Source of the DNA: Arabidopsis thaliana
Lineage: Eukaryota > Streptophyta > Magnoliopsida > Brassicales > Brassicaceae
Assembly: GCF_000001735.4 (NCBI RefSeq)
Contig: NC_003075.7
Location: forward strand, 12,525,001 to 12,589,000
Direction of reading: 5' to 3'
DNA: 64,000 nucleotides
Shown here: piece by piece, positions 1 to 64,000 of the stretch
Layout of the letters: each line of letters opens with the position of its first letter
How positions within the stretch are numbered: the first letter of the stretch is position 1
The notes under the pieces: model-generated
The model's input: only the letters and a program-made list of their open reading frames with translations
Databases searched by the model: none
What the model was told of the DNA's origin: nothing
Translations under genes and position numbers: made by a program

Positions 1-221
1 ATTTCTTAATAGTTTATTTTCTTGCGAAACAAGCAAAGATTCAGTGAAAGGATCTGTGAAACAGTTCCAAACATACTAAAATATATTAACTTTTTGAAAA
101 ACTTTTGGGTTAGTTGAGTCACAAAAAAGGGTTGATATTGCTTTTGCTTTTGGGTATGATATAAAATCTAAGTTGTAAAATTTTGATTTAAAATATTTGA
201 GTATTTGTTTTTCTTTTTCAG

Positions 222-2023
222 GTGGGTTTGCTTCATATCTTCTGGGGTTAAACCATAAGACATATGTGTTGTCTGGTGTGAACTTGGAAGGTAACTCTCC
301 AAAGAGTGTGAAAGAACCTGGCCTTGGTTGGATGACTGCTTATCTCTTTGTTGTCTGTTTCATCGGTCTTTTTGTCCTAATCCCTCTCCGAAAGGTTATG
401 ATTGTTGACCTTAAATTAACATATCCGAGTGGTTTAGCTACTGCGGTTCTCATCAATGGCTTCCACACACAAGGAGATGCACAGGCCAAGTAAGTTCATT
501 AACCTATTTTACAAAAAGTGATATTGTTACATAAGTTTCCTAATCTTTAATTGGAATCGATTTGCAGGAAACAAGTGCGTGGTTTCATGAAATACTTCTC
601 ATTTAGTTTCTTGTGGGGTTTCTTCCAGTGGTTTTTCTCTGGTATTGAAGATTGTGGCTTTGCTCAATTCCCAACCTTTGGTTTGAAAGCTTGGAAACAA
701 ACGTAAGCATTAATTATACAAAAACAAAACAAAAATATTTCAGTGAAACGAGTTCTTGAATCATATAATAACTAAAAACTTTTTTTTGGTAGGTTCTTCT
801 TTGATTTCAGCATGACATTTGTGGGAGCAGGAATGATTTGTTCACATTTGGTTAACCTTTCTTTGCTTTTAGGAGCTATCCTCTCTTATGGCTTAATGTG
901 GCCTCTTCTTGATAAACTTAAGGGCTCTTGGTTCCCTGATAATCTCGACGAACACAACATGAAGAGCATTTACGGCTACAAAGTCTTCTTATCCGTAGCT
1001 CTAATCCTCGGCGACGGTCTTTACACTTTCGTTAAGATCCTCTTTGTGACCATTGCCAATGTCAACGCAAGATTGAAGAACAAACCTAATGATCTAGATG
1101 ACGTAGGTCACAAGAAACAACGGAAAGATCTCAAGGAAGATGAGAATTTCCTCAGAGATAAAATCCCAATGTGGTTCGCAGTTTCCGGATATCTTACATT
1201 CGCTGCGGTCTCAACCGTCGTGGTTCCTCTGATATTTCCTCAGCTCAAATGGTATTACGTTATTGTAGCTTACATTTTCGCGCCTTCTCTGGCCTTCTGT
1301 AACGCTTATGGAGCTGGACTTACAGACATTAACATGGCTTATAACTACGGCAAAATTGGTCTTTTTGTCATCGCGGCTGTGACGGGAAGAGAGAACGGAG
1401 TTGTAGCCGGACTCGCCGGTTGTGGACTGATCAAATCCGTTGTTTCGGTTTCTTGTATTTTGATGCAAGATTTCAAGACGGCTCATTACACGATGACGTC
1501 ACCTAAGGCTATGTTTGCTAGCCAAATGATTGGAACGGTCGTTGGATGCATCGTGACGCCGTTAAGTTTCTTTTTGTTCTACAAAGCGTTCGACATTGGA
1601 AACCCTAACGGAGAATTCAAGGCTCCTTACGCTTTGATTTACAGAAATATGGCGATTCTTGGGGTGCAAGGCTTCTCTGCTCTGCCTCTTCACTGTCTCC
1701 AAATGTGTTACGGGTTTTTCGGGTTTGCTGTTTTGGTCAACGTCGTCAGAGATCTTACTCCGGCGAAGATTGGAAGATTCATGCCACTTCCGACGGCGAT
1801 GGCTGTTCCGTTTCTTGTCGGAGCTTATTTCGCAATCGACATGTGTGTTGGGACTTTGATTGTGTTTGTTTGGGAGAAGATGAATCGGAAGAAAGCAGAG
1901 TTTATGGTTCCGGCGGTGGCTTCAGGGCTAATCTGTGGCGAAGGGCTTTGGACTTTACCTGCGGCGGTGCTTGCCCTCGCCGGAGTAAAACCTCCGATAT
2001 GTATGAAGTTCTTAGCTTCATAG
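222..2023 (+). CDS. YSL1: Yellow stripe-like metal-nicotianamine transporter, 3' part (5' end outside window)
   Basis: Three exons are visible: 222..489, 568..702 and 793..2023, joined by clean GT/AG introns and ending in TAG. They give about 543 residues of a protein that I recall as about 673 aa, so roughly 130 N-terminal residues lie to the left. The protein is a polytopic membrane carrier of the oligopeptide transporter (OPT) family. The hydrophobic helices and the signatures [27 protein letters not shown] and [16 protein letters not shown] are typical of the YSL branch, which moves iron/zinc-nicotianamine complexes across the plasma membrane of vascular cells and into seeds. The first 221 bases look like intron. 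The assignment to YSL1 rests on the sequence type and on the downstream gene order, which matches Arabidopsis chromosome 4. Confidence 0.93.
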
Positions 2024-2860
2024 GATCAGTCAAAGAGATAAGAAGACTTGTGAAGTTAGAGTACTTAGAAGACGTCAATGATATTAAAATCATCCTATTC
2101 TTAGAATAACAGGTAGACTTCTGAACAAGAACATCTCTTCTTCTAGGAATTAAGACTAAAATCTACTTACATCCGGATGATTCATGCTCTGTTTTTTGGT
2201 TTGGTATAATTTGTCAACACATCTAGATCTGTTCCATTTCCGGTTATCTTCTATTGGGTTATCTCTGAAACTGTTATGGGCTCGGCCCATAAATTTAAAC
2301 CTTGGTGTAACAAAAAGTAATAAAATCAGCTATTTAATCCTATATATTTGTTTCTTTTTTTATTATATAGGAAGAAATCCTTGCCTTTAGATTGCATACA
2401 CTAGAATTTTAGTATTTTCAAAAAAGAACACTATATTTCAAATAAAAATGGTATATATGATAAGTTTTGTTAAGATATTATATTCAATAAATTGCCTAAT
2501 TCAATAAGCATATTTTAGTAAAAAATCGCAAAATATTCATCATCTACTAAACAGGTCAAGATGTATTTGACTATCTTAAGAAAGAAATATTAATTCACTT
2601 TGACCAAATAAATGGACAATTAGGTAACCAAACAAAAACCACATGAAAGTAACAAGACAGAGAATTAGGCAAACCAAATAAATAACTCACACAACCCACC
2701 GCTCAACCACCTACCCCTTGTAATATATCTCTCCCCTTCTTCTTTTTATTTCATTATCTTCCAAAATCCTCACCACAAAACATTATATAATTTCCTCTTC
2801 ATATTTCAAGAAAACTTTAATCTTTTTTTGTGTGTAGAATTCTATATTTCTGGTAACTAA
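2024..2860. other. Intergenic: YSL1 3' end and DUF538 gene promoter
   Basis: AT-rich spacer of 837 bp. Nothing here reads as a gene. The right part is the promoter of the next gene, with a TATA-like TATATAA near 2783 about 75 bp before its ATG and a CT-rich leader. Confidence 0.7.
2783..2790 (+). promoter_or_regulatory. TATA box of the DUF538 gene
   Basis: TATATAAT at 2783 lies 78 bp before the ATG, a normal distance for a plant TATA box followed by a short leader. Inferred from position only. Confidence 0.5.
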
Positions 2861-3423
2861 ATGGCGAGCGAGGGAGTTGTAGTTGTCGGAGGGGAGAGAG
2901 AAGGGGCTGAGATCGTGTACGGGGCGGAGGAATGTTACAAGCAATCATTGGAGCTTCTAGAGGAGCTAGGGTTTCCAAAAGGAGTCATGCCTTTGAAGAA
3001 TCTTGTTGAGTGTGGAAGAGTTAGAGCCACTGGTTACGTTTGGATGAAGCAAGACACTCCTTACGAGCATTTCTTCGAAGCCACCAACACTCGTGTCTCC
3101 TACGGTCTCGAAGTCACCGCCTATGTCGACAAGTGTTGTATGAAGAAGATGACAGGTACGATCTATGAAATATATGAAGATAATTAGAGATATAATTTTA
3201 TTTATGTAAGTCATGTTATTGTTTTTGTGTGTACGTTTATATAGGAGTGAAGAGTAAGCAGATGTTTTTGTGGGTACCGATCGTGGAGATGAGTATGGAG
3301 GAGCCAAAAAGCAAGAAGATTTACTTCAAGACTCCTATGGGAATCGGCAGGTCTTTCCCCGTTACCGGATTCATGGACGAGGAAGAGAAACGCAACTTTT
3401 ACTTGGAGAATCCCAAAAACTAA
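2861..3423 (+). CDS. DUF538 family protein, 157 aa, two exons
   Basis: Exon 1 is 2861..3155 and exon 2 is 3245..3423. The GT/AG intron splits a Gly codon, and the joined frame gives 157 aa ending in TAA. The sequence has the DUF538 layout: an N-terminal helix with EECYKQSLELLEELGFPKG, a central GYVWMKQ segment, and the C-terminal GIGRSFPVTGF motif close to the stop. DUF538 proteins are small, plant-specific and mostly soluble. They have been proposed to be lipid-binding or BPI-like, but no reaction is established. No signal peptide is visible in this member. The ATG at 2861 is the first one in frame and follows a pyrimidine-rich leader. The family assignment is firm; the function is unknown. 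Confidence 0.93.
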
Positions 3424-5031
3424 ACCAACTAATAATTATTCTTATGATTATTACATTTTGTGGTGCTTTTTTATTTTATTTCTTGTAAGGTTGCTCTATG
3501 CTATTAAATTCTATCAATAATACATTTTCTGGGAGTGTTGATTATTTTTCCTACAAACTTTATTCATAAGTATCTTAGTTTTTTTTCAATCTATATGTGA
3601 AATTTGATTTTGATAATTATAATGTGAAGTAAATGTTGATTTGTGTTAATGGACTATCACTTATAATTGAAAATGATCAATACAGTAAAAAAAATCAAAT
3701 TTGATATGCTTCACAAATTTTATTATAAAATTAAGAACTAATAGGAAACCAAATTTATAAAAATCTCGCAACCATACCCATATTTCTATGAGTTTAACAA
3801 AAGACCCCTCGCACTATCATAATTCACATATAGAGTAGTGATTCAAATATAAATCCTGTCAAAACCATATTCACCATTACTTAACAAAAACCCCTGTCCA
3901 AATTATAAATCATTAAATCTGGTCAAAAAACTAGTGATTCAAATATAGAAGTCTTAGATATTACATTTCCCTGAAACTGTCGAGTTTTGAATCGTTAATT
4001 CAAAAATTGTGGGATGATTAACCATACAGACAATAAATGATTCCTAAACACTGAAAATGAATAAATCGATATATTTTTGTTGGAAAGTGAAGGATATTAC
4101 GTCCGTTGGTAATGTTGAGGGCCTTCCGGATCATAGAATGAGCGCTTTCCCAAAATTTCATTCACTTTGTTACTGAATATGGCCATATGGGTACGCATTA
4201 AAAGCTTTAAAGTGACGGAATAATATGTTGGATGGGTCTAAAACATTCATTAATATTGGTGAATTTGTTTAACCAATCTGACCAACTTGTAGGGAATCAT
4301 CGCCTAATTCACATGCATATATAAATAAATATACCATCGAGAAAGAAAAAAATATATATACGGAGTATAGAAAAAATGCTACAGCATTAATAGAATTTTT
4401 GAGATTATAAATATGTAAACTATTGACATTTACTGATTTACATACTATACATAGTTTGCATCAATATTGGTATTTTTGTTAAGTCTTTTACTATATAGTG
4501 TCAAATGTTTATTTCTCTTCGATTAGATTTTGTTCAGTCTTCCATCATTGTGTTAGGCGGATAAGGTATCATCCCTTGACAAAGCGAATTCTAGGATATG
4601 AACTTAGAAGAGTACGTAAGATAGAAAATTGTGGTATAAGCCATAGGGAGGAAAAACCTCACCACAATGATGACTATATATATCGAACTTCATATAACGA
4701 ATTAAATTTGTAGAACTCTTCTATCTTTAAAAATTAAAAAATCTGCAGGTATATACCGTTGATTTAATTTGGTCAAAAAGGTTCAAATAATGAAGGCATA
4801 CCAAAATTAAAGTCATACCTATTTATATATAAACGAAATATATTAATATGATGAATAAATTAGCATAAAAAACAGATGCGAAATTATTATTTAATACTCC
4901 ATTTCCTGGATTATCTCATGATACATAAGGATTTCCTTAATTTGTAATTATAAAACTCTTAAGAATATTTTTACCAACCCATTACATAGAACAATCATAA
5001 TAAATCACAAGTTCTCTCATCAAACATAATT
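3424..5031. other. Intergenic, AT-rich, about 1.6 kb
   Basis: This lies between the convergent DUF538 gene and the 3' end of the BODYGUARD-type hydrolase. It is strongly AT-rich with many short A and T runs. The small open frame at 4498..4713 starts without an ATG and resembles nothing, so I do not call it. No transposon ends or RNA gene were recognised. Confidence 0.6.
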
Positions 5032-8000
5032 TTAGCAAGAAGAAGTCTTCCAAATCTCTTGGAGCTCTCTGGCAAACTCATCTTGTCTGCCAACGACCAT
5101 AGTGATATGATCTTTGTGCTCAATAACCTTAACTCGTGCCCGAGGAATTCGCTGTTTAACGTTGTAGCTACACTCGACAGGGATGAGTTCGTCGTCTCCT
5201 CCGTGGAAGATGGTCACGTTGCACTTTAGTTTATCTCGTACGATGTCTAGATACGTATCGAGTTTGCTTCCTGTCCCACATATAATGTTATGTAGAGTAT
5301 GCCATGCTGCGTTGTGTGTGTGACACATGAAACCTTCAATTAAAAAGTTTACAGTCCTGGATAGAGAAAATATATTTATTATTAGCTAGTAAACTAGATG
5401 ATATGACAAAATGTAGTTTCGTACTAGATGATATGACAATAAAGAGTCATAGAGTTTGCATCTCAACGTAGCTAATTTACTTATTCCTGATGATGATTAT
5501 TTAAACTTGATTGAATTTAATTTTTCAAATATTAATTACGAAATTAATAGCTACTATTGATTTTGGAGTTGAACTCATATCTGGTAGCACTAATCGGAGG
5601 AATTTTTATTCCATTTTCTATATTTTATTTAATCTCGAAGGGTTGGTTGTTTTGGTAGGACGAGAGCACTATTTCTAAACCATGTATTTTACTTGTAATA
5701 CCTATAAAGTAGAAACTATAGAATAGAATCGTAAAATCTATACGGACATGTCACTGAAATAGGCCGATCAACCAACGTAGACAATTCAAAAGTAAGATCA
5801 ATTAAATTGCTCCAATTACACATAGTCATAAGTACTTAGGTTGGAATTTCAAAATTTAGCATAACACTAGAGTCAGGTTTGTTTGGTTGCCTAAGTCCCC
5901 ATTTGTCCTAGAGATCTTCTCCACTAAACGAAGATATAATGATGGCATGTCAAATTAAATACGTGTCTCTCTATATTTGGTCATTTGATGTAACTTGTGG
6001 GTCAAGCTAACACCACGTAGAGTTGTACTATATCTAAATTTGTATATATGTAAATTATTATGATTTCATAACCATAAAATGGTCGTAGACACTAACTAGC
6101 CAGCGACCAGATGCGGCTAAGAATTAAATTTGTAAGTAAGAGTTAGTCATTTGGAGGTGCGTTTGGTAACTGATGACAGCAACTAACTAGCTACATCACC
6201 CCTCAATTGTTTCCTATTAATGAATATGATTCTAAACTTAGAAAAAGTTAAAAAAGCTCAAGCAGAAAAAATCTAAAATTAGACCAAACCTAACTTTTAA
6301 ATCACTAAAAATTTTAAACTTCTCCAAAAAATGATACAAAACCACCAACATTTTGTCTTTTGCACGCGACTGCGTTTTGTGTACTTATTATTAAGTATGA
6401 GCATTTGTTTTTTGTTTTTTTTTTTCTAAAGAATTTTAAGTTCAATATCTTTACGGATTTTAAGCAAATGAGAATTTCCTTCGCCAAAAGTTAGTATGAT
6501 TAGAAATTTGTGTAAACGGATCAATAAATAAATGAAATTTTTAACAAGTTGATAAGAATAAAAACCTGTTGTTTCGGGTCAAGACACCGGCGATGAATTG
6601 CCAAACACGGTGGTGTTTGCATATGAGGAGACAAATGGTACGGCTAATGTGTTCGTACCAACAAGCCATCGACGCTCCGAGAGCTATTGGTGGCCAAACC
6701 TTCCTCGGCGCCACCTTCTTCATCACGTACTGCCTCGGCTTTTTCTCTCCCTTCGGTACTGGATAGTACGGCTGCCCACACGTACACATGCACACGTGTT
6801 GTATTAGCGTACCTCTCATATATCTTACTTACACAATGTGTTTTGTCAAGCCAATACATTTGAAATTTTCCCTAGTTTGTTAAATTATTTCTTACTACAT
6901 TAGAGAAAAAACACACATAAAAATTCAATTTTATTTTCAGAAATTAGAAAATTGTAAAAGAATTGGTTAAGAAACACAGCATTTTTCTTGAAGCAATCTA
7001 AACACAATCATGTCAAATATTAATTTAGTCACATAGTTCAAACTTCTAAGACTTTTCTAAATGGAAGTAACTTAAATGAGTGACCATCATGATATTCTTA
7101 ATGTAATGACGATTAAGAGTATATGCAGTTATTATAAACTTTAGCAATCATGTCTTGCATGCATATAAAGTTTATAAACCAATAAAGACAGGTCCAAAAT
7201 ATGCTAAAACTACTAATTAACTCACCGGAGCAAGGAGGGTAAGCGACTTGATTAAGCCGCCATGTCTAGCGGCTAGGCTAAGCGCCAAAATGCATCCCAA
7301 AGAGTGAGCCACGATGTGGAAAGACTTCACATTGTATTTGTGTAAGACAGATTTCTCGATCATCTCTACGTGTTCTCTCAACGTGTAGAGTGAATCAGCT
7401 GGCTTTGGACTCTTTCCGAATCCTAGAAGATCCACGGCGAAGAGTCTATGAGTCGAGGAGGAGGCTGACAGGCTTGGAAACACCGTCTCCGTCCAAAACG
7501 CTGATGAAGATATGAAACCATGTATGAAAAGAACATCCTCTTTCGCTGTTACCCCTGTTGTAATGAATCCGATTGTTTTAAAACGCCAATTAAAAAGTTG
7601 TGTTAGCGTTATATACTCAAACAAAGATGTGAAATTTTACCATTTGGGATTTGAGTTTTGACAAAGAGGGAATGGTTTTTGTCAGAAGTAGAGGCCCACG
7701 ATGTACAAAACCCACAATCACAATCCGACCATCGAGAGATATCGTGGTTCAAATTCTGCGGTCTGATCTTTCCCCGAAGCATCTCAACGACCGTGAAGTT
7801 CACCGTCAAGCTTGACTTCGTTAATGATCTCCTCCTTTTGTTCTTGGTCTTCTCATTATGGCCGCTACACTCAGACTCTGACCGAGTAACCTTAACGAAC
7901 CGCTTATTGAGCTCGTTAACGGAGATGGTTGAGATGTCGGAAATAAGAGAAGGACGTGTGTAAAGGGTCTCGGAGATATCCTCCAGCTCAATCTTGGAAC

Positions 8001-8664
8001 GTCCGCTACAAGAAAATCAAACGAAAGTAAATTTCAAATATTCTACTCCTAGGGAAATATTGGCCAGTAGTTCTAAAAAAAATGCATGTCAAATGTTATA
8101 GTAAATATGTTAAATGATAGTAAGATATTTCGTTGAGGTAAAAAAAAACAGAACAATCACATGTAATGATGTAAAATAAATAGCTATAGATTATATGAGT
8201 TTTATTTATTTATTATAGATATCTATTATATATTAGACGAAAAGATTCATTATTGTCTCTTGAAATATTACGGTTAATAAAACCTGTTTAGAGGCTCTTT
8301 TTAATAAACACATCTTTGAACAATTCTGATATAGTGATATGAGTACATTTTGCATTAATTAATAAAACATAAACAATAATGAATATATATACCCGAGTTC
8401 TTGAAGCGGAGAAAGAGTGAGGATCTTGGACTCGCCATTATTGTGAGACAAAAGGATCTTCCCTCGAGTTGTGGTGATGGGTTCCTTGTCCGACAAGCAA
8501 TAGCAAGGCTTCCACTCGGCTTCGAAGAGATAATCAGCTGCTTTGTAGAGGAGACAAAGAAATGAATCAACGATGTCTAAGATACAGAACACGACGAAGC
8601 TAACGGCTTCGTTCAGCCATGTTCCTGCTACGGTCGCTGCTCCTTTTATCTTCATCACAGCCAT
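5032..8664 (-). CDS. BDG3: BODYGUARD-type alpha/beta hydrolase, 498 aa, five exons
   Basis: Minus-strand exons, in order, are 8664..8393, 8005..7641, 7554..7226, 6771..6566 and 5356..5032. They sum to 499 codons including the stop. The N-terminal part (residues 1-210) carries a membrane-prone segment (AVSFVVFCILDIV) and a Ser-rich stretch. The hydrolase fold follows: an oxyanion HGF near residue 224, a nucleophile elbow AHSLG with Ser at about 297, an acid in GGDDELIP and a catalytic His in EHKDHITM. The elbow begins with Ala instead of the usual Gly. BODYGUARD proteins sit at the outer epidermal wall and are needed for cutin and cuticle formation; their exact substrate is not settled. Intron 4 is long for Arabidopsis (5357..6565, 1,209 bp). 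The paralogue number is from memory of the locus. Confidence 0.9.
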
Positions 8665-10500
8665 GGCTCAACAAAAGCTTAGAGAGTTTGATATACAAAT
8701 CTTCTTTATATATTTGAAGAGAGATCCGTGATGATTTTTCCACTTGTACAATTGTGTAATGTACTTTATCTATAATATATAGAACCTCTCTCTGTCTTTC
8801 TGTTTTTCTCTCTCTATTTGAGAGTTGAGACTAGGAGATATTATGGAGAGAAACGAAGAATCAGAGAGTCGTATGAATGTATATAGTCTATAGATGATAC
8901 GTGATTAATATATAATATGATGTCATAAGTTGAGATTTTGTTAAAGACTCTAGAATTACTATATAAGGTCACGGATCCACCGGTTTGACCGGTCTGGTAT
9001 TAAAAACATTGGCTAAATAACATGTGGCTGTGAGTTAATTTTAGACTCTCCTTATATGAATTTGTCGAAAAATCTATATATGTTGATAGGAAGATGGCGA
9101 ATTTATTGCAATTAACTTTATTTTTTATACATAAAAAAATGGAACTTATTTTTGAAATAAGAAAATAACTTTTGCTGGAAACGAATTCAGAAGGTTCCAT
9201 AGTAATGCGTGTAAGAGAAACTATGTGTATTTTCTTAACTTGTGAGTTGTGAATGAAGTTGGGAGTGACAAATTGGTGGTTTTTGTTTCTTCTATATGTA
9301 TAGATGTGGTACATAATTGTATCACATGACTATATTATTCTCCATATATAAATGTTTTCTATCATAATTGTACACACAGTATTGTTTGTCTTGCAGTGAA
9401 AACATTTAAAACTTTCTTGAATGTACAAAGGTGCCAGATTCTTCAGATGAACAAAATACTTAGTATGGAAAAAACTTAGAAATTGAGAAAGATTGGAAGA
9501 TAAAAGAGGTAAATAACAGTTGTAACCAAATAAATTCAAAACAAAAAAGGATATAAAAAGATAAATGTGGTTTGTGTCATTAAACGCCCAAAGAAAAAGA
9601 GGTGCATGGTGGTTGAACCGTCCTGTGAAACAGAAGAATCAGTCCATGACTTGGCTTTATCAAATGATCATGCACAATTCTTCATTTCAATAAGCTTTTA
9701 TTTTCTTACAAAAGTATTTACTTTTCCATTTGAATAATCATTTCTTGTTCCTCTAAACCTTGCTAATCCAATTATTTCTTATCTAACTCGTTTATTTCTT
9801 TGTTTCATGACACGCAATTATATCTATTTTCAGACCAACGTAGAGGTTTTAATAAACAATATATCACCAATTCTTTTTTTTGTTTGTTTGTTACATTGCC
9901 GTTTCTGGACGTATAAGGTTTTCTAATGGCGATATGGTTGATTCGTCCTTATATGTGAAAAATTCTATTCACTCGTACCACCAAGGCAACAACTAATATA
10001 CCATTATACTAGTTATGACAAATATATATCAAGACTTCCTAACATTCCGGTGTTAAATAAATAATCGACACATCTAACTGTAAAACGGTACGGATCACGT
10101 AGGTTAAGAAAATGACATACATGATCTTTGGGGTATGATGTCTTTCTATCAAATTAAATTTGTTTCTTTCACTCCCGAGTGTATTTTAATTTTGACGCAA
10201 TACTATTTCTTTGTTGTATAAATTTGGATATTTGGTTATCGTACTGCGTGGCAGTCCATGCAATTTCATATATATATTTAGAATTTTTATTTCCCTTGGA
10301 TTTGCCTATATATTTCTATCTTTCGTTTAGTCCATAAAATTTACTACATATACTACAATACAAATGTTGAATGTTTTAACCAGAAAAAGAAGAAGAAGAT
10401 CAATTTCCATTTTAAAAAGTTCATAATTTTTGTTCTCTCTCATGATCATACTTTGGCGGGGAATTTAAAACATGTGTTAAGTTATTGATTACTCAATAAC
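8665..10500. other. Intergenic: BDG-type gene promoter and AT-rich spacer
   Basis: The leftmost 250 bp form the upstream region of the minus-strand hydrolase, with TATATA-type boxes near 8706 and 8772 and CT-rich tracts. The rest is AT-rich with no supported gene. Minus-strand frames at 9000..9314 and 9330..9539 are low-complexity and look spurious. Confidence 0.55.
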
Positions 10501-11200
10501 AGAAATATGGATTTTTAGTAGTGGGCCATTATTGAGCTATTATAGCGGCCCATGCGAGGCTGAAGGTGTCGTGATCGGCAAGTCAAGAAACCCTAGCCAG
10601 AGATTGTACAGATACCAAACGTCCGTCGCATCTCAGATCATCGACGATCTTATGTCACTAGACACTAGTCTTTTTGTAATACAGATCAGAGTCGCTCGTG
10701 TTTGTTTTCCTCTCCTATTGTGCCCAAATTTTATTTTGTTGTTACTTGCAGTTTTGCATTCAACTTGTTTGATTAATGTCTCTGAGAGACCAAGTTCACG
10801 TTAAGACGTGTCTTTTTACTCAGAAGACAATGGAATATGAAGAGACAAAATGTCTATCATTTTTTGAAGTGATATTTCTCATACAAGAGTGCATTTAACA
10901 AGTAAGATTTTGTCAGCAACTAAGATTTGTTTGAGAAATGCACAAAGTTTGAAATTCTAGTCATTCCAACAATGAGGATGCTTCTTGGGATTCCTTACGT
11001 AGACAAGTCGGTTCTTTCCAACTCTGTTCTTGAGAGGTGACTCTTATCTCTGAATCTATCATTGCTTGTACGCACATTTTTACTTCTTTCTGATCAGGTT
11101 AATGCTCACATTTACAGAGGCAAGCAGGATAAAAGCAAACTATTGTTAGTCGACAAATGCCATTATGAGCTTGATGTTGAAGGTATGTTCCATTCTTTTA
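10500..11200 (+). pseudogene. Possible decayed or unrecognised gene segment with housekeeping-type promoter motifs
   Basis: TGGGCC at about 10522 and GGCCCA at about 10547 are site-II (TCP-binding) elements. An AAACCCTAG telo-box follows near 10589. This trio usually marks promoters of ribosomal and other housekeeping genes. Downstream come coding-like fragments with plausible splice borders: an open frame at 10532..10804, a stretch at 10973..11037 followed by a GTGACT-like donor, and a stretch after an acceptor near 11099 reading to about 11182 before GTATG. I could not join these into a full-length gene and do not recognise the product. The best reading is a gene remnant or a non-coding transcript. 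Confidence 0.3.
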
Positions 11201-12670
11201 TCACCATAATTGAAATTTGTGTCATTTTGTAGACCGTACAAAGGAATATAGATGGTTTAATTCGACTATGTTTGTGATATGTAGACAAATGCTCACATAT
11301 ATTATCATGAGTTTATATGAGCATTGTGTCTCTTATTGGAGTGGTTCCTGATTTCCAAAAAGTTGGGGTTCACTTTGGAGTCTTTTTAAAATGTAGTCCT
11401 CTTTTGGTAAAACACACATGTTTTATTAAAAACTATATAACCACCGATTAAGTTAGGCCTACTATATATCACTTACTAACAATGAACTTAATAGTCCATA
11501 TGTTTTGACATTTGAACCTAGGTGAGTGGTCCTATAATTAGGGGTATACGACAACAAAGACAAGTAGACAACTATAGTTACCCAATTGATAAAAGGATAT
11601 AAGTAGTTTTATTCTTTAAATTATCTTTTTGCCGCAATATTTATTTCCATTCTTCCCCCAATAATTATCATCATGTGATCTATAAGAGAAGGAATTTAAC
11701 TAAATCAGAAGAAAATAGAGGATTAAAAGTAGTGGGGTCGAAAAGAGAAAGAAGAAAAGAAATGGGGGGTGAAAAAGATAGTAAAATCTAAGAAAGTGAC
11801 CCGAAGAGAGTAAATTAGTTAGAGCATCACATCTCTCTCTGGTCCCCAATGAGAAGAAGCTCTCACGGAAACCTCATATGGGTCCTATTTACCAACACAC
11901 ATCTCCAAGCACCCTCCTTTAAAACGCCGTTACACTTAACGGAGCTTTATCCTCATCTTCATGGTACGATGTAGTTTGAGAATGAGACAAAAAGAGAAGA
12001 CGTTACCTAAGGTCGAAGTAAAAGCTTTTGAAGAGGCGGTGTAATGGAGAGAGTGTTAACGGCGTTAGTGTAGGAAACGACAACGTGGGATGCTGCTGTC
12101 TGTGTCAGGGAGAAGAGAGAGAGAGAGTTAATGAAGATTTTTGTCTGTATTCTGAAACAAGGTCGAATGTTGGAGACTAAGGAAACAAAAATAAAGCTTT
12201 TTGATGGCTTATGAGTCTTTGAAATAGCTACACCGCTCCTCTCACCTTAGTCTTTAACCTAATAACCCCCCCCCCCCCCCCCCCCCCCCCCCAATTTTCT
12301 CTCCCTATCCTCTCATTTTTGTAGTGCGCACTGAGAGAGACAAAAAAACAAAAAAAGATGGAGCCTTTGTTTTTAAGGTTTTCTTTATGTTGAGGACATT
12401 AGGCTAAGACAAAAAGCTCTGTTTTCTTTCTTTGTTGGATTTTTGGGTGTTGCTTGTTTGAAGAAATAAAGCTTTGAGTATCTCCAAGGTTTCCATTACA
12501 GAGACAAAAGGGGTATTTGAGCTTAGTTTCTCTGTTTATGTGTTTGTTGTGCTTTTAAATCGGGGTTTAAGGTTTATAGAAGTGGTGTTTCTGGTAACAG
12601 TTGAGACTTTTTGAGGGGATATTACAGAGTTCAGGAAATAAAAAATATAGAAATTTGTGTTTTGTGTTTA
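11200..12670. other. GRF8 upstream region and 5' leader
   Basis: This holds the probable GRF8 promoter. There are GA-rich tracts near 11690-11770 and 12114-12130, a 27-nt C tract at 12266..12292 and a purine-rich leader before the ATG at 12671. No coding sequence is seen. Confidence 0.55.
12266..12292 (+). repeat. 27-nt poly-C tract upstream of GRF8
   Basis: An uninterrupted run of 27 C residues lies about 380 bp before the GRF8 start codon, flanked by AATAA and AATTTT. Homopolymer C runs this long are rare in Arabidopsis. The exact length may be a sequencing or cloning artefact. Confidence 0.95.
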
Positions 12671-14387
12671 ATGGGAACAAGAGCAGAACGCAAGGAAGAT
12701 TTTGTTGGTGGGTTTGGATTTGGTGTTGTAGAAAATTCGCATAAAGACGTTATGGTGCTACCTCATCATCACTATTATCCATCATATTCATCACCTTCCT
12801 CTTCTTCTTTGTGTTACTGTTCTGCTGGTGTTAGCGATCCCATGTTCTCTGTTTCTAGCAATCAGGCTTACACTTCTTCTCACAGTGGTATGTTCACACC
12901 CGCCGGTTCTGGTTCTGCTGCTGTGACTGTAGCAGATCCTTTTTTCTCCTTGAGCTCTTCAGGTTTCAAGTTCTCACCTTTTTGTTGACTTCTGAGCTAT
13001 GAAAAAATTGAATTTTGTTGTTATGTGTTGGTTTTGATGTGATTTTGGTGGATAAAATCCAGGGGAAATGAGAAGAAGTATGAACGAAGATGCTGGTGCA
13101 GCTTTCAGCGAAGCTCAATGGCATGAGCTTGAGAGGCAGAGGAATATATACAAGTACATGATGGCTTCTGTTCCTGTTCCTCCAGAGCTTCTCACACCCT
13201 TTCCCAAGAACCACCAATCAAACACTAACCCGGATGGTAAGATCTCCCTAGCCTCTCACTTAAACGTTTCCCATTTTTGTCAATTTGTCTTGGTTTCATG
13301 TGTTCTTGATCTCTTGTTATCATGTTTGATGCAACTAAAAGCCATTATGATGGTATTAGAATGTCAAGTTTTTTACCAGTGTTACCTCTTAGTGGATACA
13401 TATAGGAGTGGAATGTTTAGTATTTATGCTGATTACAAGAATCTGCCGTTGTCTATGTGGATGACAGTAACTGTGGCAGTGGCGACAGGAGGCTCATTGC
13501 AGCTGGGGATTGCTTCAAGCGCAAGCAATAACACGGCTGATCTGGAGCCATGGAGGTGCAAGAGAACAGATGGGAAGAAATGGAGGTGCTCTAGAAACGT
13601 GATTCCTGATCAGAAATACTGTGAGAGACACACACACAAGAGCCGTCCTCGTTCAAGAAAGCATGTGGAATCATCTCACCAATCATCTCACCACAATGAC
13701 ATTCGTACGGCTAAGAATGATACTAGCCAGCTTGTGAGAACTTATCCTCAGTTTTACGGACAACCTATAAGCCAGATCCCTGTGCTTTCTACTCTTCCGT
13801 CTGCCTCCTCTCCATATGATCACCACAGGTGCTTTTACTTACATTCTTGTAGTCAAAGTATTCAAATCCTTCCCCTTTGAAATCATTTGAAAGACTGAAA
13901 CTTAGTGGTTGATATGTGAAGAGGACTGAGGTGGTTTACGAAAGAAGATGATGCCATTGGAACCTTAAACCCGGAGACTCAAGAAGCTGTCCAGCTGAAA
14001 GTTGGATCAAGCAGAGAGCTCAAACGGGGATTCGATTATGATCTGAATTTCAGGCAGAAAGAGCCAATAGTAGACCAGAGCTTTGGAGCATTGCAGGGTC
14101 TATTAAGTCTAAACCAGACACCACAACATAACCAAGAAACAAGACAGTTTGTTGTAGAAGGAAAGCAAGATGAAGCGATGGGAAGCTCTCTGACACTCTC
14201 AATGGCTGGAGGAGGCATGGAGGAAACAGAGGGAACAAACCAGCATCAGTGGGTTAGCCATGAAGGTCCATCATGGCTCTATTCAACAACACCAGGTGGA
14301 CCATTGGCTGAAGCACTGTGTCTCGGTGTCTCCAACAACCCAAGTTCTAGTACTACTACTAGTAGCTGCAGCAGAAGCTCAAGCTAA
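12671..14387 (+). CDS. GRF8: Growth-regulating factor (QLQ + WRC transcription factor), about 430 aa
   Basis: Exons: 12671..12962, 13063..13236, 13468..13828 and 13922..14387, ending in TAA. Exon 2 encodes the QLQ-type domain ([27 protein letters not shown]), which in this family binds GIF co-activators. Exon 3 encodes the WRC domain ([15 protein letters not shown], then a Cys-x9-Cys-x2-His arrangement ending in KYCERH and a basic RPRSRKH), which gives DNA binding and nuclear import. Exon 4 has the C-terminal GGPLAEAL motif found in several GRFs. GRFs promote cell proliferation in leaves and other organs. The acceptor of exon 3 is uncertain: 13468, 13480 and 13489 are all AG-preceded and in the same frame. 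Intron 2 is stop-free and a multiple of three, so a longer isoform is possible. A miR396 site lies in exon 3. Confidence 0.9.
13649..13670 (+). promoter_or_regulatory. miR396 target site in the GRF8 WRC exon
   Basis: The sequence TCGTTCAAGAAAGC-A-TGTGGAA pairs with miR396 (recalled as UUCCACAGCUUUCUUGAACUG) along nearly its full length, with one bulged base near 13663. This bulged site at the end of the WRC coding region is the known arrangement in GRF genes. Confidence 0.9.
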
Positions 14388-14870
14388 ACAAATGGCGCTC
14401 GAGTTCCGGTTTAGTGATTAGAAACCATCGTTGTTAGTGTTTTGTTTGAAAAACTGAGACCTTTTAGCTTTCTGTTGGTGTTTTACGGTTGGATTTTGCA
14501 GTAGACTGCTCTTATGAATGGAAAATTGTTTGAGACAACGCTTTACTTTCACTGCTGGATTAGTGAAAAGTCAGAATAATCACTTTTGCTAAACATTTGA
14601 CTAATTATTTCAAGAGTTGACCAGACCGACAGGTCCAAGTATTGCCAACGGGAAGCTTCTGTGATTTTGCAGGATACGTGACGTCGGCAATGACGCGTGC
14701 GAAGAACAAATTAAAAAGCATATATCCCCTTAAAGCGACTTCGCAGCAAAACCTCTTGTCTCGTTTATCTATATAAAGAAAATTTAGTAGCAAACTTCTC
14801 GATTCCTTGATTCGTGGGAAAAAGAAAGTCTAGATTTTTGTGGATTTTGATTTTGTGATTCCGTGATTGT
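14388..14870. other. Intergenic: GRF8 3' region and CGI-58 promoter
   Basis: 483 bp. The right half is a promoter: TGACG-type motifs near 14680-14695 and a TATATAAA at 14770, 101 bp before the next ATG. No separate gene. Confidence 0.6.
14770..14777 (+). promoter_or_regulatory. TATA box of the CGI-58 gene
   Basis: A perfect TATATAAA 101 bp upstream of the start codon at 14871. Called from consensus and spacing. Confidence 0.6.
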
Positions 14871-17210
14871 ATGAACTTGAGCCGTTTTGCTTCGAGATTA
14901 AGAATGGCGGAAGAAATCTCAAAGACGAAGGTGGGATCTTCTTCTACTGCTTCGGTGGCTGATTCATCTGCTGCTGCGTCGGCTGCAACGAATGCGGCCA
15001 AATCAAGATGGAAAATTTTGTGGCCTAATTCGCTCCGGTGGATTCCTACGTCCACCGATTACATCATCGCCGCCGAGAAACGTCTTCTCTCCATCCTCAA
15101 GTAGATCTTTCTCTCTCAAGCACACATTTTTATTCTCAATTAGGGATATAACTCTCAGTTGGATTGATTGTTGACATAAATGAATTTGAAATTCTGTAAT
15201 TTGGGTTTAGCCCTGTTTCTGGGTCATTGTTTCTTAGAGGACGAAATGTAAAAGGAGAGTTTTTTAGGTTCTATATTAGGGATACGCTGCTTATTAGCTC
15301 TTTTGGGATGATTACTCTTCAGGACGCCTTATGTACAAGAGCAAGTCAGTATTGGTTCAGGACCACCAGGTTCTAAAATCAGGTGGTTTAGGTCTACGAG
15401 CAATGAGTCACGTTACATCAACACTGTTACATTTGATGCCAAGGAGGGAGCTCCTACACTCGTCATGGTTCATGGTTATGGTGCTTCTCAAGGGTTTTTC
15501 TTCCGTAATTTTGATGCTCTTGCCAGTCGATTTAGAGTGATCGCTATTGATCAACTTGGGTAAGCAACTTTGGTATCATTCAACTTGTCTTCCTCAACTG
15601 TATTAGTCACAATATGGCCTTTTGGTTGCTTCAAGTGTTAAAGATTTCATGCTGTTGCCATCACTTGATTTTAATGTCTTAAAAATCGAAGACAGGATAT
15701 TGCTGCCCATTTTAAACTACTTGTATACATTGTGAATGTATAATAAGGTAGTTCTCTCTTTTTCTTCGTAGGTGGGGTGGTTCAAGTAGGCCTGATTTTA
15801 CATGTAGAAGCACAGAAGGTATTTATTCCCTCTACTGTTAATGAATCGTGGCTAAACTTTCATTGGTACCCTCTCAGTCTCTTAATGGCTTGTATATGAG
15901 TTGATATACCAGTAATGAAACTGCATTGTTCCTTCTTTAATTGTGCAGAAACTGAGGCATGGTTTATCGACTCCTTTGAGGAATGGCGTAAAGCCCAGAA
16001 TCTCAGTAACTTTATTCTATTAGGACATTCTTTTGGAGGCTATGTTGCTGCTAAATACGCGCTTAAGGTGAATTCTCATATTTGGTATAACTAAATTAGT
16101 AAGTGGTGACAGTTTTTGATTATTATGATATCTGACTTTTCATTGGGCATATCTCTGGATCTTTCAGCATCCTGAACATGTTCAACACTTAATTCTGGTG
16201 GGATCTGCTGGGTTCTCAGCAGAAGCAGATGCCAAATCAGAATGGCTCACTAAATTTAGAGCAACATGGAAAGGTGCAGTCCTAAATCATTTATGGGAGT
16301 CAAATTTCACTCCTCAGAAGCTGGTTAGGTATGCTCATATAATCATTTCCCATTCACCAATAGGTTGATTAGATAGATACTCATTTCGTTGATACAAATT
16401 TATGGCACTCAATTGAGCATGGGAACACTTATTCGATGAAATTAGTTGGCAGGAGTAATATATTCACTATATTTCTGTAAATGTGCTTTGTGTGCAGAGG
16501 ATTAGGTCCTTGGGGTCCAGGTCTTGTAAATCGGTATACAACTGCAAGATTTGGTGCACATTCGGAGGGAACTGGGCTAACAGAAGAGGAAGCCAAATTG
16601 CTAACCGGTAAGTAATTGTTTCTTTAAGTTCCATAGAAGTTATGGAGAGTGATAATGCAATCGCTGATAGTGATGGTTCGTTTTGCAATGTAGATTATGT
16701 GTACCATACTTTGGCTGCAAAGGCTAGTGGAGAGTTATGCTTGAAATACATCTTCTCATTTGGAGCATTTGCTAGGAAGCCCCTCTTACAAAGGTATGTC
16801 CACCAAAAACATTGCTGATAAAGTTTCTGCATACTCACACTCGATGACTCCTCTTTTGTGTGCAGTGCATCAGAGTGGAAAGTGCCAACAACGTTTATCT
16901 ATGGAATGAATGATTGGATGAACTATCAAGGTGCGGTGGAAGCGAGGAAATCCATGAAGGTCCCTTGCGAAATCATTCGGGTTCCACAGGTAAATCTCTA
17001 AACACATTCATTTGTTTTCTCATTTAAGAGGTGAATATAGAGAAGAAGATGACGCTTACAAGAGATTTTGTTTGATCGCAGGGTGGTCATTTTGTGTTCA
17101 TAGACAACCCAATTGGTTTTCATTCTGCAGTGCTTTATGCTTGCCGCAAGTTTATATCTCAAGACTCCTCTCATGATCAACAACTCCTAGATGGTCTACG
17201 ATTGGTTTAG
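14871..17210 (+). CDS. CGI-58: CGI-58/ABHD5 homologue, alpha/beta hydrolase and lysophospholipid acyltransferase, 418 aa
   Basis: Nine exons: 14871..15100, 15323..15559, 15772..15818, 15949..16067, 16168..16328, 16498..16607, 16694..16793, 16866..16989 and 17082..17210. They sum to 419 codons with the stop. The fold is alpha/beta hydrolase: an HGYGASQG oxyanion loop at about residue 127, nucleophile elbow GHSFG (Ser about 199) and a C-terminal HFVFID matching the HX4D acyltransferase motif (His about 379, Asp about 384). Human CGI-58 lacks the serine, so the plant protein keeps both lipase and acyltransferase signatures. The family controls neutral lipid turnover; the Arabidopsis protein is known to affect lipid droplets in leaves and to act with PXA1 at peroxisomes. 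The Ala/Ser-rich N-terminus before residue 45 is low-complexity. Confidence 0.95.
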
Positions 17211-18205
17211 TCATAGTATCTTGTTCCTTTTACCTTCCAAATTTATTCTATATGTGTATACAAGTATATATGAAAAAGAACATAAAAAAGAATTACTTTC
17301 TTTATTTGAATATTCGGTTGTGTATTGGAGTTTCAAGTCCTCTTTCCATGTCTAAAAGTTCTATTTGTAACGTTCTTGATTTCACTCTAAAACCTCTTAA
17401 AGTGTTTCAAATGTGATCTCATTATCGACATCCAAGTTGTAATCTTTCACAATCCACAATAATCTTTTATCTCATTTTTTACATTTTACATATGAAACAA
17501 AATTATATGTGCTTGAAATGGGGACCACTAGGTCTGGTAAATTCTTATTGTTTTAGACTTTTAGTCATCAACATAAGGTTAACTTTCCTTGTACAGCAAG
17601 GAAATAGTGTATTTACCGTAGCGGGAAGGGTAAAGAGAGGTTACAATTTGGCATCATTCTTATTTTAGTAGAGAGACCTGGACTTGGTGGTCGAAACATT
17701 TCCAATGGCCATGCCGACATGTTCTCTCTCAGACAGCTCAATCAGCTGAAAACTTGAGGAAGAAGAAACTAGAGAGGGTTTTTTGACCTGATTATTTATT
17801 TTGGCTGACTCATTCTTCTCACATCCCAACAAATTTTCGTTGATATCTGTCTCTGTCTTCATTTCCGACATGGAATTTGTTCAACATCAATTCTTTTCTT
17901 TAGCTTTATGATCCCTCACAAATAAATAATGTCCCTCTCTCAATTTGCAGCAAACCGCTGACGATCAAAAGGTGAGCCAAGTCTTTTACATGTCGATAAT
18001 TAGGTTTGGTCAATGAAATGTTTGAATGTTTCATTCTTGGTTTCTGATACGATGAGAAGAAGTTTGGTTTCAACACATTTTTTTGTTGTTGTTGTGATAT
18101 CTAAATTCTGATCATTTCAATTTGATCAAATGATCATCAACTGATTTAAGCATCCTTAAATGGGTTTGGATTTGCACAATAGAGAAATATAGAAAGCAAG
18201 GAAAG
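17211..18205. other. Intergenic between CGI-58 and the kinesin
   Basis: 995 bp with the 3' trailer of CGI-58, a possible small minus-strand ORF at 17665..17871 and the kinesin 5' leader. No repeats of note. Confidence 0.6.
17665..17871 (-). CDS. Possible small protein, 68 aa, unrecognised
   Basis: An intact ATG-to-stop frame on the minus strand, divergent from the kinesin. The product is hydrophilic and Ser/Lys/Glu-rich with a polar run SSSSSF and no signal peptide or membrane segment. Codon composition looks more coding-like than the flanking AT-rich DNA, and an A-rich leader precedes the ATG. I do not recognise a family. It could be a real small gene or a chance frame. Confidence 0.35.
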   Translation of the reverse strand: MSEMKTETDINENLLGCEKNESAKINNQVKKPSLVSSSSSFQLIELSEREHVGMAIGNVSTTKSRSLY

Positions 18206-21200
18206 ATGGGCGGAGAAGAGAAGATATTGGTGTCGGTGAGGGTTAGGCCGCTAAACGAGAAAGAGAAGACGAGGAACGATAGATGCGATTGGGAATGTAT
18301 CAACGACACCACAATCATCTGCAAATTCCATAATTTGCCTGATAAGTCTTCCTACACATTTGGTAAGAATTTGAATTGCATCTCTTTCTAACCATTTTGA
18401 TTTGAGGTATACTATTATATGAATCATTTAAAAATGTGTTATAGACAAGGTATTTGGATTCGAATGCCCCACGAAGCAAGTTTACGATGATGGAGCAAAA
18501 GAAGTTGCACTTTGTGTCCTCTCCGGAATTAACTGTAAGAAATAGGTAGGTTTGTTGCATCTCTCCTTATGATCAATCATTTTGATAAATACTATTCTTG
18601 TGTTGCAGCGAGCATTTTCGCGTATGGACAGACAAGTAGTGGGAAAACGTACACCATGAGTGGAATCACTGAATTTGCAATGGACGATATATTTGCTTAC
18701 ATTGACAAGGTTACATACATGAACCTAACTTTTTGTTTTCTGCCATGTATCTAAATTTCTGTCTCTGAGAGATCCTCTGTTGTTTCCTTTAGCATAAACA
18801 AGAAAGAAAATTCACTCTAAAATTCTCAGCCATGGAAATCTACAATGAAGCTGTAAGGGATCTCCTTTGTGAAGATAGTAGCACTCCACTTAGGCTTTTA
18901 GATGATCCAGAGGTCAGCTTAACTTCTTTATCACGCCATTAATAACACTCTAATCATCATTAGCTACTAAATTGATTACTGATATTACTATTTGCAACTT
19001 TGATAGAGAGGAACGGTCGTTGAGAAACTTAGAGAGGAGACTCTCAGAGACAGGAGTCATCTTGAGGAACTTCTTTCTATATGCGAGAGTACTTGAGCAA
19101 AACTTATTTCTTCTTTCTTTCTTCATAATTTAGTTATTACCAACAACTAGGTATATATTGAATTTGTGGATTTTTTTGCAGCTCAGAGGAAGATTGGAGA
19201 GACATCTTTAAATGAGATTAGCTCCAGATCTCATCAGATTCTCCGACTGGTACTCACTTTCATATCTTTTTTTTTTCCCCCTTTTTGCATTCTTGATGAA
19301 AGTTTTTGTTCATGCAGACAATTGAAAGCTCGAGTCAACAATTTTCTCCAGAGAGCTCAGCGACTCTTGCAGCATCAGTGTGCTTTGTTGATCTAGCTGG
19401 AAGTGAACGTGCTTCTCAGACATTATCTGCTGGTTCAAGACTCAAAGAAGGTTGTCACATTAATCGGAGTTTACTTACTCTCGGTACTGTCATCCGGAAA
19501 CTAAGGTCACTTTTGCACCAATTTAGTAATTCTTTGCTAGGTCTCATATCACTTCATCTTTGAGCTGATATGAGTCTTTTATTGAAATTACTACAGCAAA
19601 GGGAAAAATGGACATATACCATATAGAGACTCAAAGCTAACTCGTATACTTCAGAACTCATTGGGTGGAAACGCAAGAACGGCTATCATCTGTACAATGA
19701 GCCCTGCACGTAGTCATCTCGAACAATCAAGAAACACTCTTCTCTTTGCAACTTGTGCTAAAGAGGTGACCACAAATGCTCAAGTCAATTTGGTTGTGTC
19801 TGAGAAAGCTTTGGTGAAGCAACTGCAGCGGGAACTGGCGAGAATGGAGAATGAGTTGAAGAATCTTGGACCTGCTTCTGCTTCTTCAACCTCTGATTTC
19901 TACGCGTTAATGCTCAAACAGAAAGAAGAGTTGATTGCAAAGATGGAGGAACAAATCCATGAACTTAAATGGCAAAGAGATGTAGCTCAATCTCGGGTCG
20001 AGAATTTGCTTAAATCAACAGCGGAAGAGCGGTCATCTTCAAGTTCAATGGATAGCAGAAGAAGAAGAATAAGCTACGATTCAACGGATTTTGATGAGCC
20101 TCGAATGCTAAATAACTTGGGGAAGAGTAACTTGTACTCTCCTGATGAGGATGGTTTCCTGCTGGATGATACTACCCCTCAATTTCCGGGGCATAACCTA
20201 CATGATAAATGGGAGGAGATGGCTCAAAGCACCACCCAAGAACCAGAAGATGCTTGCAAAGAAGTTAGATGCATTGAAGTAAACAGTGGAGAAGCAGAAA
20301 GAGTTCAAATCCAAGACTCACTAGATGACATTGTTGAAAAGAAGGAATATGAACAAAACTATGAGTCCCAAAAGGATGATGCTGATTCATCTATAAAAAA
20401 CATAGATATGGAGTTGAGTTTATATACTAAACCTGAAGCTGAAGATGGGGTAAGTGTAAAGAAATTAATAGAAGACGTCCAAGAGACTGAGCAATCTGTG
20501 GAGAAACAAAAGCAATCTCCAAAGAAAGAAGAAATGGAACAGTATTTGTCTAGAGATATGTCAGAGCAAGTAACGAAGTCACTCCCTGAAGAAGAGCAAT
20601 GTGTACAAGAATATGGAGCCTATGATAAACTTGAAGCTCAAGATGTGCTAACTATAAACAAGTTAGAAGAATCCCAACAGACTGAGCAATCTGTGGAGAA
20701 GGAAGACACAAAAAAGAATTTGTCTTCAAAGAAAGAAGACTTAAAACAGAATTTATCTATGGATCAGTCAGAGCAATTATATAAATCACCTCCAGAGGAT
20801 GAGAAATGTGTAGAGGTGTATGAAGGGTCTGATAAAGACGATAATACATATGAGGCTCTGAAGAAAAAGGTCAAGGAAATGCAGAAGACAATTGAGTACT
20901 TTATGAGTATTCAATCAGCAGAAGAGAAACAATCTCCTTCGTTTAATATTATAGATGATACTTTGAGTCCAGGAGAGTATTTCAAGATGAGAAGAAGCCG
21001 AAGTTGCAGAGAAAATCTCTTGTTTACAAAGGCGGCGGCTGCTGCTGCTAGTAGAGGTTTCATATTCGAGACCACTAACACATCCTTTGATTCAGATATC
21101 ACTGTCTCCATGGACGCACAGAGCATCAAAGATTCTGATACAGAGACTAGCAGTAGCAGCTTCCATGAATTTATGGCAGGACTTAGAGAAAGAACAATGC

Positions 21201-21805
21201 AGCACCATTCCACGCATAGCGACGATACTGATACAAAGACGATGAAGCCAGAAAACACAGATGATGGCGGCGAGAAAACAGAGTTTGAGAGACAACAAAG
21301 CCAAATAATTGAGCTTTGGCAAGTATGTAATGTACCTTTGGTTCACAGAACATACTTTTTCTTGCTCTTCAAAGGCGATCCATCCGACTTTGTTTACATG
21401 GAAGTCGAACTCCGAAGACTATCTTTTCTAAAAGACTCGACCGAGACATCGAGGAAACAAACTGCCAAAGCAGTAACACGCGAGAGGGAATGGTTAGCTA
21501 AGCAAATACCAAACAAGTTTGGAAAGAAGGAAAAAGAAGAAGTTTACAAGAAATGGGGTGTTGAATTGAGCTCAAAACGGAGAAGCCTGCAAGTAACACA
21601 CAAACTATGGAACAACAACACCAAAGACATAGAGCATTGCAAAGAGAGTGCTTCTCTAATAGCTACATTGGTTGGATTCGTTGACTCAACTCTAACACCA
21701 AAGGAAATGTTTGGCCTCAGCTTAACACCTACAACATTCAACATCAAACCCTCCTCTGGCTGGAAATTTTCAAACTCTTTCTCTCGTATTAGCTTCACTG
21801 GATGA
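18206..21805 (+). CDS. Kinesin-7-type motor protein, 1004 aa
   Basis: Eight exons: 18206..18362, 18445..18534, 18609..18709, 18793..18912, 19007..19088, 19182..19249, 19318..19505 and 19597..21805, summing to 1005 codons with the stop. The N-terminal motor starts almost at residue 1 ([11 protein letters not shown]) and has the P-loop GQTSSGKT, switch I NEISSRSH, switch II DLAGSER and the neck-proximal FATCAKEV. Coiled coil follows ([18 protein letters not shown]). The large last exon carries an acidic, Glu/Ser-rich middle with an internal tandem duplication (20429..20833), an Ala run near 21035, and a C-terminal domain ([22 protein letters not shown]) of the type found in the plant NACK/kinesin-7 group. 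An N-terminal motor implies plus-end-directed movement. The individual role is not established from sequence. Confidence 0.93.
20429..20833 (+). repeat. Internal tandem duplication in the kinesin tail (66 + 69 codons)
   Basis: Copy 1 is 20429..20626 and copy 2 is 20627..20833, immediately adjacent and in frame. Shared landmarks, in order, are K-x-EA-x-D, KL-x-E, TEQSVEK, a Lys/Glu block, SEQ, a Pro-Glu-rich segment, C-V and a closing Y...D. The copies have diverged but keep the order and spacing. Confidence 0.85.
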
Positions 21806-22017
21806 TAAATAATGAAAGCAGAAATATTCAGTCTTTGTGTGTATTGTGAAAGATGAGTATGTATTGATTGGAATCAAACTCAATGAACAGAGCCAAAAAA
21901 AAAAAGTCGTATATATAAAGAAAAAAAACTGACTTTGATAAAAGAGAAAACTTTATAGTTTATAGAGTGTAGATTAGATAAAGCTCTGACCTTGGAACGA
22001 TTTTGCCGGAGCTTGCA

Positions 22018-23810
22018 ATGGCGCAACTAATACGACCAATAAGGCAATTGTCGCCGCAATGTAATCACCATTTTCGTAATCTCCGGTATTTGTTTTCGAA
22101 AAAGCTACCGAACCCACCTTCTTCTATCCCCACTCTTCTTCTCTTCTCGTCTTTCTCCACTGAAAGGTCTCCACCTCGTCGGCGAATTCGTCCCGCGCCA
22201 CCGGAAGCTTTAAAGCCTACTGTTATTGTTGCCGAAGAAGATGGTGATAACGATGGTTACGAGTCTGATTCGTTGAGGAGTCGTAACCAGCGGAAGCGTG
22301 ATGCTCGCCGTGCCGTTAAATGGGGTATGGAACTTGCTTCCTTCTCCGGTGATCAGGTTAAGCAGATTCTGAAGTAAGCTTCTCAAAACTTGGAAACATC
22401 ATCTTTTCAAAATCTTCACTTTTATATTTGTGTTGAAGTTTCTGGTTTTAAAGTAATTGACTTTCTCATCTTAGAGCTGCGTCGCTTGGTGAAGAGGTTT
22501 ATGATGCATTGATGCTTGCGAAGGTAAGTCACAATGAGTACATTTTGGACGTTATAGTTACGTTAATCGTAAATTTGGCACAATGCACATAAGGTGTTCG
22601 TTGTTTTGCCGCAGAGACTAGGCTCGGATGTTCGAGAAGGAAAGCGTAGACATTTCAACTATATTGGTGAGAAAAAACATCATTTTTATGTAGATGAACT
22701 ATTATCTGGGATGTTATCTTTGTATTTTACCATGTTTGTAAATTCTTTAGCTAATGTGGTATAACATGCTCTCAGGGAAATTGTTGCGTGAAGTTGAACC
22801 TGATTTGATGGACACTCTGATTAATGCTACAAAGCAGGGTGATCACTCAACGCTGCAGACGCTGATTAGTTCAGCAAAGGATGTCGCAGATGATGTTGGA
22901 GACAGTTATGATGATGATACAGAAACAGAGTCAGAAGATGAAGAGGAGGTAAGTGTAAACTTGTATCTCAATATAAGTATACCATTCATGTTAAGTGATT
23001 TACACAAGAAAGTTGTCTCCTAGATCGCTTAGTTAAATTCCATCTTTAGGATAGTTTCAGTAACTGCATGGGAGATATGATTTTATGGTGAGGGGAAGAT
23101 TTTGTGGTTAATTGCCGAGGATTTAATAAATATAGTGGCCAATAGAGTGGGGGAGAGGACATTCCAGGTTCTTACGAGGAAAAAAGAGCTTCCGCAACCT
23201 CCTTAGGGGAAGAGGAGAGGATCTCTGAACCACAACATTCCCACTTCTGTGCACACTCATGAATAGCCTTTTAACAAGCTACTGATTACATGTCGAGATG
23301 GATGAAGAGAACTGTGTCTGTTGTTTTCGTAGAGTACGTTTAACTTGTTTGGTGTCTAAACTCAACTACTTTTCAGGGGTCTGACGAATATACGGCTATG
23401 GCTGCGAGATGGTTTGATGGCCTAATCAGTCAAAATGTGGAACTTACAAAGGAGGTTTATTCTCTTCAGAGTGTTGATTTCGATAGACAGGTTAGTCAAA
23501 TTAAAATTGAATAAGTCAAGGAGATGTGTATGACTTGTTTATCATGTGTATGGATCTTTGAACCTAGAGGTCTGATTCAAGAAGCATCATATGGTTTAAT
23601 GGATGTAATCTTTATCCCATTGGTTGTTAATAGGAATTGCGTAAACTTGTTCGGAAAGTACAGTTGGTTCATGAGCAAAGAAAAGGCACAACAGAGGAGA
23701 AGCAGAAAGAAGTTGAGGCTGCATTAGTGACTGCTGAAAAGTCTCTGAATCAATTCCTCTGCTCCATGGCGAAACAAGTGCACAGTGAGCAGACTGATTT
23801 GTACTTATGA
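22018..23810 (+). CDS. YjgA/DarP-like (DUF615) organelle-type protein, 306 aa
   Basis: Six exons: 22018..22373, 22475..22523, 22615..22666, 22776..22948, 23377..23490 and 23634..23810, giving 307 codons with the stop. The first 60 residues are Arg/Ser/Pro-rich with few acids, as in a plastid or mitochondrial transit peptide. The body lines up with bacterial YjgA/DarP: a basic helix RNQRKRDARRA (about 88-98), then AKRLGSDVREGKRRHFNYIGKLLREVEP (bacterial counterpart A-x-RIK-x-EGRRRQLQLIGKMLR), and after an acidic insert (DDDTETESEDEEE) a second half WFDGLI...DRQELRKLVR matching the bacterial DRQQLRTLIR region. DarP acts in assembly of the large ribosomal subunit, so a role in organelle ribosome assembly is an inference. 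ATG at 22018 is the first in frame. Confidence 0.85.
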
Positions 23811-24858
23811 ATGATAATGTGTTCTTGACTCTCTATTTGTTTTTTATATATATCAGAACTCCATTCTTTCCCCAGACATCCAAAGGACCATAGTTTTTTA
23901 GGTGAATGTTGTTAATCGAATGATCCTGTACAATAAGTCCATAAGGCATAAGCTTGGCAAATTGAATGATGCTGTTAATTCAGGATAGTAAATTCGTAAT
24001 CATTCTTTCCACTTGACAACAAACATTAATTTACCTAAGTTGACATTTAACTCTTCAATACATGATGTGTGTAACACAAGGGTTTAAGCATACTTTCCTT
24101 AATATCAAAGTCTCTTTCACCTGATATTTATCATCATAAGACCGGAACCGGACCCATTCAAGACGATCGTCTAGCTAGGTTTGGAGGACTAATAGAAGGT
24201 TATGATTAGCTTATCATCAAAAGGTTTAAGTGCAAACATCAGTATAAAGACACATAATCATCAAGCAGACCAATCAATAGATCTTTAGGAGATCTCATAT
24301 AACACTCCGTCTACTTTCCTTTAGTCTTACCTCATTCTTTAAGAAAGTCTCCATATAGATGTTTGTTTGCCTTGTATCTTTTTTATTCTAGATAATATCT
24401 TGTACTTCTTTCCACCTTTGTTTCTGTTATCTTATAGTCCTCTATTTTTATTTTTGTTTCCCTTTCTTTTCCACTCCAAGTTTTTGCATTTCTCGTCATC
24501 TCTCCATCAATGTAATTCTTATCGGACACATCATCCATCATCAAAGCAAAACAAAAACTAATACTATATATCTATAAATACACGAGTCCTTTTCACTTGG
24601 TAGTATTTTATTATGTTGCTTACTAATTTGCGACTATAACACTTATCGTACTTCTACCCTAAAGTTAGTGGCATCTCATATACTTTGCATTTGGATACGG
24701 TTTTGCATGGACTTTAGGCTATTTTCCGCCAAAATTTAAATCAACCCCCAAATAAATTTGGTTAAATTAAATGTTCATCAATGTGCATAATCATAATCAT
24801 GAAACATAAAAATGTTATAGGATAGAAAATATACACCCGGAAATGAGAAACAAAAATA
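23811..24858. other. Intergenic between convergent genes
   Basis: About 1 kb of AT-rich DNA between the 3' ends of the DarP-like gene and the thaumatin-like gene. The open frame at 24367..24561 is pyrimidine-rich and lacks gene features. Nothing else recognised. Confidence 0.6.
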
Positions 24859-26221
24859 TCAAAAATGCAGAAGAAGAAAAATAGTAAAGATGAGTAAATA
24901 TTGGGAAGACTGAACATTTGAGGAATCAGAGGTGAAGACATCGGACAACCACGTCGATAATGGTGACGGTGAGGTTTGTACTGATCCACCGCCATCTCTC
25001 CACCCATTCGCTGCCGATTTTTGGCTGTAACATATTCCAACTTTAATCAGATTATCAGAATAATAGTATATAGGACTAAATATAGGACTAAATTTTAATA
25101 ATTTATCTGTGCTTCCCCGTTTCATAATGGTAGGCCTATGGTACGTGTTGTAATAACCTTTTTGTTTTCCTTTTCTTTGATGGAATGACTATTATAAACT
25201 CCTTTATTACGTGTAAAAAAAAAAAAAGTATCAACTTCTTTTTCTTAGCCTGGCTCAAGCCAATCACCTTACTTTGCTAGCTAAGCTCGTCGTGTGCATT
25301 TACCAAAAAGCAAGTGGGAACAAATAAAATGAAAACAAAAATAAAATAAGTTAACCTACCTAGGCAAGGAAGGGCAAAAAGTGATGGTGTAATCAGCATC
25401 AGTGCATGTGAACGTACTTGTAGCATCGTCGAACGCGTAGCTATATGATCTTGGACACGCAGATTTGAATATCTCCGAGTACATCGATGGTTTACACTCG
25501 GTGGGTGAGGCGTACGCGCCACTACAACAATATTCTGGACTACCAAAAGCCTCACACGCGCTTTTGCATGCTGACCCGGACCCGAACCGGAGCTCCGTTG
25601 GACATTTTTGGTTTAGATCCGTTACGCATCCCGTGGTTAAGCAAGTACCTTCTGACCCGCCACTTGCTTCCACCAACATGGGAACGTTGTAACCGTCCAC
25701 GAGGCTTACGTCGTAGAAGTCTTGTTTACGGGCCGGGTCTGCTGGACCTGACCCGATTGTGAATTCGGCGAGTGTAGCGGGCGGTTTTGCTCCTGCACCG
25801 TTACATTCGACCTGGTTAGAGCCGCAGTCCCCGGTTAGGCAGGTGCCTTGTCCTGTGTCTGAGTTGAAGTTGCAACCGGTTCGTGCCCAAAACCGACCTG
25901 ACCAGCTAGCTGGAGCTTGGAACGAACGTGAACCACCGGGAACGAGCTCGAAGCCGGTGGTGCCTATATCGCCGCTTCCGGAGTTGGACAAAATTCCCGG
26001 CCACACGGTGAAGCTGCATCGATTTACGATGGTTATTGTAGCACCATCACTTCCTACCAAATGCAATGCTTTAGCTATATGTTAATATTTACATTTTATA
26101 TAGAAATATTCATACTGATATGAAAGTATGATAGATATGAATATTACGTACCATGGAAGAAGAGGAAGCTAAGGATGATGAAATAGAATGAGACATGAGA
26201 ATGAAGGACTGTTATGATCAT
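24859..26221 (-). CDS. TLP1: Thaumatin-like protein (PR-5 type) with predicted GPI anchor, 309 aa
   Basis: Minus-strand exons are 26221..26152, 26053..25360 and 25024..24859, 310 codons with the stop. Exon 1 encodes a signal peptide (VSFYFIILSFLFFHG). Exon 2 encodes a full thaumatin domain from TITIVNRCSFTVWPGI through many conserved cysteines to YTITFCPSLP, including the signature-type region around GFELVPGGSRSF and acidic-cleft residues. Exon 3 adds 54 residues that are Ser/Thr/Pro-rich and end in a bare hydrophobic tail (YLLIFTIFLLLHF), the classic GPI-attachment signal. If intron 2 is retained the frame stops two codons later, giving a soluble PR-5 protein. Members bind beta-1,3-glucans and are induced in defence. 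The gene symbol is from memory of the locus. Confidence 0.9.
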
Positions 26222-26359
26222 CACTGTTTATTTTTGTCTCTCTATTAAAAAAAAAAAGTACTTTTGGTGGAGAAATTAAGTTTGGAATATTCACAAAACG
26301 AAAGACCAAGAGAGAAAAGAGGAAAAAGAAAGACCAAGAGTAGAGTTTAAAGCACCTCT

Positions 26360-26367
26360 ATATATAC
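26360..26367 (-). promoter_or_regulatory. TATA box of the thaumatin-like gene
   Basis: TATATATA about 140 bp upstream of the minus-strand ATG at 26221. Called from position and consensus. Confidence 0.5.
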
Positions 26368-26661
26368 GTTGTCTCAAGGGTCAAGCTCAAGATATGTGAT
26401 GATCTCACAAAAGTATTGACCAATTTCTTTTATGTTTTAAAGTGATACAAGATAAAACAACATCTTGAAAAGCCATGTTATCACGAATATATTGATTAAA
26501 GTCTTTTTCCATATAAAATCTATAGCTTTACAGATTATCTGTTTGAAATTTTTGCAAAAGTCATAAGTTTTCGAAAATAAATTTTGTGGAAAATAACACC
26601 GAGTAATATATGCATGATAGGTGGCCAAATTAGCTAAAGAGAGTGCATATTATGGTACCAT

Positions 26662-26699
26662 ATCTAGATAAACTCGGACAATCTAGATAAACTCGGACA
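26662..26699 (+). repeat. Perfect tandem 19-bp direct repeat
   Basis: ATCTAGATAAACTCGGACA occurs twice with no spacer (26662..26680 and 26681..26699). It lies in the spacer upstream of the thaumatin-like gene, so it could be a duplicated promoter motif or a simple slippage product. Confidence 0.95.
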
Positions 26700-26901
26700 G
26701 CAGGACCATTAATCTTGAAAGATAAAAAACTCATACATTGAAAAGAAGAAGTTTAGGTTCCTTGATCTCTAGAATGCAAGTAGTGCGTTTACATAATCCA
26801 TCAAAAACTGCTTAATTAAACTAATCTTGATATTCGAGTAAAACGATGTTCTGCTTTAAACTAAAGAGGTAAACACAAAGGAGAAACATCAGAAGTGAAA
26901 T

Positions 26902-29900
26902 CTACAGTTCGTCCTTGGTGTTCTCTTCTTGTTGCTCAACGGGTTCGGCTTCAATGTTTAGACCACCAGCCAAGTCATCTGATTTCGTCTCAGTTGCCTC
27001 ACTGGTCTCTGGTTCCTCTGCTGCCTCGATTTCCTCGTCGGCTACTGCATCAGGGCTGATGTTCAGACCGCTCTTGACTGAGTTATAAATACGGGCAGCA
27101 AAGTCTTTTGGGTCGGTGAGTATGAATCCACTCTCGATCAAAGCTGTCTGGTACATGAGCTGTGCTGTTTCCTTCACACTCTCATCCTGAGAGAATTTGG
27201 TATGTTAGTTTATTTCTCTAATAGACAGTAAGTAAAAAAAAGAATTGATGGGTCTTATGTTTGTTTTACCTCTGGGTCACTTGCAATTCTATCCTTGAGT
27301 TCTTTGATGATAGGGTGTCGTGGGTTGATCTCGAGGACTCTCTTTCCGCGCATGTAAGCTTGCTTATTAGCATCCGAGAGAGTTTGGGACTGCATGATCC
27401 TCTCCATATTAGCACTCCATCCAAACTTGGATGTTACGACTACACATGGAGTGTCAGCCAAACGGTTGCTGATTTTGACATCGTCTACGTTTTCGCTAGC
27501 GAGATTTCCTTTCCACCACTTTGTTAGCTCCTTGAATGCTTCCTTCAGCTCCTTGTCTTTTGAATCTTTCCCAACCTTCAGTCCTTCCTTGGACACATTC
27601 TGGAACTTTTTGTCTTCGTAATCCATCAGGTATTGCATCAAGTATTCATCAACTGGGTCTGTGAAGAAGATGACCTGGGAACACAAGTATGAGAACGTGT
27701 TATGCGAGTTGGAGATCATTTAAAGAAGAATTATTCGTGTGCAATGCAAACCTCATAGCCCTTCTTGATGAGCCTCTCCAGGAATGGAGATTTCTCTAGC
27801 TGTTCCTTGCTGCTTCCTGTGATGTAAAATATGTCCTTTTGGCTCTTTTTCATTCTCTTAATGTACTGATCCAGGGAAGTCAATTTTCCATCGGACTTTG
27901 TTCTGAAATAGCAAAATACAAATCTTTAGCCTGCTGGTGCTAATGAATGGACAGACGTGTATTAAAAAAAAAGTAACAGAGCTTACGTCTCAAAACGAAG
28001 AAGTTTTGCCAAGCGGTTCCTGTTAGCAGCATCCTCAATGATACCTAGTTTGACAGACTTGCCAAACTCGTTCCAGAATTTTGTGTATTGACCCTTCTTC
28101 TCATCGTTCTCACCAGACTTCTCCACATCTGCGTGCCAACAAGTCAATAAGCTTAGACCATGTTTCAGAAAGATGAAGCTACCAAATGGTAAAAAAAAGT
28201 GGAACGGTCAAAGTGGATTGATACCAAGAAACTTGTTTTATGGAATACCTTTTTTCTCATCATCATGGATTTCATCAGGATCTTCTTCAGCAAGCTTGCG
28301 GATCATATCAAGCGCCTTTCGGATAAGCTTCTTCTTAATTGTCTTTAAGCTGCTGTGTTGTTGAAGCATTTCTCTTGATACATTTAGAGGCAATGTGTCA
28401 GAGTCAACAAGACCCTGCAAAAGCAACTCACGTTAGGGATTTAGCCCATAAATTTGTATTGAAAGAACCCCTTAGTTTGTCTTTCAAGTAGTTTACCTTC
28501 AAGAAACTCAAATACTTAGGCAGAAGCTCATCAAATTCATCTGAGATGAACACCCTCCTGACATATAGCTTCAAGTTCGCCTTGTTGCTGTTGTAATAGC
28601 TCTCGTATAGATCATGGGGAGCTTTCGGAGGAACATACAACACAGCCTTGAATTCAACATCACCTTCAGCATTAAAGTGACTCCAAGCCATTGGCTTCTC
28701 GTCGGTAAAATCCTGTATAACAACTGGGGTCAGGGAAATCCACACGAAAATTTTACACCTAGTATGTAACAAGTATGATTTAGTTAACGCATGGTTTTCA
28801 CCTTTGAGAGAGAGTGGTAGAATTTAGTGTACTCTTCCTCTGTCACCTCCTTTGGACTTCTCAGCCATATAGCCTTAACATCATTCAGAAGCTCCCATTC
28901 ATAAACTGTTTCTTTCACCTTCTTGGTTTTCTGCTTTTTCTCACCATCTTCCTCCTCAGCATCTTCTTCCTTTTCTTCCTCGGTAGAGGTGGTTTCTGAA
29001 GTCAAGTACCATTACCAAAAATCAGGGCTGCCTAAACTGAAGGGAAAAAAGATAACACTGCAGCAGAAAATTATAATATGGTGTTTCATTAATACTCACC
29101 AGTTTCCTCATCAGCTGATTCATCTTCCTCAACTGGGACCTCGGTTTCAACCTCTTTGCTAGCCCAGAGGGAGATAGGGAAGTTAATGAATTCAGAATAT
29201 CTCTTCACCAATTCCTGTAGTAGACAACAATGATCATTAGCAACCATAATGAGAGGATAAACAGAAATATTGAATAAGCAGTGCACTGAATTCATAATAA
29301 TGCTGAACCACTTCCCCTCAGGAGAGTTTGGGGTTCTCTACAACAAACCCTGGGTTATTCTGGTTCTTTGCATTGCTTAATTTAGGTTTGTAACAAAAGA
29401 GAAATTTACTTTCTTATCAAAATATTACCCACCTTAAGTTTACTTTCTTCTAGGTACTCGCCAGCTTCATCCCTAAGATGTAATCTAATCTCGGTTCCAC
29501 GTCCAAGAGGCTCATTCCATGTATCCTCGGAAACAGCAAATTTACCGTTAGCCTTTGATTCCCATACATACCTGAAAACGGAAAAGAAGTTATCAGAAAA
29601 GCTTTTCAATGATTTTACATGCCCACAAGTATATTGCCAAACAAAGCCCTCTAAATCAACTTACTGGCTGTCATCATTGTGCTTGCTAATGACTTCAATG
29701 TAGTCAGCAACAAGATAGGCAGAGTAGAATCCAACTCCAAATTGTCCAATAAGGTTCAAATCCCCACTTGATTGCATTTTCTCAACAAAAGCTGCGAAAG
29801 GCAAGATCTTAGAAATATGGAATTTATTGATCCATACTATTATGCAGGACAACGTATCACCACATAAGTAACGTACCTGACGTTCCAGATTTTGCTATGG

Positions 29901-30851
29901 TACCAAGGTTCTTGATTAAGTCTTCCTTAGTCATACCAATTCCCCGGTCTCGAATAGAAAGAATCTTCTTGGCTTTGTCTAGCTTAATCTGCATACCATA
30001 GCATAGTTACGGAGGTAAGAAAAAAGCTTACACTAGACACAATTCCAACGAAAGGCTAAATTTACTGAGATCAGCATTTGATAAAACAAATCGATGAAAC
30101 TCTATTTTCAACACTCTCAAGCATAAAAATCATATTGAGAAACATGTAGCTAACCTGGATCTCAAGCTTAGCAGTGTCACCTTCACCCAAAACGTCTTTG
30201 TCAGTGAGTGCAAGGAACCTAATTTTGTCCAAGGCCTGAAAATCACCAACACAGACACTTATTAGTTCCCCTATTTAACGAGGTATCCCAAAAACTCACT
30301 AAAACAATGTACACGAAGCTGCTTACATCAGAAGCATTGGAGATCAACTCTCTTAAGAAAATGTCCTTGTTACTGTATAGAGAGTTGATAATAATGTCCA
30401 TAAGCCGAGAAACCTCAGCTTGGAACTCAAACTTCTCCGCGTTACTGCGAAGCGTCTTCTTTGACATCGACTCAGACTCTCTGTCGATCAAACGAATTCG
30501 AATAAGGCAAGATTCAAGCAATCCAAGCGAAAGTTCTACCGTGAAACTAACAGAACACTAACCTATGAACTACATCGGAATCCGTCGATAAACCACCGTG
30601 ACCACCAATTTTCTCCTCAACTTTTGGTGGATCTGTAACATCATCGGAACTCTCTTCTGCATTCGCGTGTAACTTTCTTCCTATGATAAACACCACAGAA
30701 ATATCGCCATCATCAGCATATGAATCCTAAGCAACACTTATATCTATCTACTCAAAATCAACACATATATACATCGAAACGTACCTTGATCTGGAAGAAG
30801 AAACAGAAGCGAGAAAAGGAACAAAACGGACACGAGCGTCCTCTTCCTCAT
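26902..30851 (-). CDS. HSP90-7 (SHD): Endoplasmic reticulum HSP90 (GRP94 orthologue), 823 aa
   Basis: Fifteen minus-strand exons: 30851..30785, 30680..30563, 30480..30327, 30235..30155, 29988..29877, 29791..29665, 29571..29433, 29214..29100, 28995..28802, 28712..28497, 28414..28249, 28128..27987, 27902..27752, 27674..27270 and 27186..26902. They sum to 824 codons with the stop. A signal peptide ([14 protein letters not shown]) opens the protein and KDEL closes it, so it is an ER-lumen chaperone. The ATPase domain shows [31 protein letters not shown] and [14 protein letters not shown]. An acidic Glu/Lys-rich linker follows (about 290-330), then the middle domain ([19 protein letters not shown]) and dimerisation domain. 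SHEPHERD is required for folding CLAVATA-pathway components and supports pollen tube growth. An unfolded-protein-response promoter lies upstream. Confidence 0.97.
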
Positions 30852-30930
30852 TGTTAGATCGGAGCCTTGGTTCTCTCAGTCTTTGCTTTCGGGTTACTCA
30901 GTGATGATGATGATTCAGCTCGATAGATCC

Positions 30931-30938
30931 GTATATAA
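30931..30938 (-). promoter_or_regulatory. TATA box of HSP90-7
   Basis: A TATTATATAC-type motif on the minus strand about 80 bp before the ATG. Called from spacing to the start and to the ERSE. Confidence 0.5.
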
Positions 30939-31061
30939 TAGGAAATGATTCAGTGATGTGTGAACTGTTTAGTTGCGTACACTTTAGTTTCTCCTGATTG
31001 GTTAGCTTCGTCATGATTTGCCAACGTGTCAGATCTAACGGATCGTATTGTGAGATAGCCA

Positions 31062-31080
31062 CGTGGTAGTTTTGTATTGG
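31062..31080 (-). promoter_or_regulatory. ER stress response element (ERSE-I) of HSP90-7
   Basis: On the minus strand this reads CCAAT, exactly nine bases, then CCACG, the canonical ERSE-I. It sits about 210 bp before the HSP90-7 ATG. ERSEs are bound by NF-Y with bZIP28/bZIP60 in plants and drive ER chaperone genes under folding stress. Confidence 0.9.
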
Positions 31081-31096
31081 AGCAAGGTTTTGTTCT

Positions 31097-31104
31097 TGAC
31101 GTGG
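31097..31104 (+). promoter_or_regulatory. Unfolded protein response element (UPRE-type TGACGTGG)
   Basis: TGACGTGG matches the UPRE/bZIP consensus and lies 16 bp beyond the ERSE, with another GACGTGG at about 31108..31114. The cluster is in the HSP90-7 promoter. Confidence 0.8.
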
Positions 31105-31926
31105 AGCGACGTGGATTTCGGGGTTGTGGCGTGGATGGACGACTTTTAAATTATCAAAGTATGCTAAATCAACGGTGATATTCGTTTACGTCCTAATTGG
31201 GACGATCGGACGGCTATATTTAGTTGTTTTACATGTGACAAATAACTATTGGATATTAGGATGCTATGCTTTTATTGATGTCGGATACAAAAGTAAAATG
31301 ATGTTTTTCTTTGTACAACGATGATTATGCTTGCCAAGGTTATTACGTTTGGCTGGCTTTAATCGGTTGATGGCTAAAGTCTCGCCTAAAGGCGATACAA
31401 TTTGTCAATTTGGGAAGATCATAGTCATCACTCATCCGTAGTAGCAATATGTATGCGCGGTTCAAAAATGGTAATGTCTATTTGGTCCCATTATTTATTG
31501 AAAGATACAACACGTGAGAGACTTCCTTCCTCACCAGAGACCTCCTTCGCTGCTTTCTTCCATGAACAGTTGTTCAGAAATGAGAGCATAACATATCGAC
31601 GAATGGAACGAAAATGGACGCAACAGATTAATCAAACCACTAGAACCTTTTCTGTATCTTAAAACTATATATTTATTTATGGAGAAAAACCCAACAAGGT
31701 TAAAAAGAAGCTTGACATATACCAATGTTTGAACTAATCCTCCTATATGTTATGAAATAAAATAAAAAACCTGAAAAATGGGAAAACTGAGGAAATAAAA
31801 AAAAAAGAAGGAAAAGTTCAGCAAGACACTTTATAAGTTACCTCAAAACACTTGTCATCATCCTTTGACCAATCAATCAATTCATCAACCTATTCAAGAA
31901 CCCATCTCCACCACTTTGTAGATCAC

Positions 31927-34900
31927 TCACCTCCATGGAGGAAACTCCCAACGTGGCTCCGGCTCTTTTCGCTTTCCACCAATGCTGATAGAAGAACTCG
32001 ATGAGGGCTCTACATTTGCTCCTGAATGCTCTCCCATAGCCCCGCTTTGTGAAGGTGATAGAAACTGCCTCAAATTTAGCGACTCTCTGTTTCCTATCTC
32101 AAGTCCAAACCCAGAGTTCTGATCAAAGTTTGGCCGCATTGATCCATTCGTACTAGGCGATCCACCCGCCAAGCTCATGAACATGTGTTGTTGAGGGAAT
32201 GGTGGCTGCACATACGGCGCTGATCCGATTATTTGCGGCATCATCACTGGGGTACCTCTTGAATCCACCATGTATGGAATAGCAGTTCCAGGAACATACA
32301 TGGGTGATGACATTGACAAACCAGGAGGACCAGTCAATCCGTTGTAGCCATACATAGGGGCTGGAGAAAAGGAGACACCAGGGGCTAGACCCAAAGAGTT
32401 TCCCGTTCTTCCCATGTGTAAACCTGTTGCAGGCTCGAGGGACTTGCCATTGGACAAGAACGAAGCCATCTGAGGTACAGAGTCTTTTCTGTCAGCTTCC
32501 ACTTTTGTACCCAAGATAGATATACCTGGTTCTTCCAATTTGTGCCCCCCATAGGAGGCTGTACTCCATGGGTGCCGCCCATAGTAGGGACCCTGATCAC
32601 GTGAATCAATGAAAAACTGTGGCCTGTCATTCAAATCAAAGTTTACTTCCTTGCCTGATTGTTGAGCAACTGACGATGAGGAGACAGGTGATGCGCTTTG
32701 CTGACCATTGTGACTTAAAAACAATCTTGTTTCCATCTTCGACTCAGAAGGTGGAGGCATCTCATCGTCCTCGTTCATACAATTCAAATCCAAGTTGAAC
32801 TTGCTTGATCCTCGCAGACTGGCTTCATGTGAAGACTCTCCACCCCTAGAGTTTGATGAGGAGAAAGGAAACTGTTTCCAAGGAGTAAGATCTTCAACTT
32901 GATCATCTCCTACCTCAGCCACGTTCAGATCGATACCACGAGAAATCACCTGCTTTTCTCTTAAATCCCCACTAGGAACTTTATGAGGTAATGCTGAGTG
33001 AAATACACTCGTAGCAGCTGATCCTTTCCCGCTAAGAGATCTTTCCAAATGCCACGGTGCTGCTGCAGGCATTGCAGAAGATGAGACAGAAAATGAAACA
33101 GACATAGGAGCAGGGGTTGTAGATGTGGAGGACATAATGACATCTGTTTCATCAGGACATATATCTTGATTAAGATCAAAGCCACATGGGCTTTTCTCTC
33201 TGCCTACTTCAGATTTAGCAGCTGTTGCTAGGTGTCTTTCTTCAACATCACCACTTTCAGGTTTGTCATCTTTCTCATCCATTAGATCATCATCTCCAAC
33301 ATGAGGTTCCTCAAAGGAATGGTTTTCAGTCACTGATAATCCCTTAGATGGAGAACCTGTATGTACATCATCATCGCGGGAGTATTGCGAACCAGACTGC
33401 CCGCTTTCATCGGATAGTTCTTCTGAAGAACTATGAGAAGGTTCTCCAGAGTCCACTTCTCTTGCGACTTCCTGTGCGACTTTGGTAGCGACCTCCAAGG
33501 CATCCAAAATACCAAGATCAATATCAGTAGTTGTTTTGTCAATTGCTCCAAGGCGCTGGGATATGGTCATTGATCTAGAAGAGATGCGTTTTTTTCTCCG
33601 TTTTACTCTCCTCTTTTTGTCAGAATGACCCATATCATCTTTTCCTTCATTGTCAGCAAGACCAGTTAAATTGTCACTCTCAAATTTTCTACTTCTACCA
33701 AGGCCACCTGATAATCTTGATGAATTGTCAGAATCTTGATTGTCCGTCATATGAGTCAATGAAGACACCTGTTTGCTATTATGGGCTACGCTCACATCGT
33801 GCGACCCACATATCGTCCCAGACACATTCTTGCTCACCTCATTTGAATCAAGACTACTCTGCAAAAGACTATTTTTCTCCAACTCCATGCTGGCAACAAT
33901 AGAATCAGAAGACACAGCTACGTGTCCTGCTGCACTAGATGTCCCTGCTTCACCCAATTTTTCAAGAAAATAGTTTGCCATCTGCTTTTCCTTGGGTATC
34001 TCAGCATCCAGTGGAGCATTTGATGGGCCTTCAGCACTATCACGCTCTAAATAAAGTAGGCTACTAGACCCAGTAGGCATAGTACCAAAAGTCGTTGGGC
34101 CACTTGTCTCCCCCATAGAGCTTTTTTCCTTCACAGAAAGTTTTTCTTGAACCTCTTTCATGATATCATCGGTACAAGAACCATTGAAAGTTTCAGTCAT
34201 CGAATTAGAGCAGTGGGAATTCACGTTCGAGACAAACCCAGCCTTGTCGTTCTGCAGTCCCAAACCCTTATCTTGATCTGGGATGTTTCCTTCTGAGCAT
34301 CCTGATAGCAAGGCTTCATCTGCTATTTCAGGACAATGTTTTTCACTAGTACTTTGCATCGAACAAAGTGTAACAGCAGATTTTTGCCCACTGCTCTCGA
34401 TGCTTGCTGCTACAACTCTCATCTCATCTTCATGAATTTTGTTACAGCTTTCACTGTCATGTTCAGAGTGGTCATAATCATCCTTATCCTTCCAGCTACC
34501 AAAGAGCTTTCTCGCCTGATCCTGAACTCGAGAACTACCATGGTCCACAAGTTTCTTGACAGCAACCCATAACCCAGAAGAAACTAACTTGGAACTGTCT
34601 ACACCTAGATTTTCAACAGCTTCTAACAAAGCAAGAATTGACTCCTCTACAGATCTGTCAACTGAATCGTTATCCAACATCTGAGCTTCAGCTAGCCAGC
34701 TACTTAAGTAAACAAGTCCATCTAAATTTACAAAAACATCAAGACAATCTCTGTTCTTTGTAGCCGCAATTGTGCTTGCAACAGCAGTCCATTGTCTAAA
34801 AGCATCACCACTATTCTTCAAAACTGAATCCTTATTACTCTGCATAACAGACACAAGCTCTTCAACACGAGAAGTGACCGTGAGTCCATCTTTTATTTCT

Positions 34901-34929
34901 GTTAGGGTAAAGAAATCTTCAAGCGTCAT
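31927..34929 (-). CDS. TFIIS N-terminal (LW) domain protein with DLN repeats, 1000 aa
   Basis: A single uninterrupted coding exon of 1000 codons plus stop. A 5' UTR intron is likely (minus-strand donor at 35645, acceptor at 34939). The N-terminal 150 residues resemble the TFIIS N-terminal/LW helical bundle (LLEAVENLGVDSSKLVSSGLW, KKLVDH, ARKLFGSWK), found in factors that touch elongating RNA polymerase II. The long middle is low-complexity, Ser/Asp/Glu-rich, with a basic nuclear signal KKRRVKRRKKR near residue 440. Four DLN-type EAR repressor motifs follow at about residues 585 (FDLNQD), 666 (IDLNVAE), 713 (LDLNCM) and 765 (FDLNDRP). The tail is Met/Gly/Pro-rich and ends in KRKEPEPRWEFPPWR. 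It resembles the Arabidopsis SUO-type proteins without the N-terminal BAH domain. Confidence 0.9.
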   Translation of the reverse strand: MTLEDFFTLTEIKDGLTVTSRVEELVSVMQSNKDSVLKNSGDAFRQWTAVASTIAATKNRDCLDVFVNLDGLVYLSSWLAEAQMLDNDSVDRSVEESILALLEAVENLGVDSSKLVSSGLWVAVKKLVDHGSSRVQDQARKLFGSWKDKDDYDHSEHDSESCNKIHEDEMRVVAASIESSGQKSAVTLCSMQSTSEKHCPEIADEALLSGCSEGNIPDQDKGLGLQNDKAGFVSNVNSHCSNSMTETFNGSCTDDIMKEVQEKLSVKEKSSMGETSGPTTFGTMPTGSSSLLYLERDSAEGPSNAPLDAEIPKEKQMANYFLEKLGEAGTSSAAGHVAVSSDSIVASMELEKNSLLQSSLDSNEVSKNVSGTICGSHDVSVAHNSKQVSSLTHMTDNQDSDNSSRLSGGLGRSRKFESDNLTGLADNEGKDDMGHSDKKRRVKRRKKRISSRSMTISQRLGAIDKTTTDIDLGILDALEVATKVAQEVAREVDSGEPSHSSSEELSDESGQSGSQYSRDDDVHTGSPSKGLSVTENHSFEEPHVGDDDLMDEKDDKPESGDVEERHLATAAKSEVGREKSPCGFDLNQDICPDETDVIMSSTSTTPAPMSVSFSVSSSAMPAAAPWHLERSLSGKGSAATSVFHSALPHKVPSGDLREKQVISRGIDLNVAEVGDDQVEDLTPWKQFPFSSSNSRGGESSHEASLRGSSKFNLDLNCMNEDDEMPPPSESKMETRLFLSHNGQQSASPVSSSSVAQQSGKEVNFDLNDRPQFFIDSRDQGPYYGRHPWSTASYGGHKLEEPGISILGTKVEADRKDSVPQMASFLSNGKSLEPATGLHMGRTGNSLGLAPGVSFSPAPMYGYNGLTGPPGLSMSSPMYVPGTAIPYMVDSRGTPVMMPQIIGSAPYVQPPFPQQHMFMSLAGGSPSTNGSMRPNFDQNSGFGLEIGNRESLNLRQFLSPSQSGAMGEHSGANVEPSSSSSISIGGKRKEPEPRWEFPPWR

Positions 34930-35720
34930 ACTGCTTTACTTATGACAACTCCAAAAATATAGAACACGGTTAGAAAGCAAAAAGGTTCTTTCTCCCATTC
35001 GAAAAACTCCTGAGAAACAAAACAAAAACAGAACAAGACAAACTTTATGTCATTAACCTACTGTGACAAGTACAAAAAAAAACACAATCAAACTGTTCAA
35101 AATATTTTGAATATGAAATCGAGTTCACCATGGCTTAGAGAGACCCAATTCATATGCAAGGAATCCAAGATCACTCCATTGTCGAAGAAATATGAATTTA
35201 CATTTGGCATAGTACCAAAAACAAATAACTACAATATGCAGGACAACTACACTATACCTTCTAGTGACCGTGACTGATATTAACAGGAATACAGCGACTT
35301 TCAAATTGATGGTACAGACAAAGGACAACAAAAATTGTAAAATCTCCCAATCTCAGAAACTATAGAGTACATCTATTTAAAAATCATGCCAACCAAATCC
35401 CAGGTCCAGGATCAAAACCCTAAAATTGAGAAGAAGAAAAAACTAGCAAAATTCAACACATGTGGAGAACTATACGACAAATAATATGAGATTAAGCCAA
35501 TTCAATGAATAAGATTCCAAAGATCAATTCAAAAAGTGATTAAAAAATTGAAGACAGATGACCAAATGAATACCACTAATAAACCCTAGGCGAATTTCAG
35601 AGCTATTCATCATTGTAAAAAGAGAGAGAGGAATATAGAACTCACCACGAAGCACAAGGAAGACGAAACCCTAGGTCAAGCGAGTTAGCCGTTCCGACAG
35701 AACCGATGCGCACTCGCATA
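34930..35720 (-). other. 5' UTR with probable intron of the TFIIS-N gene
   Basis: On the minus strand a GTGAGT donor follows an exon that would end at 35646, and a usable AG acceptor lies at 34939, just 9 bp before the ATG. This fits a leader intron of about 700 bp. The leader exon (35647 to about 35720) is GC-richer than the flanks. Confidence 0.55.
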
Positions 35721-37068
35721 TCCCAATCTCTTTCCTTGTCCCTCTGTGTATATATATGTGTATATATCTCTCACTCAGTTACGATTTATCACAGGTTTTT
35801 TAAATCTCCGGGCAACGATGGTTGGCAGCTCTGAGAGAAAACCTCGTTCTTCTTCTTCTTCGAGGAAAAGGTTGTCGCGAAAACGAGAGAGAAGAAAAGG
35901 CTTTTTCTTCGTTTATTCTTTTTGGCAATAAATATTTAATAACTAAAAATCTTATGAAGCGATTGGTGAATATTTATTTTTTTGCTCAATTTCGTTTGCG
36001 TTTTTTGATGAAAACTGCACGTGCTAAGCGTGTGAAGAGTGAATCGGTAGGGACTCACGGCCCGGCTCATTATGTACCAACTTGTGTGAGTCAACAAGAA
36101 CCCACCCATATGGTTCCACCACAACCCATTTTTGCGGAATTCTATGGGGAACAAACAAAAATCAGATAAATTCCGTGAATATCCTAATCCATAATATAAT
36201 AATTAAGATTTTTCATATGGTTAAAATATGTTTTGAATTTTTTGTTATATTTGCAATATGTTACTTTGTAGAGTTTTCTTATGTAGACCTTTAAATTTAT
36301 GAAAGTAGTTTTTTATTTTTATGATTTATTATTTGATTTTAGCATGGTAAATATTGTTGATACATTCTAAAATACCAAATACTAAATTTATAAGAACATA
36401 TACACTATAGCTCAAAACCCAATATTTTCTTTCTTCCAATTATAATCCGGCATAAACTATAAGGTGGTGTTATTCAATCATGGATTTAATAGAACTGAAA
36501 TTTAACACTAATCCAATGTTATTCAATTAATGATTCTAAACTATACTTTAAAATCTGTTGTTATGAAATCTTTACATTTGTAAATCATGCTTACTAGAAT
36601 CTATAATTTGGTGTTATTCAACTAAGATTTTAAATACTTTCATTAACATCCAATGTTATGAAACTCCGAAAAAATTTCATTTCAAATGGCTCAAAATAGA
36701 TTTTTAAAAATAATTTCAAATTTCAAATCTAAACTTTACAGAATTGATTTTAATTTCATGATACACCCCCAAAAACGCAAACAGTTGGCATGATAAATAC
36801 AAATCGGTTTACCGAAAAAGAAACAAATCCAAATGCTAGTGTGTACATTGGCATGGAATTGTCTTTGTTTTTGGTTGTTAAAGAATTGCATTGTTAAATT
36901 ACAGATTGTATGGAATTATAGTCTTGTGGTGACACCAAAGATACTCGGATCTTTCTTTCACTTGTGTCGCTGAAAACTGAAAAGAACAAATAATAATAAA
37001 ACGCAAAGCAAAGGGCGTTTCTTGGAAGCATGAGTTCGCAAAATGGTGATTAGGCAAAGCAACGGCGC
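35721..37068. other. Intergenic with a possible MITE
   Basis: AT-rich spacer between two minus-strand genes. Frames at 35746..36169 on the plus strand overlap each other and have no family resemblance. A candidate short inverted-repeat element lies at 36463..36770. Confidence 0.5.
36463..36770 (+). mobile_element. Candidate Harbinger-like MITE
   Basis: The left end GGTGGTGTTATTCAATC follows a TAA. The right end reads, inverted, GGGGGTGTATCATGAAAT. The interior repeats the motif TGTTATTCAA three times (near 36468, 36519 and 36612). GGGGGTGTTATT-type ends with a TWA target site fit PIF/Harbinger elements, but the right-hand TAA is missing, so the call is tentative. Confidence 0.35.
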
Positions 37069-37646
37069 TCAAAGCTTTTTCAACACTAATCTCTTTGATT
37101 TGCGTATCACCCTTCGGCAAATCGGACACACCTTACTTTCTTCCGACAAGATCCTTTGAGCACAGCCGCGACAAGTGGCAGAGTGACCACACGGTACAAA
37201 GAAACAGTTTCTACGTTCCTCGAAGCATATAACACACAGTGTCGAGTAGTCCACATCATCCGACGAGCTAAACGACGCCGTTTCTACATCTCCCTTCCCC
37301 GTTACCTCCAACGACTCATTGATCAACGGCGGCGTCCAATCGGTGGTGACTTCTTCTTCTGCCACCAATGGTAGCCTCTGTGTGTCATCCTCCATGTCAC
37401 ATTCGCTCAGGAATTTCAATACCAAATAAGTAATCGTCATTATTGTTCCTGAGAAACAATAACAAAAACAAAAAAACAAACAAATTAGCTCTACATTGAA
37501 GATAAATAGTACTCCATATGTTAATTATATAAATATGGGAGAAATATAGTACCCAAAACTGTAATATAAATCACCACTCTAGCTGAGAAGGATAGCCCCA
37601 AGTACCATCGAACGAACTCATCCTGCAAAATACAAGTTACTCGCAT
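37069..37646 (-). CDS. Small membrane RING finger protein (probable E3 ubiquitin ligase)
   Basis: Two coding exons are clear: 37622..37553 and 37448..37069 on the minus strand. A hydrophobic segment spans the splice (VVIYITVLGTIMTITYLVLKF), predicting one membrane helix. The C-terminal half has a C3HC4 RING: CVIC, then FVPCGHSATCRGC, then CPICRR. Such proteins act as E3 ubiquitin ligases at a membrane. The start is unsettled. An ATG at 37644..37646 is in frame but needs the upstream intron border to be unused. A further ATG exon near 37815 (MFDATISK) has a good splice donor but joins out of phase. The last Met-start possibility is in the second exon (MTITYLV). Confidence 0.75.
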
Positions 37647-38657
37647 ATATATATTAATCCATGGTTTCGTCAAGTTTTTTTTTTTATATAGAAAATTGAG
37701 TAGAGCTAGGAGCTAGAGGGGTACTCGCGTTATCCGATGGTAACTTGATGGAATTTAGTTTACGGAAGAACATATATAGAAGCTGCAGACATTTTGAGAT
37801 CGTGGCATCGAACATTTTCGAGAGAAAAGAATGATCCAGTGAAGATAGAAATGATTTGTTCTCATCTGAAGTTATATTGAATTTCTTATTGTTTGTTAGA
37901 GAGCATTAAACAAATGAATTTCTGATTAATTCCAAGCAATTGTCATCACTCTGACAGTATATATAGATTGTGTCAAAAGACTCGTCGTGCAATCCATATT
38001 TATTAATTTGATCAGAAAAAGAGGCAAAATACAAGTTGCTGACACAAACTTAAAAAGAAAGGTACAGTACAATTTCCTAACTCTGATTTAATAATACCTA
38101 TTTGTTAAAAAGGACAATTCAAGTGAGAAAATGAAAAGGCACCCAAATAATTCACTCTGTTTAAGTCCTAAACGACTGATTCTTTTATCTGAAAATACGT
38201 GATGCTAAATTAGTCAATAGTTGAAATAAGATTTAAAAAATGGATTATCCGTTAATTCACAAAAATTCCTAGAGGTCTCTCTGGTACATTCAATGAACAC
38301 TCTTTTTAATAGTTGAAAATAAACATTTGGGAAGAACTAAGAAGAAACAACATTATAAGATGGGCTTGGGCTTTTTGTTGTATTGTTTTTTATGTTTTAC
38401 AATTTTATTTAACAAACAAGATGACAAAAAAAAAAAAAAGGACTCCAAAAGTCCAAAACAGCTATGGAGTATATGAGGGTAAAGTCGTCATTTTACAAAA
38501 AGCATTTTTATCTTCGTTTTGTCGTCTTCGAAAGTTCTCAAAGAGAAGGCATCTGAGAAACCCCAATCTCTAATCTTCTTTTCAATTCAATACTTTTTTT
38601 TCTCAATCTCTCCTCTCAAATCAAACAACTTTGATTGATCTTCGCAATCGATTCCAC
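37647..38657. other. RING gene leader region and SLY1 promoter
   Basis: The left part includes a likely upstream exon of the RING gene on the minus strand (about 37730..37815). The right part is the SLY1 promoter, AT-rich, with an A tract near 38424 and a CT-rich leader. No other gene. Confidence 0.5.
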
Positions 38658-39113
38658 ATGAAGCGCAGTACTACCGACTCTGATTTGGCCGGTGATGCTC
38701 ACAACGAGACAAACAAGAAGATGAAGAGTACAGAGGAAGAAGAAATCGGATTCTCCAATTTAGACGAGAATCTAGTGTACGAGGTGTTGAAACACGTCGA
38801 CGCAAAGACCTTAGCTATGTCATCTTGCGTGAGCAAGATCTGGCACAAAACGGCACAAGACGAGCGGCTTTGGGAGCTGATCTGTACTCGTCACTGGACT
38901 AACATCGGCTGCGGGCAGAACCAGCTCAGATCTGTTGTGTTGGCGCTTGGTGGCTTCCGAAGACTCCACTCTCTTTACCTCTGGCCTCTCTCTAAACCCA
39001 ATCCGCGTGCTAGGTTCGGTAAGGACGAGCTTAAACTCACTCTTTCTCTTCTCTCAATTCGATACTACGAGAAGATGAGTTTCACTAAGAGACCTCTTCC
39101 AGAATCCAAATAA
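38658..39113 (+). CDS. SLY1: SLEEPY1, F-box subunit of the gibberellin-signalling SCF complex, 151 aa
   Basis: An intronless frame of 151 codons plus stop. Residues 30-75 form the F-box (FSNLDENLVYEVLKHVDA, SCVSKIWHKTAQDERLW), which binds the SKP1-type adaptor. The C-terminal part contains the GGF element (ALGGFRRLHSLYLWPL) and the LSL element (LTLSLLSIRYYEKM), which bind DELLA proteins. In SLY1 these direct GA-triggered ubiquitination and destruction of DELLA repressors such as RGA. The ATG at 38658 is the first Met of the conserved protein; the frame stays open upstream but has no earlier ATG. Length and sequence type match SLY1. Confidence 0.96.
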   Translation: MKRSTTDSDLAGDAHNETNKKMKSTEEEEIGFSNLDENLVYEVLKHVDAKTLAMSSCVSKIWHKTAQDERLWELICTRHWTNIGCGQNQLRSVVLALGGFRRLHSLYLWPLSKPNPRARFGKDELKLTLSLLSIRYYEKMSFTKRPLPESK

Positions 39114-40218
39114 TTGACTACAAATTATTAGAGTTTGGTTTTGGAGTTTGTGTATTTGGAGTTTGTTGATTGGTAAGTCAGATGTGATGTTCAATGCTGG
39201 CAATAAAATTTGTTGGTATCCATAAGCCAGACTGTTAGCAACAGTTGTGTTCTGTAATAATAGAGGGTGATGAGAATTTTTAATTACTGTAATCGGAGCT
39301 GATTAAAAGTAGATTTAATATCAAATGTGATTCGATTTTGTTGTAATGGTTCTGTCGTGAAGTTAAGTTGGTCCGTAGTTGGACAATGATTGTAACAAAA
39401 TCGATTCGTGATCCAGTTTGGTAAGATTAAGAACTGTTAGTGACGATTCTGTTTTATTATTCAATGAAAAACAATGTTCACCAATTTGGTAATAAACCTA
39501 ACATTCACCACTTTAAGTCCAAACCGGAATCAACGTCAAGCTATGTAATGTTGCTTATTTCTTTATGTCCTTCGTTTGTAACATTTCCCGGTGGTTACTA
39601 CTCTGTCGGATCCAGTTTTGCCGTCTAGTTTTTACAGCGGTACGATAAATCTCAAATGTTGTTTGATTTGGTTATTCTTGCGATGGTTAGCCTTAATTTC
39701 GCTAGATTTATGTGTATTTGAGTGATAGCTACAAGCCTACACATCATTACCATGTACCACCATCTCCTTATTCAAATCAGAATCATTATCGCCGTAACCA
39801 CTTTTGTCATTTTCTTTTTTTATATGTCGGTAAAGAAAGAATAATGAAATAAAGAGGTGTAAGTAAGAGTCAACAAAATAATTTAAGAGCTTGTGTGAAT
39901 TGATAAAAACACTCCTTTTCTGTTCTTGGTTTTATATGAAATTTATAAACAAACTCGAGTGATTACAAAGAACTTATAAACCACTTATGTGGCATACTAA
40001 AATTTAACAAAAAAAAATGTTTTGCGAAAAATAAGAAGATTTTGTTCATCTTTTTTGGTAAGATGCCAGTTTAGCTAAAGATATTTTTCATATATAAAAA
40101 TGACAATAAACACATTACAAAAGACAAACCCCACACGGCTCTCTCTAGCCAAATTACTTGGCCACGACCATAAACACAAAACACCGCTTAGCTTCTAAAA
40201 TCTGAACATCGAGAAAAA
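39114..40218. other. Intergenic: SLY1 3' flank and VEP1 promoter
   Basis: 1.1 kb, AT-rich. A TATATAAA near 40090 lies about 130 bp before the VEP1 ATG. The frame 39440..39628 is not supported. Confidence 0.6.
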
Positions 40219-41474
<1,256 letters not shown>

Positions 41475-42239
41475 TTCCAAAACATACTTGGATGTTTGTT
41501 TACTCTGGTTTCATGTTTATGTTTCTCCCAAAATCTCAGTTCTTTGTTGTCTAAATGAAATAAAAGCGGTACCATCTTTTTCTGTTCTTTTTTTTAATTC
41601 CATCTTTAGTCTTGTAAACTCTACTCTTTTGGGAATAGTTTTCAATTTTTAAATATCGTTACAAGTTGTAATGGAAAGATATTGGACAATGGTGCAGTGT
41701 CATAAGGACAAAGAGCTTTACAGGCTAATGGAAATACCAGATTCTGTGTTTTGCAGTTGGAGTGTATTTGTACTCCATATGGTTCCATAAGCTGGGAGAA
41801 GGCTTCACATGGACTTATCTCAACTCTCTTTCTTGCAAGTAAGAAAGCTTGCTTATTTCCAAAGGTAGGCTGGTACGTGGAAACAAACCAAAGACAACCT
41901 AAGAGCATATTCATATAACTACCCTTGCTTGATTCATAAATCATAGGTCTTTGCATAATCAATGCACTAGAAATCAACCAGTCCTCGCGCACATATGTAT
42001 ACATATATTTAAGTGTTTTGGTTTCCAGATGCACCTAAAAAAATACTTATATGCAAAAGAATAGATTTGCCTTTGTTATCCCAAAGTCCTCCTTCAAGCC
42101 TTGCCTGCTTAAGCACTGGATTCACCTCTCCCCTGAAACTATTTCTAAGACAAGTTAGCTTGCAGTTAGAAAAAGAACCATATAACTGGGTGCTGGAAGG
42201 AAACATACAAGAAATCTCTGACAAAAAGACATCATACTC
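41475..42239. other. 3' flanks of the convergent VEP1 and ACBP3 genes
   Basis: 765 bp between two convergent stop codons. Small frames on both strands (41642..42034, 42009..42243) overlap each other and the probable 3' UTRs, and have no family resemblance. Confidence 0.6.
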
Positions 42240-43754
42240 TTAGGGAATACCATTTTTGCTGGATTCATCAACACCAGTTGTGACTAAGTTGGTCGGATCT
42301 TCTAATGATCCTGAATTCGGAGGCAAGCCAACAGAGGTTTCCATTTCTGACATCTTCCCTACCTGTTGAGAGAGCAAAGTCAAAAGTTTCTCAGACCTCA
42401 AAAGCCATTAAAACATCCAGGTGATATTCAAACCCTCAAGATCAAACAACTCACAGTATGACCAGCTTTCGTCAAACCAGGGATTTCCTTTGAGACAAGT
42501 GCAAGATACTGCTCCATTGCCTCTTCTTGACTCATGTTTCCAAGTTTTTGCCACGCATTCCTAAAGAACAAGGTAAGCACAATTTGTCACTCCCACATAG
42601 AACTTGTTGAAAGATACCATAAAGCAACTAAGCTATACAACAATTGCTGATTCTGTCCTAATTAGATGATCAGAAACCTTTTAAAACTTTATCCCTCCTA
42701 GTTTCTAGTGTATGGAATCTATTTCCATATCAGTAATATGACCTGCAAAACTCTGCAATAAAGATTTCTACCTAACCACTTTTATCAGTCTTACACCACA
42801 AAGTTCTCTCCTTTATGACGTTCACATTACAAGTATCAATTACCAATCTGAGTTGCAGAGGAAAGAATTCAGAAACAGTGGAAAAGTATGGTACCATTTG
42901 GCACGAGCAGAGATCATGACGGCCATAGGTTGTGCCTCTCTACATGACCCTTCAGTGGCGATCTTGTGAAGGCCAAACAACTCCATCTTAGCTTCAGCAC
43001 CAATTTCTTCAGCTTTCCCGGATTCTTCCAAAAGATTTACAGCAGCCGCAAAGGCTTTCTCAAGTTCACTCCTCTCAATTCCTTCCCAATCATCATCTTC
43101 TTCAATAGTCAACTCTGTTTTCTCTTCATTCTCTGCTTCAGCATCACTCTCCTCCACCATATTACTACTCTTTTCAACTCTAACCTCCTCAGATTCAGCG
43201 ACTAAGACATCTCCACCACTTTCTTCGTTTTCTACGCAACCACTTCTTCCTAATTCTGTTACTTCCTCTTGTCCTTGACTCTTAATCTCCTCCGCTACCA
43301 CGTTTTCCGGCGAGACAGAAGAAATGGACTCAGCTTCAGCCGAGTCGCTCTGTTCGTCCTGTCCTCGAACTAAGATCACCTCCTCGGCGATCACATAATT
43401 TTCCGACGAGGCTGCAGCCGAGGACTCAGCTTCACGGTCACCACAGATTTTAGCGTTTCCAGTAACAGCTTCATCGACTTCATAAACTCGATCAGCTTCT
43501 TCGCTAAGAAACCGATCGACAAGTTCCACATTCTCATCAACAACTTGGAAATTCCTCTGGCTTTCGAGAACACGAGCATCCATCTTCATACCAAAACGAA
43601 CATCCTCTGTAACACCGACACCGATCTCGGGCTTGAGCGGCTGATCAGAACTCAAATCGTTCTCCACCGTAGCAACAGAAACGAGCTTGGCCAAAAGGAA
43701 AGAAAACAAGAGAGCAACAACCGCCGTGAGAAGCATCTCTAAGAAAACCTCCAT
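42240..43754 (-). CDS. ACBP3: Acyl-CoA-binding protein 3, 362 aa
   Basis: Minus-strand exons are 43754..42895, 42560..42455 and 42362..42240, giving 363 codons with the stop. An N-terminal hydrophobic segment (LLTAVVALLFSFLLAKL) acts as signal peptide or anchor. A long acidic stretch (about 30-220, Glu/Ser/Val-rich) follows. The acyl-CoA-binding domain occupies roughly residues 225-325: LEKAFAAAVNLL, ELFGLHKIATEG, then ISARAKWNAWQKLGNMSQEEAMEQYL across the two splice junctions. The ACB domain lies at the C-terminus, as in class III plant ACBPs. ACBP3 binds acyl-CoA and phosphatidylethanolamine and influences autophagy and leaf senescence. Confidence 0.95.
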
Positions 43755-45059
43755 GATCGAAGAAGATGATGAAAAAGGAAAGTAAGATACTTAGGATCTA
43801 AAGAAGAAGAAGGAGAAAGGCAAAGAATGTAATTATACGAAAGGTTAGAAAAGAAGGAAAGGAAAAAGGAATAAATGAGAGACAAAGAAGAAAGCATATT
43901 CGGCTTTAAACGGGAAGCGGGTCCGTCAATTATATTTTCTCAACGCCTAACCGCTATGACTGCTGACTTGGCTCTTGCGGTTTTATTCTTATCCTCTTCT
44001 CCACCTCACCGGCTCCTTCCTTAATCCTTATGCAGCGCGCCGCTTTTTTTTTTGCTCTCACTGGATCTTTGTCTTTGGACTCTTTACAAACTAAAATAAT
44101 GATTGGAAGAGTTTTTTTAATTTTTTTTTTTTTTTTTTTTTTGGATTTTCGTATGATAAAAATCTGGCTTTTAAAAAACACACTTTTATGAAAACTAATT
44201 TCCTTAATTTTGATTGGATGTTTAGTGAGTTTTTTTGAAATAACAAAAACCAGCTCATTGAAAATTACTCCCATTCCAAGCTTTAATGATGCTGAAATTA
44301 AGTTATAGTTTTGAATGGTATAGAAATGGAAATAGAAAACAAGACCAAAAGAGAGATTAAAGGTTTTTGAGGTAATATGCAAGGACAGTTCATAGTTTAT
44401 TTGGGCCTTTACAAACAAAACATGGGCCTATGTTAATGCATAATATGATAAGACTAAGGCCCATGTCTTCCTACCTATTCACCTACATGGCCAAACCCAG
44501 TCGATAAGTTTGTGACGGAACCACAATCATGACACTCGTCCTTATTTGCTCAACTACGGTTAAAAAAAACTTGATAAATGGGTAACAACACACTTCACGA
44601 AGAAACTTAAAAATCAGTCTAACGAGGTTTTCACTAATAAAAAGTTTTTGTTTCTTTCCCTAACGACTTTACCAAACAAAGAAAGGCAAACTTAACTTTG
44701 CCAAAATTACTAAAATCACTGTCGCACAACAAAAGTCTCCTCTTTGTTTTTTTCTTTTCAAAATCTCCTTATATATCAGAGTTGATAGAGCATTTATTAA
44801 ATCAGTATGTGTGATTTATTCTATATTCTGCATAAATATGTAATATTTTTAGCATCTTTTTTTTTTTTTTTTTCTCATAAGTGTAATATTTTATTCATTT
44901 TATCATTACCAGTACAATGCTTGGTTATGAGAAAACCAAAATAAAGCCCAAGACATCCCACATATAAAGGCTCATACGACACAAAAGAAGAGATAAGCTA
45001 TAGACGTGTCAGACCAATAATAATAAGCTAGGGACACGTGGAACGTCCACAACCTTCAC
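43755..45059. other. ACBP3 promoter and AT-rich spacer
   Basis: The left 150 bp are the ACBP3 leader (purine-rich on the plus strand). There are T runs at 44121..44142 (22 T) and near 44860..44873. No gene or RNA recognised. Confidence 0.6.
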
Positions 45060-45791
45060 TAGTCCTGGACAAAATATTCGTTCGATCCGCTTTAACTCAA
45101 TATTCGATTTGATTTGATTCGAAAAATCCGAATATTCGTAAGATTTTGGAGCAAAGCAAATAGAAAAATGTAGTAATCGTAAAAACCGAAGCAAATAACA
45201 AATACTATTTTTTCTAAAGTCGGATATTCGCTTCGATCTATATATATATATATATATATATATCACAATATAGGTTGTGCATTTGTATATGTTGGGATTT
45301 GGGCTTGTATTTGTATCCTTTGGGCCTGTGTTTTTTTTGTGACACAGTTTTTATTAGAGAAGTGGAATTTTTTAAAATAAAATTGTTTTATTTTTTATAT
45401 TTTATCCTAAAATTGTCGTTTTACTTTCCAATCCATCAAATATAAGAGCGACATTTCTGTTTCCTTTCTTCGACCTTTCACTATTTTTATCACTCAATTT
45501 GGTTACAGAATTTATAACCAGAAAATTTTCAGTTGCTCTCAATCTCACACTCGTAAGTCATAAGGTAAGAAATTTGAAATCTATGTTAAATAATTTATAT
45601 AAAAAAATATTTGGATGTAGCAAAGCAAAGCGGATATCCGACAAATATCATACAAAAATCCGGATATTCGTATTTTCGGATATTTGGAAATTTTCGGATC
45701 AAAGCAAATAATAAAATTAAGTATTCGATTAAAACGAATCGAATAACAAATATCCCAAATTTTCCGGATATTCGCTTCGTGCCCAGGCCTA
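45060..45791 (+). mobile_element. Non-autonomous hAT-type transposon, 732 bp
   Basis: The left end TAGTCCTGGACA and the inverted right end TAGGCCTGGGCA form 12-bp terminal inverted repeats with two mismatches. The flanks carry an 8-bp target duplication, ACCTTCAC at 45052..45059 and ACCTCCAC at 45792..45799, with one mismatch. An 8-bp duplication and TAGG-type ends are the hAT pattern. Subterminal copies of GGATATTCG-like motifs occur near both ends in opposite orientation. No transposase is encoded. An AT microsatellite lies inside. Confidence 0.8.
45239..45263 (+). repeat. (TA)n microsatellite inside the hAT element
   Basis: 25 bp of uninterrupted TA alternation. Confidence 0.95.
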
Positions 45792-45799
45792 ACCTCCAC

Positions 45800-46929
45800 T
45801 GCACATGAGACTCAAGCCTGGTGAATCAGAAACGTCGTTGGAAAATCACCGGTCAACGAGACTTCTTTTTTATCACCAATTAAAAGTTACAGAACAAACA
45901 TCAATCTCCTAATCTCATCCGATTGCAAGAATCACAAAGGATTCGGCAAAAATGGGTAAAAGAAATTAGAGAAAACTGAGTAGTTCAAACTTGTCTAACA
46001 ATTAAATCTCTTGCAAGAACAACAAAGGCATATCTTAATTGCATAGGAAACGAGCTTTGACCTAACCTTAGTCGTGGAGAAATTGAAACTGTCTTAAACA
46101 CAGTAGATCCAAACGAACCTAATTGTCGAGAACGCACACATCGCCGGAAAACTGTTGGAGCCAAAAAAAACAGAACCCAACGGTGAAGCCAATCAAAGCA
46201 GAAAGAAACTAAATCATGCGAAGAGAACACCTCTTCGGAACTGAAGATTCTGCCTGTCATAATGTTTCATCATCAAGATTTTAAAGCTACAAAACAAAAA
46301 CAAATCCGAAGAAACCGAATTCAAAATTGCCCAAAAAGAAATCTAAATCCCGATCAACGGGAGATAATAGCCGGAAAAAATCCAGATAACGGAAACCGGA
46401 AGAAACCCGGACGGCGATTCTAAACTTACATCGGAAAAATCTTTCTCTGAAAAATACTATAGAGAGAAGAGAGAGACCTTCCTCCTTTTAGATCTTTCTT
46501 TAATTAAAAATTTAATTTTTATATTTTTAGCATCTAATCAGCCTCAAAAATATAAAATATCTTAGATTTTTCTCGAATAATAATAACGAATATATATATA
46601 ATTCGAGCTCCACTTGCTCCAAATTTAAAATCATTGACGCTGAGGAGTGTCAAAACGCTTGACAAATGATCACACGTGTAAGCCTATGAGTGGTGGTCGA
46701 TTTGACTGATGCACTATCAACACATACCTAAAGATATAGAGAGAGAAACGCATATCGTTGACTCTCCCCCTTTTTCACTCTCTTCATTTATTCTTCCCCT
46801 CATCATCATCATCATCTTCTTCTTTAACCAAAAACACAACTTACAAGAAAACTGTTGAATCTTTGTATTTATTTACATCTCCTTTGACCTTTAATAAGAA
46901 TCTGAGTGGTTGGTCTCTGATTTGATGAG
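45800..46929. other. WRKY7 promoter and a possible minus-strand transcript
   Basis: On the minus strand a CCGAT/GTAAGT donor near 46428 and a TTGTAG acceptor near 46288 suggest an intron in a leader, followed by a short frame (19 codons from the first ATG) and an open frame at 46260..45985 of no known family. This could be a non-coding RNA or a decayed gene. The right 300 bp form the WRKY7 promoter with clustered W-box cores. Confidence 0.4.
46634..46888 (+). promoter_or_regulatory. W-box core cluster upstream of WRKY7
   Basis: TTGAC cores occur on the plus strand near 46634, 46659, 46702, 46758 and 46884, and one on the minus strand near 46649. The last is TTGACC, two others are TTGACT. WRKY factors bind TTGAC(C/T), so auto- or cross-regulation by WRKYs is likely. 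Confidence 0.65.
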
Positions 46930-48446
46930 ATGACTGTTGAGCTGATGATGAGCAGCTACAGCGGCGGCGGAGGAGGAGGTGATGGTTTTCCTGCAATCGC
47001 CGCGGCGGCGAAAATGGAAGATACCGCTTTGAGAGAAGCTGCTTCTGCAGGGATTCACGGTGTGGAGGAGTTTCTTAAACTGATCGGTCAAAGTCAACAA
47101 CCAACGGAGAAGAGTCAGACGGAGATAACCGCGGTGACTGACGTCGCCGTTAACAGCTTCAAGAAGGTCATTTCTCTACTCGGTAGATCTAGAACCGGAC
47201 ACGCTAGATTCAGACGAGCTCCCGCGTCAACGCAAACGCCGTTTAAGCAAACGCCGGTGGTTGAGGAGGAGGTGGAGGTGGAGGAGAAGAAGCCAGAAAC
47301 AAGCTCCGTGTTAACAAAACAGAAAACAGAGCAATATCACGGTGGTGGATCTGCGTTTAGAGTTTATTGTCCAACACCAATTCATCGTCGTCCTCCTCTA
47401 TCACACAATAACAACAACAATCAGAATCAAACAAAGAACGGTTCGTCTTCTTCATCTCCTCCGATGCTCGCAAACGGAGCACCGTCAACGATAAACTTTG
47501 CGCCGTCACCACCAGTCTCAGCGACGAACTCATTCATGTCTTCTCATAGATGTGACACCGATAGTACTCACATGTCATCAGGATTCGAGTTCACTAACCC
47601 ATCTCAGCTCTCTGGTTCGAGAGGTAAACCTCCTTTATCATCAGCTTCGTTGAAGAGAAGATGTAATTCATCTCCCTCAAGCCGTTGCCATTGCTCCAAG
47701 AAAAGGTTTTGATTCAACTTCTATTATTAAAAATTAATCTTATTTTAGATCTAAATCTTGAGATTTGATTAATAAAACGTTAATTATAATTTGTGTAAAA
47801 AAATCAGGAAATCAAGAGTAAAAAGAGTGATTAGAGTTCCAGCAGTAAGTAGCAAAATGGCTGATATACCATCAGATGAGTTTTCATGGAGAAAATATGG
47901 TCAAAAACCAATCAAAGGCTCTCCTCATCCTCGGTAATTATTTTTTACATTTTTTACCATCGATATATATACTCTACACATACATCACAATCACTCACTA
48001 GATTCAACACCAAAAATCAAATATTGGCTAGAAAATTAAGCAACTTGTGTATTGTCAATATTAGTACCAGAGAGATTGTCAATATTGTTTTTTTCTATAT
48101 CGGTTGTACCAAACATGTTGTCTAGTAGTACAGTAGTGGGTTCAGTTTCACGCTCTTTTTGACTTGTTGTTTCCTATAGAATAAATTTGAAATAGAAAGC
48201 CGAGAGTTAAGTTGACTATTTCTTTTCTCATTAATTAATAAGAACTCGAACTAACTGGGGAGGACTCGGTGTAATGGTTATGACAGGGGATATTACAAGT
48301 GCAGCAGTGTAAGAGGTTGTCCGGCGCGTAAGCATGTGGAGCGTGCACTAGATGATGCGATGATGCTAATCGTGACGTACGAAGGAGACCACAACCATGC
48401 TTTGGTTCTCGAGACGACGACGATGAATCATGACAAAACTCTTTAG
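46930..48446 (+). CDS. WRKY7: WRKY transcription factor, group IId, 353 aa
   Basis: Exons are 46930..47705, 47808..47933 and 48287..48446, giving 354 codons with the stop. Group IId hallmarks are all visible. The calmodulin-binding C-motif lies near residues 72-95 ([20 protein letters not shown]) and the HARF motif is within it. A basic nuclear signal ([12 protein letters not shown]) spans splice 1. The WRKY domain ([36 protein letters not shown], then HNH) has C-x5-C-x23-H-x-H zinc ligands. The second intron falls after the conserved PR codons, the standard R-type WRKY intron. WRKY7 binds calmodulin and acts with WRKY11/17 as a negative regulator of basal defence. Confidence 0.96.
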
Positions 48447-50007
48447 TTTCTCGAGTTTGAGGGGAACTGTCTGTGTGTGACCACTATCCAGATTAGTCAA
48501 CGACAGAGTGGGCCCGCACTGCACTTTTTTATTCTTTTCTTTTTGAAAAGCTTTTGCTTTATCTTTCTTTTTGATTGGAGGAAATAGAGGGAGGGGAGAT
48601 AAAGACGAGAGAGGAACGTTGTGGATCTTGATGGAAGTTGAATCATGTGAATGTCCTTTTCTGTTTATTTATTTCTAGGATAATATATATTTAGTGCACT
48701 ATTTTTGTCAAATCTCTGATTCTTTTCTTACTTGCAGAACTATTTGAGTTTTTAGGGAAATTATCAGTTAATTTAGATTCAACTGACCATAATGCTATGC
48801 TGGTAATTGGAAAAAATTGCAATTCAAATTTCGTTAAACAAAAAAAAAAAGAACTATTTGTAGATTACATAGTCAAATCAACTTAACACACGTTTATAGA
48901 AACTAGAAAAGTTGTCGATCAAATAATAAGTAGCTCTAATAAGTATTTATTTCAGCATTAGTGAAAAACCTCAGATGCAATGTCGTTATCCTTTTAAGTG
49001 TGTTTTTTCCAACAAAGTTGACAATGTTTATGATTATGTTAACGGCTATAAATTCAAGTGTAAAGTACTTCAACATTTAGTAAAAAATTTAAAGCTTTAC
49101 TACAAAATTTTGTTACCAAGAAAATCAGCTATTCATGCATCATTGCGTTATAACTCTTCAATATCACTTTTAAGTGATGTTTTAGAGACTTTTTTTAAAA
49201 AGATGTTTTAAAATTTTTTAGACCAATCATATTTTAGAGTATGTTATCTAATTAGTTAAAATTTGTTTAATTGTATTATATGTAAAAGAGGTAGGATTAA
49301 AGTGATACACAAATTATGTGTTTTCTTAATTTGTGTATAAAACCTTTAAACATCACTTAAAGTGATACAAAAAGAGTATTTTACAACATATCCATTAATA
49401 GAATTTAAAAAGTCATTCACTTAGTCAAAAAAAAAAAAAAGCATTCCATATTTTTTATTTTATTTTAGAGATTAGTAAAAGAAAACGTTCAAATGCAATG
49501 TTATTTAGTATTTTTCTCCCTTACAAAGTTAACGACCTTTTTAGAAATTCTATAACGTCTACAAATCGTTTTAAGTATTAAATTGAAAAATGACAATGAG
49601 TTCGAGTAATTTGTTATTGTTAAAATATAAAATTTATCTTATTTAAAAGCAATTCTAAAGTTCTTCTCTTTAGAAGATGGGATAAATTTATCTTATCAAC
49701 AAAAAAAGGTACTTATATAAAAATTTAAATTTGCCACTCTGAAAAATTAAGCTACATCCGATAACATCATTGAAAATTTAAACGTTGTGAAAGTAAATAA
49801 CATAGAAGCTTTTTAATTATATATCAATCCATGTATCATCGAAGCTTTCTTATAAAAAGTAACAAGTCAACTTAATCTAGTAGCCTCAAAAGTAGAAAGG
49901 AACGTTGGCGTCAATGTCATAGATGCACACAATCCTCTGATGAGAGCTCTAAATGTGAAATAATAAAGGGATAGCCTTATTGGATTACGACACAAATTGC
50001 AACTTAA
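48447..50007. other. Intergenic, strongly AT-rich
   Basis: 1.56 kb between the convergent WRKY7 and MLO13 genes. It contains short palindromic motifs such as ATCACTTAAAGTGAT near 49353, a near-match ATCACTTTTAAGTGAT near 49163, and a hairpin near 49304..49341. These suggest a decayed small transposon, but no ends or target duplication could be set. The frame 48975..49211 lacks support. Confidence 0.5.
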
Positions 50008-52517
50008 TTAAGGGTTTTCACTTTGGACATTATAAGATTCAGGAGTTGTAGGTTGCATCTCTATCCTATGAGCCTCGCTCGTGGATTCGCCTCTGTTCCT
50101 CGTATCTTCTAACCATCCTTCCAGTGTGGACTGTACTACATTGTCGAATATCCCTTTCTTGAATTTGCTACCCATCTTTTAAAAACCGAGCAAAACAACA
50201 ACAACAATTGATTCAAATTTGTTGTGAATTGGTGTAAACATGTGAATATATATGTGTCACTTACTTGTGTAACAAGGGCATATAGTGGTAATGTGCTGTA
50301 ACTGCAAAGCACTTGGACTAACACTCTGTATGAACAAAGATCGAACCAAAAATATTAATTAGACCTTTTGAAGGTTGATATTTAGATTTAAAAGAGTTCA
50401 TATATTACCCCATGACGAGTCTTGGGATAAGGTAGCCTAGTTTCTCCATGATACATGAATGTATTCCGTATGTGAACTGATGATACGATGGATAACTCGT
50501 AAATAAGAATGCGATGGTTCAAAAATTGTGGAAGATAAAGAAAGTGAAGCTGAGGGTTGAAAGAAAACGTACCAAAATCCAGAAGAAGAAAGCAATCTCA
50601 AATGAATTCTGAAAGAGAATGAAATGGATGAGTTGGAGAACAATGCCTGGCCTATGGAACCAAAAGAGTTCATCAGAAGGTGTGATCACTGCTTCTTCCG
50701 CGCGGCTTCGCTTCTCGGAAACATCCAAAGCTAAGCTACTTATTATATATTCCAACTTGGCACCCACCATTAGTAACAACTGCATTTTTGAAACACTTTT
50801 TAACTATTCAAAAAGATAAAATGAGATCAAAAGTGACAAAAGAGCCCAATCATATATAAGAACTTACAATCAAAGGCAAGAAAGATAACCAGAAGTAAGT
50901 GTTCCATCCTCCAACATTGAGCAGCAAAAAGACGACGACAAAGAGCCATAGATACCAACTTTATAATTATGTATGACATCAACAAAAAGGTGTCAGACAA
51001 AACTCATTAAGCCATAAATTGGTTTGTCTGTTTAGAGAGCTGATTTGATTATTTTACCTTATGCTCACAACTTTCTTGAAATCTATTTCCAGTGTTCTTA
51101 GCATGTACTTGTGAAAATCAAATGATGGGTTTGTGCGGCAATGACTCTAGCAAGGTAAGAAAAGTATAAGTATTGTTACATAAGAGATTTAGTAACCTAA
51201 ATAAGATGTTGGAATAAGACAGTAAAAGTAAGACCATGATGAATGCTTGTCGCAGAGCTATGTATTCTGATTTGGTGACAGAACCATAAAACTGCTTGAA
51301 GAATGATCTCTGCAACAAACAGTACACATTGGCTAATCTCATTAGAATATAATTTGATTCATGTGTTATACTTTTGGCAGTAGTATATATATCCATTACT
51401 CACCACCCAGCTGATGACAACAGATCTTCTCCAAAATCCTCCAGCATGCATCTCGAAGAACTCGTGATTTGCACTGAATAACTCGTGAGCATGAGCATGA
51501 TGACCACGCCTTGTAGTGCCTGCGACATTATGTTATGTACTTTGCGTGTGTTAAGGTACAAAGTAACTGTTAATTACTATTGTGGAATCTCGCTCACCCT
51601 TTTGAGAAGGACGTTTCTTGAACCAATCCTCCCAATGTTTCCATTGTTGTATCTACATATTATTTCACATCAATAAAATTAATCAGAGCCAGCTTTTGAA
51701 ATAAAGGGGTTTAATGTTGTTTGGTAACTTGAGCAAAAAGCTATAAAAGCAAGTGGTATTACTCTTGCTCCTCCAAGAACCATGGTTGAGGCGCAGAAGA
51801 TGACGTGAAAAACCGCTAGCACAAAGATGAAGATATGGAGTTGATGCAACGCTTCCACAGATACTAATGGAACCTGCCCCTGCAGCCATACCAAGAGATC
51901 AATGGTTAATAGAAAGAGATCCAGTAAGAGAAAGGAAACTAGCAAAACAGCAAAGAATGATTGCCTTGGCAGCACAATGGTCTGGACTTTCTCCTGTTGA
52001 AAGGAGATGTCGTGCATTGTTGATAATCGAATGAGATGATTTAGGCGCATGATGCTCCTCCAATGGCTTCTTACAGGGAAACATGTTGTTTACAAGAGCT
52101 GGTGGGACACAGATATGCCGAATTGCGGCCTGAGATACCGTTAACATCAGGGAGATAAATCCAAGAAGCATCAATTCTGTGTCAGGACATCAATATGGTC
52201 AGGTGTCAGGTGTAATCAAATCAACCATTTCATGTTTAGGGAAGAAGTACAATACCTTCTTTGAGTTTCTGCAAGGCTTCGAACAAGGCATCTTGTTGCC
52301 TACGCTTCAGACACTGAAACAGAGAGAACGGAAAGTTGGAAAAAGATTTTAACTTAAAACCTCAAGATTACTACAAACAGAGATAGTGATATTGGACCTT
52401 TCCAAGATGATGAAGACCACGTTCAGCGAGAAGAGATAAGAGAACAATGATGAAACAGATAAACGCAACGACCCATGTGGGTGTATACTCAAGAGAACCA
52501 GACCTTGCTTCTGCCAT
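50008..52517 (-). CDS. MLO13: MLO-family seven-transmembrane protein, 478 aa
   Basis: Thirteen minus-strand exons: 52517..52398, 52313..52256, 52176..51965, 51879..51763, 51652..51598, 51519..51404, 51309..51235, 51146..51058, 50958..50868, 50779..50573, 50476..50409, 50325..50265 and 50175..50008. They give 479 codons with the stop. The MLO pattern is clear: [19 protein letters not shown] for helix 1, the Cys-containing first extracellular loop, [18 protein letters not shown], the cytoplasmic loop [18 protein letters not shown], and a C-terminal calmodulin-binding stretch ([20 protein letters not shown], then LEGW). MLO proteins are plasma-membrane calcium channels or modulators, best known for powdery mildew susceptibility. 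The intron after exon 3 starts with GC rather than GT; only this splice restores the conserved AKGQVPLVS. Confidence 0.95.
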
Positions 52518-52870
52518 TTCTGCACCTCCAAGATGGAGACAACTCTGAATTAATATTATTATTATTTAAGGCAGAGAATAAACGCGGAAGAAGACGAGGG
52601 AAAAGAATAGAGAGAAAGAACAACATTTGGGTTATCTATCTATTACTAAAGCACAAAACCTTTCTTCGGTCTCACTCAACTGCTTACAAAATAGAAAACA
52701 AAGAATAATACACTGTATACCTCACAAACCCAGAGAGAAAACAATAAATGTTTGGTTTCTCAGACCGCATTTTTTGTATTAAGCTAAAGAAAACTACTTT
52801 TTCTGACTTGAAGCTACGTTTTATTAAGGCAAAAAAATGACTTATTACATTCGAAAAGTTTTATTTTTCT
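52518..52870. other. Short spacer between GH9A3 stop and MLO13 start
   Basis: Only 353 bp separate the two minus-strand genes, so the MLO13 promoter must overlap the GH9A3 3' region. An A-rich stretch near 52680-52750 is the only feature seen. Confidence 0.6.
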
Positions 52871-55133
52871 TCAAGGTGTCCAAGGTGCTGGAGGCGGCGG
52901 TGTAGCCATAACCAATGGAGGTACGGCAGAGAACATAGTGTTTTTGTCAATACCACCAACCGCTTTTTCCCCTGATAAAGCCACCAGAGCGGCGACTAGA
53001 CCAGCATTTCCCGCTAGAGTCGGCTCTGTATAGTTGTAATTTGTTCGTATGTCGTGGAATCCGTCATGCTTGTCTGGTCCAGCAACCATTGCTCCATTAA
53101 TAGCGTTTGGGTTATTCTTTTTGCTCTTTTTCCATTTAAATCCTCCTGTGCAGGTTTCTTTCATGTTCTTTGGAATTGAAGCTCCTCTGTGATGCACTTG
53201 TTTCGGGTACCGTTGCCCATAACCCACAACATAACTCATCTTCCGAGGGTTTTTACCAAGTATATAATCAATCTGCCAAAACAAAAGACACAAAGTTCCA
53301 TCAGATAAGCTCCTTCAAAATCTTGTTTGTTTTCCTTCATTTGTGAATCATACCTGCGATCTTGAAAAGTTGCGTAGGAATTCAGTAGTATAGAAGTTAG
53401 GACCACAGTACCATCCGGGAGTATCAGCAGCCTCTAGATAATCACTGAATAGTGCCGCTAAGAAAGCCGCATTTGCAACATATTGAAGAGGCTGTGGAGC
53501 TCCATGGTTCAACTGAATCAAACCTCCTGCAGAGATGATACCGAGATTATTTTCTTGATCACGTTTTCAAAACGTGTGCAAATCCTCAAATTCACAGACA
53601 ACTCACCATTGGTTCTGTTAAATTTCTTGTAATAAGGCAAGTAAGAGCACATAACTCTGCCTGTTTGGTTATGAAATTCGCTTAACATGTCTTCATATGG
53701 ATATCCAGGGCTCAGAAACAGCCTCATCCGTGTTAACAGCAACTTCAAAAGACCACATAAATCCAGAAACTAAGCATTGACTACAAATTCCAAAAACAGA
53801 ACAAAGAATGTCTCATAGAGTAACTAACCTGAGCCCCTGGAAGCTTGTTGTCCCAGCTAAATACGCCATAATAAGGACTATTCCCGAAGGCACCAGCTTT
53901 CTCAGCCATGTGGTGACTGGTAACTCGTTCTAGATAAGTTACATTTCCAGTAGCATAATACAGCCAAGCACCACCCCATAATAGCTCATCCTCAAACATG
54001 CTAGAGTTATAAAATTTGCTAGACTCTTTACCATTTTGACTGTATCTATTCCTAGAAGTAGTTGCAAACCTATAAAGCGTCTTAGCACCATGAACAAGAT
54101 TTTTCGAATATAATCTGTTGTCCTTGAATACAATGGATGCAGAAGCCAGAGCAGCTGCCATCTCTGCAGCAAGATCAGAGCAGCTACTGTAACATTGAGA
54201 TACAGTCCTTTTATAATGAATATCCTCAGGACGCATCCAACAGTAATGGTCATTGTGCAATTCACTTCCTCTACCGCTAACTCCAGATCCGACCTATGAA
54301 AAAGCAAACGTTAGTAGCTGAAACAGCGAAGTAAGTAAGTTTTTCTAAACTCTGTTTTTTTTTTCTTACCTGTTCCACCATAACATAGATGTTATCAGCA
54401 CTACTATTGAAAGTCTTGAGAAAGTAGTCAGTTCCCCATTTGATGAGTTCTTTAACATGTTCAAGCTCGCCAGCAGCTTGGTACTTTGCGCTGTATTCGA
54501 TTACACTCCAGCTCAACATAGTCATAGCATAAGACATTGGGAAGTTGAATTTGATAGAATCTCCAGCATCATAGTAACCTCCTACCAAATCTTTGTAGCA
54601 TTGTCCTGGATCTCCCTTACCATCTTGTAGACAAGAATCATGCCTCCATGATACATTATAAATGTTCTTTGGAAGTTTCCCAGCTGCAAAGCAACATCAA
54701 CATCACATAAGAAATCAAAATTGAGACATGAAGAAAAAATCTCAAAGTTTTAGTGCTTACATTGTTGAGCATTGAAGAACTTGAGAGCTGTACGGAGAGC
54801 GATAGTGTAATTATCCGGTGGTGGTTCCTTGTGGTGGTGGTGTGGCAATGTTTTAACGATCAAAGTTATGAATCCAGAGAGAAGAGCAGTTACTACAATG
54901 GTTCCAAGAGTCCAAAGAAAGATCTTACGGCTGACTAAGATACATCCAAGATCGACGTACTTTTTCTTCTTAAGCACTTTTGGTCCAAGAAGCCAACTCT
55001 GTTGCGTTTCGTCGAGTGGCCGCGAAGGAGTCGCACGGTCAAGGTCTTGTAGGTTTCGACTACGATCGTCGTCTGTCATGGAGTCCGCCGCATTGATCTC
55101 TAGAGGACCACCCCATGGATCACGTCCGTACAT
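52871..55133 (-). CDS. GH9A3 (KOR3): Membrane-anchored endo-1,4-beta-glucanase, KORRIGAN type, 620 aa
   Basis: Minus-strand exons are 55133..54761, 54683..54370, 54293..53829, 53742..53607, 53526..53354 and 53272..52871, giving 621 codons with the stop. A cytosolic N-terminus of about 70 residues precedes one membrane helix ([23 protein letters not shown]), so it is a type II protein with an extracellular or lumenal catalytic domain. The GH9 domain is visible from [19 protein letters not shown] and [14 protein letters not shown] to the C-terminal active-site region VHHRGASIP and [17 protein letters not shown] Pro-rich tail ([10 protein letters not shown]) ends it. KORRIGAN enzymes trim beta-glucan during cellulose synthesis. 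KOR3 is the paralogue reported in root and bundle-sheath tissues. Confidence 0.95.
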
Positions 55134-55739
55134 AATGATCAGTCAAAATCCGATGAGATTTGCTGAAATTTCTGAGGGAAGAGGAAGAGGAAGAGTTTTG
55201 GAGTGTTCCTGTGGTTTTAGGGTAAGTGAGGCGTGTGTGATGTGGAAAGTGCAAGTGAAGAAGTGTAAGTTAACTCAGTATTTTGCCACGTGGAATTCAT
55301 TCGGTCGTGCATTGGACTTTATGTCCTTTTTTAAAAATATTACTTTAATTATTTTATAGCTGGAATTTGGTCCGTAGGCCCACTTTGTTGTTTTGGGTAA
55401 TGTTTTAACGTCAGAAAACCAATTAGGTGAATTCATGATTTTATTGCAGAAGAAATGTTTGTCTGTAATCCACTTTGTTTTTATAATTAGAGGGTAAATG
55501 CATTTACGCCAGAAACCAATTAGGTGGATTTCACGACCTTATGTTATAAGATAAAAGAAAATTTCAAAATACCATCAAAAATTATTGTATTACAACCTGT
55601 TTTATTATTTTACATTTCTAAAAAGATTATGACCTTAACTCGATGCTTATGTAATTGAGAAGATGCAAAGATGATACACGTAACATGTTAAAAGATGTTG
55701 AATTATTCTCGCAAATTGGTTTCCATAAAACTGCTCAAA
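55134..55739. other. GH9A3 promoter and spacer
   Basis: 606 bp. The left 150 bp are the purine-rich GH9A3 leader. A partly repeated motif, CCAATTAGGTG(A/G)ATT, occurs near 55419 and 55518. No gene. Confidence 0.6.
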
Positions 55740-56180
55740 TTACGGTATGAAACAACGAACTAGACTCGAACTTAACTCGATGACACAACCGAATATTCCC
55801 ACTGATCTCTTTGCTGTAGCTGGTTCTACAAAGTGGACGTTACTAGTTGGATTCGGCACCATGTACTGTTGATAAGACTGGTAGATGCGAAGATCAGACA
55901 CTTGAGACAACAACGGGGTTGCTTCAACGATGGTTTCTTCTTGTTGGTGAGGTAAGTGATGAGTAGTCCAAGGAAATGATGATGTCTCTGGGGGACAAAG
56001 ACTCCGAGTCTCATCGAACCAATACGGAAGAGGAGGCGCTGTGGGCTCAACCAACACCGCTACTGCCGTGGAAGAGTACTCACAAGAGCAATGGTGAGGC
56101 TGAGATGGGCAAGCTTGCTTACGTTTCCTCTTCTTTCTTGACCAGAACGTGAGCTTCTTCATTGCTTTCATAATCTTCAT
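55740..56180 (-). CDS. Small plant-specific protein, 146 aa, basic N-terminus and conserved C-terminal motif
   Basis: An intronless frame of 146 codons plus stop. The first 20 residues are very basic (KKLTFWSRKKRKRKQ). The middle is Pro/Ser/Thr-rich and contains IYQSYQQYMVPNP. The C-terminus has GIFGCVIELSSSLVRCFIP, with paired Cys near the end. Other Arabidopsis proteins of unknown function share this layout (basic start, YQQYM-like segment, FGCV...RCFFP tail). The tail could be palmitoylated, but that is inference. There is no signal peptide. No biochemical role is known to me. Confidence 0.8.
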   Translation of the reverse strand: MKIMKAMKKLTFWSRKKRKRKQACPSQPHHCSCEYSSTAVAVLVEPTAPPLPYWFDETRSLCPPETSSFPWTTHHLPHQQEETIVEATPLLSQVSDLRIYQSYQQYMVPNPTSNVHFVEPATAKRSVGIFGCVIELSSSLVRCFIP

Positions 56181-56764
56181 TGAGTAATGTTAATGCTTAA
56201 GAAAATGGTCACTGCGTTTTGTATCAAAAGGATACTACTATTTTGTAACCGTTGAAGAACAAAAAGTCAAAAGCATCATTTCCTATTAATCTTTTCGGAT
56301 CTCCAATCTTTGTGACCGTTAAATTATCACTATCTTGCAGAGGTCCTACAAGCTTTGCCACTATATGAATGTGACATCGCTTTTCTATATACGTTTGTTT
56401 TGTTTGGCAGTCACTACAGAAGATTCCCAGTGTACAAAGTGAAATTTTTTGCTTGTAAAGGTTGCTTCATGACAAGGGGTTTAGTTCCTTCTCTTCAAAG
56501 AAAACATGAATAATTCACTTGGCAAAGCTCTCAAAATATATATGGTTCTAACATCAAACTAAATGAAAGATAACATCAAAACATATTAACATGGTCGTCT
56601 AGCAAGACTTAAATTTATATATTAGTTATATAGAAGCTCAACTAGTTATCTTGACAAAAGAGAGTAGCAGATCCGATGTTGCTGGTCTACAACATAAGAT
56701 TACTTCCGAAAAGTAGAACAAGACAAGTATCTAAGGGAAGGAAGATAGGGACCAAGCAAAAGTC
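56181..56764. other. Spacer: promoter of the 146-aa gene and SART3-like 3' UTR
   Basis: 584 bp; AT-rich, nothing further recognised. Confidence 0.6.
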
Positions 56765-59700
56765 TCACTTTTTAAGGAACATATTCCTGAACTCATCATT
56801 TGATTTTGGTGTCTCATCTGCGCTGGGTTTAGGTGTCGTGTAGCCGAGTGGTTTAACATTTCTTGGGACAGCAAACGTGTTCTTACCCCTCACTTCCACT
56901 TCATTTCCTTTCCTTTCACCCTCAGTTTCTCCACCAAGTGGTGCTTTCGCCTTCTCAGAAATCAGGGAAGGGTCCTTTGAATTCCCAGAACCATCTACTG
57001 AAGAATAATCAGACTAGTTTAAAATTATTTATACCAGAAGTAGATACGAATTCAATACATGGCTGGCTACATTATGAGGAAAACAAACAAGAGAGATAGA
57101 TTCTAACCATTTCCACGCCGAGTGAATTCTTTTTTACCCTTCTTTGGATTTGACCGTGCTATGCTGATCTTCTTACCAAAAAACATCTTTCTGTTCTTTG
57201 CTATAGCTGCTGCAAGGTGTTCATCATCCACAAAATCAGCATATGCCAGTCCCTGAGGGAAACAAGAGGATCAAGCAAGCTTATTAAGCCACCATATCAG
57301 CATAATTCACTAAAACAGAAACTAGGAGTTTGTCTTATGCATCTAACTGCCATATATGGTGAACAGTTCCTGCTAATCATTTCAGATGGAAAAATTTATT
57401 ACAAAACTTTCTTCCCTGCAACCCCTATAGAGAGTATAATTGAACAGAAGTTATCTGATGGCTGCAATTTTTAAGTCTCAACATGACTTCATCTAAACAT
57501 GATCACATGGAAACAGGGAAATTCCCAGATTCATTAACAGTGACAGCAGAAGATGACATCACATGCAGAAGGTGTGTGTAAGAGAGAGACCCTTGGTTTT
57601 CCAGTGTCTTTGTGATGGAGAATGCGAATGGAATCAACCCCACCATCATCACCAAAGAATTTACGTATATCTTCCTCTTGTGCCTACCAACAACAATTAG
57701 TAGCTTAATATCTGAAAATCCCCACACAGTAGCTTTTTTCAGTAGATTGTCTTCGTAAATTTTACATGAAGCCTATATACTTACCTTGACACTGAGATTC
57801 GAAATAAAAGCTGTACACTCGTCTCTATAAACTTTCGGCTTCAGTGGTTTGGCATCTTCTGTCTCTTCTTTATCTGAATCAGCTGTTTTTCCATTCTCTG
57901 CTTTAACGTTTTTTGTTGCTGGTACAGTTGCACTCTGACCACCTAGGTCCACTTCTTTTTGACTTTTCCTCTTCTGCCGCTTAGCCAAAGACTCTTCTTC
58001 TACATTCTGTTCTGCTTTTCTCTTTTGTGAGCTATGCTCTTTCAGACCAGCTGACGGTTTGACTGGTGTAGACTCTTGTTGTAACCTCATCAATTGTAGC
58101 TCTTCCAAGCGTGGCATAACCTGCAGAATAAAAATCAAGCAACTCGTATAATTTACAGCTTCCACAACTTTTTTTGCATTCTTTTTTAGCAAACAATGCA
58201 TCGCTCTTATAACTGCCCATCAGGGTCAAATATAGGGAAACTGAACATAAGAAGCCAAGAACATCACAGTAGCTATGAATCAAAAATTAAGTTAACAGAT
58301 CGATCTAATGTATTTATCACATAAGAGTTAACAAAAAAATTCAAACCCAACAAAATATATCAATATTCATCATATTCTGGAAATGCCAAACAGTAAACAA
58401 TACCTTTTGAACTGCTAGGTCAAAATGTTCCAAATCCCCATGCTCCCTCTCAAAGCGCAACCATCCTTTGCATATGTCCTGGAAAATTGCTCTTCTTAGG
58501 AAGTGAGTATAGGCATTTAGAAATTAGAGATGACAACTCAGGCATACAGTGCTCTCATGTTTCAAAGAAATGTCATGTATTGTAAACATGCCTAAACCAT
58601 CAAAAACAGAAAAACCCTCAATCTAAACGCGCTTGCATTGCAGTTGCTCCATTTATACACTGTTTCTCAGTTTCTCTACTTTTCATTTAATAGACGGTCG
58701 TTTCAGTTGCAAGTGAAGCTAAAGAATGTGTTTCGAGTCAAATAATCCTCCTTAGATAACAAGAAAAGAAGTTACAGTAACACATTAAACAAGAAAGAAT
58801 CGAGTGCATACTTCTGAGCCAGTTCCATCAAACTTTCTTGTATAGCACCTCCGGTAAATAGACCTAGCTTCCTTTATATGCCCCAAATGCACTTCCATAT
58901 CAATGTATGCATGCCAGGCTGCTAGCATCCCACCACTGGAGAGAACAAGGTAAGATGAACCAAAGTGAACCAGATTGCCTTATGCTGACAAATGCTATAA
59001 TTTGCCTGAATTATTTCAAGTTTAAATCTGTAATTAATCAATATAAAGGGTAGAGATTGCAAAACCTCTTCTTCAGAAAGCTATCCCAAACACCTCGTGC
59101 GCCAGCTAGATCTTTTCCAATATTAAGTTCCAAGTTAGCCCAATAAGTATGCAAATGTAGCAAACTGTCTGTATTTTGCATGTGAGGCGTTAGGTAATCT
59201 GATGCTTGCTGACAGAAAGAAACATTGAGTTAATTCGAGTGTTTCAGAAGATATCTAAATCAGGAGAAAAGCTACACAAAAGAACACTATTCTTACAGAA
59301 AAGATAATCCTATATAGACTCTTATATGGAAAGCTACGAAGAGAATGCAATTAACTAAAAGAACTGCAAGGATACCAATATCTTGAAAGCTGAGAACAAG
59401 AATTTGAGAATACTATTGATGGTAAAGGCAGCAGACAAACCTGAAAAGTTTCTCTTATCAGAGAATAGTCCAAAGCCTCTAGCATCCTAGTTGATAACAT
59501 TCTCCTTCTCAGGCCATCTACTCGAGTGAGGTATAAATCCAGGTACTGATAAGAAACAACTCGTAAGAAATACGTGGATAGAGATTAATATATACATGCT
59601 AGAAACTGAATAAATAATCATGAAAGCAAAGGTGTACCTCTTCAAAGGAGGAAAATGTGCACTGCAATGACTTCTCAAAGACCTGTACGCAACAATTTGA

Positions 59701-62293
59701 ATAATAGAATATTCTCAGCATAACTTTCTGAAAATCACATAGCATAACGCATCGGATATGGTAAGAGGAAGATGACAGACATAAATCAATGTTAGGGCAA
59801 GTATCCTTTCCTTCACTATATTTCTTTTGTTTTTCAATTTTAACAAGTTGAGACTTACATCATAAATCTCTTTCTCGGATGCAGAACCACGCTCTAAAGC
59901 AAGTAAATAACGTGCCCAAAGATCTCCAGTCCATGGACAACTTCTAGTCGCCCTAGAATAGGCATGCGTTATAGCTTTTCCAACCTGAAGCAGAAAGTCA
60001 ATTATACAGATCAAGTAAAAATTGTAAGAAACAGCACCATAAAAAGACAATTTCAAGAAGATGATAGATAAAATGCCAAAAAAACGCTACACAACAAGTT
60101 CTTGACAGACCTTCAAAGTTTTATCAAGATACACGGTGTAGTCTATCCACAAGTCACTTGAAACCGGGTATTCAGCCACAGCACGTTCATATATAGCTTG
60201 AACTCGGGTAGGATCTCCAGAAGTCTTCTCAAACTTTATATAATTCTACAAAGAAATAATTACAATCATCACGTTTTCATATAGATAACATCGTTTACTT
60301 GGTAAAGCCAATAACAAGAACAAAAAGGATGCAACAGTAGCAAAAAAACATGCCCAAGTCTGCAGATTCCGAATCTTTCACACAATATGAGCACTAATGG
60401 TAGGCATATGGAATCCAACTTCTACACAACATTTATGATATATATCAACTGCACGATAAACAATACGTACCATGAATTCCTGAAACTTTTCCGTGTCAGA
60501 TAAATCTTGCTTAGATATGTTTTCTTCAAGATGGGCACGTTCACTATACATCTGCTGTGCCTTCTTGTTTGCAACAGCAACCTGATGAGAAACCTTACTC
60601 AAATCATCAGATCCAATATCAAGGTCAATGCCCTGTTCCAACTCCCAAGTCTTGTAAGCAATAAGGGTGGAGCTCAAGTTTTCTAGAGGAACAGACAGGT
60701 GACGGTGGAATATGCTTCTGATCCTTTGTATCTGCTTATTTCTCTCCTGTAAAATAAAACTAAAAATTCATGATGCCACAAAAGAACTATAAAGAGATGT
60801 GCATAAACTGATTTATTTCTACTTTAGAGCCTAGAGACCTAAATGATATTTACATAGCAACCACTATCTCTCGTTAATAACAAGATGTTAGTTCTTTCCA
60901 CTGAAAACTATGCGCAGCAACCCACTACCATACTTCTATTTCACTTAGTAAAGGAATCATCCTAGAACACAATTCTTGCTAACATGCTGCTAGACTACAG
61001 TGAACGAATGTAGATGAACAAAATCAAGAAATGGATCCAACCTCAATGTCAGCCTCGTCGATAGTGGCTAAGACACCTTGCTCAAATTCTCTATATCCTT
61101 CCCATATTCTATTGCCTTCAGTAACATGGAAGCCCGCAGCCGGAATAGCACGTTCAAAAAGACTCCGCATTTTGGAAATACCTTCAGATGGGTATCCACG
61201 CACTGATGGATCAAATTCTAGCATAAAGCTCAGGTAGTCACACCAAAGAGATACAGACTGCATAAAAGAAAAGCTATTAGCTTATTAATTCAATGTGGAA
61301 CGAATTACTAGTTGAATGATCGATTATAAAGTATCACTGTCTTTATAATCAATTGAGGAAGAAATTTGAAATACAAAGATAAATAACAGAACAAATCGAT
61401 ATAGCATACCAGAGTATTTATTCAGTCTATCTATCTCTAACAAAATGGTAATAATATATAAGCCTAACGAAGCTTTTTTATTCAAGCTGTTGGATCCAGT
61501 ACAGAAGAGAACATACCTGATAATCAGAAAGTCCCCGTTCATAAAGCATCACAATTTCAGGCACATTCTCACTGCAAGGATAAATATAACAACAGTTTCA
61601 GAGGGTGTGTTAAAAATTGCATGCTTGAACTGTAACAAATAATGATCAAAGGAAACCATCTGAAGCCTACAATAAAACCGGAAGTATGAGCCAAAGAAGC
61701 GCAAGAAAAAATTTACCTAGCGGCTAAAGACGCTTCATCCCTTGCCCATTCAAGCCACAAGGAAGGACTCAACGGAAATATGGCACTCATAGCTTCCCTT
61801 GCTTGTCTTAGCTTTTCAAGGTTGGCTGTTTTCCTGAGAAGCTTAATGTACTGAAATAAGAAAGCAAAAAAGTCAGAAACAAATGTAGCCAAGAGAAAAC
61901 CATCCATCTTCCAACAAGAGAGAAGACACAACTCAAAGGTTTTCCAAATACACAAGCAATATCATTTTCTCCCAAGGAAATCTGAAATGAAGATTAGCAA
62001 ATTCTGCTTTCCTGCTAGGTGCTGAGTGAGCTAAAACGACATTTTGTAGCAAAAGGGAAGGTAGAGAGAGTGATTGTTACTTGGACATAAGCATCGTAGT
62101 TGTAAGGATTAGCGGAGAGCTCCGACTCCAAGGTTACAATCTGCTGATTCGACTCGGCTTCATCTTCTGAGTCGGAATCAGAATCGCCGGAATCATCCGA
62201 TGAGGGGGGATCAGCTCGGGCAGGGTTTTCGGCTGAAGCGTCTTCCATCTTCTGGTCAGTGTTACTGACGAGTTCAGTGTCATCAGCCATCAT
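56765..62293 (-). CDS. EMB140: SART3/Prp24-like splicing factor with HAT repeats and one RRM, 817 aa
   Basis: Sixteen minus-strand exons: 62293..62081, 61850..61717, 61571..61517, 61257..61042, 60746..60471, 60245..60111, 59984..59859, 59682..59638, 59545..59441, 59208..59066, 58935..58812, 58478..58404, 58120..57785, 57683..57591, 57252..57108 and 56997..56765, giving 818 codons with the stop. An acidic N-terminus (SDDSGDSDSDSEDE) precedes HAT helical repeats across about residues 60-540 (SLWLEWARDEA, SDLWIDYTVYL, DLWARYLLALERG and others). A basic nuclear segment (KRQKRKSQK) and one RRM (TAFISNLSVK, GLAYADFVDDEHLAAAI) follow. The C-terminus, SNDEFRNMFLKK, matches the Lsm-binding motif of Prp24/SART3. 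These proteins reassemble U4/U6 snRNPs. The EMB140 name is from memory of the locus. Confidence 0.92.
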
Positions 62294-63044
62294 CTTCTCA
62301 AGTTTAAGAGTTGGGGATTTCTGGGTTTAGGGTTTTAAGCTCCAAATACAACTTTGCAAATAGCAATTCCTCTCAAACACCACTAGTCCTTGCGTCACAT
62401 TTAGACCTTTTTATTTCAGTTCATTTCGGAAGATTTTTCACTATTTATTCTTTTTACGTATAGTATTTTATAGGTTTTTGTAAAATCAAAAATAACGAAG
62501 ATTACTGTAAAAATATTACAAATTGTTTTTTGGTCAAAATACCACAAATTCAAAAACTATATTCAAAGAGCACATAATATATGTTATCCTTCTTCAAATA
62601 CCACAAACTATGAAACTATTAATAAATGAGAAAACTAATAATCCGTTTTATTCCTTATAAATCCAAGTTTCTAAGATTTTCACACATATTAAGCAAACAA
62701 ATTAAAATTTGATTACAGATGCATCATTTCAATAGTATTCAATTATTTGTCTTGGAGTATACAATTCATCATTATTAATTAATAAAATGCATAGGAACTT
62801 AAAATAATTCTTTTTAAAAAAAATCTATATTTTTAAATAAAATTTTTTTTCTAACACTTGGATTAATTAGGAACACTGTAAATATGTCTTAGCCTCTTAG
62901 GATATGAAAACCAATATCTTCAATTAGTTTGTCTTTTATTCCTCTCTGCCATATTACATTTGAAATTCGTTGTTAGTTTATTACTCAAACAAAGTGTTTT
63001 TTTTTTATGGATATGTTGCTATAATTTATAAACGACAAAATTTA

Positions 63045-63216
63045 ACAACGGATATTTCTGTTGTTAATAGCATGTTTTCTTGTAGTGATATATATATATA
63101 TATATATATAAATCATATAGTAACGAATAAGTAATTAGAGACAACAGATATTTCTATTGTTAATAGCATGTTTTCTTGTAGTTGTAGTGAATAAATCACA
63201 GAGTAACGAATAAGTA
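63045..63216 (+). mobile_element. Tandem pair of CACTA (En/Spm)-type terminal fragments
   Basis: Two imperfect copies of a 75-90 bp unit start with ACAACGGATATTTCTG at 63045 and ACAACAGATATTTCTA at 63141. Each contains TAATAGCATGTTTTCTTGTAGT and later AGTAACGAATAAGTAA. In reverse, CACTACAAGAAAACATG is the standard terminus of plant CACTA elements. No matching left end or transposase is nearby, so this is a remnant. The copies are separated by AGAG and followed by an inverted GTTGTCTCT. Confidence 0.6.
63088..63111 (+). repeat. (AT)n microsatellite
   Basis: About 24 bp of AT alternation directly after the first CACTA-type end; it accounts for the length difference between the two copies. Confidence 0.9.
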
Positions 63217-63485
63217 AAAGTTGTCTCTAATCTACACTATTATTGAGTAATTGACTATTGAGCAGCTAGCATAACGTAAATCTTTTCACCTGTTTGTCTC
63301 CCAATTATTTTATTTTAACACATTTTTGAGACACCAAGTATGAATGCTATATGTAATGCCAAACATTTGCCAGACAAGTGCACATGCCCTGTGTTAAAAA
63401 CGTTGCTTACAATCTCCACCAGCTGTAATATTGTGCGGATCTCATTCTGATAAAAATTACTCTATTCATGAACCTCTCGACACAT

Positions 63486-63497
63486 TTATATATATAT
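63486..63497 (+). promoter_or_regulatory. TATA box of the 126-aa protein gene
   Basis: TTATATATATAT about 85-95 bp before the ATG at 63579. Called from spacing. Confidence 0.5.
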
Positions 63498-63578
63498 GCG
63501 ATACTACTATAGCTTAGAAGTCCATTCACTATCAAAACATATATCAGAAGAAGAAGAAGAAGAAAGAGAGAACAAATC

Positions 63579-63959
63579 ATGAGTGGCTATTCCAAGATGG
63601 ATTCAACAGACCAGAAACTTGAGCCGGACCACCCGGTGGTCGATCCTCAGATTCAGAAGCCCGATCTTGAACCTGCTGAAATGAAACCGAAGCTGAGCAG
63701 GAACAGGTCAGTGTCTGCATCAGCACAAGCGGTTCCTTCACCAATAAAGATGTCTATGAGAAGATCTTCGTCTGTCTCTGAACGCTACTGTAGAATCTAT
63801 GACCAGAGCTCTGCCACGACTTGGCCGCTTCCTTTCCATGAAGGAGATGAAGACGAAGATGATGATGATAAAGAGAAGGTGCACAAGAAGAAGAAGAGCA
63901 ACAACTTCAAGAAAAAAGCATTCGTAAAGGCTTGTAAGCGTTTTTTTGGGATCTCGTGA
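63579..63959 (+). CDS. Small uncharacterised protein, 126 aa
   Basis: An intronless frame of 126 codons plus TGA, preceded by a GAA-repeat leader and a TATA box about 90 bp upstream. The N-terminal 50 residues are Pro/Glu/Asp-rich. A central Ser/Arg segment (RNRSVSAS, MRRSSSVSERYCRIYDQ) looks like a phosphorylation-prone linker. An acidic block (EGDEDEDDDDKEK) is followed by a basic C-terminus (KKKAFVKACKRFFGIS). No signal peptide or membrane helix. I recognise it only as a plant-specific small protein; similar proteins in Brassicaceae share the RYCRIYDQ and KKAFVKACKRFFG segments as far as I recall. Function unknown. Confidence 0.8.
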   Translation: MSGYSKMDSTDQKLEPDHPVVDPQIQKPDLEPAEMKPKLSRNRSVSASAQAVPSPIKMSMRRSSSVSERYCRIYDQSSATTWPLPFHEGDEDEDDDDKEKVHKKKKSNNFKKKAFVKACKRFFGIS

Positions 63960-64000
63960 AACCAGTTTTTGTTTCCTCTACCTCCATATCTATCATATAA

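Follow-up and report, generated by a model that had tools for sequence, protein, structure and literature searches.

A divergent DarP/YjgA homologue of Arabidopsis thaliana and its probable place in organelle large-subunit assembly

A stretch of 64,000 nucleotides of Arabidopsis thaliana DNA (the window) was found to contain a gene for a 306-residue protein, whose identity as a homologue of bacterial DarP (YjgA) is strongly supported by its sequence. We consider it probable that this nuclear-encoded plant protein is imported into an organelle and there takes part in assembly of the large ribosomal subunit, as DarP does in E. coli. From the order of loci in this region, we take the gene to be AT4G24175.

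The homology itself has been in print since 2012. The accessible text of that paper contains one sentence stating that AT4G24175, taken here as the present gene, has a domain of bacterial YjgA and that the bacterial protein co-migrates with the 50S subunit, its other mention of the gene being in expression tables (PMC3529323). Plant proteins have also been given the family name UPF0307 in the accessible parts of a paper on faba bean, which includes Medicago MTR_1g112320, and of one on rice; the family name is common to these proteins and the present one, and orthology is assumed. In a literature search conducted mostly without subscription journals, nothing was found on what a plant DarP does, and a maize paper contained no mention of yjgA. 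Relative to the literature found, the comparison of the insert and acidic stretch described below, and the contrast in distribution among bacteria, are new.

Gene model and family membership

The gene occupies positions 22018-23810 of the window on the + strand, from an ATG at 22018 to a stop codon at 23808-23810. Its six spliced exons (921 bases), with GT..AG borders at all five introns, yield exactly the 306 residues that a sequence-only reading of the same DNA had announced. Exon 1 (22018..22373, +) encodes residues 1-118 and part of 119, and thereby the N-terminus, which is without acidic residues to position 48, an acidic stretch at about residues 73-84 and the start of the DarP domain (S88, K93, R94). 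Exon 2 (22475..22523, +) continues from part of residue 119 to 135, and exon 3 (22615..22666, +), with residues 136-152 and part of 153, carries the motif GKRRHFNYIG. GKLLR and most of an acidic insert are encoded by exon 4 (22776..22948, +; part of residue 153 to 210), the end of the insert and the C-terminal lobe as far as DRQ by exon 5 (23377..23490, +; residues 211-248), and ELRKLVR with the C-terminal end by exon 6 (23634..23810, +; residues 249-306 and the stop). The motifs thus run in the order KRDA (93-96), GKRRHFNYIGKLLR (144-157), acidic insert (about 183-216) and DRQELRKLVR (246-255). This is the order in which KRDA, IGKLLR and DRQ-LR-LVR had been listed in the earlier reading, although the motif it called GRRR-type is in fact GKRR.

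A search of Pfam to a limit of E 10 returned PF04751 (DarP) as the sole family, at E 2.8e-30 and with 105.7 bits against a cut-off (gathering score) of 26.3, the match spanning residues 87-271 and positions 3-146 of the 153 in the profile. A significant match was therefore obtained to the profile formerly called DUF615, the search that had been proposed as a check of the assignment. Residues 1-84 matched no Pfam family. When the two lobes were scored alone, both remained above the same cut-off (first lobe, 75.2 bits, E 6.8e-21, profile 3-81; second lobe, 31.6 bits, E 1.8e-07, profile 91-146), in agreement with the claim that both halves of the bacterial family are kept in order. Chance similarity to DarP is ruled out by the E-value of the whole match together with each half passing alone. 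Pfam matches to H-NS and Med4 lay under cut-off, and an NCBIfam match to the SdpC toxin gave 16.1 bits against 99.2; these were taken as chance.

Among PDB sequences searched with phmmer, only two matches fell below E 0.001, namely 2p0t (6.5e-05) and chain 8 of 7bl5, 'UPF0307 protein YjgA' (0.00081), both of them YjgA relatives; the third match listed, 5lec, is an unrelated-looking chain at E 1.7. Together with the Pfam match, these sequence similarities imply a YjgA fold, with its DUF615 lobe, long helix and CTLH-like lobe, for the plant protein. The NCBIfam YjgA equivalog NF003593 reached 64.7 bits, in two stretches, against a cut-off of 70, and therefore the plant protein is not filed as a bacterial-type equivalog. 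Because PF04751 is matched well above its cut-off, yet NF003593 below its own, the protein is, as judged from these profiles, a divergent member of the DarP family.

Searched with the protein at E up to 10, the whole genome yielded the six exons of the DarP gene as its six matches and no second copy; the search proceeded exon by exon, with only the best candidates scored, and a diverged copy could escape it. The DarP profile run over the same genome at E up to 0.001 gave no match, the known DarP gene included, and is uninformative on copy number; a DNA search of a phage collection with exon 1 was likewise without a match. As the gene appears to be single-copy, it would open the YjgA mechanism, with its uL16 recruitment and H68 undocking, to experiment in a eukaryote.

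The locus has presumably been annotated as 'kinesin-like', a label that the sequence-only reading mentioned and considered unsupported. In the DarP product, the kinesin motor domain PF00225 gave no match at the Pfam limit of E 10, a limit at which HMMER filters drop most matches above about 0.1. Upstream and outside the DarP gene, the open frame at 19586..21805 (+) contains the final part of a kinesin motor domain (PF00225) together with DUF3490 (PF11995), and its stop codon lies 212 bases before the DarP ATG, both genes being on the + strand. It is likely that the label was taken over from this neighbour. This proximity, and the remark in the accessible text of the YjgA paper that the CTLH motif acts on microtubules in other proteins (PMC11260487), would favour a kinesin-like or other cytoskeletal protein; against the DarP match and the lack of any kinesin match under the same limit, such a protein is scarcely credible, and kinesin identity is ruled out at the domain level. 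In the accessible part of the 2012 paper AT4G24175 is entered as 'Unknown protein' (PMC3529323).

Comparison with bacterial DarP and a proposed action on the large subunit

The plant protein was compared with 118 bacterial rows, the choice of which was tilted to high scorers: 80 were taken from 233 confirmed candidates of a protein search, 30 were fetched among the 180 matching genomes of presumed Gammaproteobacteria, and 8 were retained of 12 fetched in the Pseudodesulfovibrio phylum, the four partial ones being dropped. Conservation of at least 85% was seen in 29 columns. The plant residue is identical in 18 of these, which include S88, K93, R94, R147, I152-G153-K154, R157, D246, Q248, L250, R251 and R255, and differs in 11, where, among others, a bacterial E is replaced by A220, an R by F223, and the C-terminal R and F by K284 and N287. 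From the isoleucine of IGK to the arginine of DRQ there are 95 residues in the plant protein, against 58-61 in 117 of the 118 bacterial rows and 79 in the one other (L131).

An insert between the halves had been described as acidic, and this was borne out: 34 residues (183-216) stand opposite gaps in at least 90% of the 118 rows, and the most acidic 30-residue span of the protein, 185-214, contains 16 D/E. By analogy with the E. coli protein as described in the accessible text on YjgA, the insert would sit where the lobe-linking central helix should run (PMC11260487). The 25 residues ahead of the DarP domain contain 8 D/E, the corresponding mean in 80 bacterial rows being 6.45 (lowest 2) in about 21 residues, and in its acidity the stretch resembles the loop by which YjgA of E. 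coli recruits uL16. E. coli DarP (PF04751, formerly DUF615, also UPF0307), a 50S assembly factor, and the plant protein have in common both halves in order, the core residues and a run of acidic residues that precedes the domain. The plant protein differs in having about 75 extra N-terminal residues, the acidic insert of 34 residues where the halves are linked, a divergent C-terminal end, and a nuclear gene with five introns.

In the accessible text on E. coli YjgA, an acidic N-terminal loop binds uL16, the D/E residues of this loop are required for uL16 binding and for assembly, and the C-terminal lobe is proposed to hold H68 in an undocked state (PMC11260487). By analogy, late large-subunit assembly in an organelle is our best inference for the job of the plant protein. 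The gene, its family, the conserved residues, the acidic stretch and the insert are observed here; the mechanism is taken from the published E. coli work, and targeting, ribosome binding, uL16 recruitment and an effect on assembly are postulated. The N-terminal 75 or so residues would most likely direct import into mitochondria, plastids or both, and the DarP domain would bind an immature large subunit of bacterial type in the region bounded by the L1 stalk and the central protuberance. Basic uL16 would be drawn in by the acidic residues that precede the domain, which would aid folding at H89 and in the peptidyl-transferase centre; H68 would be held undocked until late by the C-terminal lobe, and the acidic insert between the lobes might loosen or tune the bridge.

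Against an assembly role stand the NF003593 score, the 11 changed columns and a long branch, and such divergence allows a changed role. The protein could have kept the DarP fold and an organellar location but have taken on another job, for example as an RNA-binding or stress factor without subunit assembly. The very long branch in both trees described below, the score of 64.7 against 70, the insert that faces gaps in nearly all of the bacterial rows, and a stress-responsive transcript in the accessible tables of the 2012 paper (PMC3529323) would all suit such a change; the retention of 18 of the 29 bacterially conserved columns, and of the pre-domain acidic stretch in kind, speaks against it, and we regard it as unlikely. 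The assembly role is the reading that we prefer.

In favour of the assembly role, genes for uL16 were located on contigs C7 and C6, which are read as the plastid and the mitochondrial genome, respectively, and at four places on C1 and C2. A uL16-family match at G000:C2:12367013-12367396 (L118) scored 142.3 bits, against 124.4 for the C6 copy, and is possibly a nuclear gene for organelle uL16.

The N-terminus and the organelle

Residues 1-48 contain no D/E, four R, two K and seven S, a composition that fits the transit-peptide-like N-terminus proposed in the earlier reading. In contrast, the amphipathic moment, in a 14-residue test on residues 1-45, was not above that of shuffled sequences (262 of 2000 reached the observed value). 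A transit peptide is plausible from composition only. A moment within the range of shuffles would also be expected if the N-terminus were no transit peptide and the protein acted in the nucleus or cytosol. However, the target of DarP is the bacterial-type 50S subunit, which in plants is confined to organelles, as is well established, and the first 48 residues are basic and without D/E. Furthermore, the protein is tabulated as plastid-located in the 2012 paper, the accessible text of which does not show whether this call is one of those marked as experimental by underlining (PMC3529323). A nuclear or cytosolic protein is, on balance, quite improbable, and import into an organelle is the reading retained here.

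In the accessible tables of the same paper, the AT4G24175 transcript is responsive to perturbation of mitochondria in 7 experiments and to that of chloroplasts in 0 (PMC3529323). The two lines of evidence disagree on the organelle, the stress response indicating mitochondria and the location call plastids. The transcript of the gene is also lower in lines with exchanged cytoplasm, according to the accessible part of a further paper (PMC7285260). An organellar assembly role could explain how a gene without an assigned function comes to mark mitochondrial stress. The sequence CTTGNNNNNCAMG, which we take to be the mitochondrial dysfunction motif, is absent between the kinesin and DarP genes, its nearest occurrence being at 20630-20642, inside a kinesin exon. 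Over the window it was counted 15 times against 4.07 expected, at 8 places from 21 to 50276, of which 7 are palindromic and were each counted on both strands.

Distribution among bacteria and origin

PF04751 was present in 180 of 369 genomes of presumed Gammaproteobacteria (179 above the family cut-off), in 19 of 148 genomes of the Pseudodesulfovibrio phylum and in none of the 385 genomes of presumed Alphaproteobacteria. Fourteen control genomes, including Caulobacter vibrioides and Synechococcus elongatus, were negative except for E. coli; the cyanobacterial evidence is thin, consisting of one control genome without PF04751. The group names are inferred. The reading of the first group as Gammaproteobacteria is based on the 87-row tree described below, where its rows are interspersed with named ones, and on GcrA, presumably an alphaproteobacterial marker, which was found in 0 of 11 of its recurring genomes. 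The third is read as Alphaproteobacteria on account of GcrA in two of the 20 members listed, the centre G399 and G390. GcrA was found in 19 of 80 genomes, and its control was positive also in a Sulfolobus. The accessible text of one paper gives more than 90% of non-CPR bacteria as conserving yjgA (PMC12641178), a figure that conflicts with the fractions obtained here.

Two trees were built, one of 87 rows and one of 55, the latter with 54 bacterial rows hand-picked from the 118 and the plant insert omitted. The plant end branch measured 4.16 changes per column against a median of 0.54 in the 87-row tree, and 5.03 against 0.68 in the 55-row tree, and the plant row adjoined different gammaproteobacterial rows in each. 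It fell within a starred set of 11 rows in the 55-row tree and in no starred set in the 87-row tree. A grouping of the plant row with three Desulfovibrionales-type rows was not rejected in the 55-row tree (p-AU 0.438), and the highest identity of the plant protein to any bacterial row was about 30% over the tree columns. The trees leave the source of the plant DarP unplaced, and no origin is claimed from them.

With PF04751 in none of the 385 presumed Alphaproteobacteria, nor in the cyanobacterial control, and with no position for the plant row settled by the trees, a third bacterium could have been the donor, and the gene may derive from neither endosymbiont; ancient loss in Alphaproteobacteria or Cyanobacteria would give the same pattern. 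It is conceivable, though we put it forward only tentatively, that an organelle large-subunit assembly factor of neither endosymbiont was acquired from a gammaproteobacterial or desulfobacterial donor, became a single nuclear gene that gained an acidic insert, and serves mitochondria, plastids or both. Organelle ribosomes are built largely by inherited bacterial factors, and DarP, apparently missing from the relatives of the mitochondrial endosymbiont and perhaps from those of the plastid one too, would then be an imported part of the organelle ribosome machinery.

The best match to the plant protein among the matches listed (E 1e-11) was L007, labelled Rhodospirillales, which groups with betaproteobacterial rows (support 81/74); the label is doubtful, and a mislabelled source bin is possible. 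Were the label correct, L007 would be one alphaproteobacterial DarP. In some genomes of the Pseudodesulfovibrio phylum (loci L132, L133 and L134) the DarP frame covers the first lobe only (profile 2-86 to 2-88, in ORFs of 100-102 residues), and these are perhaps a one-lobe form of DarP.
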